A stretch of 61,471 nt of DNA from an uncultured Chloroflexota bacterium. GTDB lineage: Bacteria > Chloroflexota > Anaerolineae > Anaerolineales > Villigracilaceae. The stretch covers positions 1-61,471 of the forward strand of contig CAIWRB010000159.1 of assembly GCA_903914955.1 (NCBI GenBank), read 5' to 3'. Under the pieces are notes generated by a model. That model saw only the letters and a list, made by a program, of their open reading frames with translations, ran no database searches and was not told the DNA's origin. A program made the position numbers and the translations under genes. Shown one piece after another: positions 1 to 61,471 of the stretch (the first letter of the stretch is position 1; each line of letters begins with the position of its first letter).

Positions 1-180
1 AGGCGTCTTCGCCGCGATTCGAAATTGGGAAGCAAAGCATGTTCATTGATCCGTTTCTATTGCTGCATCGCGCTCACAGATTTCCGTAATCTGCATTTAC
101 AGAAGAAAAGGATTTTGATTGGAAATATTATTCTTTCATCTACCTTCAAACTGCTCATCTCATGTACAACGATATCGCAA

Positions 181-480
181 ACACAAGTAGCGGGAAATGC
201 AGACTTGAAAAAAAATATTCAGCCTTTGCCAACATCAAAAGGACATAAAGTTGTCAGCGGAGCATCCAGCGGAACAGGAACCTTGTCTCTCGCTGAACAG
301 ATTCAACCTGGATTGATCCTGCTTGATTTGAGTACGCCCCTGGACGGGAATCCATTCCTTATTTGTGAACACCCAATCCGTCAATGGTATCCATTGATAA
401 ATCTACCTGTTGAAATAAGCAAAGCACTATTCAGCAGATATTACTGTCGCGCACTCACTAGCGAGAAAAACAATGACCAG
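181..480 (+). pseudogene. Decayed response-regulator receiver domain
   Basis: The plus-strand reading frame here gives a stretch that resembles a CheY-like receiver: NADLKKNIQ, then SKGHKVVSGAS, then LAEQIQPGLILLDLSTPL (with the Asp expected to be phosphorylated) and INLPVEISKALFS, RALTS. The order matches a receiver, but conserved positions are damaged (GTGTLS for the usual GxEAL, lost MDG after the Asp, no Lys-Pro near the end), and the frame continues into unrelated sequence on both sides. I read it as a relic. Its 3' part lies opposite the small gene at 427-600. Similarity was judged by eye, so it may be weaker than it looks. Confidence 0.4.
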
Positions 481-600
481 GAAAATTGCCGCCAGTTGCA
501 GCCTGATACGGCGCCAAGTTTTCTGACGGCGATCCTTCTTGCTGTTGTTCTTGCTCTGATCCTTTATAGATGATGAAGCACTCTCATTATTAATTTTCAT
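427..600 (-). CDS. 57-aa basic single-span membrane peptide
   Basis: Small reading frame of unknown family. The ATG is preceded by AAAGGATACGCC, a good ribosome binding site. The first 33 residues are rich in Lys, Arg, Asn and Ser (KDQSKNNSKKDRRQK), followed by one membrane span (LQLAAIFLVIVFLA) and a short outer tail with one Cys; by the positive-inside rule the basic end is cytoplasmic. It starts 29 bases after the amphi-Trp gene and appears to be the last gene of the riboswitch-led operon. Its existence rests on the start signal, spacing and plausible topology only; there is no homology evidence. Confidence 0.5.
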   Translation of the reverse strand: MKINNESASSSIKDQSKNNSKKDRRQKTWRRIRLQLAAIFLVIVFLASECATVISAE

Positions 601-629
601 GGCGTATCCTTTGTCTGATGCAGAAGTGA

Positions 630-866
630 TTATTTATCAAGCGTCCACTTGAGTTGGAATTCCACTTCCTCGGACGAGTCATCTCTCTCATGTTCGATGT
701 TGACGAGGACAGTAGCAGGTATGGAGATTCGCTCACCCGCCACTTGAATTTGAAACCTCTGGCCTTGCTCAATACAGTCAGCGAGTCTCCGTAGTTTTTT
801 GACGAACTGCTTCACAGGATAGTTCTTCTCAATATCACGTTTTCGTTTTTTCTTTTGCATTATCAT
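630..866 (-). CDS. amphi-Trp domain-containing protein
   Basis: A 78-residue soluble protein with the pattern of the amphi-Trp family: a basic N-terminus, a helix with VKKLRRLADCIEQGQRF, a GERISIPA strand and the closing EVEFQLKW, where the final Trp gives the family its name. The biochemical role of the family is not known to me. The start ATG follows AAAGGAGACAGCAA, a strong ribosome binding site. It lies 12 bases after the 41-residue peptide gene and belongs to the same minus-strand run as the P-type ATPase. Length and motif fit a full-length family member. Confidence 0.8.
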   Translation of the reverse strand: MIMQKKKRKRDIEKNYPVKQFVKKLRRLADCIEQGQRFQIQVAGERISIPATVLVNIEHERDDSSEEVEFQLKWTLDK

Positions 867-878
867 TTGCTGTCTCCT

Positions 879-1004
879 TTAATCATGATCTGGCCATTTC
901 AAGCGCCATCGCGCTGCGCGCACAAAAGCGGATTTCAGCCAAAAATATCCGCAAGCAAGGAACATGAGAATATCCATCAGAAGGAACATGAGTTGAAGTT
1001 TCAT
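879..1004 (-). CDS. 41-aa single-span membrane peptide
   Basis: Small protein of unknown family. A longer frame opens at 1082 inside the ATPase gene, but the ATG at 1004 has AAGGAGAAAA directly before it and is the better start. The peptide is one hydrophobic helix (LMFLLMDILMFLACGYFWL) followed by a basic and aromatic tail (VRAARWRLKW). It sits 38 bases after the ATPase stop and 12 before the amphi-Trp gene. By position it could be a small accessory subunit of the pump, as small peptides are for some other P-type ATPases; that is inference only. Confidence 0.5.
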   Translation of the reverse strand: MKLQLMFLLMDILMFLACGYFWLKSAFVRAARWRLKWPDHD

Positions 1005-1042
1005 TTTTTCTCCTTTTTTCAAGCGCGAAAGTGTGGGACGCC

Positions 1043-3733
1043 CTACTCCATTGTTCCAAACCAACCCCTGCGTTCCAGCCACTTGATCAATTCCAGCACG
1101 GGCGAAATCGTCAGCGAAAGAACAAGAATGATCAACCAGTCCACCAGCGGGAGGCTAAAAGTATTGAACGGTTCATGCAGGGCAGGCACATAAATGATGA
1201 GCAACAGTAAACCAATTTCCCAAAAAATCGCTGTATTCAGCCACTTATTGGAAAAGGGTTTTTGAAATACTGAAAGTCGGTCAGAACGGAAGTTGTAGGC
1301 TTTGAAAAACTGGATTAGCACCAGCGAGACGAAGGTCATTGTCATCGCTTCCACCTGACTACGCCCAGAGTTAGTCGCCCAGATGAACAGTCCAAGATTA
1401 ATGAGCGTTGACCATACTCCGCCTGCCAGCATTAACGCGACAACCGGTCGGGTAAAAATTCCCGTGCGAGGGTTACGCGGCTTGCGCTTCATCAAACCTT
1501 TTTCAGCTGGGTCTACTGCCAGCGCGAGAGCGGGCAAGCCATCTGTAGCCAGATTGACATATAGGATTTGTACTGCGGTCAATGGGAGAGGCAAACCCAG
1601 CAGAACAGAACCAGCCATCAATCCAATTTCGCCGATATTTGAGGAGAGCAGGTACATCAGATATTTTTTGATGTTTTCAAATACCCCACGTCCTTCCTCC
1701 ACGGCCGCCACGATCGAAGCAAAATTATCGTCAGTCAACATCATCGCGGCGGCTTCTTTGGTAACATCGGTGCCGGTGATTCCCATTGCAATTCCAATGT
1801 CCGCTTTCTTAAGCGACGGGGCGTCATTCACGCCGTCGCCGGTCATTGCCACAATGTGACCGTTGGCTTGCAGTGCAGTCACCACGCGCAGCTTGTGTGA
1901 TGGGGATACGCGCGCGTAAACATCAATCGTTTCGACCTCACGTTGAAATTGCTCGTCGGTCATCTCTTCCAATTCCGCACCAGTCACCACTCTTCCAGTC
2001 TTGAGCAATCCTAATTCACATGCCACAGCTTTCGCCGTCACGGGATGGTCGCCGGTGATCATCACCGCTCGAATGCCCGCTTGCTCGCAAATTGCAATTG
2101 CATTTTTGGCTTCAGGTCGCGGTGGATCGATCATGCCTGCCAACCCTAAAAATGTCATGCCGCTTTGCGCCGTTTCAAGTGTGGCATTTGGTTTGGAGGA
2201 AATCGCAAGCACACGCAGCGCCTCGCCCGCCAGTTCATGCGCTACCGCCAGCGCTTGTTTTCGCCCCACCTCATCGAGCAGCTTCACACCATCGGCGGTC
2301 AACTGCCAATCGCAACTGTCCAGGATCATTTCAGGCGCACCCTTGGCGTACGCAGTCAGATTTCCATTTGTCTGATGCAGAGTGGTCATACGTTTTGTTT
2401 CGGATGAGAACGGGATTTCCTGCACTCGTGGATATTCTGAATCAAGCGACTCTTTCTGCAACCCGGCTTTTGCCGCAGCGACGATCAACGCCCCTTCAGT
2501 TGGGTCTCCTTTGATTGTCCATTCGCTACCCGATTCATTTTCCCCGTCACCGACCAGGTGCGTATCAGATGCCAGCGTGGCGGCGATCAATAGTTTTTGC
2601 AATCCAATTGTCGGCGGAATTGATCCATCACCGTTGAGCGAAAACTCGCCAACTGGCGAATATCCCGATCCCGAAACATTGAACAACTGTCCAGCGGCGA
2701 AAATTTTCCGCACGGTCATTTCATCCTTGGTGAGGGTACCGGTCTTGTCTGAACAGATGACGGATGTACTTCCAAGTGTTTCCACAGCGGGCAATCGACG
2801 GATAAGCGCGTTGCGTTTGACCATTTTTTGTACCCCGATTGCCAGCGAAATGGTGACGACGGCGGGCAGGGCTTCGGGCACAACTGCCACTGCCAGCGCG
2901 ATCCCGAAGATGAGCATCTCAACGAAGGGCTGTCCGCGCACCAATCCGAGTGCGACGATGATGGCAACCACTACAAAAGCCGCGCGAGCCAACGCCGTGC
3001 CAACTTTATCCAAATTTTGCTGGAGCGGTGTTCTGGTGGTTTCCACCGTTTGCAAGAGTTGAGCGATCTTGCCGAACTCGGTTTGCATTCCAGTCGCGAC
3101 GACTAATGCTTTGCCACGTCCGTAAGTGGCAGCGGTTCCAGCATATACCATGTTCTTGCGGTCGCCGACAGGCAATTCGTTAATAGGAAGCGGCTCGGCG
3201 TGCTTCTCCACCGCGATTGATTCGCCGGTCAGCGCGGCTTCTTCAATTTGCAGATTCACCGCTTCAAGCAGACGGGCATCGGCAGGCATACGATCACCGG
3301 TATGCAAGAGGATCACATCGCCCGGCACCAGATCACGCGACGGGATCTTTACTTCCGCCCCATCGCGCAGAACAGATGCGGTGGGGGCTGCCATTTGCTT
3401 CAACGCTTCAATCGCGCGTTCGGCACGATATTCCTGAATGAATCCCAGCAATACCGCGAACAACACGATCACCGCAATCGCAATCGACTCGATGCCGTGT
3501 CCCAGAAAAAGGGAAAGGGCGGTTGCGCCAAGCAGAATCAAAATCAGGATATTCTTGAATTGTTCCAGTAAAATTTCCCAGGCGGATATACGTTTCGCCG
3601 CCTGAATTTCGTTCACGCCGTATTGCAGAGCGCGTTTGATCGCCTCTGTTTGACTCAATCCGTTGGGCTGGCTTTTGAGTTCGGTAAAGACTTGTTCGGT
3701 TGTCTGGGTATGCCAGAATTTATTTGGTTCCAT
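1043..3733 (-). CDS. P-type cation-transporting ATPase (SERCA-like, P2A)
   Basis: Membrane pump of 896 residues that couples ATP hydrolysis to cation export. It has an N-terminal cation-ATPase domain, the actuator motif LTGES (about residue 169), the phosphorylation motif DKTGTLT with Asp329, and the hinge TGDGVNDAP. The ion-site residues of calcium pumps are kept: PEALP in M4 (Glu287), SNIGE in M5 and VNLATDGLPA in M6; the Glu expected in M8 seems replaced (VLIQFF). P2A pumps move Ca2+ or Mn2+. Because the operon starts with a manganese-type riboswitch, Mn2+ efflux is the best guess (Lactococcus YoaB is a precedent). It starts 4 bases after the upstream small membrane gene. Confidence 0.92.
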   Translation of the reverse strand: MEPNKFWHTQTTEQVFTELKSQPNGLSQTEAIKRALQYGVNEIQAAKRISAWEILLEQFKNILILILLGATALSLFLGHGIESIAIAVIVLFAVLLGFIQEYRAERAIEALKQMAAPTASVLRDGAEVKIPSRDLVPGDVILLHTGDRMPADARLLEAVNLQIEEAALTGESIAVEKHAEPLPINELPVGDRKNMVYAGTAATYGRGKALVVATGMQTEFGKIAQLLQTVETTRTPLQQNLDKVGTALARAAFVVVAIIVALGLVRGQPFVEMLIFGIALAVAVVPEALPAVVTISLAIGVQKMVKRNALIRRLPAVETLGSTSVICSDKTGTLTKDEMTVRKIFAAGQLFNVSGSGYSPVGEFSLNGDGSIPPTIGLQKLLIAATLASDTHLVGDGENESGSEWTIKGDPTEGALIVAAAKAGLQKESLDSEYPRVQEIPFSSETKRMTTLHQTNGNLTAYAKGAPEMILDSCDWQLTADGVKLLDEVGRKQALAVAHELAGEALRVLAISSKPNATLETAQSGMTFLGLAGMIDPPRPEAKNAIAICEQAGIRAVMITGDHPVTAKAVACELGLLKTGRVVTGAELEEMTDEQFQREVETIDVYARVSPSHKLRVVTALQANGHIVAMTGDGVNDAPSLKKADIGIAMGITGTDVTKEAAAMMLTDDNFASIVAAVEEGRGVFENIKKYLMYLLSSNIGEIGLMAGSVLLGLPLPLTAVQILYVNLATDGLPALALAVDPAEKGLMKRKPRNPRTGIFTRPVVALMLAGGVWSTLINLGLFIWATNSGRSQVEAMTMTFVSLVLIQFFKAYNFRSDRLSVFQKPFSNKWLNTAIFWEIGLLLLIIYVPALHEPFNTFSLPLVDWLIILVLSLTISPVLELIKWLERRGWFGTME

Positions 3734-3737
3734 AACT

Positions 3738-3998
3738 CTATTTTTTCACTCCATTATTGGTTGTGTCCTGCAAATCTTCGCGCCGGGGGATGCGGGACTT
3801 GAAGACGAAATTATCGAACAGGCAAATCAACCCGCCCAGGATTGTCAGGAGAATCACACCAATGAAATCTGCCGCAAAGGCGATGATCTCCTCGAACGAA
3901 ATGACGAGACTCATACCTCCGGCTCCGGTGGCGACAGTAGGCTTCCAGAGTTTGCGAAAGCGTGGAAAATGGGAAACAGAATGCGGGGGGTTAGACAT
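3738..3998 (-). CDS. Small two-span membrane protein, unknown function
   Basis: An 86-residue protein with no family I recognise. The N-terminal 25 residues are basic and hydrophilic, then come two adjacent hydrophobic stretches (FEEIIAFAADFIGVILLTIL and GGLICLFDNFVF), and the C-terminus is polar. The ATG is preceded by AAAAAGGAGATTCCC, an excellent ribosome binding site. The gene is 33 bases after the bestrophin-like gene and 4 bases before the ATPase, so it is cotranslated with the pump. The closeness to the ATPase makes a helper role possible but nothing in the sequence proves it. Confidence 0.65.
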   Translation of the reverse strand: MSNPPHSVSHFPRFRKLWKPTVATGAGGMSLVISFEEIIAFAADFIGVILLTILGGLICLFDNFVFKSRIPRREDLQDTTNNGVKK

Positions 3999-4031
3999 GG
4001 GAATCTCCTTTTTGCAAAATCGGATTTTATT

Positions 4032-4820
4032 TCATAGATTTATATTTTGAGCTTCAAGGCTGGCTATTTGCGCCAATCGGCTTACCGTATCTTGAAGCGG
4101 CTTGAGGGATACATCTGCGCCGGAATAGCGCTCATAATAGCCGAATGGATTGTCAAGATCCCGTATTAGCATGAGCAGAAAAATCATCAAATACGAGATA
4201 ACGACCACGAAAAACAATGACTCGTAAAACGGCTCGATCTTGGCTAATATCAGCCCGATACAAAGAAGAATAGTGGTCATGTCGGCTATCAGATAGCCCG
4301 AAGAAATAAAGGATGTCTCTCGAATGGTATGAATGCGTATGAGGGTACGTCTGAGATTACTCTGCTCCTGTTTCAGTCGAGCTATCAATGTCGCTTGAGT
4401 CCATTGTTCCATTTTTGCGAACTGGGGCGTCAGATCGTTGACCTGATCCATCAATTCTGATGAGTGGTGCTTTTTATGGAACCAACTCAGAATATCTTCA
4501 CTCAATAGCGATAGCAGGATCAGGCACGCGCCGACTTTCGCTTCCGGTTTTGTCATTCTGATGCCGGACACTTCCTGTGTCAGATTCTCCAAACAGGCAC
4601 TCAATTCGCCGGGAAGACGCTCGCTTTCCTTAAAATCCGAAAGAACACCGTTGAGAAGAAATCCCATTAGAAAAACGTTGGCGGCAACGATCCCAGAGAA
4701 CAACGGGTTGATCGAGATCACTTCCCACCCCAGGAAGTGCACAACGAGTTTCGCACATAAGACTACCAAAACGATGGCGCTTACTCGTAACAAAAGGCGA
4801 TATTGGTTGTTGATTTTCAT
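4032..4820 (-). CDS. Bestrophin-like (DUF4239-like) membrane protein
   Basis: A 262-residue integral membrane protein. Two hydrophobic helices lie in the first 60 residues (VSAIVLVVLCAKLVVHFL; FSGIVAANVFLMGFLL) and two near residues 180-225. The segment VLSDFKESERLPGEL after helix 2 and LIRDLDNPFGYYE after helix 4 are typical of bestrophin-like/DUF4239 proteins, whose exact function is not established in bacteria; eukaryotic bestrophins are anion channels. The central part is a long amphipathic, probably cytoplasmic, region. It is 29 bases after the preceding membrane gene in the riboswitch operon. Family placement is by motif memory, so moderate confidence. Confidence 0.6.
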   Translation of the reverse strand: MKINNQYRLLLRVSAIVLVVLCAKLVVHFLGWEVISINPLFSGIVAANVFLMGFLLNGVLSDFKESERLPGELSACLENLTQEVSGIRMTKPEAKVGACLILLSLLSEDILSWFHKKHHSSELMDQVNDLTPQFAKMEQWTQATLIARLKQEQSNLRRTLIRIHTIRETSFISSGYLIADMTTILLCIGLILAKIEPFYESLFFVVVISYLMIFLLMLIRDLDNPFGYYERYSGADVSLKPLQDTVSRLAQIASLEAQNINL

Positions 4821-4849
4821 AGTTGACTATTTTCCTTTTTGGGTTGCTA

Positions 4850-5458
4850 TTAATCTGCATCCATGACTGCATGACCGGCATACAAGATGACCAGCAAAAT
4901 TCCTGTGACCATCATACTGGCGTGGAATTTATAAAGCGCTTTACGAAAAAATACGGGGACAGCTCTCCACTTGAAAAGCAATCCGGTTATTACCAAAGCA
5001 CCCGTAAGGATCAACCCCAATTCAGGAAATGGGTTGGCAATGCAAGACGACAAAGTAAGATGCAGAATTCCCAATCCCAATGCCGCGATACTCAAATAAG
5101 TATGAAGGGACATCAGCAATTTTTTCTGGAGGTTATTCATACGACGGACAAAATTCTTCAGAGTTCCTTCAATAGGCATATATCTGATCACAGCCCTGGA
5201 AATTAAATCGACTATAACCGGAGCACTAGCCGCGCCAAAAAACCATGCGGTTGCTTCTCCGGTAAATTCGTTACCGCTGTTATTCTGCAAAGCCTCGCGA
5301 AACGAGAAGTAAGTCTGCACTAAGCTGGAGACTGTTCTGCCACTATCTGCCAATTCATATAGCCCAACAAACAGTAAAGCGAATCCCACGAGTGAAATAA
5401 GCATCACCCCGATGAAAACCGAACCGAGGATAGATGATGAATTTTTATTGGTAGTCAT
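4850..5458 (-). CDS. Membrane protein with paired His helices, cytochrome b-like
   Basis: A 202-residue membrane protein with about five to six helices. After an N-terminal span (residues 10-32) and a polar loop, the C-terminal half carries four helices with regularly placed histidines: LLMSLHTYLS, LGILHLTL, LYKFHASM and LYAGHAVM. Two such His pairs on facing helices are how ferric-reductase-like and cytochrome b561-like proteins hold b hemes. So a membrane heme protein moving electrons is a reasonable reading, though I cannot name the family. It sits 27 bases after the lamin-tail gene in the manganese-riboswitch operon. Confidence 0.5.
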   Translation of the reverse strand: MTTNKNSSSILGSVFIGVMLISLVGFALLFVGLYELADSGRTVSSLVQTYFSFREALQNNSGNEFTGEATAWFFGAASAPVIVDLISRAVIRYMPIEGTLKNFVRRMNNLQKKLLMSLHTYLSIAALGLGILHLTLSSCIANPFPELGLILTGALVITGLLFKWRAVPVFFRKALYKFHASMMVTGILLVILYAGHAVMDAD

Positions 5459-5485
5459 GAAAATTATCCTTTGCTTTATCCGTTT

Positions 5486-6004
5486 TCATGGTTGACCCGT
5501 TATCGCGCCATGTTGTTTTCGGGTTACTATTTTCACCCGTCGGAGCGGCTCATTGAAAATTTCAAAGCCGTCCTCGTTGCGTTTTAGAATTTTTCGGCGG
5601 TTGGCACTACTTCCCATTACGCGTACATGTGGATAGGAATGTCGGTCAATCTCCAAACCATTCGCGTCAAACAAAATTGCTGTATCACTGTGGTTGTTCC
5701 AAACCTGGTTAATCGTCCACAACAAATTTATCCAGATACACTGGTCATTTTGATCCTTCGATTCATTCTGCCCGCTTTGAACCACCACAACCATGTTTTG
5801 CTCAAAAATTAGATCATCAGGGAATGAATAGAATACCTGCCCGCGCAGGCTGGCAAGCACCCAGCCAGACATGGGTTGTGCAACCGTACCCTTATTGGTA
5901 AGGGTGACAGACTCTTGCAAACCATTATTTTCTACTGTTTTGATTTTCAATTTAGCGCCTCTCAATAGACCAGCGCAGATGATCTGTGAATTTCGTTTAG
6001 ACAT
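5486..6004 (-). CDS. Lamin-tail-domain protein
   Basis: A 172-residue protein. Residues 12-120 look like a lamin tail (LTD) domain, an immunoglobulin-like fold seen in many bacterial secreted or surface proteins: KTVENNGLQESVTLTNKGT, then MSGWVLAS, YSFPDDLIF, and WNNHSDTAILFDANGLEID. The GW and the N-D-A-LFD patterns are typical. The start was set at the ATG at 6004 because AAAGGAGAAAGA lies directly before it; a frame beginning at 6028 lacks such a site. No clear signal peptide is visible. A 157-base spacer with a hairpin separates it from the first operon gene, so a second promoter here is possible. Confidence 0.65.
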   Translation of the reverse strand: MSKRNSQIICAGLLRGAKLKIKTVENNGLQESVTLTNKGTVAQPMSGWVLASLRGQVFYSFPDDLIFEQNMVVVVQSGQNESKDQNDQCIWINLLWTINQVWNNHSDTAILFDANGLEIDRHSYPHVRVMGSSANRRKILKRNEDGFEIFNEPLRRVKIVTRKQHGAITGQP

Positions 6005-6081
6005 TCTTTCTCCTTTGACATTACACACAAACAGGCAATGACTGGCAATAAAAAGCCAGACGAACTAATGCGTGCCCAAGG

Positions 6082-6111
6082 GAAAGAAACTGGTTTTCAC
6101 CATTTTCTTTC
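6082..6111 (-). other. Stem-loop in spacer between first two operon genes
   Basis: GAAAGAAA (6082-6089) pairs with TTTCTTTC (6104-6111), and the interior GGT/ACC extends the stem. There is no T-run after it on the minus strand, so it is not a standard terminator; it may be an RNA processing or stabilising element that sets different levels for the first gene and the rest of the operon. Confidence 0.35.
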
Positions 6112-6161
6112 GGCAACAGTCACAGCAATCGGAGATTACTGTGCGTGAGGCAACTTATAAA

Positions 6162-6461
6162 TTATGATTTTTTTGGAGGGGGGGAACCGGGTGATAAATA
6201 GGCAGATTGAAAATCCAGATTCATTGGTCTGTATTTTGAAAAATTAAGATCTGCAATTTCTGCGCCATTAGTGGATACAACAATAAAATCACCATCAAAT
6301 TCAGCATGCTCAAACAGATTGTAATTCTCGGCGTCAACTTCGAAAATTTCCGGTACGAATAGGCCAACCTGAATAAACGGCAAAATTGCCAGACTGCCTA
6401 AACAAAAGCAGAGGATCAGTGTTGCCAATGAAATTCGGAAATTACGTTGATTAATCATCAT
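6162..6461 (-). CDS. Short membrane-anchored or secreted protein, unknown
   Basis: A 99-residue protein of unknown family and the first gene after the manganese riboswitch. Residues 9-33 are hydrophobic (ISLATLILCFCLGSLAILPF), forming a signal peptide or anchor; the rest is acidic and polar (EIFEVDAENYNLFEHAEFDGDF) and ends in SPPPKK. The acidic outer domain could bind divalent cations, which would suit its position, but no known motif proves it. No strong ribosome binding site is visible before ATGATG at 6461, so the exact start is uncertain. Confidence 0.5.
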   Translation of the reverse strand: MMINQRNFRISLATLILCFCLGSLAILPFIQVGLFVPEIFEVDAENYNLFEHAEFDGDFIVVSTNGAEIADLNFSKYRPMNLDFQSAYLSPGSPPPKKS

Positions 6462-6533
6462 TGATGTACTTTATATCTTATTGAACAAGGATCAGAATCC
6501 TAATCTGAATTATTTACTCAAACAAAACTTAAC

Positions 6534-6566
6534 AAAAAAGACCACCGCCCGGAAGGCGATGGTCTT
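6534..6566 (-). terminator. Intrinsic terminator of the manganese riboswitch
   Basis: On the minus strand AAGACCATCGCC, loop TTCCG, GGCGGTGGTC, followed by TTTTTT. The left arm shares CCATC with the closing helix of the aptamer, so aptamer formation and terminator formation exclude each other. With metal bound the aptamer keeps CCATC and transcription continues: an ON switch, as known for yybP-ykoY elements with this layout. Confidence 0.85.
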
Positions 6567-6650
6567 GCGTTTTCTTTCAAACAGCCGGGAAATCTCTTTC
6601 CGTCTTGACGACTGTTTATCCCAAAAAGCTGGGTGCTACTCCCCATCGGA
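6556..6650 (-). promoter_or_regulatory. yybP-ykoY manganese riboswitch
   Basis: On the minus strand the order of conserved blocks matches the yybP-ykoY aptamer: GATGGGGAGTAGC (6647-6635), then AAACAGTCGTCAAGACGG, then CCCGGCTGTTTGAAAG, then CGCAAGACCATCGCC (ending near 6556). GATGG and CCATC close the P1 helix and AAACAG/CTGTTT form a second helix. This RNA class senses Mn2+ and controls Mn2+ exporters, among them P-type ATPases. It stands about 95 bases upstream of the first gene of an operon that carries such an ATPase. Confidence 0.92.
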
Positions 6651-6658
6651 GTAATTAA

Positions 6659-6687
6659 AGTTTACAGGATTCGGAAATGTAAGTCAA
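6659..6687 (-). promoter_or_regulatory. Sigma-70-type promoter for the riboswitch operon
   Basis: Minus strand TTGACT (6687-6682), 17-base spacer, TAAACT (6664-6659). The expected start falls at about 6652, just before the first base of the riboswitch aptamer, which supports the assignment. Confidence 0.65.
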
Positions 6688-6826
6688 TGATTATTTGTAA
6701 GATTATACGGGTTACATTTATCCAATCACCTTTACTAAAAAAAGGATACTTTCAACCTGCGTGCCATTCTAAAATCAAGGCGTGGCACACTATAAGTAGA
6801 AGTCACTGTATTGATGTTAAACCCTC

Positions 6827-7021
6827 CTAAATTGGATGTTCCACTTCGCCCAACATAAATGGGTCAGGATTCAACAGAAATAAATCAAGACAAGCCTGCG
6901 TACAGAAATAAATTCGTTCGCCGTGATATATAGCGCTGGGATAATTCGTCAGGTCTTCGACTTTACCTCCGCAGGCAGTTTTGTGTTCAGACGGTTGAGT
7001 TGCAGGAACAGTTTGAGTCAA
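6827..7021 (-). CDS. YHS-domain-like small protein
   Basis: A 64-residue protein. Most of it is YHS-like: TACGGKVED, YHGERIYFCTQACLDLF and NPDPFM, with Cys residues in the usual places of this metal-binding fold, which occurs in copper and redox proteins. A longer frame begins at 7171, but AGGAG about ten bases before a TTG at 7021 gives a better start, and the longer frame would overlap the upstream gene. It lies 56 bases after the iron-sulfur membrane protein and is probably in the same transcript. An alternative ATA start one codon upstream cannot be excluded. Confidence 0.65.
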   Translation of the reverse strand: MTQTVPATQPSEHKTACGGKVEDLTNYPSAIYHGERIYFCTQACLDLFLLNPDPFMLGEVEHPI

Positions 7022-7077
7022 TATTTCAGTTCTCCTATCTAGTTTATAAAATATATTATACAAGAAAGAAGGTGACC

Positions 7078-8457
7078 TTACATTCTCATTGCCATTGGAA
7101 GCGTGAACAGGACAACATTCAAGATGGTAAGGATAACCATTAACACTGCGTAGGGGATAAATGTCCCCCATACTTTTCCACTGGCGCTGTTAATTTTTGC
7201 GATGCGATAAGCAACGTAAAGCGAACCGAGGAAACCAAGCGCGAGCAAACTAAATTGCAGGAATTGAATGATGCCCATACCCACGATCGCGGGGGATGCG
7301 CCGTGGAACGTCATGCCGAACAATCCCATGGCAGTATAGTAAATGGACTTGCCTTCTGCCAGCAAGTGGAATAGGTTGTGCGCGATATGTCCCGCCATAT
7401 CCAAAGCGATAATGGCATACCCGAAGCGGGTGAAGTTTTCAATAAGCGAGACCTTATTGAACTTGCCTGCCACCCATGAAGTGAGACCGAGTAATCCTAC
7501 GGGGATGGCTAGGGAGATCGCAAATGTGATGCTGAATGTGATCGCATAATTGGTTGTGCCCACAAGGTTCTCGAGCCACTTCAACATCGAACCCCATACT
7601 TCGAGCATAGTCACATTTTGCGCAAACACAATACCCATGATGACCGCTGAAAGGAATGCCTCTTCCAGTTTCGGTTTGCGGATGAACCATAATTCCTTTG
7701 TGGGAGGACGAACAGTTAATTGAATGGAATTATTGGGGCAGCCCTTGATACATTCCGCGCACAGCACACAGTTGGCGCTGGAGGTCATTGTCTTGGGGAA
7801 TTCAAACAAGGGACAAGGCGCGGAATTATCTGTGCCTTTATAGCAAGCGGAAATTGTGCAGGTTGCGCAGATCTCAGGAGTTCCACGCAGACTCAACATT
7901 CCGTTGCGGGCATAATTGCCTGATAATCCGCCGAGGAAACAAACGTAGCGGCAGAATGTTCGACGCTCGTAAAATGCACCTGAGACGATCACGCCGGTTG
8001 TGAGGGTCAACATCAAGATTCCAGATCCAAGCGGATTCTCCACCACGCCCCAGACATGGTCGCTCCAGGTGATGAAGATGAAGAGCGCGTCGATGATCCA
8101 AATGCCATATTTTTTCAGGAACTTGGGTACGGGGCGATTGTTGCCAACAAAGTTTTGAACAAGATCATTGATCTTTGCAAACGGACAGATGGCGCACCAG
8201 AAACGTCCCATGAACAGGAAGATGATCGGGATGAGAGGCCACCACAGCACCCAGGTCAGGGCAGTGCCGAAATTATCATGGGCGGCTTCGGGGCCAAGAA
8301 TTAACTCAAACATGATGACCATGAAAATGATCAGGGTGGGCCATTGAATGATTCCAGGATACCAGCGGCTGCGCAGGAAACTATCGATCCATTTGTTATT
8401 GAGCAAATTTCCGCCCTTTAGCCAGGATGTGTTTTGATTGTTGATCGGAGTTGTCAT
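7078..8457 (-). CDS. NapH/NosR-like 4Fe-4S membrane protein
   Basis: A polytopic membrane protein of 459 residues with polyferredoxin motifs. Near residue 90 is RFWCAICPFAKIND, near 165 CRYVCFLGG, then CATCTISACYKG and a classical CVLCAECIKGCP. This arrangement matches NapH/NosR/CcoG-like proteins that pass electrons across the membrane to periplasmic enzymes. About five further helices follow, two with His residues (MAGHIAHNLFHLL). Start chosen at ATG 8457 with AGGA eight bases before; a TTG lies five codons upstream. Neighbours (FixH-like, YHS) point to metal or respiratory electron transfer; no terminal reductase is present in the window. Confidence 0.8.
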   Translation of the reverse strand: MTTPINNQNTSWLKGGNLLNNKWIDSFLRSRWYPGIIQWPTLIIFMVIMFELILGPEAAHDNFGTALTWVLWWPLIPIIFLFMGRFWCAICPFAKINDLVQNFVGNNRPVPKFLKKYGIWIIDALFIFITWSDHVWGVVENPLGSGILMLTLTTGVIVSGAFYERRTFCRYVCFLGGLSGNYARNGMLSLRGTPEICATCTISACYKGTDNSAPCPLFEFPKTMTSSANCVLCAECIKGCPNNSIQLTVRPPTKELWFIRKPKLEEAFLSAVIMGIVFAQNVTMLEVWGSMLKWLENLVGTTNYAITFSITFAISLAIPVGLLGLTSWVAGKFNKVSLIENFTRFGYAIIALDMAGHIAHNLFHLLAEGKSIYYTAMGLFGMTFHGASPAIVGMGIIQFLQFSLLALGFLGSLYVAYRIAKINSASGKVWGTFIPYAVLMVILTILNVVLFTLPMAMRM

Positions 8458-8479
8458 CGGGATAATCCTCAAAAAATAT

Positions 8480-9133
8480 TTACTTGCGAATAATAATGGG
8501 CCTGCGTTTGAGAACAGCTGCTGCCGCGATCACTATGCCATTGACACCAAAGAAGCCAGCCAGTACTGCGTAATTCACGCCGAGCATACGGCCAACCTCA
8601 AACGGGAATTCAACGATGGTTGTTTCACCATTGACTATGAAATGAACATTGAACATCCACTCGCCTGATTTAGCGAGAGATAGGCTGCCCGCATATTCGC
8701 CAGATTCCATTGTTGGTTCAAGCATTACAGTAATATCTTCTTCACCGTGTGCATCAGCCGCAGGTTCATTAGGTTTCATCACACCGCTAGCTGGGGACTC
8801 AGCTGCCATTCCCATTCCAGCCATATCATTATTGCTCGTCATCACACCAACGGCTGGAACCTCTGTCGCCATATCCATTCCTTCAGCGGGCATGGCGGAG
8901 ACTTCCACTTCCGCGTTTGTCACGGGCATCCCCATCGCGTCTGTGATCCGAATATGGAATTGAGTCTCGCCAGCTTTGACTGGTTCAACGAAGATCAATG
9001 TGATGTGATATCCATTGACTTCCTGTTCGCTTCCGCTATCCCCGCCATCGGCAAATACTGTTCTTGGGAATGCCAACAGTAAAGTTGAAATGATCAACAA
9101 TCCCGAAATCAACCCGCGCAATTTTTTGCTCAT
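8480..9133 (-). CDS. FixH/YtkA-like Met-rich membrane-anchored protein
   Basis: A 217-residue protein with a signal peptide (LRGLISGLLIISTLLLAFP, likely cut after VFA), an outer FixH/YtkA-like beta domain (YHITLIFVEPVKAGETQF, DAMGMPVTNAEVEVSA), a Met-rich insert with two related blocks (PAVGVM and PASGVM, with DMAGMGM between) and a C-terminal membrane span near residue 190. Met clusters of this kind often bind copper. It is 22 bases before the iron-sulfur protein gene, in the same direction. The start ATG at 9133 has AAGGAG twelve bases upstream; a longer frame from 9169 lacks a signal. Confidence 0.75.
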   Translation of the reverse strand: MSKKLRGLISGLLIISTLLLAFPRTVFADGGDSGSEQEVNGYHITLIFVEPVKAGETQFHIRITDAMGMPVTNAEVEVSAMPAEGMDMATEVPAVGVMTSNNDMAGMGMAAESPASGVMKPNEPAADAHGEEDITVMLEPTMESGEYAGSLSLAKSGEWMFNVHFIVNGETTIVEFPFEVGRMLGVNYAVLAGFFGVNGIVIAAAAVLKRRPIIIRK

Positions 9134-9212
9134 CGTGTGTAAGTCTCCTTGTTCAGCAAACTTGCACAATCTTAAATGCAGAAGCCTTTACCTATAAGCG
9201 TGGAATGGCGTA

Positions 9213-9244
9213 ATGCGGCATACGCCAAATGGCGTATGCCGCAT
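9213..9244. promoter_or_regulatory. Perfect dyad, candidate NarL-type operator
   Basis: A perfect 14-base inverted repeat with four-base centre. The inner part, 9221-9236, reads TACGCCA-AA-TGGCGTA, the 7-2-7 heptamer layout bound by NarL-family regulators. It is 88 bases upstream of the FixH-like gene at 9133, and a related dyad precedes the second FixH-like gene at 12196. The NarL-family response regulator encoded at 11023-11700 is the natural candidate to bind it. Confidence 0.6.
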
Positions 9245-9271
9245 GTCATGGACTGGTTGTGATTTAAATGC

Positions 9272-9304
9272 AAAAGGTTATTGAGTATCGCTCAATAACC
9301 TTTT
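9272..9304 (-). terminator. Terminator after the sensor kinase gene
   Basis: AAAAGGTTATTGAG and CTCAATAACCTTTT form a perfect 14-base-pair stem with a five-base loop. It lies 25 bases beyond the stop of the kinase gene and ends in T residues on the minus strand; on the plus strand it would also function. Confidence 0.8.
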
Positions 9305-9328
9305 AGAAAAGAAGATATTCGTTTTGAT

Positions 9329-11026
9329 TTAGATGACTGGAAGCCGAATCGATAATCGTGTGCCTGCGCCCGCTTTGCTCTGGACCTCAAGCCTGCCTCC
9401 GATCAACTCGGAGCGTTCTCGAATCCCAAGCAGCCCAAAGTGCCCGTTTGGCGCAAAGTCTGTTGGGCTTTTGGGAATGACGAAACCAATACCGTCATCT
9501 CTGATTTCCATTTTGATTTCTTGTTCGCTGAAATTGATATTGAGTGTCGCATGAGTAGCTTGTGCGTGACGGATAACATTGCTCAAGGCTTCCTGTGCGA
9601 TGCGATATAAAGCCAGCTCGACCTCACTCTTGAGTCGTTGTTCTTGTCCTGTGCGATAAAATTCCACAGGTAAAGTTTTTGTCTCACGAGCCAGCATTTC
9701 AAGCGCCGTGGTCAGTCCCAGATCTTCGAGATAAATGGGACGCAAAGCACGTATGATGCGCCGCAGATTATCAACCGTCTGTTCTGCGAGACTTTCCAAT
9801 TCCTGAAGCGATTGCCTTCCTTTTTGATCTTTTATCAATTTCTCAGCCAACTGCACACGCTGCTTCAAAGCGATCACCGATTGAATGGTTTCATCATGTA
9901 ATTCGCGGGCCAATCTCAATCGTTCTTCTTCTTGAGCTGAAGTGATCGCACCGATGTAATTGTGCAATCCCTCTTGGGCCGCCTGCACCTTGCGAGACAT
10001 TTCAGCGAGTTCTTTTTGCAGATCCCGCACTTCAGAGATCCCTCCCACGGATTCTTTGATGGCATTGAAATCTCCCCAAGCAAGCGCGGCGGCTTTTGTC
10101 TCCAGCTTTTGCAATGGCTGAACAATTCGTGTCGCTACGAACCATAGCGCAATTAGCGCAAGAATGAAAGCAGGCACTATTACAAGCGGAGCCATTTGCG
10201 TGAGTTCCAAAGATGGACTGACCACCATTTGCCATTCTTCTGTGGTGATCAACGCCCAGCCTGTAGGCGCAATGGAACTGTATGCGACAACATGCTCAAC
10301 TTTGTTTTGCTTTAGATAAGTTGTTCCACTTTCACCGCGCAGCGCCTCTGCCACACCTGGATGATCGGGCGAGAGATCCCCCATCATAAGCGAGGCATTG
10401 GAAAACAATAATTGGCGCGAAGAATCAAGAAGATAGATCATTACATGATCGTTGTCAGGATAAGAGGCTGATAGAGTCGTTTGCGCGAGTGTCTCGGGAG
10501 AGAACGCGCCAGCCACCACGATGTTAAGAGAAGGAACAACCTGTGAAACGATGACGAAAAATCTTTTTGAGGTTGGATCAAGTATTGGGGTAAAGAAAAC
10601 TGGTTCGGGAGTCGATGCGAAAAGAGAGGCGAGGGAAATATTTTTTTGTGCTGCCCAGTCCCAAAGTCCAGAAGGGGATGTGCTTGTGATGAGTCTCCCA
10701 TCCATATTCAGATAGGCGAGTCCGCCATCAAAGTCTGATGTAAGATCGTTTGTTGCAGATATGGATTTAGTGTCGTTGGATATTTCGACTAGCGCAACAA
10801 GATATGAAATACTGGTGGCGCGGTGATGCAATTCAGAGGCCAGCGCCGCCGCCGCAGATCGAACGGCGCGTTCATCGCGTTCACCGACGAGGGCGCGCAT
10901 ATCCCGTTGATGTAGGGAGATGCTCCCAAACGCGATCAACAATAAAAGAATTGTGAGCGGAAGAACTGTGATGGCAAGTAGCTGCACGGTGAGGCCGCGC
11001 AAAAAAGGAGTGTGCGGCTTTTTCAT
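9329..11026 (-). CDS. NarX/LiaS-type sensor histidine kinase
   Basis: A 565-residue membrane sensor. A signal-anchor helix (residues 13-36) and a second span (about 280-300) enclose an extracytoplasmic Cache-like sensing domain with FVIVSQVVPSLNIVVAGAF. A HAMP-like linker follows, then a HisKA_3 domain with the phosphorylated His377 in RLARELHDE, and a C-terminal ATPase domain with ALSNVIRHAQAT, IRDDGIGF and GHFGLLGIRER. It phosphorylates the response regulator encoded just upstream, with which it overlaps by four bases. The signal sensed is unknown; flanking FixH-like, iron-sulfur and thioredoxin genes suggest a redox or metal cue. Confidence 0.9.
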   Translation of the reverse strand: MKKPHTPFLRGLTVQLLAITVLPLTILLLLIAFGSISLHQRDMRALVGERDERAVRSAAAALASELHHRATSISYLVALVEISNDTKSISATNDLTSDFDGGLAYLNMDGRLITSTSPSGLWDWAAQKNISLASLFASTPEPVFFTPILDPTSKRFFVIVSQVVPSLNIVVAGAFSPETLAQTTLSASYPDNDHVMIYLLDSSRQLLFSNASLMMGDLSPDHPGVAEALRGESGTTYLKQNKVEHVVAYSSIAPTGWALITTEEWQMVVSPSLELTQMAPLVIVPAFILALIALWFVATRIVQPLQKLETKAAALAWGDFNAIKESVGGISEVRDLQKELAEMSRKVQAAQEGLHNYIGAITSAQEEERLRLARELHDETIQSVIALKQRVQLAEKLIKDQKGRQSLQELESLAEQTVDNLRRIIRALRPIYLEDLGLTTALEMLARETKTLPVEFYRTGQEQRLKSEVELALYRIAQEALSNVIRHAQATHATLNINFSEQEIKMEIRDDGIGFVIPKSPTDFAPNGHFGLLGIRERSELIGGRLEVQSKAGAGTRLSIRLPVI

Positions 11027-11700
11027 TCTTCAGGAACAGTTCCAGAGATTTGCAAGATCCAACCGAGTGCAACACCGCGCATGACCGCTTCGGTACGGCT
11101 GCTGGCTTGAAGTTTTGCAAAGATGTGCGCGAGATGTCCCTGCACGGTGCGGTCGCTAATGCTCAATTGCATGCCGATCGATTTATTTGTATATCCTTTT
11201 GCCGCAAGCCGCAATACATCGAGCTCACGGTCGGTGAGCGGTTCAACGGGAGTTTTTTCGGATCCCTTGAATAGATTTGCCATCAATTTTTTCGTGATAG
11301 CCGGATCAAGCGCGGACTTGCCTTCATGTACATCGCGCACCGCTTGAATGAGTTCATCCGTGCTGGCAGTTTTGAGAACATATCCGTTTGCACCCGCCTG
11401 CAAAACAGCCATGACATAAGGTTCATCATCATAGGCTGTCAGGATCAACACACCGACTTCAGGTAAATGGGAACGTACCCAGCGGGTCACTTCGATGCCG
11501 CTGACTTTTGGCATTTGGATATCCAACACGGCCACGTCTGGTTTATATTTTTGGATGAGGGTTTGAGCTTCTTCGCCGTCAGCTGCTTCAGCAACGACTT
11601 GAATATCCTTCGCACTTTCGAGCAGTTGACGAATCCCAGCTCGGACGATGTTGTGGTCGTCCGCTAAAAGAACGTTGATTTTTATTTTAAACTTGGGCAA
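11023..11700 (-). CDS. NarL/FixJ-family response regulator
   Basis: A 225-residue DNA-binding regulator with an N-terminal receiver (acidic pair LLADDH, phospho-acceptor Asp60 in VAVLDIQMPK, Thr in LTAYDD, Lys in YVLKTAS) and a C-terminal LuxR-type helix-turn-helix (LTDRELDVLRLAAKGYTNK, then SDRTVQGHLAHIFAKL). The start is a TTG at 11700 with GGAGG seven bases before it; no ATG fits. It is translated together with the downstream kinase through a 4-base overlap. Likely target sites are the two 7-2-7 dyads at 9221 and 12326, which stand before genes on either side of this two-component pair. Confidence 0.92.
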   Translation of the reverse strand: MPKFKIKINVLLADDHNIVRAGIRQLLESAKDIQVVAEAADGEEAQTLIQKYKPDVAVLDIQMPKVSGIEVTRWVRSHLPEVGVLILTAYDDEPYVMAVLQAGANGYVLKTASTDELIQAVRDVHEGKSALDPAITKKLMANLFKGSEKTPVEPLTDRELDVLRLAAKGYTNKSIGMQLSISDRTVQGHLAHIFAKLQASSRTEAVMRGVALGWILQISGTVPEE

Positions 11701-11800
11701 AGGACGCCTCCGTAAAAAGAAGTATATCGCTTTTCTCTCCTTGATTTATAAACAGCCTAAACACGAAGGGCACAAAAGATAAAATGGTATTCTTGTTTTG

Positions 11801-12196
11801 CTACTGAATCTTGAATTCAATATCTTCCTTGTAATCCAGCGTATCCTTGGCGACTTTTACAGTCAACATCCAATTGCCGCTTTCATTGAAGTTGGCTTTG
11901 ATAGAATATTTTCCTCCGCCTTGATCGGTGGCAAGACCGTTCATGCCCATTCCACTCATATCGGTATGATCAGCCGCAACGTTTACCGCGGCACCTTCAA
12001 TCGAATTTCCATCCTTGTCTGTGATGGTTAGAAGTAATTGCACATCACCCATCATGGCAGGGGATGGATCTGAAGTGACAACTATATTCACAGCTTTATT
12101 AGAGGAAGTGATCTCTTGCATCGGGGCAGAGCCTCCGCAAGCGCTGAGTACAATAGTCAGTCCGAAGAGCAGGCTAACAATGATCATTTTACGCAT
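11801..12196 (-). CDS. FixH/YtkA-like lipoprotein
   Basis: A 131-residue lipoprotein: the N-terminus has a lipobox (IVLSACGG), followed by a single FixH/YtkA-like domain with NIVVTSDPSPAMMGDVQL, ITDKDGNSIEGAAVNVAA and a C-terminal KANFNESGNWMLTVKV. A short Met/His patch (HTDMSGMGMNG) could bind copper. It is a shorter cousin of the protein at 8480-9133, without the C-terminal membrane helix. AGGAGAAATCAA precedes the ATG. A dyad closely related to the one before the other FixH-like gene lies 130 bases upstream. Confidence 0.8.
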   Translation of the reverse strand: MRKMIIVSLLFGLTIVLSACGGSAPMQEITSSNKAVNIVVTSDPSPAMMGDVQLLLTITDKDGNSIEGAAVNVAADHTDMSGMGMNGLATDQGGGKYSIKANFNESGNWMLTVKVAKDTLDYKEDIEFKIQ

Positions 12197-12324
12197 TTGA
12201 TTTCTCCTATGAAATTAATTTTATTCATATTGGCATTATTCATTGGCACAGTATGTACCGATGTTATAGCAACCAATATAAGGATTTCCCCTCATTTCAA
12301 CCAGAGCAATTTGACGCAACAAAA

Positions 12325-12342
12325 ATAGGCAATATTGCCTAT
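12325..12342. promoter_or_regulatory. Perfect 18-base palindrome, candidate NarL-type operator
   Basis: ATAGGCAATATTGCCTAT is fully self-complementary. Its inner 16 bases, TAGGCAA-TA-TTGCCTA, have the same 7-2-7 form as the dyad at 9221 (TACGCCA-AA-TGGCGTA), giving a joint pattern TASGCMA-N2-TKGCSTA. It stands upstream of the lipoprotein gene at 12196. Binding by the response regulator encoded at 11023-11700 is an inference. Confidence 0.55.
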
Positions 12343-12445
12343 ATGAGGGCGGAGTGATCAAAAATCTGCGGCAAAAGAAATTGTGTATGGCAGGTTATGC
12401 GGCAGTGTATTTTATGAATTGGTTTTTTTGTTGATGTTTTGTGGT

Positions 12446-12964
12446 TCAGGCCTGCCCGCTCAATTTTTTGACCTGACTTATCAGTGCATGCCAGATGGGG
12501 CAGCGATCATAAATAGCACTGAACATGAGCATGCCGCCGAGCAGGCGTAAAAGCCAATTTGCTTGCGTTAGCCACCCAATCAGAACAATGGCAGTGCCCG
12601 CCCCCACACGGATAAAACGATCCATGCTCGAAAGACCTGCTGGAGCTGGGTCGTATCCACTAGCAAGTGTTTCGAAAAGCGACTGCAGTATACCGGCAGG
12701 TTTTGCTCCTACCTGTCGCAGAGTCTCTTTTCCATCTCGATAGACGATCAGGGTAGGGATGCCGTAGACTTTGAGTTCGCGCAGCAAGTCCTGATTCTCA
12801 TCAGCATTAATCTGCCAAAGGTAAACGCGTCCGTTATATTTCAATGCCAGTTTTTCCAAAATCGGTTTGACCATTTTGCAAGGTCCACACCAGGGGGCCC
12901 AAAGATCAACCACTACAGGATTGGGATTTTGTTTGAGTTTTTCAAAAAATTCTTTAGAGTTCAT
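12446..12964 (-). CDS. Thioredoxin fused to DUF2892 membrane domain
   Basis: A 172-residue protein. Residues 1-100 are a thioredoxin domain with the active site WCGPCK (Cys26, Cys29) and the cis-Pro segment YGIPTLIVY; residues 112-165 form a DUF2892-type hairpin of two membrane helices (DRFIRVGAGTAIVLIGWL; LLGGMLMFSAIYDRCPIW). It would place a cytoplasmic thiol reductant at the membrane. The partner gene at 13017 is a free-standing DUF2892 protein. The ATG has no ribosome binding site and follows a strong hairpin by only about 9 bases, so translation must start in an unusual way. An ECF-type promoter precedes the pair. Confidence 0.85.
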   Translation of the reverse strand: MNSKEFFEKLKQNPNPVVVDLWAPWCGPCKMVKPILEKLALKYNGRVYLWQINADENQDLLRELKVYGIPTLIVYRDGKETLRQVGAKPAGILQSLFETLASGYDPAPAGLSSMDRFIRVGAGTAIVLIGWLTQANWLLRLLGGMLMFSAIYDRCPIWHALISQVKKLSGQA

Positions 12965-12973
12965 TTGTAAAAC

Positions 12974-12999
12974 AGGGCACGGTTTTCACCGTGCCCTGC
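12974..12999 (-). terminator. Hairpin between DUF2892 gene and thioredoxin start
   Basis: CAGGGCACGG and CCGTGCCCTG form a perfect ten-base-pair GC-rich stem with a six-base loop, followed on the minus strand by TTTTAC and then the ATG of the thioredoxin gene. It can act as a partial terminator or as an RNA processing site. Its position leaves no space for a normal ribosome binding site before the ATG at 12964. Confidence 0.65.
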
Positions 13000-13016
13000 T
13001 CCAACATAATATTTTA

Positions 13017-13217
13017 TTATTTCTTGAGGCTACTGAGTTTAAACAGGGCATACAGCGGACAGAAACCGACAGCGCTTGTCAGAAGCATTACTACTCCGAG
13101 CACATCTGCCACAACCGCCAGCCCGCCGCTGAGTACGCCACCAAATCCCAGATAAAGTAACACGATGCCAGCAACAACTCGGAGGATACGGTCTATGTTC
13201 GATTCGTTCAATTTCAT
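13017..13217 (-). CDS. DUF2892 (YgaP-like) small membrane protein
   Basis: A 66-residue membrane protein consisting only of a DUF2892 domain: N-terminal NIDRILRVVAGIVLLYLGF, a Gly-rich turn, a second helix VVADVLGVVMLLTSAVGF, and the family's CPLYALF end. Its function is not defined, but this domain is often linked to rhodanese or thioredoxin proteins. CAGGAGACTAAA precedes the ATG. A well-formed ECF-type promoter lies 46 bases upstream. The gene after it encodes thioredoxin fused to the same domain, so the two probably pair in the membrane. Confidence 0.85.
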   Translation of the reverse strand: MKLNESNIDRILRVVAGIVLLYLGFGGVLSGGLAVVADVLGVVMLLTSAVGFCPLYALFKLSSLKK

Positions 13218-13262
13218 TTTAGTCTCCTGTGGGTAAGTGAAAATAAGAATATAACCACTTAC

Positions 13263-13291
13263 TTTGATGCAGGTCTCCCAAAAAAGTTACA
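13263..13291 (-). promoter_or_regulatory. ECF-type promoter for the DUF2892-thioredoxin unit
   Basis: Minus strand TGTAACTTTT (13291-13282) and GCATCAAA (13270-13263), with 16 bases between the AAC and the CATC. The same two blocks at the same distance stand before the OsmC gene and the double-thioredoxin gene. AAC-centred upstream boxes are usual for ECF sigma factors. Confidence 0.75.
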
Positions 13292-13321
13292 CTTCAGATG
13301 GTTTCGAAAAGGCTTGTTCAA

Positions 13322-14278
13322 TTAGGGCTTTCCGCCTTGACCACCAGCGCCAGAAGCAGAGCCATTCCCATTTACGCTTCCACCAGAGTTACCATTCTCG
13401 TAGTTATTTTGATTGGTTCCAGGATCTTGCGGCATTGGTGTACCAGCAAGTGGATTGATATTTCCGTTTTGTTGACCTGTCCCATCCAGCGCAGGTGTGT
13501 AGGATGATGTTTGCGGTGTAACGGGGCTGTCAGTTGCCAATGGAGTCTGTGTGGTACGGATTTGGTTCTGACTCTGGTTTTGATTCTGTTCGCGGGATGT
13601 CTCTGGATCAGCAAGGTTGCTTTCAATCTGTCCCAATTGAGTATGCAGCATATCACGTGTTTGTTGCAAAATTGGCTCACACTCCGTACAGGATCCAGAT
13701 TGAAGTTGGGTCATCGACTGTTCCTGTGTTTGCAGCTGCTTTCGGATTTGTTCAATCGCGGCGCTCATTGAAACATCATCAAGAGTTGTAGCTAATTGCA
13801 GTGCCTGCTGAATTCTGTCCTGCGTTCGAATGGATGATTCGGCGGGCGGTGTGATTCCTGCAAGGGTCAGTACGGCCATCTCTTCAGTGCGATTCTGTAC
13901 CTGATCCATTAGCAATTCAATTTTCATATTGGGGTCAGATGCGAGCCAGACCCTTACATCTTCGCTCATCAGTTTGATCTGATAAAGCGGTTGGGTGGGA
14001 AGGTCATCCTGCGCAGCGGAAACAGTGGCGCTTCCTCCGAATAGCAGGCCAAGTACAACAAGGACAGACATAATTAGATTCATAGCAAATTTCTCCTTTT
14101 GTTGAAAGATTGTCATCCACCAGTTGTGACGCCGTTCTTCGCTTGCAGATACGGCCTGTGCCAGGAATCTGCCTCTGGCGCGGGTAGCAGCTTGAGGGTC
14201 ACGCGCAGAAGCGGGTTTGAGTTCGTCCAGTAAAGCCGCGAGACGAGGGTCAATTTTTTCATCATTAGTCATGTTCAT
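13322..14278 (-). CDS. DUF5667-like membrane protein, probable anti-sigma factor
   Basis: A 318-residue protein encoded directly after an ECF sigma gene, with an ATGA overlap. Its first 60 residues are cytoplasmic and resemble a sigma-binding segment (DPRLAALLDELKPASARDP). One membrane helix follows (about residues 66-90, IMSVLVVLGLLFGGSATVS). The outer part is a DUF5667-like helical domain (LPTQPLYQIKLMSEDVRVWL is diagnostic) with a CTEC pair, then a low-complexity tail rich in Gln, Asn, Thr and Gly. Role as anti-sigma factor is inferred from position and topology. Confidence 0.75.
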   Translation of the reverse strand: MNMTNDEKIDPRLAALLDELKPASARDPQAATRARGRFLAQAVSASEERRHNWWMTIFQQKEKFAMNLIMSVLVVLGLLFGGSATVSAAQDDLPTQPLYQIKLMSEDVRVWLASDPNMKIELLMDQVQNRTEEMAVLTLAGITPPAESSIRTQDRIQQALQLATTLDDVSMSAAIEQIRKQLQTQEQSMTQLQSGSCTECEPILQQTRDMLHTQLGQIESNLADPETSREQNQNQSQNQIRTTQTPLATDSPVTPQTSSYTPALDGTGQQNGNINPLAGTPMPQDPGTNQNNYENGNSGGSVNGNGSASGAGGQGGKP

Positions 14279-14805
14279 ACCTCATCATCCAAAAGAATTT
14301 TTTGCAAGTGTGCCAGCGCGCGATGTTGAAGGGATTTGATTGCTCCAACAGGTTTGTTCAGTGCGCGCGCAATCTCTTCGTTCTCCCAGCCTTCGAGAAA
14401 TTTGAGGGCGATCACTTGTCCCTGATCCACGGTTAATTCCAGCAATGCGCCGCGCACGTGATGTTGACGGATATTCAGGCAGGCATTTTCTTCGGTATTT
14501 TGACAATCAGGTGTGTCATCGTCGAGGATACTTTCAGGTGATTCATGCCGATAATGATCCACGATGAAGTTGTGCGCGGTGCGGAAGAGATAGGCTTGCA
14601 GATAATCACGCGGTCCTCTGCCTTTTTGTAATGCTTGAAGAAAACGACTGAATGTTTCAGCGACGCAATCTTCTGCTGTGCAGGCATCGCCAAGCAATCG
14701 AACGGCGTAACGATATAAGCGCGGGCTGTACAGATCGTAAATCTCTCCAAGAGCGCGTGTATCAAGTTTTTGTGCCTGTGCTAACAAATCTGGTTTTGGA
14801 ATCAC
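14275..14805 (-). CDS. ECF RNA polymerase sigma factor
   Basis: A 176-residue sigma-70-family factor. Region 2 spans residues 15-85 (LGEIYDLYSPRLYRYAVRLL, AEDCVAETFSRFL, AYLFRTAHNFIVDHYR) and region 4 residues 115-172 (ALLELTVDQGQVIALKFLEG, ENEEIARALNKPVGAIKSLQ). Start is GTG at 14805 with only a weak ribosome binding site. It is cotranscribed with the DUF5667-like protein that follows. Which of the two ECF factors in this window reads the TGTAAC promoters is not settled by sequence, but the one at 21328 sits among them. Confidence 0.92.
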   Translation of the reverse strand: MIPKPDLLAQAQKLDTRALGEIYDLYSPRLYRYAVRLLGDACTAEDCVAETFSRFLQALQKGRGPRDYLQAYLFRTAHNFIVDHYRHESPESILDDDTPDCQNTEENACLNIRQHHVRGALLELTVDQGQVIALKFLEGWENEEIARALNKPVGAIKSLQHRALAHLQKILLDDEV

Positions 14806-14853
14806 GGTGACTCATTTCATACGACGTTGAACATAGTTAAAAGATACGGGCAG

Positions 14854-14896
14854 GAAGCAAAATAGGAGTGTGGAAACCACACTCCTATTTTGCTTC
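14854..14896 (-). terminator. Terminator after the DUF2202 gene
   Basis: A perfect 20-base-pair stem (GAAGCAAAATAGGAGTGTGG and its complement) with an AAA loop, 14 bases beyond the stop of the DUF2202 gene. The arms hold A/T runs on both sides, so it can work in both directions and also separates the gene from the ECF sigma unit. Confidence 0.85.
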
Positions 14897-14909
14897 TTCA
14901 TTAACTTAT

Positions 14910-16031
14910 TTAGGGATTGCCATTACCTTGACCATTACCATTTCCGCCCGACCACATCGGACTGCCGTTTGCATCACGGAAGGTATAGGTTTGGGAAGTT
15001 GAGTCAATGGTGACGGTGATGGCGCTGTACAGTCCCCGGTCCCCAATGAAACCATTGATGGTGACCGCTTCGCCAGCTTGCGGAGCAAAGCCGATGGACT
15101 GGCTGTAGCGTGAGCTGCCGAGTTGAACATAAAGGATCGTGCCATAGTCAAGAGTGACGCTCATGCCAGCTAAATCAAAGCTGTTCGTGATTCCATGTAC
15201 TGTGCTTGCACCACTGATATTTGCCTGTGGAATTCCTGTGCCGGTAGCCTGTCCGCCAGCGCTGTTGCTTTGTCCATTGGAACCTTGTGCACCATTGCCC
15301 TGTCCATTGGAACTTTGTGCGCCGCTTCCACCTTGATTGCCATTGCCATTCGTGCTTGTAATGATGATTTGATATTGGTCAGCAGGCAGATATTGCGGCT
15401 GATAGGTTTCACCAGTTTGTTGAGCCAGTGTGCTGGTGAAAGCCTGCAAGTGATTGAAAGAGCCGTTCATCAGGCTGTTATAAACAAGTTGAATATCGGA
15501 GTTATCTGTTTGGGCAAAGCGGGTCTGCAGATCGAGGATATCAATCTCTTCGATGGCAGCACCCACTTTCAGTGCGTCGCCGATGGAGAGATTGCCCTGT
15601 GCCATCAGTTGAGTGTACAAAGCCTGAAGGTCAGGATTTGTAAATTGTCCAGGAGTAAGCGCGGGGTCGGTCAGCGCGTAGCGGTCGAGTAGGACTTTAA
15701 TCTGATCCATATGCAGTTGTTCGCTCGAAGCAATATTCGGGAAAATTTGAATTTCCCAGGTGGTGTAAAGCGCGTTGTACACGTCTCGGGCCAGTTTTTC
15801 TTCTTCGCGCATGAAAAGCAGGGCTGCGGCTTCGTCGGCGTTTATATCAGATGCGGGGATTTCCAGTACGGATGTGCCTGTACCGTTTCCATTGGTGGAG
15901 ACTGTCTGCGGTTGTGCGGCGAAGATATTCGTGCCAGGCGCGGCAAACGCGGTGTAGGCGCCTGCTCCGATGGCTATGACGATCACTGCGGCGAGAATTC
16001 CAACCAGGATGTTTTTTAGGGTTTTGAACAT
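14910..16031 (-). CDS. DUF2202 ferritin-like secreted protein
   Basis: A 373-residue exported protein. A signal-anchor helix (residues 7-30) is followed by a DUF2202 domain (about 60-215), a ferritin-like helical bundle with LLFMREEEKLARDVYNAL, FPNIASSEQLHMDQIK and GSFNHLQAF; Glu and His in these helices could hold metal. A Gly/Asn/Gln-rich linker follows (about 228-265) with a four-fold repeat of SNGQ-type units, then a C-terminal beta domain (TVHGITNSFDLAGMSVTLDY). The family's function is not established. AAAGAGGAACTC precedes the ATG. It is divergent from the MacA-like gene. Confidence 0.85.
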   Translation of the reverse strand: MFKTLKNILVGILAAVIVIAIGAGAYTAFAAPGTNIFAAQPQTVSTNGNGTGTSVLEIPASDINADEAAALLFMREEEKLARDVYNALYTTWEIQIFPNIASSEQLHMDQIKVLLDRYALTDPALTPGQFTNPDLQALYTQLMAQGNLSIGDALKVGAAIEEIDILDLQTRFAQTDNSDIQLVYNSLMNGSFNHLQAFTSTLAQQTGETYQPQYLPADQYQIIITSTNGNGNQGGSGAQSSNGQGNGAQGSNGQSNSAGGQATGTGIPQANISGASTVHGITNSFDLAGMSVTLDYGTILYVQLGSSRYSQSIGFAPQAGEAVTINGFIGDRGLYSAITVTIDSTSQTYTFRDANGSPMWSGGNGNGQGNGNP

Positions 16032-16265
16032 GAGTTCCTCTTTTTGTTAATTGGTTTCAAATCTGGTGGTTACGATTTATTTCGCAACTCTGTCCCCATG
16101 ATAGAACTCAATTGTAAAGAATGAATAAATATACAGATAAGGTTGCGCAAAATATATGACGCTTTGTCCTTTATCAAATCTTCACAATAGCATGCTGATA
16201 TCTTTATGAATGTAAACTAAATTTGACAGTACACAAACTATTTCAGGACATTCAAGGAGTCCATT

Positions 16266-17531
16266 ATGCAAAAGACCAAACGTTTTTCCCGCAAAACAAT
16301 TTTTATCACGCTCGTTACTGTACTGGTAATTATTGCCGCTGCTATTTTTTTTGCGCGCCCCACCACAAGTGATGCAGCCGCTGTCCCCGCCTTACAGACC
16401 GCCAAGGTACGCGTGGCTGATTTGGTGGTCACCGCCAGCGGAGCAGGTACGATCGTTCCTTCAGCTCAAATTGATCTAGGCTTTCGCACCTCGGGTGTGC
16501 TGACTGAATTAAATGTTGCCGTTGGCGACGCAGTAAAAACTTCACAAGTCCTTGCTCGTTTGGAAGAGAACATTCAGGCCGAGGCAGATTTCTCTGCGTT
16601 GTTTAGCGCGCAGGGAATCGCCCAGGCAGAACTCGCATTTGTGACCGCGCAGGAAGCATTGGTACTGGCTGAAAATCATGTCATGTATTTGACCGGCCTG
16701 GATGCATGGTATTGGGAACAGAAGCTGGAAAGTCCCGATACAACTCAGGCTGAAAAAGATCTAGCCCAAACCAATATGGATTATTTTTTAGGCTTGATCT
16801 ACATCGACGAATCAGACATGGCTCTTGCGAGTGCTGAGCTTGAGTCTGCGCGTGTGTCTTTACAAGATACGCAAGCCGCGCTGGATATTGTCAATGCGGG
16901 ACCCGGTGCATTAACCGCACCCATCATCGCACTGGGGACACAAATGGCGAAACTGGAGCAGGCGCGCTTGACAGTGGAAAGCACCCGTTTGGTTGCTCCT
17001 TTTGATGGCAAGCTAACTGCCCTTGATGTTTTTGACGGTCAGACCGTTGGCACTTCGCCGATCATGACCATCGCTACAACCGAAAAATTATTGGTCCATT
17101 TTTATCTTGATGAAACCGATCTGGACAAAGTGGCAGTTGGCAACCGAGTCACGTTCATGTTTGATGCATACCCGGATCAACCAATAGATGGGGAAGTGGT
17201 TGTCGTGGAGCCTTCGCTACAAGTTGTGGATGGCACGCCTGTCATCGTCGTTTGGGCATCTTTGCCAAATGAAACAGGACTCAACCTCATGTCAGGTATG
17301 ACCGTGGATGCAGAAGTGATCGCTGGAGAGTCTCTCAAGACTCTTATCGTCCCCGTGCAGGCTTTGCGTGAATTGGCTCCAGGGTCGTTTGCTGTTTTCC
17401 TCGTTGATGCAAATGGACAATTAAAGATGACACCTGTCACCGTGGGCTTGCGTGACTTTGCCAACGCCGAAATATTGAGCGGTGTAAAAGTTGGTGACCT
17501 AGTCAGCACAGGCACAGTGGAAACCAAGTAA
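16266..17531 (+). CDS. MacA/HlyD-type periplasmic adaptor
   Basis: A 421-residue membrane-fusion protein for an ABC exporter. An N-terminal anchor helix (TIFITLVTVLVIIAAAIFF) precedes a lipoyl half-domain (LVVTASGAGTIVPSAQIDLG), an interrupted alpha-hairpin (about 105-220) and the second lipoyl half with STRLVAPFDGKLTALDVFDG, then the beta-barrel. AAGGAG lies before the ATG. The two ABC genes follow directly (25 and 11 bases), so the three form a MacA-MacB-like tripartite exporter with ATPase and permease on separate chains. In a likely monoderm or atypical envelope, no TolC partner is seen. Confidence 0.88.
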   Translation: MQKTKRFSRKTIFITLVTVLVIIAAAIFFARPTTSDAAAVPALQTAKVRVADLVVTASGAGTIVPSAQIDLGFRTSGVLTELNVAVGDAVKTSQVLARLEENIQAEADFSALFSAQGIAQAELAFVTAQEALVLAENHVMYLTGLDAWYWEQKLESPDTTQAEKDLAQTNMDYFLGLIYIDESDMALASAELESARVSLQDTQAALDIVNAGPGALTAPIIALGTQMAKLEQARLTVESTRLVAPFDGKLTALDVFDGQTVGTSPIMTIATTEKLLVHFYLDETDLDKVAVGNRVTFMFDAYPDQPIDGEVVVVEPSLQVVDGTPVIVVWASLPNETGLNLMSGMTVDAEVIAGESLKTLIVPVQALRELAPGSFAVFLVDANGQLKMTPVTVGLRDFANAEILSGVKVGDLVSTGTVETK

Positions 17532-17556
17532 GCAGTGATCAGGGTAGAGGTGTTTG

Positions 17557-18279
17557 ATGAATAACAATCTAATTGAAATTACGGGAATGACAAAAATATA
17601 CGGCATGGACGAAGCGGCTGTCTCTGCGCTGGCAGGGGTAAACGTGGATGTCTTGCGCGGTGAATTTGTTGCCATCATGGGACACTCTGGTTCGGGCAAG
17701 TCCACGTTGATGAATATTCTCGGCTGCCTCGACCGCCCCACCAAAGGTGCCTACCTTCTCGATGGGCGTGACGTGGGACAGATGAGCAAAGATGAACTGG
17801 CAGAAATCCGAAACGAGAAATTGGGATTTATTTTTCAATCTTTCAACTTGCTGCCGCGTTTGAGCGCGCTTTCAAACGTGATGCTTCCCTTGCTTTACAA
17901 CAGCGAAGATATAAACGATGCAGATGCAGAATCGCGGGCGATCGCCTCACTCGAAGCAGTCGGCTTGGGCGGGCGCCTTCATCATCGCCCCAATCAACTT
18001 TCAGGCGGACAGCAGCAGCGGGTTGCCATTGCGCGCGCGCTGGTCAACAAACCGCCGCTGATCCTGGCGGATGAACCGACAGGCAATCTCGACTCAAAGT
18101 CCAGCGTGGAAATCATGGACATTCTGCATGGCTTGCACAAGAACGGCGCGACGATCGTCATGGTCACCCACGAACCAGATATTGCGTCTCATGCTGAACG
18201 GATCATTTGCGTAAAAGATGGTCTCATTCTTTCCGACGGGCGCAATGGAGTCAGTCCCTGCCTGGCTCAGCGAATATAA
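17557..18279 (+). CDS. MacB/LolD-type ABC transporter ATPase
   Basis: A 240-residue nucleotide-binding subunit with all motifs: Walker [10 protein letters not shown] (near residue 42), Q-loop [17 protein letters not shown], signature [15 protein letters not shown], Walker [13 protein letters not shown] and the switch His in [13 protein letters not shown]. This is the MacB/LolD class, which drives mechanotransmission rather than classical transport. ATG at 17557 has an AGAGGTG site; a TTG one codon upstream is less likely. It lies between the adaptor gene and the permease gene. Confidence 0.92.
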
Positions 18280-18290
18280 AAAGGACAACC

Positions 18291-19502
18291 ATGAAACTTA
18301 GAAAAATATTTCGCACAGCCTGGGAAGGCTTAATGCTCAACAAAGTCCGCTCGTTTCTGACGACGCTGGGCGTCATCATTGGCGTGGCTTCGGTCATCGT
18401 CATGCTCGCAGTCAGTGCCGGCGCCGAGGCTTCTATTGCTGAACAGATCAACGCGCTGGGCGCAAACTTGATCATCGTCTCGCCGATGCGCGGCATCCCT
18501 GGCGCTGGACGCACCCTGCTTATTGACGACGCAAATGCGATTGCAGAGCAGGTGGTCGGGATATCCGGGATCTCCGCCGAACAATCGCCCGCCGCCCAAA
18601 ACGTCCGCGCAGGGGGCGTGACTCTCGAATCCATTCCTGTTATCGGAACCACGGCAGATTTTTCATCTGTGCGCGATTACGCAGTTGCTGAAGGTCGCTA
18701 CTTCACCGCGGATGAAGATGACCGAAAGGCAAAAGTTGTTATTCTCGGCTCAGGTATTGCCACAGATCTATTCGGCACAGAAAGCGGCATTGGGCAAACC
18801 ATCACCGTTGACTCAACCAAGCTGACAGTGATCGGTGTGATGGAAGCTAAAGGACTCGTTGCAGATGTTGATTACGATGGGCGGGTCTATCTGCCGATCA
18901 ATCTCGTTTTCCAAAAATTTATGACTGCCTCCCCGATGGGTACAGACGCCGTCCGCACGATCTACCTCAAATCAGAGAGTCAGGAACAGATCGACAGCGT
19001 CATCGCTCAGACAACTGCAATCCTTGCAGTGCGTCACGACGTTGATCCCGCCAAACCCGATTTCACCGTGCAAACTCAACAAGACATTATCGCCACACAA
19101 GAAGCCACCACTGCCGCCTTTCGTGATCTGCTGGCTTGGGTCGCGGGCATCTCACTACTCGTCGGCGGCATTGGTATCATGAACATCATGCTGGTCAGTG
19201 TCACCGAACGCACACGTGAGATCGGTCTGCGACAGGCACTCGGTGCGCGCGCCTCCACCGTGCTCATGCAATTCCTGATCGAAGCCATCATTCTCAGTCT
19301 GGCGGGCGGATTGGTCGGCGTCATCCTCGGCGTCGGCGGTTCATATCTCTTCGGCACACTCGGCACCATGCGCACCGAGATCGTCCCCATGTCCATTCCG
19401 CTTGCATTCGGCGCGGCAACCATCGTCGGCATTTTCTTTGGCTACTATCCCGCCACACAAGCCGCGAAACTTGACCCCATCGAAGCCCTGCGGCGCGAAT
19501 AA
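18291..19502 (+). CDS. MacB-like FtsX-family permease
   Basis: A 403-residue permease with the four-helix MacB topology: helix 1 near residues 20-45 (VRSFLTTLGVIIGVASVIVM), a large outer domain (residues 46-270), and three C-terminal helices (WVAGISLLVGGIGIMNIMLV; MQFLIEAIILSLAGGLVGVI; the last near 365-385), ending with the conserved AAKLDPIEALRRE. The start at 18291 follows AAAAGGACAACC; a longer frame overlaps the ATPase gene and is not used. Together with the adaptor and ATPase it forms an exporter of unknown substrate. Confidence 0.9.
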   Translation: MKLRKIFRTAWEGLMLNKVRSFLTTLGVIIGVASVIVMLAVSAGAEASIAEQINALGANLIIVSPMRGIPGAGRTLLIDDANAIAEQVVGISGISAEQSPAAQNVRAGGVTLESIPVIGTTADFSSVRDYAVAEGRYFTADEDDRKAKVVILGSGIATDLFGTESGIGQTITVDSTKLTVIGVMEAKGLVADVDYDGRVYLPINLVFQKFMTASPMGTDAVRTIYLKSESQEQIDSVIAQTTAILAVRHDVDPAKPDFTVQTQQDIIATQEATTAAFRDLLAWVAGISLLVGGIGIMNIMLVSVTERTREIGLRQALGARASTVLMQFLIEAIILSLAGGLVGVILGVGGSYLFGTLGTMRTEIVPMSIPLAFGAATIVGIFFGYYPATQAAKLDPIEALRRE

Positions 19503-19539
19503 TTTCTTAAACAAAACTTCAACCCAAAAGGATTTCATA

Positions 19540-20112
19540 ATGAAGAAGATTTTTCTCCCCCTCGTTTTTCTCTTCGCACTTTTGCTCGCCTCCTGCTCAC
19601 CGACGGTTGCTTCCGCTCCGACAACAGGCGGCGACACCTATGTCAGCCAGAACCTGCCAGTTGATTACGAAGGCGCGCTGGCTGTCCGCAATCAACTGGC
19701 ACTCGGAACCCTCGAACTGAACCAGACAGATTCAGCCATCAGCACAGAACAAGCGCAGACTCTTCTTCCACTTTGGCAGGCGCTTCGCAGCACCCAGCAA
19801 GCGGGAGGAACAGCCCAAGAAGAAGTCAGCGCCTTATTGACTCAGATCGAAGCCGCCATGAAACCTGAACAATTGAAGTCCATTGCAGGCATGAAGTTGA
19901 CCTTTTCCAACATGCAGGAATGGGCAACTGCCAACGGCATTACCATGAGCAGCAGCGGTACACCTGGACAGGGCAGCGGCATGTCACCTGAAGCACGCGC
20001 CACCAAACAAGCCGCCGAAGGTGTTACTTCCAGCAGCGGTGGAAGTGGAAGCAAACTTCCCACCGCATTAATGGACGCTGTTATCGCTTCATTGGAAGCA
20101 CAGATTAAATAA
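19540..20112 (+). CDS. Lipoprotein A, linked to MacAB-like exporter
   Basis: A 190-residue lipoprotein with signal peptide and lipobox LLASCSPT. After it come a Pro/Val segment, a helical domain (VRNQLALGTLELNQ, AQTLLPLWQALRS, EVSALLTQIEAAMKPEQL, IAGMKLTFSNMQEW) and a Ser/Gly-rich linker before a short C-terminal helix (LMDAVIASLEAQI). The core resembles that of the next gene, so the two are tandem paralogues. I do not know a named family; I recall similar proteins beside MacB genes in Chloroflexota. AAAGGATTTCATA precedes the ATG. Confidence 0.75.
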   Translation: MKKIFLPLVFLFALLLASCSPTVASAPTTGGDTYVSQNLPVDYEGALAVRNQLALGTLELNQTDSAISTEQAQTLLPLWQALRSTQQAGGTAQEEVSALLTQIEAAMKPEQLKSIAGMKLTFSNMQEWATANGITMSSSGTPGQGSGMSPEARATKQAAEGVTSSSGGSGSKLPTALMDAVIASLEAQIK

Positions 20113-20134
20113 AGATAAAACTTTGGAGAACCCC

Positions 20135-20728
20135 ATGAAAAAAAGCATCTTTCGTTTTGCACTCTTGACTCTGCTCGCCGTCAGCCTTGTCTACGCCTGC
20201 GCGCCGGCAGCAGAAATTGAAACCGCCCCCACTTCGCTGGCATCCACTTATCTCAGCATCGAATATAGCGATGCGGCAAATGTCCGCAGTCAACTTGCGT
20301 ATGGGTCACTCAAACTTGCGGACTCGCCCAATACCATCACTCTCGAACAAGCCAAGACTATGATCCCGCTCTGGCAGGCAGTAATCAGCTTGAGCGGCGA
20401 CACGACTACCGCCACCGAAGAACTCACCGCGGTTCAGGATCAGATCACCGCCGCAATGACCGCAGATCAGTTACAGGCGATTGCTGAAATGAAAATCACG
20501 AACACGGGGCTGAATGAATTCTACGCCCAATATGGCATCACTTTGCCAACCCCAATCCCTGGAGTGACGAAAGTCCCAGGTTCGGGCAGCGGTAAGACCG
20601 AAGAAGAAAAAGCAGCTGCCCTGGCTACAAAAACAGCATTAGGCGAAACTACAGGCACGGGTCAAGCCGCCAAGACTTTGTTATTTGAAAAGACGATCGA
20701 ATATTTGACGGTTGTGTCAGGACAATAG
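20135..20728 (+). CDS. Lipoprotein B, paralogue of lipoprotein A
   Basis: A 197-residue lipoprotein (lipobox SLVYACAP) with the same layout as its upstream neighbour: VRSQLAYGSLKLAD, AKTMIPLWQAVISL, ELTAVQDQITAAMTADQLQA, IAEMKITNTGLNEF, a linker and a C-terminal helix (LLFEKTIEYL). Start at 20135 is set by GGAGAACCCC; a TTG four codons upstream is weaker. Pairs of alternating helices with acidic and amide residues could bind a ligand or sense folding outside the cell; this is a guess. It ends the exporter operon, followed by a terminator. Confidence 0.75.
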   Translation: MKKSIFRFALLTLLAVSLVYACAPAAEIETAPTSLASTYLSIEYSDAANVRSQLAYGSLKLADSPNTITLEQAKTMIPLWQAVISLSGDTTTATEELTAVQDQITAAMTADQLQAIAEMKITNTGLNEFYAQYGITLPTPIPGVTKVPGSGSGKTEEEKAAALATKTALGETTGTGQAAKTLLFEKTIEYLTVVSGQ

Positions 20729-20751
20729 AACAAAGCAAACAGAATATACCG

Positions 20752-20786
20752 AAAAGTCTCCGATCAAAGAACGCTGGAGACTTTTT
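20752..20786 (+). terminator. Terminator of the exporter operon
   Basis: AAAAGTCTCC and GGAGACTTTTT form a ten-base-pair stem with a 14-base loop ending in five T residues, 24 bases after the lipoprotein B stop. Confidence 0.8.
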
Positions 20787-20816
20787 CAATTAAATCAACA
20801 GAAATCACCAGTCCCA

Positions 20817-20845
20817 TGTAACTTTTTCAGGATCAGTGCATCCAA
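20817..20845 (+). promoter_or_regulatory. ECF-type promoter for the OsmC gene
   Basis: TGTAACTTTT (20817-20826) and GCATCCAA (20838-20845), 16 bases between AAC and CATC, 31 bases before the ATG. Same blocks and spacing as at 22231 and, on the minus strand, at 13291. Confidence 0.75.
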
Positions 20846-20876
20846 TAATTATCTAAAAAACTAGGAGCATAAAAAC

Positions 20877-21272
20877 ATGGAAATGATCATAGACTTCCCC
20901 GGCGGATCCCGCGTAGACGCACATTTTGGCCCGCACACCGTCGCCACCGACCAACCCCCGCTAGCGAGCGCACCCACACCCTTTGCTGTATTTCTCGCAT
21001 CGATCGGCACCTGCGCAGGAATTTACGTGCTAGGTTTTTGTCAGCAGAGAAATCTGCCCACTGAAGGCATTCGCATTGTTCAAAGGATCCACAGCAGTCC
21101 AATGAGCGGCATGGTTGAAAAAATCGATCTGGAAATTCAGGTACCGGTGGACTTCCCCGAAAAATACCGCAAATCCTTGATCCACACTGCTGAATTATGT
21201 GCTGTGAAGAAGCATTTGGAAAATCCGCCGAAATTTGATGTCACAACAAAAGTTGTTGAACCTACCCATTAA
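20877..21272 (+). CDS. OsmC-family peroxiredoxin-like protein
   Basis: A 131-residue OsmC-fold protein. The two redox cysteines are in SIGTCAGIYVLGFCQQRNLP (first Cys of the pair, followed by a helix) and HTAELCAVKKHLENPP. The family reduces organic hydroperoxides using a Cys pair, with dihydrolipoyl or thioredoxin-type reductants. CTAGGAGCATAAAAAC precedes the ATG, and an ECF-type promoter lies close upstream, giving a leader of about 25 bases. The sigma/anti-sigma pair and two thioredoxin-fold genes that follow support a thiol-stress role. Confidence 0.88.
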   Translation: MEMIIDFPGGSRVDAHFGPHTVATDQPPLASAPTPFAVFLASIGTCAGIYVLGFCQQRNLPTEGIRIVQRIHSSPMSGMVEKIDLEIQVPVDFPEKYRKSLIHTAELCAVKKHLENPPKFDVTTKVVEPTH

Positions 21273-21327
21273 AGAATGACGGCCATCGTGTATACTAATC
21301 TAAATAATTCCAAGGATAAAGTAAACG

Positions 21328-21936
21328 ATGGTTGAATCAATCATTCAAGATATTTCAATTGAATCCCTGCGTAATGGAGATCGGGCGGAATTCGCCCAAC
21401 TGGTGGATGCTTATTCCGCACCGATCTACCGTTTGGGACTACGCATGCTTGGGAACGAACAGGATGCTGAAGATGTATTGCAAAATACATTTCTCAGCGC
21501 GCTGACGCACCTCCCCGCATTTGAGGGACGCTCCAGTGTTTTAACGTGGCTGTATCGCATTGCAGTCAATGAAGCTTTGATGATCCTGCGGCGCGGAAAA
21601 CCGGAAGTCAACATTGACGATACGGATTTGAGCGATGACAACGATCAGATATCTCCAACTCAATTTGTGGATTGGGGCGCGCTGCCCGAAGATGAACTGC
21701 TTTCCTCCGAAGGTAAACAGGCGCTTGATACTGCCATCCAGAATCTGCCTGAAAATTTACGAATGGTTTTCCTGTTGCGCGATATTCAAGACCTGTCCAT
21801 TAAGGACACGGCAGATACGCTCAACCTGACAGAGGCCAATGTTAAAGTGCGCCTTCTAAGAGCACGTTTATTGTTACGAGAACAACTATCTTATTATTAT
21901 GGTGAACGAATGATGAAGGAGAAATCAAATGGCTGA
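21328..21936 (+). CDS. ECF sigma factor, probable thiol-stress type
   Basis: A 202-residue sigma factor with region 2 in residues 20-90 (EFAQLVDAYSAPIYRLGLRM, DAEDVLQNTFLSAL, LTWLYRIAVNEALMILRR), an acidic linker (NIDDTDLSDDNDQISP) and region 4 in 125-195 (ALDTAIQNLPENLRMVFLLR, LNLTEANVKVRLLRARLLLR). The long acidic linker and general pattern suit ECF groups that pair with zinc anti-sigma factors. AAGGATAAAG precedes the ATG by a few bases. It overlaps its anti-sigma gene by 8 bases. The three TGTAAC promoters around it are its likely targets. Confidence 0.92.
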   Translation: MVESIIQDISIESLRNGDRAEFAQLVDAYSAPIYRLGLRMLGNEQDAEDVLQNTFLSALTHLPAFEGRSSVLTWLYRIAVNEALMILRRGKPEVNIDDTDLSDDNDQISPTQFVDWGALPEDELLSSEGKQALDTAIQNLPENLRMVFLLRDIQDLSIKDTADTLNLTEANVKVRLLRARLLLREQLSYYYGERMMKEKSNG

Positions 21937-22198
21937 ATCAACTCATGAGACCTGTGAAGGTTTGCTTGGCTCCCTATCCGATTACATTGACGGCGACTTG
22001 GGTGCGGAGTTGTGCCGTCAGATCGAAAAGCATATCGCGGAATGTGAAGACTGCCGCATCGTTGTGGATACGACCCGCAAGACGGTTGACCTCGTCCACG
22101 CTTCAAACGACCCTCAAACTGGTCTGCCAGACGATGTGCGGGATCGCCTATATAAGCGACTCAACCTCGACGATTACCTGAAGCCCTCAGCAAAATAA
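21929..22198 (+). CDS. RsrA-like zinc-binding anti-sigma factor
   Basis: An 89-residue soluble protein with a ZAS motif. Cys9, His35, Cys39 and Cys42 have the same mutual distances as the zinc ligands of the redox sensor RsrA as I remember them (C11, H37, C41, C44); Cys29 is extra. In RsrA, disulfide formation releases zinc and frees the sigma factor. There is no membrane helix, so it senses cytoplasmic conditions. The ATG, with GAAGGAGAAATCAA before it, lies inside the end of the sigma gene (8-base overlap), which gives coupled synthesis. Confidence 0.88.
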   Translation: MAESTHETCEGLLGSLSDYIDGDLGAELCRQIEKHIAECEDCRIVVDTTRKTVDLVHASNDPQTGLPDDVRDRLYKRLNLDDYLKPSAK

Positions 22199-22230
22199 AA
22201 TATCAACTTAATAAGGGGGGATTCGCAGTT

Positions 22231-22259
22231 TGTAACTTTTCCAGTTTACTTGCATCCAA
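22231..22259 (+). promoter_or_regulatory. ECF-type promoter for the double-thioredoxin gene
   Basis: TGTAACTTTT (22231-22240) and GCATCCAA (22252-22259), AAC to CATC distance 16 bases, 63 bases before the ATG. Nearly identical to the element before the OsmC gene. Confidence 0.75.
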
Positions 22260-22322
22260 ACTCCATAAAACATATTCTCTGTCAACCAATAAAAACAGGG
22301 AAAATAAATTAGGAGTACACAA

Positions 22323-22988
22323 ATGGAACAACTTCTCAGTGAACAATTAATTAGTCAGATCAGACAATCATTCGAGGAAATGAAGGAACCGGTGCAGATC
22401 CTGTTTTTTGGATCACAGGACAATTGCGAATACTGCGCCGACACACGCCAGCTTCTTGAAGAAGTTGCAGCGATCGATGAAAAAGTAAGTTTGAATATCT
22501 ACGATCTCAAAGATAATGCAGACATGGCTGTCAAATTCAACGTGGACAGAGTCCCTGCGATTGTGATCGCCGCTAAAGATGGGGATCAAATTACCAATTT
22601 AGGAATTCAATATTCAGGAATTCCCTCCGGGCATGAGTTCGGCACACTGATCAATGATATTGTGCTGGTTTCAGGCCGCGACTCGGGACTCAGCCTGGAA
22701 GTACGTGAATTCTTAAGGCACCTGACTCAGCCACTGCACTTACAGGTATTTGTAACCCCGACCTGCCCGCATTGTCCGCGGGCTGTATTGCTGGCGCATC
22801 AAATGGCGATGGAAAACCCGACCATGATCCGTGCGGAAGGAGTCGAAGCGACGGAGTTCCCTGAGTTGGCGAATCAGTTCAACGTGCGGGGCGTTCCCCA
22901 GACTGTCATCAACGCAGGTATGGGCACAGTCGTCGGATCAATGCCTGAGAAGAATCTACTGGCAGAAATCATGCGGGCAGTTAACTAA
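22323..22988 (+). CDS. PDO-like double-thioredoxin disulfide oxidoreductase
   Basis: A 221-residue protein made of two thioredoxin folds, as in the protein disulfide oxidoreductases of thermophiles and in glutaredoxin-like TIGR02187 proteins. The N-terminal unit has CEYC (Cys35, Cys38) and the cis-Pro stretch VDRVPAIVIA; the C-terminal unit has CPHC (Cys148, Cys151) and VRGVPQTVINAG. No signal peptide is present, so it acts in the cytoplasm in thiol-disulfide exchange. AATTAGGAGTACACAA precedes the ATG. It follows the sigma/anti-sigma pair but has its own ECF-type promoter. Confidence 0.88.
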   Translation: MEQLLSEQLISQIRQSFEEMKEPVQILFFGSQDNCEYCADTRQLLEEVAAIDEKVSLNIYDLKDNADMAVKFNVDRVPAIVIAAKDGDQITNLGIQYSGIPSGHEFGTLINDIVLVSGRDSGLSLEVREFLRHLTQPLHLQVFVTPTCPHCPRAVLLAHQMAMENPTMIRAEGVEATEFPELANQFNVRGVPQTVINAGMGTVVGSMPEKNLLAEIMRAVN

Positions 22989-23016
22989 CCTATCATAAAG
23001 ATCCTACGGGTTTCAA

Positions 23017-23604
23017 ATGGCAAAGAATAATTATCGCCGCAAAAAAAACAAATACAACAATGGCATGAATTTCATCCTGGGCGTGGGGTTGGTTCTGATC
23101 GGTCTCGCATCTATTCTTATGTTGCAAGGCACAAAGAATTCATCGGCATCGCAGCCTGTTTCCAGATCAGTGACTCCAGTGGAAGTTAATTATCCCGCGC
23201 CGGAGCTTTCGCTCCAAAACATAAATGGACAAAGCGAGTCATTAACAGATTATCAAGATCAAGTTGTGCTGGTTAATAATTGGGCTACCTGGTGCCCGCC
23301 ATGCAAAGCGGAAATTCCAACCCTTGAAGCTTATTACAAAACGCATAAAGTGAATGGCTTTGTAATAGTGGGAGTCGAAGCCGGCGAATCCCAAAAGGAT
23401 GTTCTTAAATTTGTTCAAGAACACGATATGACCTATCCGGTTTGGTTTGATCTTAAGAACGCGGCAACGAATGCATTTCACAATGAAAACCTGCCGAGTT
23501 CTTATGTGATCGACCGCAAAGGTATTGTACGGCTGGCCTGGGTCGGCGAGATCAGTCAGGAAATGCTTGAGAAATACGTAACACCTTTATTAACGGAAAA
23601 CTAA
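23017..23604 (+). CDS. TlpA/ResA-like membrane-anchored thioredoxin
   Basis: A 195-residue protein with a basic N-terminus (NNYRRKKNKYNN), one membrane helix (residues 18-38) and an outer TlpA domain: LSLQNINGQSESLTDYQDQ, active site WATWCPPC (Cys93, Cys96), VGVEAGESQKDVLKFVQE and the cis-Pro segment LPSSYVIDRKG. Such proteins reduce extracytoplasmic disulfides, for instance in cytochrome maturation. It is 28 bases after the double-thioredoxin gene and probably read from the same ECF promoter. The ribosome binding site is weak. Confidence 0.88.
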   Translation: MAKNNYRRKKNKYNNGMNFILGVGLVLIGLASILMLQGTKNSSASQPVSRSVTPVEVNYPAPELSLQNINGQSESLTDYQDQVVLVNNWATWCPPCKAEIPTLEAYYKTHKVNGFVIVGVEAGESQKDVLKFVQEHDMTYPVWFDLKNAATNAFHNENLPSSYVIDRKGIVRLAWVGEISQEMLEKYVTPLLTEN

Positions 23605-24023
23605 ATTCGGCTTTGAACTAAAAGGGATGATTCACCAATCAGTGGATCATCTGGCTGGCATTCCTAAGCACACACTGCGGAATTTGAGGTCGCGAGATTG
23701 ACGCGGCTCTATGGCAAATACGGGCTCAAGCGCGATAACATCTCCAGCTGACAATTATTCAAACAGTTGTCAGCTCTTCGTGTTAAATTCAAGTTGGGGC
23801 TGTCCAATCGTTGTGGTCATTTTATAAATACCGGCAAACATTCGAAATCTTCCTGTAGTTGGGGTATCATTTGACTGGAGTTGAAAGCCTTGGCGCCCAG
23901 AATATCGCCTTTCTATGGGCTCCTTATTTTCACTTTTTTTCCTACCCACTTAGTTTAGTCATACTCAATTCAACACTTCTTGATCTGAGTAAATCACACT
24001 ATCATTCCAACAAGGAGTTTCGC
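23605..24023. other. 419-base spacer with gene relic and inverted repeat
   Basis: Between 23630 and 23750 two short frames on the plus strand look like pieces of a broken gene: DHLAGIPKHTLRNLRSR, then after a shift RLTRLYGKYGLKRDNISS before a stop. I do not recognise the parent. An inverted repeat follows (AGCTGACAA 23746-23754, TTGTCAGCT 23767-23775), without a T-run, which may end transcripts of the thioredoxin unit. The rest should hold the promoter of the next gene. Confidence 0.35.
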
Positions 24024-24998
24024 ATGTCTGAGCAGAAAGTTCTATATTTGTCACGTGCCGATGTTGAGAAAGTCAACATGCCCATGAAGGAAATCATCGA
24101 GGCGCTTGAAAAAGCCTTCCTGGAAAAAGGAAATGGAAAGGTTGAAATGCCTCCCAAGCCCGGGATCCATACCATGCCGGATGCATTCATCCATGCAATG
24201 CCTGCTTATATCCCATCCATGCGCTCGGCTGGTATTAAATGGGTGAGCGGTTATCCGGAGAATTTCAAGCGCGACCTGCCTTACATCTCTGGTCTGCTCA
24301 TCCTGAACGATGTCGAGACTGGCATCCCGTACGCCATTATGGATTGCATGTGGATCACCGCCATGCGAACCGGTGCTGCATCAGCACTTTCCGCGAAATA
24401 TCTCGCTCGTCCTGAATCTGAAACAGTTGGAATTCTGGCTTGCGGAGTCCAAGGGCGTACCAACCTTGAAGCTCTCTCCTGTCTTTTTCCGATCAAGCGG
24501 GCGTACGCCTACGATGTATTGCCGGAAGTACAGGAAAAATTCATCGCCGAAATGACGCGCCAATTCAAATTTGAGATCATCGGCGTCAAGGAGCCAAAGC
24601 AAGCAGTCGTTGAATCGGATCTTGTGATTACATCCGGTCCGATTTTAAAACATCCAACTCCGCCCATTGAAAAGGATTGGCTGCGCCCAGGCTCGTATGG
24701 CTCCGCAGTGGATTTTGATTCTTATTGGAGCGGACCTGCTTTGGCACAGATGGATCGAATCAGCACCGACGATCACGCCCAGTTCCAGTATTACAAATCG
24801 GCTGGATATTTCGGACAGACACCCGACCCATACGCCGACCTTGGTGAATTGGTTGCGGGCTTGAAGCCCGGTCGAAAAGATGAAAAAGAACGCACTCTGG
24901 CGATCAACCTCGGGCTCGCCTTGGACGATATGGCGGTGGCACCGGATATCTATCGCCGCGCAAAAGAAAGCGGATTGGGCATGTGGCTACCCTTGTAG
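24024..24998 (+). CDS. Ornithine cyclodeaminase/mu-crystallin family protein
   Basis: A 324-residue NAD(P)-dependent enzyme. The N-terminal part has the family core (LYLSRADVEKVNM, KPGIHTMPDAFIHAMPAYIP, AGIKWVSGYPEN, GLLILNDVETGIPYAIMD, ITAMRTGAASALSAKYLARP), and the Rossmann part has VGILACGVQGRTNLEAL. Members deaminate ornithine, reduce cyclic imines or act as alanine or arginine dehydrogenases, so the substrate cannot be told. ATG at 24024 follows AAGGAGTTTCGC; a longer frame upstream has no signal. It is a single gene with its own terminator. Confidence 0.88.
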   Translation: MSEQKVLYLSRADVEKVNMPMKEIIEALEKAFLEKGNGKVEMPPKPGIHTMPDAFIHAMPAYIPSMRSAGIKWVSGYPENFKRDLPYISGLLILNDVETGIPYAIMDCMWITAMRTGAASALSAKYLARPESETVGILACGVQGRTNLEALSCLFPIKRAYAYDVLPEVQEKFIAEMTRQFKFEIIGVKEPKQAVVESDLVITSGPILKHPTPPIEKDWLRPGSYGSAVDFDSYWSGPALAQMDRISTDDHAQFQYYKSAGYFGQTPDPYADLGELVAGLKPGRKDEKERTLAINLGLALDDMAVAPDIYRRAKESGLGMWLPL

Positions 24999-25021
24999 TG
25001 TTGGGCGAGTGAGAACAAAAT

Positions 25022-25054
25022 AAGGCGGAGACTCCATTAATCCTCCGCCTTTTA
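25022..25054 (+). terminator. Terminator after the cyclodeaminase-like gene
   Basis: AAGGCGGA and TCCGCCTT pair around a 15-base loop, followed by TTAATT; 24 bases after the stop codon. Confidence 0.75.
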
Positions 25055-25195
25055 ATTATCGTTGCAATTTTATGATGTGTTGATGCTCCCAGGAAATTAT
25101 GAGAGAAAACAGCATGCTACCCATCCGCCACCTCACAACTCCGGGCTGATGAATGAAGCAGCCAGCACCGTGCAATATTTTGAGTAAGTAACAAC

Positions 25196-25223
25196 AAAAC
25201 TGACTTGTGAAGGTCGGTTTTTT
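25196..25223. terminator. Terminator between converging units
   Basis: AAAACTGACTT and AAGGTCGGTTTT pair with G-U wobbles around a short loop. A T6 run follows on the plus strand and TTTTGTTGTT on the minus strand, so it can stop both the plus-strand transcript and the sugar operon that ends at 25321. Positions 25055-25195 show nothing I can name. Confidence 0.55.
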
Positions 25224-25320
25224 GTATCTCTGAGGCCTTTACATGCCAGAAAACCCAGCTTTGGCTGTCAAACCCCTAATTAAGTGGTTGATTATCCTCC
25301 AAAATTCCTGAAGATAGATA

Positions 25321-26094
25321 CTATAGGATTGTGTAGCCCCCATCAACGATCATGTCCGAGCCTGTGGCAAACAAAGATGCATCGCTTGCAAGATAGACAA
25401 ATATACCAATCAAATCTTCCGGATAACCCAACCTGCTTCCTTCCGGCATTTTTTCCAACCAAACAGGTAATAGATCCTTCAAAGTAGCGATTAATTCTGT
25501 CTGAATATATCCAGGGCTGACACAATTTACACGAATTTTGTATTTTGCCCATTCGACTGCCAGGGCTTTGGTCAAATGAACTACCCCGGCCTTTGAAGCA
25601 CAATAATTGGCTATCGTTTGAGGCTGGTTGATGATATGTGCAGACATGGAAGCCGTGCTAATGATGGAACCGCCTGTCTTATGCTTAACCATCAGTCGGG
25701 CGGCCGCCTGTGCAGTAAAAAATACACCATTCAAATTGACATCAATAACTGATTTAAAGGTTTCGGGAGAAATATCGATCGCAGCATCTCCGGTAAAAAT
25801 ACCAGCATTGTTAACCGAGAAATTAATGGTTGAAAAATCCTTTTCATAATCATCGATCATTTTCTTAACGCTGGTTGGGTCAGTCACATTGCATTCATAA
25901 GCAATGACCTTCCTACCGGTTGCTTGTGTAATTTCATTAGCTGTATTTTGAGCTTTTCCAAAATTCATATCAACAATTGCGATATCAGCGCCCAGCTCAG
26001 CGAAGGCGAACGCGATCGTTTTTCCAATTCCTTGTGCACCACCAGTGATAAAACCTCTTTTACCGTCCAGACGAAACATTTTATTTGTGTCCAT
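25321..26094 (-). CDS. SDR-family sugar/polyol dehydrogenase
   Basis: A 257-residue classical short-chain dehydrogenase: cofactor motif GGAQGIGKTIAFAFAELGAD, NNAG in FSVNNAGIFTG, catalytic Ser in SIISTAS, Tyr-Lys in YCASKAGVVHLTKAL, and the PGYIQTEL segment. Asp in VDMNF after strand 2 suggests NAD rather than NADP. Last gene of a seven-gene sugar operon, overlapping the permease before it by 14 bases; AAAAGGAGCAAAGGACT fixes the start at 26094. Probably oxidises the imported polyol or sugar, or reduces the aldolase product. Confidence 0.88.
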   Translation of the reverse strand: MDTNKMFRLDGKRGFITGGAQGIGKTIAFAFAELGADIAIVDMNFGKAQNTANEITQATGRKVIAYECNVTDPTSVKKMIDDYEKDFSTINFSVNNAGIFTGDAAIDISPETFKSVIDVNLNGVFFTAQAAARLMVKHKTGGSIISTASMSAHIINQPQTIANYCASKAGVVHLTKALAVEWAKYKIRVNCVSPGYIQTELIATLKDLLPVWLEKMPEGSRLGYPEDLIGIFVYLASDASLFATGSDMIVDGGYTIL

Positions 26095-27112
26095 AGTCCT
26101 TTGCTCCTTTTTGTTTTTTTAATATAGATATCTGAGTAATTGATGTATTTAGATCCGTAAACCTCGCCATAAAAATGGAAAAAAGAAGAATAAATCCCTT
26201 CATAAAATCGATCCATTCTGTCCTAATCCCCATCATGCTCATTCCCGTTCCAATCATAGAAATCAATATCGCTACGAGCACGATGCCGCTGGATTGATAT
26301 TTGCCAAAAATGACACTTGAGAATACGGCGATGGTAATTGCATCCAACAGCTTTGAATCAACACTATTAATTTGAACCGCTCCGGCCCTGGCGGCAAAAA
26401 GGACCCCACCAAAACCTGCCAGTACAGCGCCAAGAATAAAAGTAAGCAAAGTAATATCCTTTACATTAATCCCCATAAATCTACTGGCTTCAATGTTTGA
26501 TCCGATGAATTGAACTCTCCGCCCGAAAGTGTTTTTTTCCATCAGCAGAAAACAAAAGATACTAACAAAAACCAGAATAATCACCAAATTTGAAATTCCA
26601 AACACGCTTGTTGCCAGCCACTTAAAAGATTCATTACTGATATATACTGACTGCCCCCCAGTAATGATTTGCCGGACACCAATAATCAAAAACTGCATTC
26701 CCAGTGTGACGATGAAAGATGATATTCCCAATCGAGAAACCAGAAGACCGCTGACGGCCCCAACTCCAGCAGCCGATAACAGACCAATCAAGATTGCCGA
26801 AACAGGATCGAACCTTATTCCTCCGCTCATGAGATATGCAACAATGAGCGCCACCATACTCGCAATGTGGCCTAAAGAAAGATCAAACCCGCTACCGGCA
26901 ATAATGATTCCCATTCCAAAAGCAAAGATCGCGGGAATAACAGAATCTGTCAGTATGTTATTTAGGTTTTGGATTTTAATATAATTAAAACCCGGTATTA
27001 AAAATGTGAACAGCAAAAATACTGCAATAATTAGACCGAGGAACATGCGCATTTGCGGGGAATTGACCTGTGCTTTTAATCTATTAATGATGGGTTCAAC
27101 TGATTTATTCAT
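26081..27112 (-). CDS. Ribose-type ABC permease (RbsC-like), second copy
   Basis: A 343-residue membrane protein of the BPD_transp_2 family with eight to ten helices. Typical segments are FAFGMGIIIAGSGFDLSLGH (helix with family DLS signature), VGAVSGLLVSRLGISSFIVT, and FTLGMQ-like TLGMQFLIIGVRQI, and the cytoplasmic EAA-like loop SNIEASRFMGINV. With the adjoining permease it would make a heterodimeric channel fed by the two-domain ATPase encoded upstream. Pairs of different permeases occur in LsrCD-like and other sugar systems. Ribosome binding site weak. Confidence 0.88.
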   Translation of the reverse strand: MNKSVEPIINRLKAQVNSPQMRMFLGLIIAVFLLFTFLIPGFNYIKIQNLNNILTDSVIPAIFAFGMGIIIAGSGFDLSLGHIASMVALIVAYLMSGGIRFDPVSAILIGLLSAAGVGAVSGLLVSRLGISSFIVTLGMQFLIIGVRQIITGGQSVYISNESFKWLATSVFGISNLVIILVFVSIFCFLLMEKNTFGRRVQFIGSNIEASRFMGINVKDITLLTFILGAVLAGFGGVLFAARAGAVQINSVDSKLLDAITIAVFSSVIFGKYQSSGIVLVAILISMIGTGMSMMGIRTEWIDFMKGFILLFSIFMARFTDLNTSITQISILKKQKGAKDYGHK

Positions 27113-27133
27113 GGTTAATGATCTGCCTCAGTC

Positions 27134-28087
27134 TTATAGTTTAATTTGAACAACTTTCTCTCTGTTTTTGAATGCGACCAATCCTACAGCCACGATAAGG
27201 ATTACTCCCTGTACGATTGCGACAAGATAAGAGTCGACATTAATCATATTCATAAATTTTTCTATTGTAGCTAAAAACAGTAGTCCAAAGAACGTACCAA
27301 ACACATTGATCCGACCGGGCGTGAACATTGACGACCCAAGATAACATGCGGCAAATACAGGAAGCATATAAAATTTTCCTTGTTCGTAAATTGCTCCAAC
27401 CCGCGTGCTTTCCACAGATGCAGCGAGCGCCAGCAACAAACCTGCAATCAAATAAGCGGAAACCTTCATTGCATTACTGTTAATACCCGCCTCAATCGCT
27501 GCGTTATTATTTTCACCAACGATTCTTAAAGAAAATCCAAATACTGTTTTATTGACCAATAAATAAGACCCCATGTACATAATGAATAAAATCCAAACAA
27601 TCAGAGGCAGTCCAAATTCAACAGTGGCAAAAGAGACGATGGCTGCGTCAGCGATCAGCGTAGTTTGCTGATGAAAAGCCTTTTCAACACCATTCGCCAT
27701 AAACATCACTGCAATTGATATGATAAATGAAGAAAACTTCAATCTGGTAATCAAGGCGGCAATTGATAAATTCACAGCTACGGCAATCACTGTAACAAAA
27801 ATATAAGCAATGAAAAAATTGCTAGTAAGGTTGGCTACAGTCGCGAAAATCACGGTCAGCAGGCTGAACATGCCGGCGAAAGATAGATCTCCTTCACCGC
27901 CCATCATGATGTAGGATAGTCCAAGGGCCGTCAAAGCGATACTGACTGATTCCAGCAGTATGTGTTTAATATTTAGTGCAGAAAACAGCGGTACTTTATA
28001 GAAAATGACTTGTAAAAGAATTACCAATGTCAATAAACCAATTGGCATCCCATAGAAACGCAGATATTTAGATGATTTATTGTTCAA
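27134..28087 (-). CDS. Ribose-type ABC permease, first copy
   Basis: A 317-residue BPD_transp_2 family permease. The family signature is altered to YIMMGGEGDLSFAGMF; the later loop is GENNNAAIEAGINSNAMKVS. The frame extends to GTG at 28096, but the GGAGG there overlaps that codon; the TTG at 28087 lies eight bases after GGAGG and is the likely start, overlapping the ATPase end by 11 bases. It is clearly diverged from the other permease, suggesting a heterodimer. Confidence 0.85.
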   Translation of the reverse strand: MNNKSSKYLRFYGMPIGLLTLVILLQVIFYKVPLFSALNIKHILLESVSIALTALGLSYIMMGGEGDLSFAGMFSLLTVIFATVANLTSNFFIAYIFVTVIAVAVNLSIAALITRLKFSSFIISIAVMFMANGVEKAFHQQTTLIADAAIVSFATVEFGLPLIVWILFIMYMGSYLLVNKTVFGFSLRIVGENNNAAIEAGINSNAMKVSAYLIAGLLLALAASVESTRVGAIYEQGKFYMLPVFAACYLGSSMFTPGRINVFGTFFGLLFLATIEKFMNMINVDSYLVAIVQGVILIVAVGLVAFKNREKVVQIKL

Positions 28088-29582
28088 CTTTTTCACCTCC
28101 CATGATATAGGCTAATATTTCATCCTTAGATGTCCCCTTGGGGTCAACCTCCTGCACAACCCGCCCCTTAAAAATGATAATTATCCTGTCGCTTATACCT
28201 ATTGCCTCTTCAATATCGCCCGTTGCCAGAACGACACCGGCGCCCTCCTTGGCCAATTCCCCCAAAAGACCATATATCTCCGATTTCGCACCAATATCAA
28301 CCCCCGCAGTAACCTCGTCCAATAAGTATAGCTTATAGGGATCCGCCAGCCATTTACCGATGACAACTTTTTGCTGATTTCCCCCAGACAAAGAATTTAT
28401 AACATAATTAATATCATTAGGAGTGACGGATAATTTATTATTTAGTCCTTGCGCCAGCTCACTTTCTTTCCCGGGATTTATAAATCCATTTCTGGAAATA
28501 TTATTCATGTTTATGGCGGTTAAGTTATTTTTAACTGAATAATTCCCGATCATCCCCTGAATTGCACGATCTTCCGGTACCAATCCAATACCGAGTTTAA
28601 TTGCTTTTCCCGTCGAATGATTTGGGAAAATAGGATGATTCTCGATAAATATTTCCCCGCCATCAGGTTTAATTATTCCATAAATAATATTAATAATTTC
28701 TGTTTTTCCCGCTCCGACTGCCCCCACGATTGATACTATTTCTCCACGTTTGACGGAAAAGTTAATACTATTTAATTTATCTTTATATTTGAGATTAGTC
28801 ACTTTGAGAACTTCATTTCCAATCTTTACATTGGTTTTCGGATAAAAAACATCCAGCTTTTTCCCGAGCATCATTGTGATAAGTTCTTCCTTGGGCAGGT
28901 CTTTGGTCGCGCAGGTATCAATGCGTTTCCCGTCTCTGAAAACGCTTATCTTATCGCAGATCCGGTAAATTTCCTCCATTCGGTGTGAAATATAAATTGT
29001 TGTTGTTCCGTGCGCCTTTAGTTTTCGGATAACTTCAAAAAGGTTTTTTGTTTCTTCCATTCCAATTCTGGAAGTCGGTTCATCCAAAACCAATACTTTC
29101 GGCTGGTTAATCAACGCCCTTGCTAATATGACGAACTGCTGTTCTGAGACCGAAAGGGAACCGGCTGCTTTTTCCAAATCAAAATCAATCCCTATGAAAT
29201 TTAAGACCTCTAGAACTTTATCCTTACCTGCATTCCAATTCAAAATTCCATTTTTAGTTGGAGGGCAGGCAAATAGAATATTCTCCAGGATTGACATACT
29301 TTCCACGATGTTTAATACCTGGTGAACGACCTGAATCCCTTTTTTTTGGATTTCAAGTGGGGCTAAACCAGTAATATCCTCTTCAAGATAATGAAGCCGC
29401 CCTTCGTCTGGCACAAACTCTCCAGCCAGTGTTTTCATAAGTGTCGATTTCCCGGCTCCATTTGAACCCACGATAGCATGGACTTCATTTGCGCAAATAT
29501 CCAGATCAACGCCATCCAGGGCTTTTGTAGCTCCAAAATATTTTTTAACGTCACGGATTCTCACGACAACATGATCTGCCAA
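28077..29582 (-). CDS. RbsA-like double ABC ATPase for sugar uptake
   Basis: A 501-residue protein with two ATPase halves. The first has GSNGAGKST, a degenerate signature (LSVSEQQFVILARAL) and VLVLDEPTSRIG; the second has GAVGAGKTE (Walker A), LSGGNQQKVVIGKWL and YLLDEVTAGVD, where Val replaces the usual Pro. This is the RbsA/MglA/XylG class. The start is TTG at 29582 with GAGGAGG five bases upstream; the shadow ATG downstream is out of frame. Translation is coupled to the first permease. Confidence 0.92.
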   Translation of the reverse strand: MADHVVVRIRDVKKYFGATKALDGVDLDICANEVHAIVGSNGAGKSTLMKTLAGEFVPDEGRLHYLEEDITGLAPLEIQKKGIQVVHQVLNIVESMSILENILFACPPTKNGILNWNAGKDKVLEVLNFIGIDFDLEKAAGSLSVSEQQFVILARALINQPKVLVLDEPTSRIGMEETKNLFEVIRKLKAHGTTTIYISHRMEEIYRICDKISVFRDGKRIDTCATKDLPKEELITMMLGKKLDVFYPKTNVKIGNEVLKVTNLKYKDKLNSINFSVKRGEIVSIVGAVGAGKTEIINIIYGIIKPDGGEIFIENHPIFPNHSTGKAIKLGIGLVPEDRAIQGMIGNYSVKNNLTAINMNNISRNGFINPGKESELAQGLNNKLSVTPNDINYVINSLSGGNQQKVVIGKWLADPYKLYLLDEVTAGVDIGAKSEIYGLLGELAKEGAGVVLATGDIEEAIGISDRIIIIFKGRVVQEVDPKGTSKDEILAYIMGGEKVEQ

Positions 29583-29848
29583 CTAAACCTCCTCATTAAC
29601 ATTCGGTTTAATAAACTTATGCATCCATCAAAAAAATGAAATAATAATTTAAACAAACCAGTGAAATTAAAGCTCGGAAGAAAATAATTGCATATTGACG
29701 GCTTACACAGATTTCACAAAATCCAGTACAAAATAAAGTAACTGTTCAATTTTCATCATCAGGGATGTTTCATACCGAAATCAAGCAAACTTTGATCGTG
29801 TTACATTTGTTTGTCAACAGGAAAATAACATTTAAATAGGCCAAACTT

Positions 29849-29879
29849 CAAATTCATTCTGTGACACAGAATGAATTTG
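29849..29879. repeat. Perfect 31-base palindrome (15-1-15)
   Basis: CAAATTCATTCTGTG (29849-29863), centre A, CACAGAATGAATTTG (29865-29879). Too long and perfect for chance. It may be an operator, a cruciform-forming site or the end of a lost element; it has no T-run and does not resemble a terminator. Confidence 0.7.
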
Positions 29880-30070
29880 GTATGGATATAAAGTCCGATT
29901 TTCACAATTCCGTCCTTCGTATGCGCACCACCTTTATGGATATTATCTCTGCGGCTATGACCCAAAGGACTGCTTTTGTAAAGCCAGGCAGAAGCTGCCT
30001 TCCTAGCCTGACGAAAGCCTCTCATCAATCCAAATCATCGCAGATTAAATGGGATAACGGAAATCGATAG

Positions 30071-30108
30071 ATCTGTGGGGAAGCCATCTTTCCTGCTTCC
30101 CCACAGAT
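30071..30108 (-). terminator. Hairpin after the sugar-binding protein gene
   Basis: ATCTGTGGGGAAGC and GCTTCCCCACAGAT form a 14-base-pair stem with a ten-base loop 16 bases after the binding-protein stop. On the minus strand there is no long T-run after it, so it likely stabilises the binding-protein mRNA or terminates partially, giving more binding protein than membrane subunits. Confidence 0.65.
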
Positions 30109-30124
30109 GCTTTCGAGCGGTTTA

Positions 30125-31264
30125 CTATTGTATTGTTCCGAATTCTGTTCCGAAAATTTCCTTCCAGTGCTGTTCAGGACTCTGCAGTTTGATTTCAGAG
30201 CCATCTATCACAGCGTCCGTTGGTCCACCCAGGTTGGACACGAAGTAAGTTGGTCCAAACTGAGCATATGGAACAAGACTTCGTTGGCCATTCAAAGCCA
30301 GATCCAAACCCTGGGCAGCCCGTGTGCCCAAAACATATGAATTCTGACCCATGAAAACCCACTTACCGGCTTCACTTTCTCTCATTGCCTGAAGCACATC
30401 CTTGCCGGTGTCGCCACTTGCAATCACCACATCCTTGGTTCGTCCAGCTGCTTTTAGGGCAGCATATGCACCAACAGCTGGCAGGTTCCATGTTGTAACA
30501 ATCGCTTTGATATTCTTCCCACTATCGGCAGCTAGAGCGGCGGCTACTTTCGTCTGAGCATCTGTTACCGCATTACCTGCGTCAATGTCAAATCGTTCTG
30601 TCACAATCCCTTTGGTTGGGTCATCAGATCTGAAGGGATTAAACACCACGTCAGCGCTGTCTGCGCGTGCCAAAAGAGTGACCCAGCTTGGGGTGTCCAA
30701 AATCAAGACTTTACCCTTGCCACCCGTTTGACCAACCACATAAAGACCAAGTTGAGTACCACCACCCCAGTTATCAGCCATAACATTTGTAATAGCGCCT
30801 TCCTGGAACATATCGATAACGGTGTACGGGATTCCCGATTCAACGATCTTCGCAGCGCCAGTTTTCAAAGCTGTACCGTCACCACCAGCAATGATGATAC
30901 CAGCAACATTGTTTGCAATGTGTGTATCAATCGCTGCGTTCATCTTGGCGGGGTCACCATTGCCATCGATGATATTGACGGTATATTTATATTTCTCAAA
31001 ATTGTCCGTAATGGCCTTTAATGCATTGCGATTCCAATCGTTGGCTTGGAAGAATGCAACCACGCCGATGGTTTTACCCTCTCCGCGGTTCGGATCCAAA
31101 GCTTTGATTGCAGCATCAATTTTGCTATCCGCCTGAGAGGCCGGGGCTGCACTTACTGGTGCGGCGGTAGTTGCTGCAGGTGCAGGGGATGCACATCCAG
31201 CCAAACTCACTGCGAGCATGACGACAAGCACAAAAAATATGGAAACTTTTGAATATTTATTCAT
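30125..31264 (-). CDS. Sugar ABC transporter substrate-binding lipoprotein
   Basis: A 379-residue lipoprotein (lipobox SLAGCASP) with an Ala/Thr-rich linker and a Peripla_BP_4 (ribose-binding-like) domain: TIGVVAFFQANDWNRNALKA, IIAGGDGTALKTGAAKIVES, FVDMF-like TVIDMFQEGAITNVMADNWG, and AIVTTWNLPAVGAYAAL. The family binds ribose, galactose, AI-2, xylitol and others. It is the third gene of the operon (after aldolase and kinase). The start is well placed after AAGGAGAAGAACAA. Confidence 0.9.
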   Translation of the reverse strand: MNKYSKVSIFFVLVVMLAVSLAGCASPAPAATTAAPVSAAPASQADSKIDAAIKALDPNRGEGKTIGVVAFFQANDWNRNALKAITDNFEKYKYTVNIIDGNGDPAKMNAAIDTHIANNVAGIIIAGGDGTALKTGAAKIVESGIPYTVIDMFQEGAITNVMADNWGGGTQLGLYVVGQTGGKGKVLILDTPSWVTLLARADSADVVFNPFRSDDPTKGIVTERFDIDAGNAVTDAQTKVAAALAADSGKNIKAIVTTWNLPAVGAYAALKAAGRTKDVVIASGDTGKDVLQAMRESEAGKWVFMGQNSYVLGTRAAQGLDLALNGQRSLVPYAQFGPTYFVSNLGGPTDAVIDGSEIKLQSPEQHWKEIFGTEFGTIQ

Positions 31265-31332
31265 TTGTTCTTCTCCTTGTTTTAGATCTGATTAATGCTT
31301 TGAATCACAATGCAAGACGGCATTATGATTTA

Positions 31333-32856
31333 TTACCAATTAGTATGTTCGATCGCATCGCCAATATCCGATTGCACTTCAGCAATTCGCTTAAACAATT
31401 CAAGGATGATTTCGTATTTTTGAGAGTTTTCTTTAATTGGTTCAATCTTGCTTTTTTCTTTATGAAGGGTAGGGACAATATTGAAATCTTTCCAAAGCCC
31501 GGAACCCACTGCTGCTAATGTAGCTGCCCCCAAAGAACCTGCATCCTGCCCGATATTGGTTTCCAAAATATTCTTATTGTAAATATCCGAAAACAAATTT
31601 CTCCAAAATTGACTTTTCCCGCCCCCTCCCACGATCAGCATATCCCTTGAAACAGAAGTGTATGATTCCATAACATCCAGGGCGATTCTTAGATTCAAGC
31701 AAATCCCTTCCAGGACCGCCCGAATTAAATCACTTTGAGTGTGCCCAAGTTGCAATCCGATAAACCCGCCTTTGATATGAGGGGATTTATCCAATCCTGA
31801 GCCTCCAGCCAGACTGGGGTTAAAAAACAACTTGTTGGCTCCAATAGCGGATTGGGAGGCTAAAAGCGTCATGGCGTCATACGGCTCTTTTTCATTCAAT
31901 AGATTTCGACAAACTGTATCCCTTATCCAACGGAAAGAACTGCCGGCTGCGAATATCGCGGTGGATGACACATACATGCCAGGAATGCAATGCGCAAAAA
32001 CGTAAGGCCTTTTGTTAACATCCAAAATGGGGTCATGCCCGGCGACAGCAATCCAGGCCGATGAACCAATTGACGTATAGGTCATGCCATCAGCGACACA
32101 TCCCGCCCCCAGTGCCATACAGGAATTGTCGACCCCCCCACAGGCAACTTTGACTTTTTCACTTAAACCAAGGGCTTGAGCTGCTTCGGGTAAAATATTC
32201 CCGATGATCTCAGTGGCAGGTAAAACCTCAGGGAATTTCTCGATTGCAATCCCTGCACTTTCAAGGTAATCCTTTTTATAGGTCCAGGTCTTGAGGTCAA
32301 ATACCCCACTGCCCGAAGCGTAGGAAAAATCCGTGCATAATCTGCCAGTCAGGAGGTAATTAATGAAATCTTTCGTCCCAATAAATTTTGCCGTTTTTTT
32401 ATAGACATCAGGCTGATTTTCTTTAACCCACATGATCTTGAAGATGGAATAAAGAGGCGCAGGGAACCCATTTCCGGTAGTTAAATACCATTCTTCTTCA
32501 GGGATACGAGTAAAAAAATCCTGAGCTTGTTTATCCGCCCGGGCATCAGACCATATCGGAACATTTTGGGATAACAAGGCCCCATCAAACCCAATCGGTA
32601 TGGCTCCCAAACTATGCCCAGAGACCGCAAGGCAAATAATATTCTGGCTTTCAACAAGTTGGTTTTGCAATAAGGGTTTTGTTGCGGCAACGATGGCCTG
32701 CCACCATTGGAGAGGGTTTTGTTCATGATATCCACTCTGTGGATAATTTGTATCGTATGATACAAAACACTCGGAGATCGATTCTCCAGCTTCATTATAG
32801 ATCGAAGCCTTGACCCCCCCAGTTCCCAAGTCGTATGCCAAGATTTGGTTTGTCAT
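31333..32856 (-). CDS. FGGY-family carbohydrate kinase
   Basis: A 507-residue kinase of the FGGY fold: N-terminal phosphate loop AYDLGTGGVKASIYNEAGES, GHSLGAIPIGFDG, WSDARADKQAQDF, the domain hinge LPEAAQALGL, ACGGVDNSCMALGAG, YTSIGSSAWIAV, and the second phosphate region GGGGKSQFWRNLFSDIYNK. It phosphorylates a ketose or polyol in the cytoplasm. Substrate unknown; closest in character to xylulokinase-like members. It starts one base after the DeoC-like gene and is followed by the binding protein. Confidence 0.88.
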   Translation of the reverse strand: MTNQILAYDLGTGGVKASIYNEAGESISECFVSYDTNYPQSGYHEQNPLQWWQAIVAATKPLLQNQLVESQNIICLAVSGHSLGAIPIGFDGALLSQNVPIWSDARADKQAQDFFTRIPEEEWYLTTGNGFPAPLYSIFKIMWVKENQPDVYKKTAKFIGTKDFINYLLTGRLCTDFSYASGSGVFDLKTWTYKKDYLESAGIAIEKFPEVLPATEIIGNILPEAAQALGLSEKVKVACGGVDNSCMALGAGCVADGMTYTSIGSSAWIAVAGHDPILDVNKRPYVFAHCIPGMYVSSTAIFAAGSSFRWIRDTVCRNLLNEKEPYDAMTLLASQSAIGANKLFFNPSLAGGSGLDKSPHIKGGFIGLQLGHTQSDLIRAVLEGICLNLRIALDVMESYTSVSRDMLIVGGGGKSQFWRNLFSDIYNKNILETNIGQDAGSLGAATLAAVGSGLWKDFNIVPTLHKEKSKIEPIKENSQKYEIILELFKRIAEVQSDIGDAIEHTNW

Positions 32857-32857
32857 A

Positions 32858-33541
32858 TTAACCTTTATTGTTCCTGGTGAACTCTTCCATAATACTTATC
32901 GCGGATTTATTCCCAATTCCAAATCTGGAGACACCAAGATCATGCATCTTCAATAAAACATCGAGGTGACGGACCCCGCCCGCAACTTTCAACTGGATGC
33001 TTTCTCCAACCGCTTCCTTAATTAATCGAATATGCTCAAAAGAGGTCGCCCCAAGCCATCCGGTGCCGGTTTTTACAAACCTAGCCCCACTATCCCGAAT
33101 TATTTTCGCACCGTCTTGAATTTCTAAATCCGTTAACACATCAACTTCCAAGATCACTTTCACAGGGATAACTCCTGCAATTTCAACGATCTTCTTTATA
33201 TCAGCGGTAACTTCTTGGTAAAGATTTGATTTTAGTTTCCCGATATTAATAACCATATCGAGTTCACTACAGCCAAGGTCAACCAATGCTGCAGCTTCAA
33301 AGGCTTTTGAAGCTGTAGTCGAGGCTCCCGATGGAAAACCAACCGTACCACCCAATCCGATTTCAGTTTCCCCTGATAATAATTTTTTCGCATAAGCCGC
33401 GAAAGACGGCAACGTAAAGACACAAATAAACTGATATTTTTTTGCAGCTCTTACAACTAACTCGACTTCCTCAATATTGGAGTCTGATTTTACTGCGCTA
33501 ATATCTATCATTCTTGCGATTTGTTCTTTCGATAAATTCAT
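32858..33541 (-). CDS. DeoC-family aldolase
   Basis: A 227-residue TIM-barrel class I aldolase. The residues of deoxyribose-phosphate aldolase are all present: Asp in ELDMVINIG, the Schiff-base Lys in RFVKTGTGW, and the second Lys in LKVAGGVRHLD; also GTVGFPSGAST. Known DeoC splits 2-deoxyribose 5-phosphate to glyceraldehyde 3-phosphate and acetaldehyde, but relatives act on other phosphorylated sugars. ATG at 33541 is preferred over GTG at 33544. It is the promoter-proximal gene of the operon. Confidence 0.85.
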   Translation of the reverse strand: MNLSKEQIARMIDISAVKSDSNIEEVELVVRAAKKYQFICVFTLPSFAAYAKKLLSGETEIGLGGTVGFPSGASTTASKAFEAAALVDLGCSELDMVINIGKLKSNLYQEVTADIKKIVEIAGVIPVKVILEVDVLTDLEIQDGAKIIRDSGARFVKTGTGWLGATSFEHIRLIKEAVGESIQLKVAGGVRHLDVLLKMHDLGVSRFGIGNKSAISIMEEFTRNNKG

Positions 33542-33626
33542 CACTATCTTTCCATTTTTTTTCTGAGCTATTTATGGCTTTTTTTGAAAATATCACACCA
33601 AATTCAGGGTAACTATTGATGTTCTA

Positions 33627-33655
33627 ACAATAACATAATTATGTTTCAATGTCAA
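33627..33655 (-). promoter_or_regulatory. Promoter of the sugar operon with embedded operator
   Basis: Minus strand TTGACA (33655-33650), 17-base spacer, TATTGT (33632-33627). In the spacer lies AACATAATTATGTT (33632-33645), a perfect palindrome, where a bound repressor would block polymerase. The facing regulator gene has nearly the same element in its own promoter. Confidence 0.75.
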
Positions 33656-33901
33656 TAGGTATGTTTTCCCTTTACTATAAACCATATTTTTATTTTTTGA
33701 GGAACCACTGACATCCCTGCTCAACTTCACAAGCCGATGAGAAGTAAAATAATCTGAAAATGTGGCATATTCCTCCATTGAAGCTGAAAAATGACATTTT
33801 TTATTACAGATTCTCAAATTAAGGTTATTAAATCCGACCGAATACCGCTACTATTCATCTAAAGCGGGTGATCTTTCCAAAAAATCAACTACACTTTTGA
33901 T

Positions 33902-33930
33902 TTGACACCTAAAACATAATGATGTATATT
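33902..33930 (+). promoter_or_regulatory. Promoter of the GntR gene with operator copy
   Basis: TTGACA (33902-33907), 17-base spacer, TATATT (33925-33930). The spacer contains ACATAATGATGT (33914-33925), one base away from the palindrome in the divergent sugar promoter, which indicates autoregulation by the GntR protein. Confidence 0.75.
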
Positions 33931-33959
33931 CAAATTATAAGAATGTTTGGAGCGGAAAA

Positions 33960-34679
33960 ATGACAAAACGTATTCCCACCTATATGAATGTTTATACTAA
34001 GTTAAAAGGCATGATATTTGATGATACTTACATAAAAGGTTCATTAATGCCGACAGAACCTGATCTTTGTGAAATGTTTAATGTCAGTCGGACAACGATA
34101 AGAAAAGCGATGGATCTTCTTGAACAGGGAGGTTTTGTAATAATTCAACAGGGTAGAGGAACGGAGGTTCTGGATTACAAAACAACGCAGAAGTTGAATA
34201 TAGTGACCTCGTTCACAGAAACCCTTGAATCTAAAGGTTATACTGTTCACTCAAAAAGCATGCATATCGACATGGTTGTTCCGCCGAAAAATGTACTGGA
34301 TGATCTCAACCAGCCAGCGGAAACACAAGTTGTTCGAATTCAAAGAATCCAACTGGCAAACGACAAACCTGTGGCCATAATGACCAATTATTTAATCCCC
34401 GACTTAGTGCCGGGGATTGTATCTGATTCAGGTACCTTTGTATCCTTATATCATCATCTGGAAACGAAATATGGCATTTTAATTACATCGGCAAAAGATA
34501 ATATCAAGGCAAAAATTGCTGATTTTCTTGAATCTGAACTATTACAAATTCCGATTGGCAGCCCATTACTAGTTGATAGACGAATCACGCTCAGCCAGGG
34601 TCGACCAATTGAGATCGTGATAATGATCGTTGACGCTTCTAAATATGAATTCTCCGTCAACCTAACGGGCCGAACATAG
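33960..34679 (+). CDS. GntR-family regulator with UTRA domain
   Basis: A 239-residue HutC-type regulator: N-terminal winged helix (YTKLKGMIFDDTYIKG, LMPTEPDLCEMFNVSRTTIR, LLEQGGFVIIQQGRGTEV) and a C-terminal UTRA effector domain (LESKGYTVHS, VVRIQRIQLANDKPVAIMTN, GSPLLVDRRITLSQGRPIEI). Such regulators are usually released from DNA by a phosphorylated sugar. AGCGGAAAA lies before the ATG. It is divergent from the DeoC/kinase/ABC operon, which it most likely represses. Confidence 0.92.
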   Translation: MTKRIPTYMNVYTKLKGMIFDDTYIKGSLMPTEPDLCEMFNVSRTTIRKAMDLLEQGGFVIIQQGRGTEVLDYKTTQKLNIVTSFTETLESKGYTVHSKSMHIDMVVPPKNVLDDLNQPAETQVVRIQRIQLANDKPVAIMTNYLIPDLVPGIVSDSGTFVSLYHHLETKYGILITSAKDNIKAKIADFLESELLQIPIGSPLLVDRRITLSQGRPIEIVIMIVDASKYEFSVNLTGRT

Positions 34680-34997
34680 AGACTCAGTACATCGGTCACA
34701 AGTTAAGTATTTGTTGCGGGTATTAAAGGCGATATTTGAAATACACAGAACACAGAGTTTAGGGACCAGCCCCCATCCGTGGTTGATAGTTCCATAAGAT
34801 AGGGTGAAATATGTTAAGATAGCAGCTGGTTAAGCCAAGAACAAGGAAAATTCATGCTTATGAAAAACCACCCACCCTTTATATTATTGATCGTTGTAGT
34901 GGCACAGCCATAATCGGCAGTTGATACTAAACAGTTCGTTTACTCACTTCTATCCCCAGTTTCAGCAATTCACCCGAGTCCGCTCTACTCCCTATAA
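34680..34997 (+). other. 318-base spacer before the xylose genes
   Basis: No gene of normal size. A 19-codon frame at 34855-34914 (ATG after AAGGAAAATTC) encodes a hydrophobic peptide with ILLIVVV and may be a leader or a relic of a secreted protein. No clear terminator follows the GntR gene and no clear promoter is visible. Confidence 0.3.
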
Positions 34998-35855
34998 ATG
35001 AACAAACGTACTTTGAAAAACGACTTTTTACAAATCGAATACCTAACCACATCACTGCGTATCACGGGGCTTATCTACGGTGGCAAACCCAACATACTGG
35101 CTGATTTAAATAATCTTCCACCAATCTATACACCCTATGGTGACTTTCATTTTCTCGGCGGACATCGCCTATGGCATTCTCCTGAAGCCATTCCGCGAAC
35201 CTACATTCCTGACCAGCCTGTTATCGTCACTGAACTTCCTGATGGGGTCCTTCTCGAAGCAAAAACCGAACCAGGCACAGGCATTCGTAAACGCATCGAA
35301 ATTCGTCTAGCCGCAGGTAAGCCCTCTGCGACGCTGACTCATACGCTCATTAACGATGGTCTGTGGCCCGTTGAATTATCTCCATGGGCAATTACTCAGT
35401 TTCGTTTGGGAGGCACGGTAATTTTGCCAATGCCCATCGATAACGCTGATAAGGCGGGCTTGCTTCACAATCGTCAGTTTTCCCTTTGGCCCTATACGCG
35501 CATCAATGATCCGCGGTTGATATTAGATGATAGCTTCGTTTTGTTCAAAGCCGAAGCCAGCCTTCCGCCATTTAAGATAGGCTACTTTAATTCTCATGGT
35601 TGGATGGCATATTGGCTGGATGGCGTTTTGTTCCGCAAGACATTTGAAGCGCAGGTGGGTTTGGCTTATCCTGATAACAACTGTAACGCCGAAATGTATT
35701 GCAATGATCAATTTGTGGAAGCGGAAAGTCTCGCTCCGCTTAATATATTGAACCCTGGCGATTCGGCAGATCATGTGGAGACATGGGAATTGTTCGACAC
35801 TCTCGAACAACCATGGTTACCACCAGATTGGCAAAACAAAATTCAAAACATATAA
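34998..35855 (+). CDS. Aldose-epimerase-like (mutarotase-fold) protein
   Basis: A 285-residue cytoplasmic protein with features of the galactose-mutarotase beta-sandwich: an N-terminal strand pattern (LKNDFLQIEYLTTSLRITGL), GGHRLWHSPEAIPRTY, ATLTHTLINDGLWPVELSPW, MPIDNADKAGLLHNRQFSLW and LNPGDSADHVETWELFD. It resembles uncharacterised DUF4380-like members rather than GalM. It is 19 bases before xylA and may interconvert xylose anomers or another aldose. No ribosome binding site is obvious; start is uncertain by a few codons. Confidence 0.7.
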   Translation: MNKRTLKNDFLQIEYLTTSLRITGLIYGGKPNILADLNNLPPIYTPYGDFHFLGGHRLWHSPEAIPRTYIPDQPVIVTELPDGVLLEAKTEPGTGIRKRIEIRLAAGKPSATLTHTLINDGLWPVELSPWAITQFRLGGTVILPMPIDNADKAGLLHNRQFSLWPYTRINDPRLILDDSFVLFKAEASLPPFKIGYFNSHGWMAYWLDGVLFRKTFEAQVGLAYPDNNCNAEMYCNDQFVEAESLAPLNILNPGDSADHVETWELFDTLEQPWLPPDWQNKIQNI

Positions 35856-35874
35856 TTTCACATAGGAGATTTCC

Positions 35875-37041
35875 ATGTCTGACTACACCCCCAAACCAGA
35901 AAACAAATTCACCTTCGGTCTGTGGACCGTCGGCAATATTGGCCGCGACCCATTTGGCGGACCTGTTCGTGACGCAAAGTCACCTGCTGACTTGGTTCGT
36001 TTACTTGGCGAAGTTGGGGCTTATGGCGTTAATTTTCACGATAATGACTTGATTCCGATCGATGCCACACCATCCGAGGTCGAATCGATCAAAAAAGATT
36101 TCCGCAAAGCCCTCGCTGAAACGGGTTTAATTGTTCCCATGGCAACCACAAATCTATTTAGCGAAGCAATCTTCAAAGATGGAGCGTTTACTTCCAATGA
36201 TCCAAAAGTACGCATGTATACGCTTCAAAAGACCATGAACGCGATTGATCTGGGCGTTGAATTCGGTGCAAAAATTTTCGTATTCTGGGGCGGACGCGAA
36301 GGGACAGAGACAGACTCAAACAAAGATCCGATCACAGCCATCAAACGCTCACGTGATGCAATGAACTTCTTGTGTGAATATGTGAATGATAAAAAGTATG
36401 ACCTGAAGTTTGCGCTTGAAGCCAAGCCTAACGAACCACGCGGTGATATTTACAATTCCACCACGGGTCACATGCTGGCATTCATCAATACACTTGATCA
36501 CCCTGAGATGGTGGGCGTCAATCCCGAAGTGGCACACGAAAGCATGGCAGGTCTCAATTTTGTGCATGGGGTGGCGCAGGCAATGGAAGCGGGTAAACTC
36601 TTTCACATTGATTTGAACGATCAGGCATTCGGTCGCTATGATCAGGACTTCCGCTTTGGCGCAGTGAACCTGAAAAGTGCGTTCTTCCTTGTGAAGTTGC
36701 TGGAAGACAATAAATATGATTCCAGTCGTCACTTTGATGCGCATGCCTACCGCTCTGAAGATTATGAAGGCGTTAAGGATTTCGCACGCGGTTGTATGCG
36801 CACGTATTTGATTTTGAAGGAAAAAGCCGCGCAATGGAATGCAGATAAGGAAGTACAGTCTCTGCTGGCTGAGATCAACGCCAGCGACGGCTCAATGAAT
36901 AAATACTTTGGCAAATACACTTCCGAAAAAGCACAGGCGCTCAAGGGACAAGCATTTGACCGTTCCGCAATTGCCGCACGCGGACTGAGATACGAACGGC
37001 TTGATCAACTAACTGTGGAGATTTTATTGGGAGTGCGATGA
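35875..37041 (+). CDS. xylA: Xylose isomerase
   Basis: A 388-residue sugar isomerase of the shorter (actinobacterial-type) XylA group. Landmarks: [31 protein letters not shown] with the catalytic His, [25 protein letters not shown] with the metal Glu and Lys, and HIDLNDQ and FDAHAYR with further metal ligands. It converts D-xylose to D-xylulose. AGGAGATTTCC precedes the ATG. It overlaps xylB by four bases, so the two are cotranslated. Confidence 0.95.
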
Positions 37042-38531
37042 CAACAGAATATTTTCTTGGCATTGACACTTCAACAACAAGCAGCAAGGCTTTATTGATA
37101 AATGAACGCGGCAAAGTAATTGCGATTACGTCGTCGCCGCATACATTACAGACACCTCGTCCGCTTTGGTCGGAGCAGAATCCGCTGGAGTGGTGGAAGG
37201 CTGTCTCAGTGAGCATCAAGTCCGTTTTGGAAAAAGCAGGGATCAGCGGGGAAAGAATCGCTGCAATCGGTTTAACAGGACAAATGCACGGGCTGGTATT
37301 GCTCGATGATGGCGGAAATATTTTGCGTCCAGCCATCTTGTGGAATGATCAGCGCACGCAGAGTCAATGCGATGAAATTCATCGGCGAATTGGAAAAGAA
37401 AAATTTATTCAGATAACAGGCAATGTTGCGCTTACAGGGTTCACTGCGCCGAAAATTTTATGGGTGCAGGAAAACGAGCCTGATGTATATGCAAAGGCGA
37501 AACATGTTTTACTGCCAAAAGATTACATTCGTTATAAGTTGACGGGTGTGTTTGCGATGGATAAAGCCGATGCTGCTGGCACAGTTTTATTTGACCTGCA
37601 AGCACGTGATTGGTCGCGTGAGGTGCTGGACGCTTTGGGAATTGACGTTTCGTGGATGCCGCGCACTTTTGAAGGTACAGAATTTACTGGTTATGTTACA
37701 GAAGAAGCCGCAACTCCTACTGGACTGAAAGTTGGTACACCCGTCGCAGCCGGTGGCGGCGACCAAGCCGCAGGCGCAGTGGGTATCGGTGCTGTGGAAC
37801 CTGGCATTATCGGGCTGACGGTGGGCACAAGCGGCGTAATCTTTGCAACAACGTCTTCAGCATTGGTAGAACCCGAAGGTCGACTTCATGCGTTTTGTCA
37901 TGCGGTGCCTGGTATGTGGCACTTCATGGGAGTGATGCTTTCGGCAGCAGGGAGTTTACAGTGGTATCGAGATTCGCTTGCACCAGAAATGAGTTTTGAT
38001 AACTTATTGAAGGAAGCCGAATCCGCTCCAGCAGGGAGTGATGGTTTGCAATTTCTTCCATATCTTAGCGGAGAGCGCACTCCATATCCCGACCCTTTGG
38101 CGCGCGGCGCTTTCATTGGATTGACCCTTCGTCACAACCGCGCACATATGACGCGTGCTGTACTTGAAGGCGTATCGTTTGGGTTGAAAGATAATTTTAG
38201 ATTGATTCAAAATGCGGGATTGGGAAATATCACTCAAGTGCGCGCATCAGGCGGCGGGACGAAAGGTGCCTTATGGCGGCAAATCCTTGCATCAGTTTTG
38301 GAAACAGAGTTGGTCACAATCAATACAACTGAAGGTGCTGCTTACGGCGCGGCATTGCTTGCTGGTGTTGGGGCGGGAGCCTGGTTTGATGTTGCATCGG
38401 CTTGTAAAGCGTGTATCAAAATAACTGGAAGTACCTTGCCTGAGTTATCGCAAATAGACGCATATCGCAAATCATATTCGCTTTATCAAGAGTTGTATCC
38501 TGCACTGAAATCCAGCTTCGCGAAGATGTAG
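37038..38531 (+). CDS. xylB: Xylulokinase
   Basis: A 497-residue FGGY kinase that phosphorylates D-xylulose. Landmarks: [55 protein letters not shown] (a XylB-specific segment), [46 protein letters not shown] and [16 protein letters not shown]. Starts four bases before the end of xylA. The two enzymes deliver xylulose 5-phosphate to the pentose phosphate pathway. No terminator is obvious in the 108 bases before the converging gene. Confidence 0.95.
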
Positions 38532-38640
38532 CGCATTGACTAGATGGATGCCGCCTACTTCTTAGCCAGCTCGAGAAATGCCCTCAAGATCATCCTTTTA
38601 TCCCAGATTATGAACGGAGAAGTGATTTTTATTTACCTTT

Positions 38641-39915
38641 TCATTGAACCGCTTCATATTCTGACAAAACCGTCTGTATAGAATCGAGCAGAATACTCTC
38701 GGGATCGTTTTCAATTTCGCCACGGCGAATGCGTTGATATTGAAACGGCGCAAACTGACTTAATAACGAAAATTGGATTGGCTTTTGCTTCAGATGAGTT
38801 AATAATTTTTCCAGCGCAGATTGTATTTGGGGGGCTGTCCAGTAATAACGTACGCGGTCACTTAAGCTGTATTTGCGCTTGAAGGCTTGCTCGGCTTCAT
38901 TACCACGATAATATTTTCCCCAATTTTCAGGATGCAGAATCATCACATCATCCAAAACAGAGACGATGTTCGAGCGTTCGTCAACGGGGAATAACTCGTT
39001 CTCCATCATCGCCAGCGCAAAGACAGCTTCCCGAAACGCAAATGTCAACCCAGGTCCTACCTTGAGAATTGCAAAATGATCGCGCACAAGATTTCCCAAA
39101 GCCTCGCGTGTTTGATAATCCGTTGAATGCGCTTCATAAATCATAGACTGACTTTCGATGAAATGTGATAACTTCCTTGCTTTTTCTGGCTGATATTTGA
39201 GGACAAAGTCATCTCCAAATTCAACCCCAGGCTGGACAACCGCCGCGATGACCCGTTCCCACGCGGACCCAATTCCTTCACGCGCAAATGCCTCACGCGT
39301 AACTTCAATGGTCTGCAGCGCATCTTCAACCTTTGTTACGCTTACAGAGTCCTCGTGCTCGTGCGCCCCGCCTGGGATGGGAACTTCTGTGCCAATAACA
39401 TATCGGGGGGAAGGGGTTCCATCTACACGAAAAGCTTCTGCTACCTTTGCTAATTGCGCTGCGCGTTTTGCAGATACTTCCACGTCAAGCGCATTTCGCG
39501 GGTCATCATTAAGACGCATACTGCAATCAAGGTGAATTTTGACGAAGCCTGCCAACACGTAATCACGAATCATCTCGGCTGATTTTTGCATGGCGGAGTC
39601 CGCAGGCTCATTCTGCCAGACATTGGGACCAAGATGGTCACCGCCTAAAATAATATTTTCAAAAGGAAAATTATTTTCTTTAGCAATACCGCGGACATAA
39701 GTGACAAAATCTTTGGGAGTCATGCCAGTGTATCCGCCAAATTGATTGACTTGATTACAGGTTGCCTCGATCAATAAGACTCTGGGGGATTCTGAATTCC
39801 TTGGGATCTCTTGCTGCATAGCAGCTTTCAACACCCAGGGATGGGCCGAACAAATAGAAGTGATCCCTTTTAGTTCTCCGTGTTTTTGCGCTCTTACAAT
39901 TTCATCCAGAATCAT
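38641..39915 (-). CDS. GatZ/KbaZ-type tagatose-bisphosphate aldolase subunit
   Basis: A 424-residue protein of the GatZ/KbaZ/AgaZ family: ITSICSAHPWVLKAAMQQE, VLIEATCNQVNQFGGYTGM, ILGGDHLGPNVWQNEPA, FVKIHLDCSM, YVIGTEVPIPGGAHE and YEAHSTDYQTREALGNLV. In enterobacteria this is the non-catalytic chaperone-like subunit that stabilises the class II aldolase GatY/KbaY. No GatY-type partner is in the window; a class I aldolase (LacD type) is instead two genes upstream. Last gene of the DeoR-controlled operon, overlapping the kinase gene by 14 bases. Confidence 0.88.
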   Translation of the reverse strand: MILDEIVRAQKHGELKGITSICSAHPWVLKAAMQQEIPRNSESPRVLLIEATCNQVNQFGGYTGMTPKDFVTYVRGIAKENNFPFENIILGGDHLGPNVWQNEPADSAMQKSAEMIRDYVLAGFVKIHLDCSMRLNDDPRNALDVEVSAKRAAQLAKVAEAFRVDGTPSPRYVIGTEVPIPGGAHEHEDSVSVTKVEDALQTIEVTREAFAREGIGSAWERVIAAVVQPGVEFGDDFVLKYQPEKARKLSHFIESQSMIYEAHSTDYQTREALGNLVRDHFAILKVGPGLTFAFREAVFALAMMENELFPVDERSNIVSVLDDVMILHPENWGKYYRGNEAEQAFKRKYSLSDRVRYYWTAPQIQSALEKLLTHLKQKPIQFSLLSQFAPFQYQRIRRGEIENDPESILLDSIQTVLSEYEAVQ

Positions 39916-40816
39916 ATTTCATCGCCTCTTCCAAAGTTGGTTGCCCATTCACGCCACCCGCTTTCTGTGTGGATAATGCTCCGCATACACAGGCGAGCCA
40001 CAACGATTTCTTCAAACTCCAGCCTTTGAGATGACCGAACAAAAATCCTGCATCAAACGAATCGCCTGCCCCAACTGTATCAACCACCTGGACTGGGACT
40101 GACGCCACTCTGACCTTTTGATTTTGACTGATGCCTAACGCGCCTTCTGCGCCCATTTTGATCGCCAACGTTTCCACTTTCACCTTGAGCCTGTCTGCCG
40201 CTAAATCAACATTTAATTCGCCAGACAGCGAAACTGCTTCCTTCTCATTTGGTAAAAAGATATTTGTGACTGAAAGCAATTCATCAAAGCCAAGCCATTT
40301 TTCGGAGGGATCATAATTTGTATCAAGCGATGTTGTCAGCCCAAGCGAATGCGCGCGGCGAAAGAGATTCGGCAGATCAGGCTGGAGGGCTGTTTGCAAA
40401 AAGTATGAAGCAACATGCAGATGCCGCGCCTGGCAGAGCAAACTATCAGAGATATTTGATGCTTGTAAAGCAGAGATCAAGCCGGAGTGAGTCAGAATCG
40501 CACGGTCTGCGCCTCGAGCGAGGATCACACTCAATCCCGTGAATCCGTTTGGATGAACGATCACGTTCTCAATATTCACATCACACTTATTCATTTCATC
40601 CAGCATGAAGCGGCCGAAAACATCATCGCCGCATATGCCAATGAATGCAACTTCCAATCCAAGCCGCGCGGCGCCACACGCAAAAATCGCAGAGGATGAG
40701 CCAATGGTGAGCATGGCGGAATCGACAAGTTTTTCCACCTGACCAAATTCTGGTGCGACATCACCCGTCAGAATCAAGTCAGGATTAATTTCGCCAACAA
40801 CGAGAATATCAAACAT
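39902..40816 (-). CDS. PfkB-family sugar kinase
   Basis: A 304-residue ribokinase-fold kinase. N-terminal GEINPDLILTG, substrate-site FACGAARLGLEVAFIGICGD, then TSLDTNYDPSEKW, FLPNEKEAVSLSGEL, and the C-terminal anion-hole motif DTVGAGDSFDAGFLFGHLKG with the catalytic Asp. In an operon with tagatose-bisphosphate aldolase proteins, tagatose 6-phosphate is the best candidate substrate. Its ATG overlaps the stop of the LacD-like gene (TGATG). Confidence 0.88.
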   Translation of the reverse strand: MFDILVVGEINPDLILTGDVAPEFGQVEKLVDSAMLTIGSSSAIFACGAARLGLEVAFIGICGDDVFGRFMLDEMNKCDVNIENVIVHPNGFTGLSVILARGADRAILTHSGLISALQASNISDSLLCQARHLHVASYFLQTALQPDLPNLFRRAHSLGLTTSLDTNYDPSEKWLGFDELLSVTNIFLPNEKEAVSLSGELNVDLAADRLKVKVETLAIKMGAEGALGISQNQKVRVASVPVQVVDTVGAGDSFDAGFLFGHLKGWSLKKSLWLACVCGALSTQKAGGVNGQPTLEEAMKYDSG

Positions 40817-41763
40817 CAGTAGGTTTTATACCAGTCATATTCGGGTTCGGCCGTGTAGAAATCAGTGTAAGGTTTTGCAAGCGCATGACACAAAGATGTA
40901 AGCCGCGAGATGCGATGGCGCGCAGTGGTGCGAAGGAATTTAATTCGCTCATCGTTATTCATGGTCACTGCTTCCTTCCAAACCGCGCGACCCACAGCGA
41001 TGCCGCTCGCTCCAGCGTTGCACGCAACGATAACCTGCTGGAGAAAGACCTCATAATCCACAGCTGCGGATAACAGAATCCACGGGATGGGAGATGCGGT
41101 GGAAATTTCTTCGCACGCGTCTTTCCATAACTTTTGGTCTGATTCAGCCGCGTCGAGCGGGAACTCCGCTTTGAGAATATCCGCGCCCAACGGAGTCAGG
41201 CGTTTTGCGCTTTCAACTACGACATATTTTTTTTCTTCCGAGGAAAGTTTTTTATTGTCATCGAGTGAGTACGATAATGGCTCAAGCATAAGCACGAGAT
41301 CATGTTTGTCACATTCGTTCGCAATGCTTTTTGTAAATGATTCGATCTCAGATGCCGTTGGCGAATCAGGATGATAGTAGACCAGCAACTTGATCGCGGA
41401 TGCGCCCATGCGCTTGGCTTTTTCAACCGACCAGCCAGGGATGATCTGCGCCTGACGGGCGGTTGCGTCACCTGTGTAGCCAGTGGATTCAACTGCCACA
41501 ACCAAGCCAACATTATTTGGAATGCAACGCGCGGCAACGGCTTGCGCGGCTGAAACTTCAGGGTCAAGTAAAACAGCTGTCGCACGGGAGGCAAGCGTTG
41601 AGGTTACATCCAACTTGAAGCGTGAGAGTTCTTCATCGCTGATGAAAGCTGGATTCGCTTTGCGAAGATTTTGGCGATGATCCAATGCGAGGGCAGTAAA
41701 TGTTCCACGTTGTGATGAAATTTGTTGAAGTCCACGTAATTTCCCTAAAGAAATTTTTTGCAT
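40816..41763 (-). CDS. LacD-type tagatose-1,6-bisphosphate aldolase
   Basis: A 315-residue class I aldolase of the LacD family: GTFTALALDHRQNLRKANP, AVLLDPEVSAAQAVAAR, GLVVAVESTGYTGD, AIKLLVYYHPDSP, LEPLSYS and the probable Schiff-base Lys in ADILKAEFPLD, then GASGIAVGRAVW. It splits tagatose 1,6-bisphosphate to dihydroxyacetone phosphate and glyceraldehyde 3-phosphate. ATG at 41763 follows AAGGTGTAG; an extended frame upstream enters the GH4 gene. Related to sulfofructose-phosphate aldolases too, so the exact substrate is not certain. Confidence 0.85.
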   Translation of the reverse strand: MQKISLGKLRGLQQISSQRGTFTALALDHRQNLRKANPAFISDEELSRFKLDVTSTLASRATAVLLDPEVSAAQAVAARCIPNNVGLVVAVESTGYTGDATARQAQIIPGWSVEKAKRMGASAIKLLVYYHPDSPTASEIESFTKSIANECDKHDLVLMLEPLSYSLDDNKKLSSEEKKYVVVESAKRLTPLGADILKAEFPLDAAESDQKLWKDACEEISTASPIPWILLSAAVDYEVFLQQVIVACNAGASGIAVGRAVWKEAVTMNNDERIKFLRTTARHRISRLTSLCHALAKPYTDFYTAEPEYDWYKTY

Positions 41764-41770
41764 ATTTTTT

Positions 41771-43102
41771 CTACACCTTATGGATCTTAAATTGCGGCAG
41801 ATACTCTTTGTTCTGTTCAAATAGCTCATTGGTCATATCGCGAATCTCGGCGAGCGATAAAACTGCCGACGTAAGCGGGTCATGTGCGATGGCACGATAG
41901 ATCATGGTTGGGTCACCTGCGATGGATGCGGTGATCGCCATCTCTTCGATACCGCTGGAGAGCTGCGTAAGCAATGCACATTCCGCAGGCAGCGCGCCGA
42001 CATGCATGGGATGGAATCCAGCGCGGTCAACCAAAACGGGAACTTCAACACACGCGCCTTCTGGTAGGTTGGTGATAAGGTGTGTGTTGCGAACATTGCC
42101 ATTGAACTTGAACGGCTCGCCACCCTTGAGGGCGTTGATGATATAAGCGGCATATTCCTGCTCGCGTTGTAAATCTTCAGGCGAGAGAGGTTGGGCAAGC
42201 TTCTCTTTTACCTGGTCTTTCCATGTTGCCTCGTTATATTGATATTCCTTAAGGATATAAGCATACTCGCCGGGATTCCAACCTGTGCCGTCCTTGCAAT
42301 ATTTTTCAATGAGATCGGGGCGCTTGCGGAACCATGGATTGTATTCAGAGTTATGTCCGCTTGATTCGGTGACGAATTTTCCAAGCGCAAGATACATCTC
42401 ATTGCGGACTTGCTCATGGTTGTATATTTGCGGGTTTTCAGTGACAGCTTTGTGAATGAGCGGGTAAGCATCCTTGCCGTTCCATTTATATTCAAGATAC
42501 CATGCCTGATGATTAATGCCGGCGCACAAGTAATCAATTTCATTCAGCGGCGCGCCGATCCATGCGGCAAGCATTTCGGCAGTTCCTTGCACTGAATGGC
42601 ATAAACCAGTGACGGTAATAAACGATTGTCTCTGCAACGCGGCACACAACATTGCCATAGGATTTGTGTAATTGAGCAGAATCGCGTTCGGACAATATTT
42701 TTCCATGTCGCGCACGATGTCCATCATTGGGTTGATCGTTCGCAGGAAGCGGAAGATTCCCGAGGGTCCGCGCGTGTCGCCGACATTGATATCCACACCG
42801 TATTTCTTGGGGATTTCAATATCATGCCGCCATACTTCGGTTGAACCTGCCAGGATCGTGGTGAGGACAACATCCGCGCCTTTGAGCGCTTCGGCGCGGT
42901 CGAGAGATGCTTCAACCTTTGCGGGACGGTTGCCAGCCGCGATCAATTTTTCGACCCCCTTTTTTGCCCACTCGAGCCGCTCGGGATGGATATCCATCAA
43001 CGAGATGGTGGCATCTTCCAAAAGCGGAAAAGTGAGAATGTCGCGCACGAGTTCGTTTGTGAAGCCGAGGCTGCCTGCGCCGATGAAAGTTATCTTGGTC
43101 AT
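41771..43102 (-). CDS. GH4 alpha-galactosidase-like glycosidase
   Basis: A 443-residue glycoside hydrolase family 4 enzyme, which uses NAD+ and Mn2+. N-terminal Rossmann motif [48 protein letters not shown], metal-binding [13 protein letters not shown] (Cys) and [13 protein letters not shown] (His). The CHSVQG form is characteristic of the MelA-like alpha-galactosidase or galacturonidase branch. The protein has no signal peptide, so it cleaves imported alpha-galactosides inside the cell. ACTAGGAGACGAT precedes the ATG. Confidence 0.9.
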
Positions 43103-43132
43103 ATCGTCTCCTAGTTTTTTTGAATAGCCGTG

Positions 43133-43675
43133 TTACCACGGCAAGCCGCACAGATCAATTTCACCTGTGAGCCAGGGTTGGTCTGTTAATTGAAGGATCA
43201 TCACGCATGCTGGCAATGGACGTTGCACATTGTCTTGCGTGAAATAAAGAATATCAGCCACTCTTTGCCAGCGGGAAAGTTGATAAAACGGCTGCGTCTC
43301 GACCGAGAATATCAGCAAGCCGAATGGAACCTGCAATTCATCCCGCATAAAAGATTCTGTCGCTCGAAGCAATGCTGTCCCATAACCTTTATGCCAATAC
43401 CCAGGGTGAGTCGCCATGCCACCTATACCCGCCGTCCAAAATTTTTGAGAACCGACGAGAATCTCACGTTTGGGAACTCCCAACTGCGTGACGAGTTCTC
43501 CGTTCAAATCGCCCAATACCATCCAATCGGGCGATGCCCATTGAATGCCGGCAAAGTCGGGGTCGTTATCAATATCATCATCTGCAAAAGCAAGTTTGTC
43601 CAGCTTGTGAATTTCGTGGTCGAGACCAGGTGTGATATCTGCTTTGGAGATGAAACGGAAGTGAAGATTTGTCAT
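43133..43675 (-). CDS. GNAT-family acetyltransferase
   Basis: A 180-residue GNAT protein. The acetyl-CoA pyrophosphate loop is in GIGGMATHPGYWHKGYGTALL, preceded by a beta strand (VTQLGVPKREILVG) and followed by GLLIFSVETQPFYQLSRWQRV. Substrate unknown. It lies within the galactoside operon between the transporter and the GH4 gene (7 and 30 bases away), so acetylation of a sugar or amino sugar is conceivable. The ribosome binding site is weak. Confidence 0.8.
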   Translation of the reverse strand: MTNLHFRFISKADITPGLDHEIHKLDKLAFADDDIDNDPDFAGIQWASPDWMVLGDLNGELVTQLGVPKREILVGSQKFWTAGIGGMATHPGYWHKGYGTALLRATESFMRDELQVPFGLLIFSVETQPFYQLSRWQRVADILYFTQDNVQRPLPACVMILQLTDQPWLTGEIDLCGLPW

Positions 43676-43682
43676 TATTGGT

Positions 43683-44531
43683 TTATCGTTTCACGCCGCT
43701 CAATGCGATCCCTTCGATAAATTGTTTCTGCGCGATGAAGAAAATGAACAGCAGCGGCAAAATGGACAGGAACGCGCCAGCCATCAGCACGGTGAATTTG
43801 CCACCCATTTGCAATTGCTGTTGGAAGAAAGCCAGCCCCACTGTAAGCGTGGTCTGGTGCATATCAGTTGGCAGGTAAATAAGCGGATGCAATAGATCAT
43901 TCCAGGCATCTTTGAAAACGAAGATCGTCAGCGCTGCCAATGCGGGCTTGGAAAGCGGAAGATAGATTTTCCAGAAAATACCGAAGAGCGAAGCGCCGTC
44001 GATGCGAGCCGCATCCACCAAGTCACGCGGAATCGTGAGGAAGTATTGCCGGAGCAGGAACGTGCCAAAAGCGCCGCCCCAAAATGCAGGGAGAATGAGC
44101 GGCCATTGAGTCCCGATCAGGTGAAGATATTTGAAGATGATAAAGTTTGGGATCAACGACACCTGTGATGGAATCATCATGGTTGCCAGCAAAAGGGAAA
44201 AGAGCAGGTTGCGTCCTTTGAAGTTCACAATGGCAAAGGCAAAAGCAGCCATGGCGCAGGTGATCAATTGACCGGCGGCGGTCAGAGTGGAAATTTTGAA
44301 ACTGTTAAATACGAGATATGGGAAGGAGTGATCGGGGAGATTTTTCCAAAGGTCGATATAATTTTGGATTGTGATCGGGTCGGGAATGATGCTGCGCGAA
44401 TATTGTTGGGCTGGAATGCGGAATGAAACCGAGAGCATCCAGAGGAAAGGGAAAAGCATGGTTATCGCGCCGAAGATCAGGATCGCATAAGAGAGAATAT
44501 CCAGAATGATTTTTTGTGTACTACTCGACAT
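43683..44531 (-). CDS. Carbohydrate ABC permease, MalG type
   Basis: A 282-residue inner-membrane permease of the CUT1 class with six helices. The N-terminal span (YAILIFGAITMLFPFLWMLS) is followed by a family segment (FSYLVFNSFKI-like FPYLVFNSFKISTL) and the EAA loop ELVDAARIDG-like DLVDAARIDGASLFGIFWKI, which contacts the ATPase. It pairs with the MalF-type permease encoded 9 bases upstream. No dedicated ATPase is in the operon, so a shared MsmK-type ATPase elsewhere must energise it. GGAGTCAGAT precedes the ATG. Confidence 0.92.
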   Translation of the reverse strand: MSSSTQKIILDILSYAILIFGAITMLFPFLWMLSVSFRIPAQQYSRSIIPDPITIQNYIDLWKNLPDHSFPYLVFNSFKISTLTAAGQLITCAMAAFAFAIVNFKGRNLLFSLLLATMMIPSQVSLIPNFIIFKYLHLIGTQWPLILPAFWGGAFGTFLLRQYFLTIPRDLVDAARIDGASLFGIFWKIYLPLSKPALAALTIFVFKDAWNDLLHPLIYLPTDMHQTTLTVGLAFFQQQLQMGGKFTVLMAGAFLSILPLLFIFFIAQKQFIEGIALSGVKR

Positions 44532-44540
44532 ATCTGACTC

Positions 44541-45428
44541 CTATTCGTAGACCACGTAATTGCGTTCCCACCAAAACATGATTCCCATAAAGACGGCGAC
44601 CAGCAGCGCAAGTTGAATGGCTTGCGCACTCGCGGTACCCATACGAAAAAAATTAAATGCGTTTCGGTAAATGGAATAGACCGCCACTGGCACAGTGCTG
44701 TCGCCTTGTCCGCGCCGTGTAAGCATATAGATATAATCATAAGCTTGGAAGGCATTGATCGCTGAGATCAGGGTTTGAAAAAATATGCTTGGCGTGATGA
44801 GCGGCAGGGTGATCTTGAAAAACTGCTGGGCATCGTTTGCGCCATCCATTGAAGCGGCCTCATAATAGTCGCGTGGAATGGCGGTCAGCCCTGCCAGAAA
44901 GATGATCATGCCTTCGCCGATTGCGCCCCAAATGTTGACGATCACAACGGACATCATGGCGTTATTGCTGCACAACCAGCAGACCGGCGACATACCGAAC
45001 GATTCTAGAAAATAATTCAGGATGCCCGTATCCTTGCCATAGATCATGTTCCAGACCAGCGCCGTGGCAACCGCAGAGGTGACTGTTGGCAGAAAATAAA
45101 TGGTGCGGAAAATTCCCAGTCCGCCAATTTTACGGTTCAACAAAACAGCCACAAACAGCGAAAGGATCACCACACCCGGCACATATAAAACCGCAAAGGT
45201 GATCGTATTACTGAATGCCTTGATATAAGTTTCATTCTGGAATAGGGCAGCATAATTTGAAAAGCCCGCCCATTGCGGAGGGCGGATCAGATCCCACTCA
45301 TAGAAACTCAACACCAAAGTCGCCAGCAGTGAACCGATCGTTCCAAAGGCAAGACCGATCAAGGTGGGAGTTAACATCACCCACAACCATAGCTTTTCAC
45401 GTCCGAGCGGTTTGAGACCGTATTGCAT
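44541..45428 (-). CDS. Carbohydrate ABC permease, MalF/UgpA type
   Basis: A 295-residue CUT1 permease with six helices: LWLWVMLTPTLIGLAFGTIG, FSNTITFAVLYVPGVVIL, AVATALVWNMIY, and the EAA loop DYYEAASMDGANDAQQFFKI. ATG at 45428 has TAGGAGAGTGT before it; a frame reaching 45491 starts in the spacer and has no signal. It forms the channel together with the MalG-type protein; the solute-binding gene lies 65 bases upstream. Confidence 0.92.
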   Translation of the reverse strand: MQYGLKPLGREKLWLWVMLTPTLIGLAFGTIGSLLATLVLSFYEWDLIRPPQWAGFSNYAALFQNETYIKAFSNTITFAVLYVPGVVILSLFVAVLLNRKIGGLGIFRTIYFLPTVTSAVATALVWNMIYGKDTGILNYFLESFGMSPVCWLCSNNAMMSVVIVNIWGAIGEGMIIFLAGLTAIPRDYYEAASMDGANDAQQFFKITLPLITPSIFFQTLISAINAFQAYDYIYMLTRRGQGDSTVPVAVYSIYRNAFNFFRMGTASAQAIQLALLVAVFMGIMFWWERNYVVYE

Positions 45429-45493
45429 ACACTCTCCTACCATCATCCCCAGCCATTCCCCCAATGGGAACGGAGCTGGGGATGATGGCATTT

Positions 45494-46762
45494 CTATTTA
45501 TTCTTCGTCAACACTTCATCTGCACTGGCAATCACTTCATCCAAAGTCGCGTTGAGTTCAGCCTCGCCATCCCAAATGGGAGTCAATCCATCACCGACAA
45601 CACCCGCCCATTCTTCGTATCCTTTGAATACCGGTTTCATGTGAGCGAATGCCAATGAGTCAAGAAAAACCTTTTGGTCGAGATCTCCAGGTTGTTTGAG
45701 ATACGAATCACTCTCCGCTACGGATTTCAAAACAGGGATCGCGAATCCCAATTCAGCCAGCCGTTTTTGGCCTGTTATGCTCAAAGCAAACTTGATGAAT
45801 TCAAATGCCGCATCTGGATTCTTGGAATCTTTCGACACTACAAATCCAGCGCTATTAACACTGGTAGCGCGTCCTGCCGGACCGGTGGGCATTGGAGCCA
45901 CACCAAATTTTATCCCCGACTGAACATATCCCGGCACTGCCCAATGCCCGATCGTTGTCATCGCCGCATTGCCAGATTGGAACAAATCGCCGCCATACTC
46001 GCCAGCAGTAGATGGCTTGGGCATGACGCCTTCCTTGTAAAGGCTGTCAATGTATGACCATGCATCACGCGCGCCGCCTTCGCCGATCAAAGTTTTGGTA
46101 TGGTCATTATTGATAATATCGCCGCCATTAGCCCAAATGGCTTCGCTCCAGAACAACTCCATGTCCCATGTGTCAGTCCAGAGTCCGTACTGTTCTATTT
46201 TACCGTCACCGTTGGTGTCTTGCGTCAATGTTTTTGCCGCGGTTAGCAGGTCAGCATAAGTCCAATTTTCGGATGGATAAGCAACACCAGCCTTATCGAA
46301 CATACCCTTGTTATAAAACAATACAATGGTTTGGAAATCGCGCGGCAAACCATAATAATCATTCCCAACTTTGTATGCGCTTAGCGTCTGCGGATAAATG
46401 CCATCCAGGAAACCGGGAGTGGCATCAATGTAAGGTTGAAGATCCAGCAACGCCCCACGACTCTGCCAGTCGAGATAAAGAGGCGCATCCATCGCGAACA
46501 CATCCGGAGGCGTGCCGCCCGCGATCAGCGTATTCAACTTTGTCCAATACGAATCCCAATCGGACACTTCCACTTTTACAGTGATGTTTGGGTTAGCGAT
46601 ATGAAAGTCATCCACCACCGCCTGCCAGACGGTTTGCTCTTCGGGCGCGCCCCACATCATGAAGGTGATCTCAGACTTCGCCTGCGTTGTGGCAGGTTTC
46701 GTCCCACCACAAGCCGCCAACAACATGCTGGCAATCACAAGAACGAACAGATTTTTTTTCAT
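45494..46762 (-). CDS. Family 1 sugar-binding lipoprotein
   Basis: A 422-residue extracellular solute-binding protein with lipobox LLAACGGT. Typical features: EITFMMWGAPEEQTVWQAVV, NPNITVKVEVSDWDSYWTKL, APLYLDWQSRGALLDLQPYI, YGLPRDFQTIVLFYNKGMFD, and the sugar-contact region GNAAMTTIGHWAVPGYV. It delivers an oligosaccharide, probably an alpha-galactoside, to the two permeases. AAAAGGAGAAGAAGC precedes the ATG. Confidence 0.92.
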   Translation of the reverse strand: MKKNLFVLVIASMLLAACGGTKPATTQAKSEITFMMWGAPEEQTVWQAVVDDFHIANPNITVKVEVSDWDSYWTKLNTLIAGGTPPDVFAMDAPLYLDWQSRGALLDLQPYIDATPGFLDGIYPQTLSAYKVGNDYYGLPRDFQTIVLFYNKGMFDKAGVAYPSENWTYADLLTAAKTLTQDTNGDGKIEQYGLWTDTWDMELFWSEAIWANGGDIINNDHTKTLIGEGGARDAWSYIDSLYKEGVMPKPSTAGEYGGDLFQSGNAAMTTIGHWAVPGYVQSGIKFGVAPMPTGPAGRATSVNSAGFVVSKDSKNPDAAFEFIKFALSITGQKRLAELGFAIPVLKSVAESDSYLKQPGDLDQKVFLDSLAFAHMKPVFKGYEEWAGVVGDGLTPIWDGEAELNATLDEVIASADEVLTKNK

Positions 46763-46780
46763 GCTTCTTCTCCTTTTGAA

Positions 46781-47791
46781 TTAAATATTCAACTTCACAA
46801 CGGCTGTTAAGTTAGTTGGGCTATCAGGATTCAATCCCTTCGCAAGCGACCGATAATATGCCATCAATTGCAAAACAGGCAGATATAAAACTGCGCGGAC
46901 CTGTTCGGGGATTTGAGATCCGAAGATCACATCCGCATCAGACTCACCCAGGCTTGCCACTTTCCCCCCAAGCATTTTCATCTCTGACAGCACCTTTGCC
47001 TCGTGGATTCGATTCACATCCGAAAGCATTCCTACCACAACAGCATTTTGGTTGACCATACTCATGGGTCCGTGACGGAATTCTAAAAAGTGGAATGGCT
47101 CACTGTGAGTGAGAGTCATCTCTTTCATTTTGAGATTCACTTCGCAGGCAAGTCCATATCGAATTCCCGAACCAAGAAAATAAAACCGGTCAAATTCTAA
47201 ATTTTCTCCAATTTCTTTTGTGTAAGATTCGTATTTTTCCATCAACCGATTGCCAGTTTCCTGCAGTTTTTCCATTGAATCTAACAAATCATTGCGGCCC
47301 GCCATGCGCGCACAAAAAGCGGACATGGCGACAAACATCGAAGCGAACGAGCGAGTCTGCGCCACAGACTCTTCCTGTCCTTTTGGGATCACGATATTCA
47401 CATCCGCAGAACGCGAAAGGGCTTCTTCATAATTGCTGATGACCATTACATCCCCGCGTTTTTCAGATCTATATTTTTCAACCGCTTTCACGGTCTCAGT
47501 TGTCGTGCCAGAACGACTGATGGCGACCAACAGATTTTTTGATTGAGTCAAAACAATTAGCGAATTAAGCAATAATTCCCCGCCAGGAATTGCACGCGCA
47601 ATCCGCCCAGTCAATTCCTGATAGAGCGCGGCAGCGGCTAGTGAAAGGTAATACGTCGAACCACATCCCGTAAATATCACCTGCTCATAATTTTCGCCGT
47701 TAGGCAACAATGCGGCGCGAGTCACGTCAATCGCCTGCGCCCATGCCTCGGTCTGGGATTTTATTTCTGTATAAGTATGATCAGTGTTCAT
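46781..47791 (-). CDS. SIS-domain sugar isomerase (AgaS/GlmS-C type)
   Basis: A 336-residue protein with two SIS domains: FTGCGSTYYLSLAAAAL and VAISRSGTTTETVKAVEKY in the first, FYFLGSGIRYGLACEVNLKM, FEFRHGPMSMV-like HFLEFRHGPMSMVNQNAVVV in the second. AgaS-type enzymes convert galactosamine 6-phosphate to tagatose 6-phosphate with loss of ammonia; with the kinase and aldolases of this operon that would complete a tagatose route. Isomerisation of galactose-type phosphates is an alternative. AAGAGGACAATA precedes the ATG. Confidence 0.85.
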   Translation of the reverse strand: MNTDHTYTEIKSQTEAWAQAIDVTRAALLPNGENYEQVIFTGCGSTYYLSLAAAALYQELTGRIARAIPGGELLLNSLIVLTQSKNLLVAISRSGTTTETVKAVEKYRSEKRGDVMVISNYEEALSRSADVNIVIPKGQEESVAQTRSFASMFVAMSAFCARMAGRNDLLDSMEKLQETGNRLMEKYESYTKEIGENLEFDRFYFLGSGIRYGLACEVNLKMKEMTLTHSEPFHFLEFRHGPMSMVNQNAVVVGMLSDVNRIHEAKVLSEMKMLGGKVASLGESDADVIFGSQIPEQVRAVLYLPVLQLMAYYRSLAKGLNPDSPTNLTAVVKLNI

Positions 47792-47801
47792 TATTGTCCT
47801 C

Positions 47802-48866
47802 TTATTTTTTTAGACCGACATCCAGTGGCTGCGGACCTAGATTCAAAACGCGTTCCGCATTTCCACAATATACCTTCTTCAATACATCGTCGGGTAGATA
47901 CAAGCCATGCACATACCAGCGTCCCTGACCAGGGACCTCGGAATTGTTATAATTGAAATATTCATCATCCGTTTCAAGGAAGCGATAATTTAAACGATAT
48001 GCTTCCAGTTCCGGGCCCATATCTGAACCGAACAAAATACGATCCTGATATTGAATAAAAAATTTCCGCGCCGTGTAGGGTTGTCTTCCAATCTCACCCA
48101 GCCTTGCGCTGATATCAATATAGTAATTTGGGCATGTATTAAGCATCTTTCCCACCCAGCCAAGGTTTTCACCATAACACCCAACATGTGCACCAATAAA
48201 TGTTGTATTTGAATGTCGTTTCACGAGGTTGAAAAATCCATTCATAATTTCCATAAATGGCGGGAACGGCGGACTCGTAAACGCCCAATCAGGGTGTTTG
48301 CCAATTTCCTCCCAACGTTCATTTGTTTCATCAATTGGGTCAAAAAAAGCAACCGGGTCTGCGACATGAACCATCACCGGCAGGTTCAGTTCGCCCGCCA
48401 TATCCCAGATCGGCGAAAGGCGCGCATCATCCACTTTGACTAATTGTCCTTTGTGATCTTTGACATGCAATCCAAATGGTTTCCATATCTTAAGTCCTTG
48501 CGCGCCCGCATCCTTCTGGACTTTGAGCCTGCCCACCGCCCAATCAGCAAATCCATCGCCCAAGCTTTCCCACTTCGACCATTCCACGCCGCCAAAGATT
48601 TGAAAACGGTCAGGCGCTTTTGCCTTGAAATAATCAAGATGACGATAAAGAATATCTTCGCCCCAACCGCCGTCGAGGTCAACGTAATGTGTCACACCCG
48701 CCTCATCTAACAGGTCAAGTAATTGATTCAAAGGCTTCGTGTCCCAGCCGCCGCCGAATGGCTCGCCGAGATGATTATGCGCGTCTATGACCGGGAATTT
48801 TGGCTTGTTTACCAAAGTTGTCTTGGTCACCAGCTTGGATTGCGGGCGAAAGTTTTCGAGAAACAT
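47802..48866 (-). CDS. Amidohydrolase-2 family TIM-barrel protein
   Basis: A 354-residue metal-dependent hydrolase-like protein: PVIDAHNHLGEPFGGGWD (first metal His pair), QGLKIWKPFGLHVKD (Lys), LPVMVHVADPVAFFDP (His), TTFIGAHVGCYGENLGWV (His), and RILFGSDMGPE (Asp). The family includes lactonases, decarboxylases and amidases. It is not of the NagA deacetylase type, so the reaction in this operon is unknown; a sugar lactone or a glycoside derivative are possibilities. GTAAGGAGAAAT precedes the ATG; 8 bases after the regulator gene. Confidence 0.85.
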   Translation of the reverse strand: MFLENFRPQSKLVTKTTLVNKPKFPVIDAHNHLGEPFGGGWDTKPLNQLLDLLDEAGVTHYVDLDGGWGEDILYRHLDYFKAKAPDRFQIFGGVEWSKWESLGDGFADWAVGRLKVQKDAGAQGLKIWKPFGLHVKDHKGQLVKVDDARLSPIWDMAGELNLPVMVHVADPVAFFDPIDETNERWEEIGKHPDWAFTSPPFPPFMEIMNGFFNLVKRHSNTTFIGAHVGCYGENLGWVGKMLNTCPNYYIDISARLGEIGRQPYTARKFFIQYQDRILFGSDMGPELEAYRLNYRFLETDDEYFNYNNSEVPGQGRWYVHGLYLPDDVLKKVYCGNAERVLNLGPQPLDVGLKK

Positions 48867-48874
48867 ATTTCTCC

Positions 48875-49651
48875 TTACGCAATAATGACTTTGATGTTCT
48901 GCTTCTTCAAAGATGCAATGAATTTCTTTTCGGTTTTTGCATCTGTCACAAATGTATGCATGCTTTTTAGTGGAGCCAGCAGGGCAGTGGATATTCTATT
49001 CACCTTTGAGTGGTCAGCCACAATGATCACTTCCCGCCCGATCTTCAGAATAGCGCGATCCGTTAAAGTTTCCTGCAGATAATCGTTGGTCAGCCCATGT
49101 TCAAGGCTGAGACCGCGCGTCCCCATAACAACTTTATCCGCGCGGATCTCGGTCAAGGCTTGCTCTGTGATGTGACCGATGAAGGACATTTCGCTCTCGC
49201 GCAGCATCCCGCCCAAAGAAATGACCGTGATCCCTGTTGCTCCCGCCAGAGCATTGAGCACGGGCAATGAGTTAGTGATTACAGTCAGGTTTTTGCGGTT
49301 ACGCCGCAGGTTGCGCGCGACTTCGAGCACGGTCGTGCCTGATCCGAGGAATACAGTCTCTTTATCATTGACCAGATCCGCGGCAGCAAGACCGATACGA
49401 TTTTTTTCATCCGATTGTTCGTTTTCGCGTTCAAGGATCGGCAATTCAGGCGGAGCCTGTTCGATTGCGATAACGCCGCCATGCACACGCTGGGCTTTGC
49501 CTTGTGATGCCAGCGACTCAACATCACGCCGCGCCGTGGCCACGCTAATCGAAAATTGCCCCACGATTTCAGAGATGCTTAGTCGTCCTTGTTTTGCCAA
49601 CAGGGCAAGGATCTGTTTTTGTCTTTCGGGGGTTGGGGTAAATTCGCTCAT
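48875..49651 (-). CDS. DeoR/GlpR-family transcriptional repressor
   Basis: A 258-residue regulator: N-terminal DeoR helix-turn-helix (RQKQILALLAKQGRLSISEI, FSISVATARRDVESLASQGK, AQRVHGGVI) and C-terminal sugar-phosphate sensor (DKETVFLGSGTTVLEVARNL, LTVITNSLPVLNAL, DKVVMGTRGLSLEHGLTND, EVIIVADHSKV). An in-frame ATG at 49672 lies almost at the predicted transcription start, so ATG 49651 is preferred, although AAGAG is only a fair ribosome site. First gene of the 11-gene operon; its own promoter holds repeats that it likely binds. Confidence 0.9.
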   Translation of the reverse strand: MSEFTPTPERQKQILALLAKQGRLSISEIVGQFSISVATARRDVESLASQGKAQRVHGGVIAIEQAPPELPILERENEQSDEKNRIGLAAADLVNDKETVFLGSGTTVLEVARNLRRNRKNLTVITNSLPVLNALAGATGITVISLGGMLRESEMSFIGHITEQALTEIRADKVVMGTRGLSLEHGLTNDYLQETLTDRAILKIGREVIIVADHSKVNRISTALLAPLKSMHTFVTDAKTEKKFIASLKKQNIKVIIA

Positions 49652-49670
49652 AATCGCTCTTAATACGCTC
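49645..49670. promoter_or_regulatory. Phased CGCTC repeats, candidate DeoR operator
   Basis: CGCTCATAAT, CGCTCTTAATA and CGCTCATAAG begin at 49645, 49655 and 49666, 10 and 11 bases apart, i.e. one DNA turn. A fourth copy in opposite orientation (GAGCG, 49706-49710) lies upstream of the -35 box. Helically phased direct repeats are typical DeoR-family binding sites. Confidence 0.65.
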
Positions 49671-49677
49671 ATAAGAA

Positions 49678-49705
49678 ATCATAGCATCTTTTCTGTAAAT
49701 TTCAA
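49678..49705 (-). promoter_or_regulatory. Promoter of the DeoR/galactoside operon
   Basis: Minus strand TTGAAA (49705-49700), 16-base spacer, TATGAT (49683-49678). The start would fall near 49671, giving a leader of about 20 bases to the ATG at 49651. Candidate repressor sites flank it on both sides. Confidence 0.7.
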
Positions 49706-49715
49706 GAGCGAATTT

Positions 49716-50553
49716 CAAGAATCAAAAAAAGCGTCTTTTTCAATAAAAATCTAGTGAGGGATTTTTCCCGTCAATCTATTCCCAGGATGAAAGTAAATAG
49801 TACGATATTCCACTTTTACCGCTCAACTCCGGGCGGATGAACAAGTAGCCAGAACAGCGGATATGAAGATCTCCAAGGCTTCGATAATTCTTTGCAGCGT
49901 CCCAAATTTTTTTCGGTGAATCATTCAGCATTTTATCCAGGTCGAAGCGCGGGGACGATGTATCTTTTGATTGTCTCTTGTATCTTGGGAGCCTTTCATG
50001 CTACACTCCTTGAAATTTATGAATGGAGCATGGATTTCTTCAAAAGAACATCGGAGCGAGGTGGGTTGAAATCGTAGCTTCTTTATCTGGCGTGAACGTT
50101 TTATGCAACAGACCAGATCCCCCCGTTTCGTATGTGCCATAGCGACGAATCCCCATAAGGATACAAATTTGCCTTGCCCCATTCAAACACATTCTAGTAT
50201 TGCAACCATTAGTGCTCTCATCGAATAGCAAGCGATTGTTCTTAAAAAAGAATAAAGTAATTTCATTCTTTGCGTCAGGCTATACACTACTTGCAGTCAA
50301 GCGTACACTTGAAAGTCTGTTGGTTTTGGCGCAATAAAATCGCAAGCCAATTCTTGAATCTGTTCTTTACAAAGATCTAACATTAAAGACGCCCTGGCTA
50401 ATTTTATAAAAGCCATCGTTCTTCACGAACGACTATTTTGTTCATTCCCACTTGTTGTTTACTGAAATTCAACTATGTCTCATTACCCCAATACCTTTCT
50501 AACGTCCAAGAAACAACACTGAAAAGGATGCTGCTTCACATAAGGATGTGCCT
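49716..50553. other. 838-base region without a convincing gene
   Basis: Between the divergent DeoR and GH88 genes. A 61-codon plus-strand frame at 49892-50077 (TTG start, one hydrophobic segment YLLIVSCILGAF) has no start signal and no known similarity. A segment near 49813 (AACTCCGGGCGGATGAA) resembles one near 25136 (AACTCCGGGCTGATGAA), possibly a shared relic. No riboswitch or strong promoter could be recognised, including no B12 riboswitch. Confidence 0.4.
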
Positions 50554-51687
50554 ATGACCAAACTCATCAACCCTCCTTCCTGGCTCGACGCCGCCCTCGA
50601 ATTCTGCATCGCCAAAACGCGCCTGAATCTGGCAACCCTCAATGGCTTTCCGGAACGAACCGAGGGCGGAAAATGGGTGCAGATGGATCCCGATCTGCAT
50701 GGCTGGTGGGTAGGTGGCCATTGGGTTGGATTGATTTGGCTGGCTTACGCTGCCACAAGGGATCCATTGCTAATTGCCGCCGCCCGTGATTGGGGAAACC
50801 GTCTACTACCCCGCCAACCCGACCAGGATGATCATGATCTGGGATTTCTCTTCGAGTTGGGATTCGTTCTCGGCTACCAAATGACTGGCGATGAAACACT
50901 CAAGCTTCCCGCCCTGCAAGCTGCCGCAACTCTCAGCCAGAGATTCAACCCGCGTGGAAAATTCATCCAAGCCTGGGGTTTACTCGACGCTTCGCCCGAA
51001 CTGCGCGGACGCACGATCATGGATACCATGATGAACCTCGACCTGCTTTTCTGGGCTGGCAAGGAAACCGGTGATCCTCGCTACACTGAGATTGCCGCCG
51101 CCCACGCTCGCACCACCTTGACCCACCACCTCCGACCGGATGGCAGCACCTCCCACGCCTGCGACTTCAACCCAGATACGGGTGCGTTCATCAAACAAGA
51201 TACCCATCAGGGTTTAAGCTCCACTTCCTGCTGGAGTCGCGGCCAAGCTTGGGGTGTGTATGGCTTTGCAGATTGCTACCACGCCACGGGTGATTCCGTT
51301 TTCCTGGATACCAGCCGCCGCCTAGCGGAATATCTTTGGCCGCGATTGCCTGTTGATCTGATCCCGTTCTGGGATTTCGACAGCCCTCTCATACCCAACG
51401 ATGTACGTGACAGTTCGGCCGCATCAGTATTGGCATCAGGCTTGCTCAATCTGGCGTCCGTCGAAAATGATTCCAAACTTGCCAGGCTCTGGCAAAGTCG
51501 GGCGATCAATATTCTTGAATCACTCTGGCTAAATTACACCAGTCGAGATACAGGGGAAGCCAGCCTTTTGCTGCATGGCACGCGATCCAAACCGCACAAC
51601 CTGATGGATCACGGCCTAATTTACGGCGATTATTACTTCGTTGAAGCGCTCATGCGTTTATCAAAACCAGAGTTGACCATTTCTTGA
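50554..51687 (+). CDS. GH88 unsaturated glucuronyl hydrolase
   Basis: A 377-residue glycoside hydrolase with an (alpha/alpha)6 barrel. The two catalytic Asp regions of unsaturated glucuronyl hydrolases are present (DQDDHDLGFLFELGFVLGY; GRTIMDTMMNLDLLFWAGKE), as are DTHQGLSSTSCWSRGQAWGVYGF split over the active site and PVDLIPFWDFDSP, DSSAASVLASGLLNLA. It removes the 4,5-unsaturated uronic acid that polysaccharide lyases leave on oligosaccharides. No signal peptide. ATG at 50554 has AAGGATG upstream; GTG at 50548 is less likely. Confidence 0.9.
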   Translation: MTKLINPPSWLDAALEFCIAKTRLNLATLNGFPERTEGGKWVQMDPDLHGWWVGGHWVGLIWLAYAATRDPLLIAAARDWGNRLLPRQPDQDDHDLGFLFELGFVLGYQMTGDETLKLPALQAAATLSQRFNPRGKFIQAWGLLDASPELRGRTIMDTMMNLDLLFWAGKETGDPRYTEIAAAHARTTLTHHLRPDGSTSHACDFNPDTGAFIKQDTHQGLSSTSCWSRGQAWGVYGFADCYHATGDSVFLDTSRRLAEYLWPRLPVDLIPFWDFDSPLIPNDVRDSSAASVLASGLLNLASVENDSKLARLWQSRAINILESLWLNYTSRDTGEASLLLHGTRSKPHNLMDHGLIYGDYYFVEALMRLSKPELTIS

Positions 51688-51712
51688 CCCAATTACAAAC
51701 CCAGGAGTAACC

Positions 51713-52534
51713 ATGAAATATCATTCCCCCCTCACATCCAACCCGGGCCTCAACACCCTGCCCATCAATCCATGTCAACTGCTCGATTTCAACTTGCTCG
51801 AACTTGAAGCCGGTGAAAAGCATGGTGCCACCAGCGGAAATCGCGAAATCCTGGCGGTGATATTAGGCGGCAAAGCCACCTTCACCATCAATGGAATCAC
51901 ATTCGAGAAAGTGGGGGGGCGACCGAATGTATTCAATGGTAAACCGCACTCGGTTTATATTCCTGCTGGTGCCGAGTTCAGCATTCAGGCCGAGGGCGCG
52001 GTTGAGATTGGCCTGCCCAGCGCACCCAGCGAGCAGACCGGTATCCAGCCCTACGTCATCAGTCCCTCACAGGTAGCCAACGGCGTCTGGGGGGCAGCCA
52101 ATTTCAAACGCTACTTCCATCAGATTCTCACTCTTGCTTCCCAATCTGATCTTCCCGCCCAACGATTGATCGTCGGTGAGACATTCACCCCAAGCGGCAA
52201 CTGGAGCACCTATCCGCCCCACAAACATCAGGTGGACGATCTGCCGCGTCAGGCATTTCACGAAGAGATGTACTATTTCAGGGTCAATCCCAGTGACGGC
52301 TTTGGCATTTGTCACTACTACAATGAAGACGGTGAAGACGAAAATTTCACCATCCGCGATAACAGCATCCACATGCTACCGCGCGGATATCACACCGTTG
52401 TCAGCGCCCCCGGTTACACCACATATTACCTGTGGTTCCTGGCTGGCAATCAGCGCGTCCAAGCTACAGTAGATGATCCCGCGTTAAGCTGGGTCACCAA
52501 GACGATCCCCATGTTGAAAGAATTGGGACATTAA
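51713..52534 (+). CDS. IolB/KduI-superfamily uronate isomerase
   Basis: A 273-residue bicupin. The C-terminal cupin has PPHKHQVDD and FHEEMYYFRVNPSDGFGICH (metal His, His, Glu) and MLPRGYHTVVSAPGYTTYYLWFLAG (His), which is the IolB (5-deoxy-glucuronate isomerase) signature. No other inositol genes are nearby; instead it stands between GH88 and KduD genes, where KduI or DhuI would be expected. So it probably isomerises 4-deoxy-5-keto-uronate to 3-deoxy-2,5-diketogluconate type product. CCAGGAGTAACC precedes the ATG. Confidence 0.85.
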   Translation: MKYHSPLTSNPGLNTLPINPCQLLDFNLLELEAGEKHGATSGNREILAVILGGKATFTINGITFEKVGGRPNVFNGKPHSVYIPAGAEFSIQAEGAVEIGLPSAPSEQTGIQPYVISPSQVANGVWGAANFKRYFHQILTLASQSDLPAQRLIVGETFTPSGNWSTYPPHKHQVDDLPRQAFHEEMYYFRVNPSDGFGICHYYNEDGEDENFTIRDNSIHMLPRGYHTVVSAPGYTTYYLWFLAGNQRVQATVDDPALSWVTKTIPMLKELGH

Positions 52535-52538
52535 AAAA

Positions 52539-53303
52539 GTGATACTCGATCTGTTCAAACTCGATGGAAAAGTCGCCCTCGTCACTGGCGCGGGACGCGG
52601 ATTAGGCCAGGCGATGGCAATTGCCCTCGCCGAAGCCGGAGCAGATGTAGCTGGGCTGGGTTCCGGCTCTCTGAACGACACTGCTACTCGCGTGCAGGCT
52701 CTCGGACGACGCTTCCTGCCACTCAAAGTCGATTTGCTCGAAGCGCATGCGGAAGATATGACCAAAGTCGTAGAGCAAGTGGTGGTTGGTTTGGGTGCTC
52801 TGGATATTCTGGTCAACAACGCCGGCACAATCCGCCGCGCGCCGGTACTAGAATTCAGCGAGAAAGATTGGGACGATGTGATACAAGTCAATTTGAAAGC
52901 CGCCTTCCTGCTATCACAAGCCGCAGGGCGAGTGATGGTGAAACACGGCAAAGGTAAAATTATAAATATCGCCTCGATGCTATCTTTCCAGGGTGGCATT
53001 CGCGTGGCCTCGTACACCGCCGCGAAAAGCGGTATGGCAGGCATCACCCGTCTGATGGCAAATGAATTGGCATCCAAAGGTCTCAACATCAATGCCATTG
53101 CTCCCGGCTACATGGCAACCGATAATACCGCTGCATTACGCGTTGACCCCGAACGGGCACCAGCCATCCTCGATCGAATCCCGGCCGGCCGCTGGGGAGA
53201 ACCTGCCGATCTGATGGGCGCGGTCGTCTTTCTCGCTTCCGCCGCCTCCGATTATATGAACGGTGCGATTGTTCCAGTAGACGGCGGCTGGCTGAATCGA
53301 TAA
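52539..53303 (+). CDS. kduD: 2-dehydro-3-deoxy-D-gluconate 5-dehydrogenase
   Basis: A 254-residue short-chain dehydrogenase matching KduD: opening ILDLFKLDGKVALVTGAGRG, NNAGTIRRAP, catalytic Ser in IINIASMLSFQGGIRV (a KduD hallmark), Tyr-Lys in SYTAAKSGMAGITRLMANEL, NAIAPGYMATDNT and the ending NGAIVPVDGGWLNR. It reduces 3-deoxy-2,5-diketogluconate to KDG. The start is GTG at 52539, five bases after the isomerase gene; the ribosome binding site is weak. The KDG kinase and aldolase are not in the window. Confidence 0.9.
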   Translation: MILDLFKLDGKVALVTGAGRGLGQAMAIALAEAGADVAGLGSGSLNDTATRVQALGRRFLPLKVDLLEAHAEDMTKVVEQVVVGLGALDILVNNAGTIRRAPVLEFSEKDWDDVIQVNLKAAFLLSQAAGRVMVKHGKGKIINIASMLSFQGGIRVASYTAAKSGMAGITRLMANELASKGLNINAIAPGYMATDNTAALRVDPERAPAILDRIPAGRWGEPADLMGAVVFLASAASDYMNGAIVPVDGGWLNR

Positions 53304-53417
53304 TCAATAATAAGGGGCTCGGATTTACAAAGATAAAGAACCCGTGTAGATTTGAGTCAATCATAAAATTCTTTTGCTTCTTTACACTACCTGATATTCT
53401 GTTATTAAGGTCAACCC

Positions 53418-55652
53418 ATGCCCATATCCCGTCGCTTTCAACTTTTGGAAAAACGCGAAGTCAACCGCGAGACGTTTGTCGAACCGTGGCCTGAAGCTGG
53501 TCTCATTGTGGCTGATAGTCCGGCGGATCCTCAACCCAGCCTTCGTATCGAAGCAGGCCGTGTGACCGAACTGGATGGACGACCTCGCGCCGAATTCGAT
53601 ATTTTGGACACCTTCATCGCAGACCATAGTTTGGATCTCGCCACCGCGGAGATCGCGATGGCGACCCCATCCATTGATATTGCCCGGAAGTTGGTGGATA
53701 TCAATGTGCCCCGTGCTGAAATTCTGCGTCTTGTTGCTGGATGTACCGCTGCCAAACTTGTAGATATTATCCGGCATATGAATGTGTTGGAGATGATGAT
53801 GGGATTGGGAAAGATGCGCGCCCGTCGCACCCCGGCAAATCAGGCCCACGTCACCAACCGACGTGAGCATCCGGCACTCCTCGCTGCCGATGCCGCTGAG
53901 GCTGCCTTACGGGGCTTCGCCGAAATTGAAACTACCGTGGGCGTGGCGCGCTATGCACCCTTCAACGCACTGGCAATCCTCATTGGCAGTCAAACCGGGC
54001 GAGGCGGGGTGCTCACTCAGTGTGCAGTCGAAGAATCGCTGGGGTTGGAATTGGCAATGAAAGGTCTCACAACGTATGCAGAGACTCTCTCGGTTTACGG
54101 TACTGAAGGCACCTTTGTGGATGGGGATGATACACCGTGGTCCAAGGCGTTTCTTTCAGCGGCTTACGCCTCACGCGGAGTCAAGATCCGCTTCACCTCG
54201 GGCACAGGGTCTGAAGCGCTCATGGGGCATGCGCAAGGATATTCGATGCTGTACCTTGAGGCTCGTTGTTTGCTAGTTACACGCGGAGCAGGGAGTCAAG
54301 GCGTGCAGAATGGTTCCATCTCCTGCATCGCATTGCCCGAGTCTCTCCCAGGTGGTGTACGGGCAGTTCTTGCTGAAAATCTTCTGGCAACCATGCTTGG
54401 GTTGGAGGTCGCTTCGGGCAACGATGCGCTGGCCTCGCATTCCGACATCCGCAAAGCAGCCAAGCTCATGCTGCAATTTATCCCCGGCACCGATTTCATA
54501 ACCTCCGGATATAGTGCCATGCCAAGGCGTGAAAACCTGTTTGGCGGTGGTAATTTTGATGCCGATGATTTTGATGATTACAATGTTCTACAACGCGATA
54601 TGCAGGTGGATGGCGGTAACCGGCCTATTTCTGAACAAGAGGCGTTGGCCATTCGCACTGAAGCTGCGCGCGCGATTCAAGCTGTCTACGCTGAGTTGGG
54701 ATTTCCAGCCATCACTGATGCTGAGGTGGGGGCGGCAGTTCTGGCTCATGGGAGTGAGGAAATGCCTATCCGGGATGTAGTGGCTGACCTTGCCGCCGCG
54801 GATAAGTTTTTGCCCAGCGAGCAAAACATTTTGAGCGTGGTACGAGCCTTGCAAATACGCGGCTTTGAAAAAGTGGCGGCCAACTTGTTGGAAATGGGGC
54901 GTCAGCGCGTGGCCGGTGATTATCTACAAACATCAGCGATCTTTGACAAAAACTTCAAAGTTCAAAGCGCGATCAACGATGTCAACGATTACTCCGGGCC
55001 TGGTAGCGGTTATCGCGTGAGTGCTGAGCGCTGGCAGGAAATGCAAAACCTGCCACAGGTAAAATCCCCGCGCGATTTTATTGCCGATCAGATCGGGGAG
55101 CCATGCGCTCGCCTCGCAGAACTGGGGCCGGCGCGTACAAGTACATCCCGCGAAGTGATCGTGGCTGTTGGCCCAGCCTTTGGTACAGCGCTGACTAGAA
55201 CCATTAACGGTCTTGAGCATGAGGAAGTATTAGCTGCTATTCTCACAGGCGTGGCGAGCCAGGGTTTGGTGGCGCGTGTGGTAAAGGTATATCGTACATC
55301 CGACTGCGCTGCCATCGGGCATATCGGGGCGCAGCTTAGCGGATCAGGCATCGCCATCGGTTTGCAGTCGCGCGGGACCACCATCATCCACAAACGCGGA
55401 CTTGCGCGGCTCAGCAATTTGGAATTGTTTCCCCAGTCGCCAAGTATGACATTGGAAACATATCAGTCCATCGGGGTGAATGCTGCGCGCTATGCGATGG
55501 GCATGGTCACCACGCCGGTTCCGGTCCAAGTGGATAACTGGGCGAGGTTGCGGCTCATAGTCAAAACTGCGTTATTACACCGTCACGAAACAGAACAAGT
55601 GCAAGACCAGCCGCCGATGGAAATGCGCTTTGATTGGGAACCTGATCTGTAA
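53418..55652 (+). CDS. B12-dependent diol dehydratase, fused large and medium subunits
   Basis: A 744-residue fusion. Residues 1-550 are PduC/DhaB1-like, with all active-site segments kept: RARRTPANQAHVTN (His), FAEIETTVGVARYAPFNA (Glu), TTYAETLSVYGTEG (Glu), GVQNGSISCIA and PGTDFITSGYSAMPR (Asp). Residues about 565-744 are PduD-like: EVIVAVGPAFGTALTRTING, GHIGAQLSGSGIAIGLQSRG, LSNLELFPQSPSMTLETYQ. Usually these are two genes. It dehydrates 1,2-propanediol, glycerol or a similar diol to an aldehyde with adenosylcobalamin. The small subunit follows after 11 bases. No reactivase or microcompartment genes are seen. Confidence 0.92.
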   Translation: MPISRRFQLLEKREVNRETFVEPWPEAGLIVADSPADPQPSLRIEAGRVTELDGRPRAEFDILDTFIADHSLDLATAEIAMATPSIDIARKLVDINVPRAEILRLVAGCTAAKLVDIIRHMNVLEMMMGLGKMRARRTPANQAHVTNRREHPALLAADAAEAALRGFAEIETTVGVARYAPFNALAILIGSQTGRGGVLTQCAVEESLGLELAMKGLTTYAETLSVYGTEGTFVDGDDTPWSKAFLSAAYASRGVKIRFTSGTGSEALMGHAQGYSMLYLEARCLLVTRGAGSQGVQNGSISCIALPESLPGGVRAVLAENLLATMLGLEVASGNDALASHSDIRKAAKLMLQFIPGTDFITSGYSAMPRRENLFGGGNFDADDFDDYNVLQRDMQVDGGNRPISEQEALAIRTEAARAIQAVYAELGFPAITDAEVGAAVLAHGSEEMPIRDVVADLAAADKFLPSEQNILSVVRALQIRGFEKVAANLLEMGRQRVAGDYLQTSAIFDKNFKVQSAINDVNDYSGPGSGYRVSAERWQEMQNLPQVKSPRDFIADQIGEPCARLAELGPARTSTSREVIVAVGPAFGTALTRTINGLEHEEVLAAILTGVASQGLVARVVKVYRTSDCAAIGHIGAQLSGSGIAIGLQSRGTTIIHKRGLARLSNLELFPQSPSMTLETYQSIGVNAARYAMGMVTTPVPVQVDNWARLRLIVKTALLHRHETEQVQDQPPMEMRFDWEPDL

Positions 55653-55663
55653 GGAATAACCCT

Positions 55664-56074
55664 ATGATAACCCCTCCGATAAAATACCCACTGAGTGAGA
55701 GCGCCGCAGAAACATTACGAGCCTCCAGCGGACGTTTGCTCTCTGATGTTACCGCCGAATCCGCACGAGCCGGAGATATCTCCATGGCAGATATCCAGAT
55801 CAGCGCCGACACCCTGCGCAAGCAAGCCGAAGTAGCGCGGCTAGCGGGTTACCCACAACAGGCTTCAAATCTCATACGCGCCGCCGAACTTACCGCTGTT
55901 CCAAACGCCGAGGTGCTGCGGATGTATAACACTCTGCGCCCGGGGCGGGCAACTCACGCTGAACTGATGGCATTGGCTGACTCGTTGGAAACGAACTACC
56001 ACGCTCCAGAATGTGCCCACTTGGTGCGTGAGGCCGCAGGGGTTTATCAGATACGCGACTTGTTGCAGAAATAA
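55664..56074 (+). CDS. Diol dehydratase small subunit (PduE-like)
   Basis: A 136-residue subunit: LLSDVTAESARAGDISMADI, ISADTLRKQAEVARLAGYPQ, RAAELTAVPNAEVLRMYNTL, RPGRATHAELMALADSLE and HLVREAAGVYQIRDLL follow the PduE/DhaB3 pattern over the full length. It completes the dehydratase with the fused large-medium chain encoded 11 bases upstream. TAAGGAATAACCCT precedes the ATG. The next gene is convergent. Confidence 0.92.
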   Translation: MITPPIKYPLSESAAETLRASSGRLLSDVTAESARAGDISMADIQISADTLRKQAEVARLAGYPQQASNLIRAAELTAVPNAEVLRMYNTLRPGRATHAELMALADSLETNYHAPECAHLVREAAGVYQIRDLLQK

Positions 56075-56120
56075 GTCGGCATTAAAAAACTATGAAACAT
56101 TCTACTTGCCTTGATGTTTT

Positions 56121-56606
56121 CTACGTAGCAAGCCACCGTTGGAGGCCGGCGATCGCAAGCGCATGATCTTCCCATCCAGCGAGACCTGAGACAATCAGCG
56201 TACCAACCCGTCCCTTGCCGCGGACGACTAGTGGCACGGCTCCTCCCTCGGCTCGGAATAGATCGGGGTCAAGTCCGGTCTCTGTCTGGAAGTCAGCTTC
56301 GCGTTCGAGAAATTCCAACCGGACGGCCCATGAACTACGGTCAAACTTGCGAGCGACATTCTTTTTCTTGATGATCCAATCTGCGTTCCCAGCTCCTGTC
56401 CCATCCATAAAATAGACAAATAGCGGATGATTGTCAGTCTCGAGATGGACAGCAACCGGTCTACCGGGAACAAGGACTGGTGCGAGTTCAAGGATGGACT
56501 TACCAATAGCCATAGCATCTGCGGCAGTCAAGTGTTCAAGCACGAGAGTTGATTCTTGTTCCGCACACTCGGCAGCAGTTGCTGGGGCACTCAAAATATT
56601 TTCCAT
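56121..56606 (-). CDS. UPF0303/GlcG-type (heme-degrading-like fold) protein
   Basis: A 161-residue protein of the UPF0303 family, related to the DUF336/HbpS/PduO-C fold: LVLEHLTAADAMAIGKSILE, RPVAVHLETDNHPLFVYFMD, NADWIIKKKNVARKFDRSSW, FRAEGGAVPLVVRGKGRVGT and LIVSGLAGWEDHALAIAGLQ. Members often accompany B12-dependent diol metabolism (the C-terminal half of PduO has this fold), but the function is unclear. GAGGAGATTTAGAA precedes the ATG. It lies 13 bases after the aldehyde dehydrogenase gene and converges on the dehydratase operon. Confidence 0.85.
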   Translation of the reverse strand: MENILSAPATAAECAEQESTLVLEHLTAADAMAIGKSILELAPVLVPGRPVAVHLETDNHPLFVYFMDGTGAGNADWIIKKKNVARKFDRSSWAVRLEFLEREADFQTETGLDPDLFRAEGGAVPLVVRGKGRVGTLIVSGLAGWEDHALAIAGLQRWLAT

Positions 56607-56619
56607 TTCTAAATCTCCT

Positions 56620-58074
56620 CTATTTGCTATTAAGATTTACCCAGACATTCTTCAGACGGGTGTAGGCTAAGACCGCTTCTGGCCCACCCTCACGGCCGAG
56701 ACCGCTTAGTTTGACTCCACCGAACGGTACCTCGAACCCGAAGGCGGCGGAACCGTTTATCGTAACATGTCCAACATCAAGTTTGGAAGCGACAGAATGG
56801 GCGGTGGCCAAATCGCTGGTCCAGATCTCAGCTGAAAGTCCGAACGAATTATCATTGGCTAAGGCAACTGCTTCATCAATATTGTCCACTGGAATAACCG
56901 TAATGACAGGGCCGAATATCTCCTCCCTGACAATGCGCATGCCGTTGTGGCAGTCGGCAAAAACGGTAGGGGCTACGAAAAAACCACGTTCATCGAAACC
57001 TTCCGGCCGGCCGCCGCCAGCGATCAACCGAGCGCCCTCCTCGATACCGATGCGAATATAGCCCATTACTTTCTCGTAATGTCTCTTCGAGGCTAAAGGC
57101 CCGAGATTAACTCCGGGCCGTGTGCCCGGACCGGGCAAAAGGTTGCGAGCACGGATAGCCAATTGTTCGAGGAAGGGCGCGTAAAGATCACGACGGACGT
57201 ACCAGCGCGCGCGCTGTCCGCATGATTGTCCGGCATTCCAAGCTAAAGTTCCAGCCGCATTGCCAACAGGCCCATCCAGTTCAGTTGCATCTTTTACGAA
57301 CACCAATGCGGCAGCTTTTCCACCAAGTTCCATGGAAATCACCGGCGTAATATTGCGGGCCGCGGCTTCGAGAACCCTGCGTCCCGTCTCGACCGAACCG
57401 GTGAATACGATACCGCGGACGCGCGGGTCTTCGGTGAGTACCTTGCCCAATTCTGGTCCGCCGGGAATCACGTTTAGCACGCCCGCCGGGATGCCTTCTT
57501 CCTGAAACAGACTGGCCAGGGCAAGTGTGACGAGGGATATTTCAGGTGCGGGTTTGACCACGCAAGTGTTTCCCGCCGCCAAAGCGGGCGCAACACTTCG
57601 GCAAAAAATATCCAGTGGATAATTCCACGGCGCGATGTGCACCGTAACCCCGAGCGGCTCACGCAGCACGTAATCCAGTTGCCCTGGTCCGAGATCGATC
57701 GTCATGCCTGTTAGTTTATCTGCCAACCCGCCGAAATACTCAAGATAGCGAGCGGCATCCTCAACCTCGGACGAGGCTTGATAAAGTGGTTTTCCCTGCT
57801 CGTTGGTTAGGAGCATGGCGAGCTCCGAAACATTCCGGCGGACGGCTGCCGCCACAGATACTAGGAAACGACCTCTGCGGGTCGGACTCCAATTAGACCA
57901 TTCGCCCGAGAGAGCCTTTTGAGCCGCCTTCAATGCAAGATTGGCATCTTCTGTTGTACCCCAGCTCACCTCAGCAAAGATTTCTTCCGTGGCGGGGTTT
58001 ATGACCGGAACTTTTGTGCCGTCCGATCCTTCATGCCAAACACCATCGATAAAAAGTTGATAAGAAGTATTCAT
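56620..58074 (-). CDS. Aldehyde dehydrogenase (NAD(P)+)
   Basis: A 484-residue ALDH-superfamily enzyme: VINPATEEIFAEVSWGTTED, REPLGVTVHIAPWNYPLDIF, VVKPAPEISLVTLALASLFQ, FTGSVETGRRVLEAAARNIT, catalytic Glu in SMELGGKAAALVFVKDA and catalytic Cys in WNAGQSCGQRARWYVRRD, then EEIFGPVITVIPV and PFGGVKLSGLGREGG. It oxidises an aldehyde to the acid; unlike PduP it is not the CoA-acylating type. It may consume the aldehyde made by the neighbouring dehydratase. A GGAG lies 11 bases before the ATG. Confidence 0.9.
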   Translation of the reverse strand: MNTSYQLFIDGVWHEGSDGTKVPVINPATEEIFAEVSWGTTEDANLALKAAQKALSGEWSNWSPTRRGRFLVSVAAAVRRNVSELAMLLTNEQGKPLYQASSEVEDAARYLEYFGGLADKLTGMTIDLGPGQLDYVLREPLGVTVHIAPWNYPLDIFCRSVAPALAAGNTCVVKPAPEISLVTLALASLFQEEGIPAGVLNVIPGGPELGKVLTEDPRVRGIVFTGSVETGRRVLEAAARNITPVISMELGGKAAALVFVKDATELDGPVGNAAGTLAWNAGQSCGQRARWYVRRDLYAPFLEQLAIRARNLLPGPGTRPGVNLGPLASKRHYEKVMGYIRIGIEEGARLIAGGGRPEGFDERGFFVAPTVFADCHNGMRIVREEIFGPVITVIPVDNIDEAVALANDNSFGLSAEIWTSDLATAHSVASKLDVGHVTINGSAAFGFEVPFGGVKLSGLGREGGPEAVLAYTRLKNVWVNLNSK

Positions 58075-58547
58075 AGTTCAATTTGCTCCATTGAAAAAAA
58101 ATGAAATGATATTTAAACCTCGCTATATCTTAAAATGCTGGTTTAAAATCATTGTACTTCAACTACAATTCATGGTCTAGACGCCACGAAATAGTCTCGA
58201 TCAACCGTTTTTTGGGAGTATACTTTGCGAAATCGCCGAATAATTTTTTATGTGAAAGATGATTGCAAATTTTTTGAAGTATATTGGATGTGTTGAACGC
58301 TTCAAGTACAATACTTTCTCACTTCGAGTTTTTTTTCTGCCCCTAAATGGAATATACTAGCCCGCCTGCGCTACCTCTGGAATTTCCTTAACAGCCAGAA
58401 GGCAGAAATTGCGCTATAGCCCAAAAAATATTGGCGAACTAAAGCTCTGCCTTAGTTCGTGCAACCAGTCCTAAAGGAATTCAGTGATAAACAGGCGACT
58501 CAAAAACCAACTCTAAACTCAATCAAGGATAAAAATGGAGAAGATAT
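58075..58547. other. 473-base divergent spacer with repeated TTGAAG-type motifs
   Basis: AT-rich spacer between the ALDH and SDR genes. TTGTACTTCAA (58152-58162), TTGAAGTATATT (58274-58285), TTGAACGCTTCAA (58293-58305, a 5-3-5 dyad) and TTCAAGTACAA (58301-58311) share a common half-site and may be operators. No gene is visible. Confidence 0.4.
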
Positions 58548-59252
58548 ATGATCAAGACCGTCTTTATTACCGGCGCGGATAAAGGACTCGGATTTTCACT
58601 GGTTCAACGATTCCTCCGTGCGGGAGCGCATGTGTTTGCTGGTCTGCATCAGGCGAATAGTGACTTGTCTTATCTTGCCAAATCCTTTCCCAAAACACTC
58701 ACTCCCATTTCTTTGGATGTTACGCAGTTGGAATCGGTGAGTCAGGCCGCTAACACCGTTGCCAAACTTGTCCCCGCGCTGGATGTTCTGATCAACAATG
58801 CAGGAGTGATGCTGGAAAATCGCACTCCCTTGCTCGAACTTGATCTTGCCCGTCTGCCGCTGTTCGAAACGCTGGATGTAAACACCTTTGGGCCGCTGCG
58901 CATGGTTCAGCAGTTTCTCCCATTGCTCGAAAAAAGCGACCACAAACTTATTCTCAACATTTCTTCTGAAGCCGGAAGTATCACCGATTGTTGGCGTGAA
59001 TCGGAATTTGCCTACAGCATGTCCAAGGCGGCTTTGAATATGCAATCCAGGATCCTGCAGAATTACCTCAAGCCGCGCGGATTCAAACTGCTAGCTGTAC
59101 ACCCCGGATGGATGAGAACAGATATGGGCGGAGCTGACGCAGATATTAACGCGGACGAGGCGGCTGAGGGTATTTTCAACCTGGCTGGGAAAAAATGGGG
59201 TCCGGATGATGATATCTACATGGATTATCGGGCGCAACCGATCAGCTGGTAA
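58548..59252 (+). CDS. SDR-family oxidoreductase
   Basis: A 234-residue short-chain dehydrogenase: VFITGADKGLGFSLVQRFLR, LINNAGVMLENRTP, catalytic Ser in LILNISSEAGSITD, Tyr-Lys in YSMSKAALNMQSRIL and VHPGWMRTDMGG. The last two segments resemble carbonyl reductase (CsgA/sniffer-like) members. Substrate unknown. GGAGAAGATAT precedes the ATG. It is 82 bases before the ThuA gene. Confidence 0.88.
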   Translation: MIKTVFITGADKGLGFSLVQRFLRAGAHVFAGLHQANSDLSYLAKSFPKTLTPISLDVTQLESVSQAANTVAKLVPALDVLINNAGVMLENRTPLLELDLARLPLFETLDVNTFGPLRMVQQFLPLLEKSDHKLILNISSEAGSITDCWRESEFAYSMSKAALNMQSRILQNYLKPRGFKLLAVHPGWMRTDMGGADADINADEAAEGIFNLAGKKWGPDDDIYMDYRAQPISW

Positions 59253-59334
59253 AACAGAAGAGAAATGCGTTTGTTAATGCGAAGAAATTTTATTGAAGTT
59301 CGTAACTAAATTTAGGCGCGGATGGAGTTGTGAT

Positions 59335-60006
59335 ATGACATCAAAAGGAAAAAACGTACTCATTCTGCTCGGCGGACTGTGGCATGATTTCGACGGCTTC
59401 ACCAGTGCAATGCAATCTCTGCTGAAACCACATGGCTTTCAAGTCGAAGCCACTTATGATCTTTATAGTTTATTGCACCTTGAAGAGGGTCACTATAATT
59501 TAGTGATCAGCTATACCTGTTTCTCTCCACATCGCGAGGGATTAAACGATACCAGCCCAGAGCGACTCACCGACGCTCAATTTGAGAGTTTGGCAAATTG
59601 GATTCGCAACGGCGGCGCATTTCTAGCTGCGCACGCGGCAACCGTTATTGGCGAATCTGACGCGGCGCTCGGCGAACTTATCGGCGGAGTCTTTGTTTCC
59701 CATCCGCCGGCATTTACCTTCAGCGTTCATCCTGTTTTTGGAGAGCATCCCATCACGATGGGGATTGAAGCGTTCACCGTCCATGATGAGTTTTATATGG
59801 AGACGCACACATCAGCCGTTCAAGTACACATGGTTGCATTTGACCGGGGTCTGGCGTACCCAATGGTATGGAGCAAGACCGAAGGCCAGGGCCGTGTAGC
59901 TCATATTGCGCCAGGCCATTCTCGTGAAGTGTGGGACCTCAAACCTTATCAACAACTTCTTTTGCAAACGATTTATTGGTTGATGAAACAAAAAATATCA
60001 GATTAA
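59335..60006 (+). CDS. ThuA-domain protein
   Basis: A 223-residue protein with the ThuA (class I glutamine-amidotransferase-like) fold: VLILLGGLWHDFDGFTSAM, YDLYSLLHLEEGHYNLVISY, NWIRNGGAFLAAHAATVIGE, HPPAFTFSVHPVFGEHPITM, FTVHDEFYMETH, VWSKTEGQGRVAHIAPGHSR. ThuA proteins take part in trehalose-related sugar use but their reaction is unsettled. ATG at 59335 follows GGAGTTGTGAT. It ends just before a strong terminator. Confidence 0.88.
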   Translation: MTSKGKNVLILLGGLWHDFDGFTSAMQSLLKPHGFQVEATYDLYSLLHLEEGHYNLVISYTCFSPHREGLNDTSPERLTDAQFESLANWIRNGGAFLAAHAATVIGESDAALGELIGGVFVSHPPAFTFSVHPVFGEHPITMGIEAFTVHDEFYMETHTSAVQVHMVAFDRGLAYPMVWSKTEGQGRVAHIAPGHSREVWDLKPYQQLLLQTIYWLMKQKISD

Positions 60007-60007
60007 C

Positions 60008-60039
60008 AAAAATGCGTCTCCCCGGGGAGACGCATTTTT
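60008..60039. terminator. Perfect bidirectional terminator
   Basis: AAAAATGCGTCTCCCC and GGGGAGACGCATTTTT form a perfect 32-base palindrome directly after the ThuA stop. It has T-runs on both strands and also lies 65 bases downstream of the converging SDR gene. Confidence 0.85.
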
Positions 60040-60104
60040 GTTTGAAGCAGGATCTACTGGTAAGGGCAGTGATCATTGCAGGAACTCCCGCCTATTTTTT
60101 CTGC

Positions 60105-60836
60105 TTATACGGTACCAACTTTTCTAACGGCATCCTGCAATGACATACCGGTATAGTCTGTCGCATTAAAGAAACGTCCGCTCTTTGTGTCATCGACAAA
60201 GGCGCCGATCGCTACTCCGGGAAGGCTGCTTTCCGGCGAATTCGGGGCTTGCGGACCTCCCAAATCTGTTCGGCACCAACCCGGGTCGGTCAGGTTGATC
60301 AATACATTAGTTCCTTCGAGCTTTGTTCCCAGATCTTTGGTGAATTTGTCGAGCGCGGCTTTACTCGCCGAGTATCCAGCCTGCTCCGGTTGGTCTTTTA
60401 TGCCGCTGGTGGTATTGATGACCCTTCCAAAACCCCGTTCGATCATCTTTGGGATCAATCTGTAGCAAATTGTGGTCACCGCAATAAAGTTGATACGGAA
60501 ACTCAGATCCAATCCCTCAACCGGGGTTTTCCAGTAATCTGTCTGGTAAGCGACCTGTACGGCGGCATTGTTGAAAACAATATCAATCGCGGTTCCTTTG
60601 GATTCGATTTCATCAAGCATTCCAATTACTTCCTGGTGGTTTGCAAGATCAGCTTGAACACAATACACCTCTACCCCAAACGCTTTTACCTCTTCCATTA
60701 TTTGTTTTGTATGCCCGAGACTCCGGCTGTGCAAAACCAAATTGCACCCTTGTTTGGCCATAAATAAAGCAGTGAGATAACCAATCCCCCGGCTGGCGCC
60801 AGTGATCAAGGCCCACTTATCTTTGACGGATATCAT
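60105..60836 (-). CDS. SDR-family oxidoreductase
   Basis: A 243-residue short-chain dehydrogenase: ALITGASRGIGYLTALFMAK, LHSRS after strand 2 (Arg suggests NADPH), FNNAAVQVAYQTDY, catalytic Ser in VINTTSGIKDQPEQAG, Tyr-Lys in YSASKAALDKFTKDL and DPGWCRTDLGGPQAP. Substrate unknown. The ATG overlaps the stop of a 48-codon upstream frame (TAATG), and AAGGAGCATAAAATA lies before it. Confidence 0.9.
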   Translation of the reverse strand: MISVKDKWALITGASRGIGYLTALFMAKQGCNLVLHSRSLGHTKQIMEEVKAFGVEVYCVQADLANHQEVIGMLDEIESKGTAIDIVFNNAAVQVAYQTDYWKTPVEGLDLSFRINFIAVTTICYRLIPKMIERGFGRVINTTSGIKDQPEQAGYSASKAALDKFTKDLGTKLEGTNVLINLTDPGWCRTDLGGPQAPNSPESSLPGVAIGAFVDDTKSGRFFNATDYTGMSLQDAVRKVGTV

Positions 60837-60982
60837 TATTTTATGCTCCTTGTTTTGTTATAGATTTCTTTGGTGTCGTTCCAGAGCGGATCGATCTGCC
60901 ATATTTCATATCGAATTCCCGGATCCATCCCCGCCGCTTCGTTCAAGCCTGACCACATAATCCGCGCGCTACTTCGTACCAT
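60836..60982 (-). pseudogene. 48-codon relic coupled to the SDR gene
   Basis: A short frame ending in TAATG at the SDR start. It reads like the C-terminal part of a normal protein (ARIMWSGLNEAAGMDPGI, EIWQIDPLWNDTKEIYNK), but two stop codons sit just before its ATG and the ATG lacks a proper ribosome site. I read it as the surviving end of a gene that once was cotranslated with the SDR. The parent family is not recognised. Confidence 0.45.
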
Positions 60983-61395
60983 TTCCTGTTATCAATCAGA
61001 TTTTTAGGTTAGATGGTTGGCGTTCGCCTATCTTATCATCCTTTTCCTTCCCACTCTTCATTGATTAACTACAACTATGAATCTAAAACCCCTTATCTAC
61101 AGAAGGTACAACTTGAGTTGATTTTTATGATAAACCCCGTTTTATAAACCGATCCTCCACGAGGATATTTCAAAAACAAGAACATGACGAATTTTATTAC
61201 GATGAAAACTATCGAATTTACAACAATTAACCGCTTTTTGGGTAATGCATATTGGTTGACGCATTTATTTTATCAACTTACAATTCATTACAATCAAGAA
61301 AAATTAGGTAAGGAACGCTCGAAAAATAAGTTACCCTATTCCAACAATCCAATTTTGAGTATCCTTGCCTCACTTTATTTGAGGATGATAACAAA
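60983..61395. other. AT-rich spacer before the transposase
   Basis: About 410 bases of AT-rich sequence. An 83-codon plus-strand frame (61184-61435) overlaps the transposase start in another frame and has no start signal or known similarity. ATCCTC/GAGGAT (about 61153-61167) and CCTCA/TGAGG (about 61369-61385) are small inverted repeats. The left end of the insertion sequence should lie here, but I could not define it. Confidence 0.35.
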
Positions 61396-61471
61396 ATGGA
61401 CCAACCGTACTCTGAAGCCACTGAGCAAGCGATGAAATACTTTTTCAGACAACTCTCCGAAAAAGACCGCC
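61396..61471 (+). mobile_element. Start of an ISAzo13-like transposase gene (cut by window end)
   Basis: ATG at 61396, after GAGGATGATAACAAA, begins MDQPYSEATEQAMKYFFRQL followed by SEKDR. The pattern of a short acidic N-terminus and then a LSEKDRR-like segment is typical of ISAzo13-family transposases, in which it is followed by YAAVEALKLG. Only 25 codons are in the window, so intactness is unknown. Confidence 0.6.

Follow-up and report, generated by a model that had tools for sequence, protein, structure and literature searches.

Genes of the Locus

The window, by which we mean the whole 61,471-nt stretch of DNA analysed here from an uncultured Chloroflexota bacterium, carries on its plus strand an OsmC-family protein gene (20877-21272; PF02566, 45.5 bits, cut-off 27.5) followed, after 55 nt, by the gene for the ECF sigma factor that we propose as the reader of the promoters described below (21328-21936; 202 aa, Sigma70_r2 and Sigma70_r4_2 domains). 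The end of the sigma gene is overlapped by a gene for a predicted zinc-binding anti-sigma factor of 89 aa (21929-22198; zf-HC2, 38.7 bits, cut-off 22.2). Downstream on the same strand are a protein disulfide oxidoreductase (PDO) gene with two thioredoxin folds (22323-22988; TIGR02187, 267.7 bits, cut-off 185) and a gene for a TlpA/ResA-like thiol-disulfide oxidoreductase (23017-23604; PF00578, 88.7 bits). The minus strand encodes a YgaP-like transmembrane (TM) protein of 66 aa (13017-13217; PF11127, 70.2 bits) and a thioredoxin fused to a YgaP-like TM domain (12446-12964; PF00085, 92 bits; PF11127, 37.8 bits). We take PF11127 to be the former DUF2892. An earlier, sequence-only reading of this DNA had placed an ECF sigma gene between two of three promoter sites, and the sigma and zf-HC2 anti-sigma genes were confirmed there. 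The double-thioredoxin gene of that reading does encode two thioredoxin folds, its identity being refined here to a PDO, and the thioredoxin-DUF2892 fusion was recovered as a thioredoxin joined to a YgaP-like TM domain.

Two other regions of the window were also noted. The minus-strand region 13322-14805 contains a second ECF sigma gene (14275-14805) and a DUF5667 protein gene whose start it overlaps; the sigma gene is nearest to the BldN-family model, at a score under that model's cut-off. At 19402-20728 on the plus strand, two neighbouring ORFs share a like layout and, by eye, a lipoprotein-like N-terminus, with no NCBIfam match.

A Repeated Promoter-Like Motif

The motif TGTAACTTTT-N11-GCATC is present in three exact copies in the window, in all of which AAC and CATC are 16 bases apart. 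The predicted ECF-type promoters lie at 20817-20842 on the plus strand, followed by CAA and 34 nt upstream of the osmC start; at 22231-22256 on the plus strand, again followed by CAA and 66 nt upstream of the PDO gene start; and at 13266-13291 on the minus strand, followed by AAA and 48 nt upstream of the YgaP-like TM gene start. The identical geometry that had been claimed for these sites is exact, the end positions given previously having included the trailing CAA, CAA and AAA. A looser core, TGTAAC-N15..17-CATC, occurred 3 times in the window compared to 0.19 expected from window shuffles, and none of 100 shuffles reached 3.

The genome to which the window belongs (4.40 Mb in 470 contigs, 98.7% complete) was scanned for the motif as had been suggested, and contained 4 exact matches, compared to 0.01 predicted from composition, located 34-98 nt before thiol genes. 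The fourth copy, at C205:15882-15907, precedes the thioredoxin reductase gene trxB by 98 nt. When up to 2 mismatches were allowed, 13 matches were found as against 4 for the reversed pattern; the two 1-mismatch matches fall within long open frames, and the seven 2-mismatch matches were viewed as flanking sequence only, without gene calls. A relaxed pattern added one further site only (L194, the fifth). No exact site of the sigma gene's own was found in the 55-nt gap between osmC and the sigma gene. The three units of the window do precede thiol genes, as had been proposed, but the putative regulon is not confined to three units: this genome adds trxB to it, and relatives add groES, rhodanese, zinc-ribbon, glutaredoxin and second OsmC genes.

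The Sigma and Anti-Sigma Proteins

The sigma protein contains regions 2 and 4 only (Sigma70_r2, 58.5 bits; Sigma70_r4_2, 57.2 bits) and matched the sigma70-ECF model TIGR02937 at 102.6 bits (cut-off 42.9), and an anti-sigma match was present in all 30 of the family sigma loci that were read. By its regions and by its adjacent anti-sigma gene it is an ECF (group 4) sigma factor. Its closest solved structure was SigW (5wuq, 107.4 bits), while its score against the SigW model (133.5 bits) was under the cut-off of 243.1, and its score against TIGR02947, the model of actinobacterial SigH, was 70.1 bits, below the cut-off of 251.55.

Cys and His residues of the anti-sigma protein were conserved. In an alignment covering 30 of the 65 sigma-bearing family genomes, C9, C29, H35, C39 and C42 were present in 30 of 30 loci, our own included, and C9, H35, C39 and C42 form the zinc anti-sigma (ZAS) pattern, H-x3-C-x2-C with an N-terminal Cys 26 residues before the His. 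In a wider alignment (n=32), H35, C39 and C42 were invariant, and the N-terminal Cys was not at the C9 position in the Neomarinimicrobiota group. The relevant part of a study of RsrA lists Cys11, His37, Cys41 (Ser in the structure) and Cys44 as zinc ligands, with Cys11-Cys44 as the trigger disulfide (PMC4960319); the spacing of C9, H35, C39 and C42 is the same as that of these ligands. The description of the partner as RsrA-like is therefore apt for its Cys/His spacing but not for its score against the RsrA model TIGR03988, which was 36.2 bits with a cut-off of 62.5. The AlphaFold model of the anti-sigma protein was of modest quality, with a mean pLDDT of 76.2 and a pTM of 0.40, and its only Foldseek match was a weak one to RsiW (E 1.3; Z 4.1, rmsd 4.0 over 56 residues); no weight attaches to the lack of further fold matches. 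Comparison of the protein with solved structures gave nothing significant, the best E value being 0.12.

Distribution of the Motif among Related Genomes

Genomes were regarded as sigma-bearing when they contained a match to the sigma protein at E <= 1e-30, which was the case for 65 of 100 family genomes, including our own. The pattern with one mismatch allowed gave 153 sites in the 64 other sigma-bearing family genomes, compared to 6 for reversed-pattern controls, and 10 sites in the 35 sigma-less family genomes, compared to 2 for controls. The association of motif sites with sigma presence among family genomes had a Mann-Whitney probability of 6e-12, uncorrected for phylogeny. The co-occurrence of motif and sigma gene is phylogenetically clustered, and we count it against our preferred explanation that such p-values ignore this clustering. 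Within the genus, 64 matches were found in 19 sigma-bearing genomes (reversed control 3) and 21 in 21 sigma-less genomes (control 1); among genus genomes at least 90% complete, the counts were 33 matches in 10 sigma-bearing versus 8 in 15 sigma-less genomes. In the class beyond the family, where a match at E <= 1e-40 was required for a genome to be called sigma-bearing, the strict motif gave 37 matches in 63 sigma-bearing genomes versus 8 controls, and 22 matches in 126 sigma-less genomes versus 13 controls. The strict motif is weaker outside the family than within it.

The spacer was sharply defined. With exact blocks and the gap left free between 8 and 14, 36 of 47 sites fell at N11, 7 at 12, 2 at 8, and 1 each at 10 and 14, with 4 reversed-control matches in total. 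In a logo built from 124 of the 133 sites assigned in sigma-bearing genomes, A had a frequency of 0.80 at position 28 and 0.93 at position 29. Because these two positions are mostly A and were not specified by the query, we extend the -10 block to GCATCnAA; position 24 was A in 124 of 124 sites, a base that was fixed by the query with one mismatch allowed overall. The scan of related genomes that had been suggested as a check supports the proposal of a thiol regulon: across the family the motif recurs before genes of thiol and sulfur metabolism, it goes together with the sigma gene, and its spacer is sharp.

Genes Downstream of the Motif

We read 156 sites, consisting of 150 listed family matches and 6 from our own genome (the listed matches did not include 19 from the same genus, among them the 6 of our own). 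At 137 of the 156 sites a reference family followed on the same strand at a distance of no more than 600 nt, compared to 14 for the divergent direction. The 19 sites with no reference family comprised 15 of the 148 in sigma-bearing genomes and 4 of the 8 in sigma-less genomes. Since the reference families were drawn from the matches themselves, only recurring families count, and those seen downstream once or twice carry no weight as proof. Assignment was by tblastn and took the best-scoring family within 600 nt, which is not always the first gene. The recurrent targets, counted by genome, were OsmC (21), sigma (15), GroES (15), TrxB (14), PDO (14) and an FmdB-type zinc ribbon (13), followed by rhodanese (8), a second OsmC (7), thioredoxins (5 and 5) and the YgaP-like TM protein (4). 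A sixteenth site at a sigma-type gene precedes a different ECF gene. A separate check of genus sites outside the reference set covered 30 sites in 29 loci, from 85 genus matches other than our own. Here a reference family was matched at 18 of 20 sites in sigma-bearing genomes, two of these 18 being TauE genes with an implied start upstream of the site, and at 7 of 10 sites in sigma-less genomes, five of the seven being trxB.

The motif before the sigma gene ends 1-6 nt from the start codon in 15 family genomes, and 2 nt from it in 10 of the 15 (GCATCTA-ATG; for example, L051, L066 and L179). The start codon sits at the expected transcription start, suggesting that the sigma mRNA may be leaderless or that translation may begin at a downstream start. 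At 8 of 13 trxB sites and 7 of 15 groES sites, GCATC runs into TGATAnAAT, which resembles a sigma-A extended -10, with at most 1 mismatch (for example, L004, L058 and L062); this fusion was absent, at the same tolerance, from the other 120 sites in sigma-bearing genomes. A zinc-ribbon protein of about 64 aa is encoded at L085 and L092, and at L297, L299-L303, L305, L307-L310 and L312, and in the L297-L312 group its gene is placed between the anti-sigma gene and the next thiol genes. One copy of this protein was scanned against Pfam and gave no match.

Sites in Genomes Lacking the Sigma Factor

The trxB sites were surveyed in 30 of the 38 genus genomes that contain trxB. Of 15 sigma-less genomes, 11 had a site with no more than 2 mismatches, compared to 14 of 15 sigma-bearing genomes, and five sites were perfect in each class. 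Four of the sigma-less genomes with a perfect motif at trxB (G121, G122, G124 and G125, all of the same genus) are 95-98% complete. Three other trxB sites in sigma-less genomes had a damaged TGTAAC (GTTAAC in one, GGCAAC in two) and an intact GCATC; sites in sigma-bearing genomes vary too. Six of the 8 matches in sigma-less genus genomes at least 90% complete were looked at, and of the 8, 5 were at trxB and 1 had no known target. Sites at regulon-type genes in sigma-less genomes further included OsmC in G116 (89% complete), the zinc ribbon in G110 (71%) and G026 (93%), the zinc ribbon and a metallo-beta-lactamase (MBL)-rhodanese in G032 (65%), and trxB in G056 (66%). The sigma-less genomes contained distant ECF paralogs only, at E 4e-25 or weaker.

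The trxB sites in sigma-less genomes rule out a strict one-to-one pairing of sigma factor and motif, and we conclude that the link between the two is strong but not exclusive. The proposal that ECF promoters define a thiol regulon is accordingly retained in part: the motif, its spacer, its thiol targets and its tracking of the sigma gene are consistent with it, but exclusivity is not, given that 5 of 15 sigma-less genus genomes have a perfect trxB site. The trxB site is likely kept in these genomes because its GCATC runs into the sigma-A-like extended -10. Sigma-less members of the genus, in which the trxB site may be intact or degraded to varying extents, provide a natural experiment in regulon loss.

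Relatives within and beyond the Chloroflexota

The closest named record to the sigma protein, at 96% identity, is from an uncultured Chloroflexi MAG. A scan of named genomes found relatives in Anaerolineae, one of them the cultured Flexilinea flocculi, and also, at 41-47% identity, in Candidatus Neomarinimicrobiota. The gene order osmC-sigma-antisigma-PDO-tlpA is shared by most close relatives, whereas most of the more divergent Chloroflexota have sigma, anti-sigma and a small zinc ribbon, with or without PDO, and then a second OsmC. The Neomarinimicrobiota group that we examined consists of 8 loci (60 kb), from seven Neomarinimicrobiota records and one other bacterium, and 4 of the 8 have the order PDO-sigma-antisigma-OsmC.

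TGTAAC-N16-YATCTAA was found beside the sigma relatives in Neomarinimicrobiota. In the loci of the Neomarinimicrobiota group, the pattern TGTAAC-Nx-[CT]ATCnAA gave 5 sites at x=16, 1 at 17 and 0 at 13-15 and 18-20, all six upstream of PDO or sigma, and no site in 2 of the 8 loci; a similar core in 16 divergent Chloroflexota loci gave 11 sites at N16, 4 at N17 and 0 elsewhere in the range 13-20. The spacer patterns for both sets were framed after those loci had been viewed.

Comparison with Known Systems

Control of thiol stress by an ECF sigma factor and a zinc anti-sigma factor is best known from Actinobacteria, where SigH belongs to the group named ECF12. Our locus resembles SigR/RsrA of Streptomyces and SigH/RshA of Mycobacterium and Corynebacterium in that an ECF sigma gene lies beside a gene for a small zinc anti-sigma protein with the same Cys/His/Cys/Cys spacing, and in that thioredoxin-system genes and the sigma gene itself are among the targets. 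The promoter differs, however, being TGTAAC-N16-CATC here and GGAAYR-N17-GTT for SigR/SigH in the section of PMC4803200 that describes it, and the earlier remark that the -10-like block is unlike the SigR element is upheld. Because both proteins score below the cut-offs of the respective models and the promoter is different, we reject membership of SigR/RsrA (ECF12); AS12 anti-sigma factors are described, in the portion of PMC7406223 that deals with them, as all actinobacterial.

SigW/RsiW of B. subtilis provides the closest solved structure for the sigma protein and the sole, weak Foldseek match for the anti-sigma protein, but our sigma factor is under the SigW cut-off and its targets are thiol genes, whereas, according to the abstract of PMC5358783, SigW is located at the membrane and responds to signals from outside the cytoplasm. 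With regard to the promoter, the -35 element of B. subtilis SigX is also TGTAAC with a T-tract. ECF16 in Brucella likewise has TGTAAC followed by a T-tract as its -35 element, and BcrS is linked there to the response to HOCl (PMC8315932, in part); this likeness is one of promoter and not of sigma sequence, and the -10 element is CGAA at N17 there and CATCnAA at N16 here. The combination of AAC at -35 and CGT at -10 is given as the hallmark of the first-studied ECFs in the relevant lines of PMC8103513, and describes an early ECF subset, not the family as a whole. Our sites have the AAC and, in place of CGT, a CATC. The suggestion of an undescribed ECF promoter specificity needs to be narrowed accordingly, since a TGTAAC -35 is already known from ECF16 (PMC8315932, in part) and the distinctive element is the CATCnAA -10, as set against the CGT hallmark (PMC8103513, in part). 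Literature searches of open-licence PMC articles on Chloroflexota and Neomarinimicrobiota ECF factors, SigR/RsrA and TGTAAC themes gave no paper on the system among the titles listed.

A Putative Thiol-Stress Regulon

The motif, its spacing and targets, its co-occurrence with the sigma gene, and the conserved Cys and His residues of the anti-sigma protein suggest that TGTAACTTTT-N11-GCATCnAA is probably a promoter, with the ECF sigma factor encoded at 21328-21936 as its reader, within a redox regulon that includes the zinc anti-sigma factor. The best reading of these sequence data is that of an ECF/zinc-anti-sigma thiol-stress regulon that may be functionally like SigR/RsrA and may form a lineage of its own, whose -10 is CATCnAA. 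That the motif is active as a promoter, that this sigma factor is paired with it, how the genes are grouped into operons, that release is redox-driven and what the signal is are all inferred, and on this footing we postulate the following course of events. Under reducing conditions, the 89-aa zinc anti-sigma protein would hold the sigma factor. Thiol oxidation, or possibly persulfide stress, could then produce a disulfide of the Cys9-Cys42 type, expelling the zinc and freeing the sigma factor, which together with RNA polymerase would transcribe osmC, sigma and anti-sigma in a positive feedback, and would also activate the PDO-tlpA unit, the genes for the YgaP-like TM protein and the thioredoxin-TM fusion, and, on a different contig, trxB. 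Once restored, the thioredoxin system would re-reduce the anti-sigma protein, and the response would end. Weighing against this reading are the sites kept in sigma-less genomes, the weaker motif outside the family, the lack of a recognisable site before the sigma gene of Flexilinea flocculi, the two Neomarinimicrobiota-group loci with no site, and the 15 sites of sigma-bearing genomes to which no target was assigned.

The sites could instead be ECF promoters read by another or an additional ECF sigma factor, with the neighbouring sigma gene merely co-inherited. The five sigma-less genus genomes with perfect trxB sites are consistent with this, and carry 5-10 other ECF-like matches (E <= 1e-10). 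We nevertheless regard it as unlikely, because the matches in sigma-less genus genomes at least 90% complete are mainly at trxB, whereas sigma-bearing genomes have many targets; because the motif stands at the sigma gene itself in the 15 family genomes mentioned above and, in a second phylum, beside sigma genes as well; and because the fusion of the trxB site to TGATAnAAT could preserve part of that site without the ECF factor. It seems very improbable that the motif serves a DNA-binding regulator as its operator and is not a promoter: genome data alone cannot reveal transcription starts, but the two blocks are unlike and non-palindromic, their spacer is fixed at an ECF length, AAC at -35 is an ECF hallmark (PMC8103513, in part), and the reference genes are far more often downstream on the same strand than divergent, often 30-140 nt from the start. 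Coincidental repetition is a negligible explanation; T-rich -35 flanks are common, but chance is refuted by the shuffle, composition and reversed-pattern controls and by the conserved columns outside the query.

A different question is what the system responds to, and a load of sulfide or persulfide, in place of disulfide stress as such, is a conceivable if rather doubtful signal. Downstream rhodaneses (9 sites), MBL-rhodaneses (2), TauE exporters (2) and YgaP-like TM proteins (4), together with one pyridine-nucleotide-disulfide oxidoreductase that we judged to be sulfide-quinone-reductase-like, point in this direction, on the basis of functions that, beyond the Pfam domains, we infer. On the other hand, trxB, PDO, OsmC and groES are commoner targets, and the Cys/His spacing of the anti-sigma protein matches that of the disulfide-triggered RsrA.

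More tentatively, and with the balance slightly against it as a whole, we can conceive of a distinct redox ECF family across Chloroflexota and Neomarinimicrobiota. It would have a cassette of sigma, zinc anti-sigma, PDO and OsmC genes, its own promoter class (TGTAAC-N16-CATCnAA), and a role in repair of both thiols and sulfane sulfur. Promoters at trxB and groES would be dual, the -10 being fused to a sigma-A extended -10, and the -10 of the sigma gene's own promoter would abut the start codon, implying a leaderless or shortened sigma factor when induced. Apart from this wider view, the probably separate ECF lineage described here, from mostly uncultured Chloroflexota and with relatives in a second phylum, has a target set equivalent to that of the actinobacterial systems and the same Cys/His spacing with a different promoter, and the analysis yields a concrete candidate regulon and promoter with predicted start sites. 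A cultured relative in which the regulon could be tested is Flexilinea flocculi, which has a sigma/anti-sigma pair; no recognisable site precedes its sigma gene, and a site with one mismatch lies 5' of a pair of trxB and thioredoxin genes.
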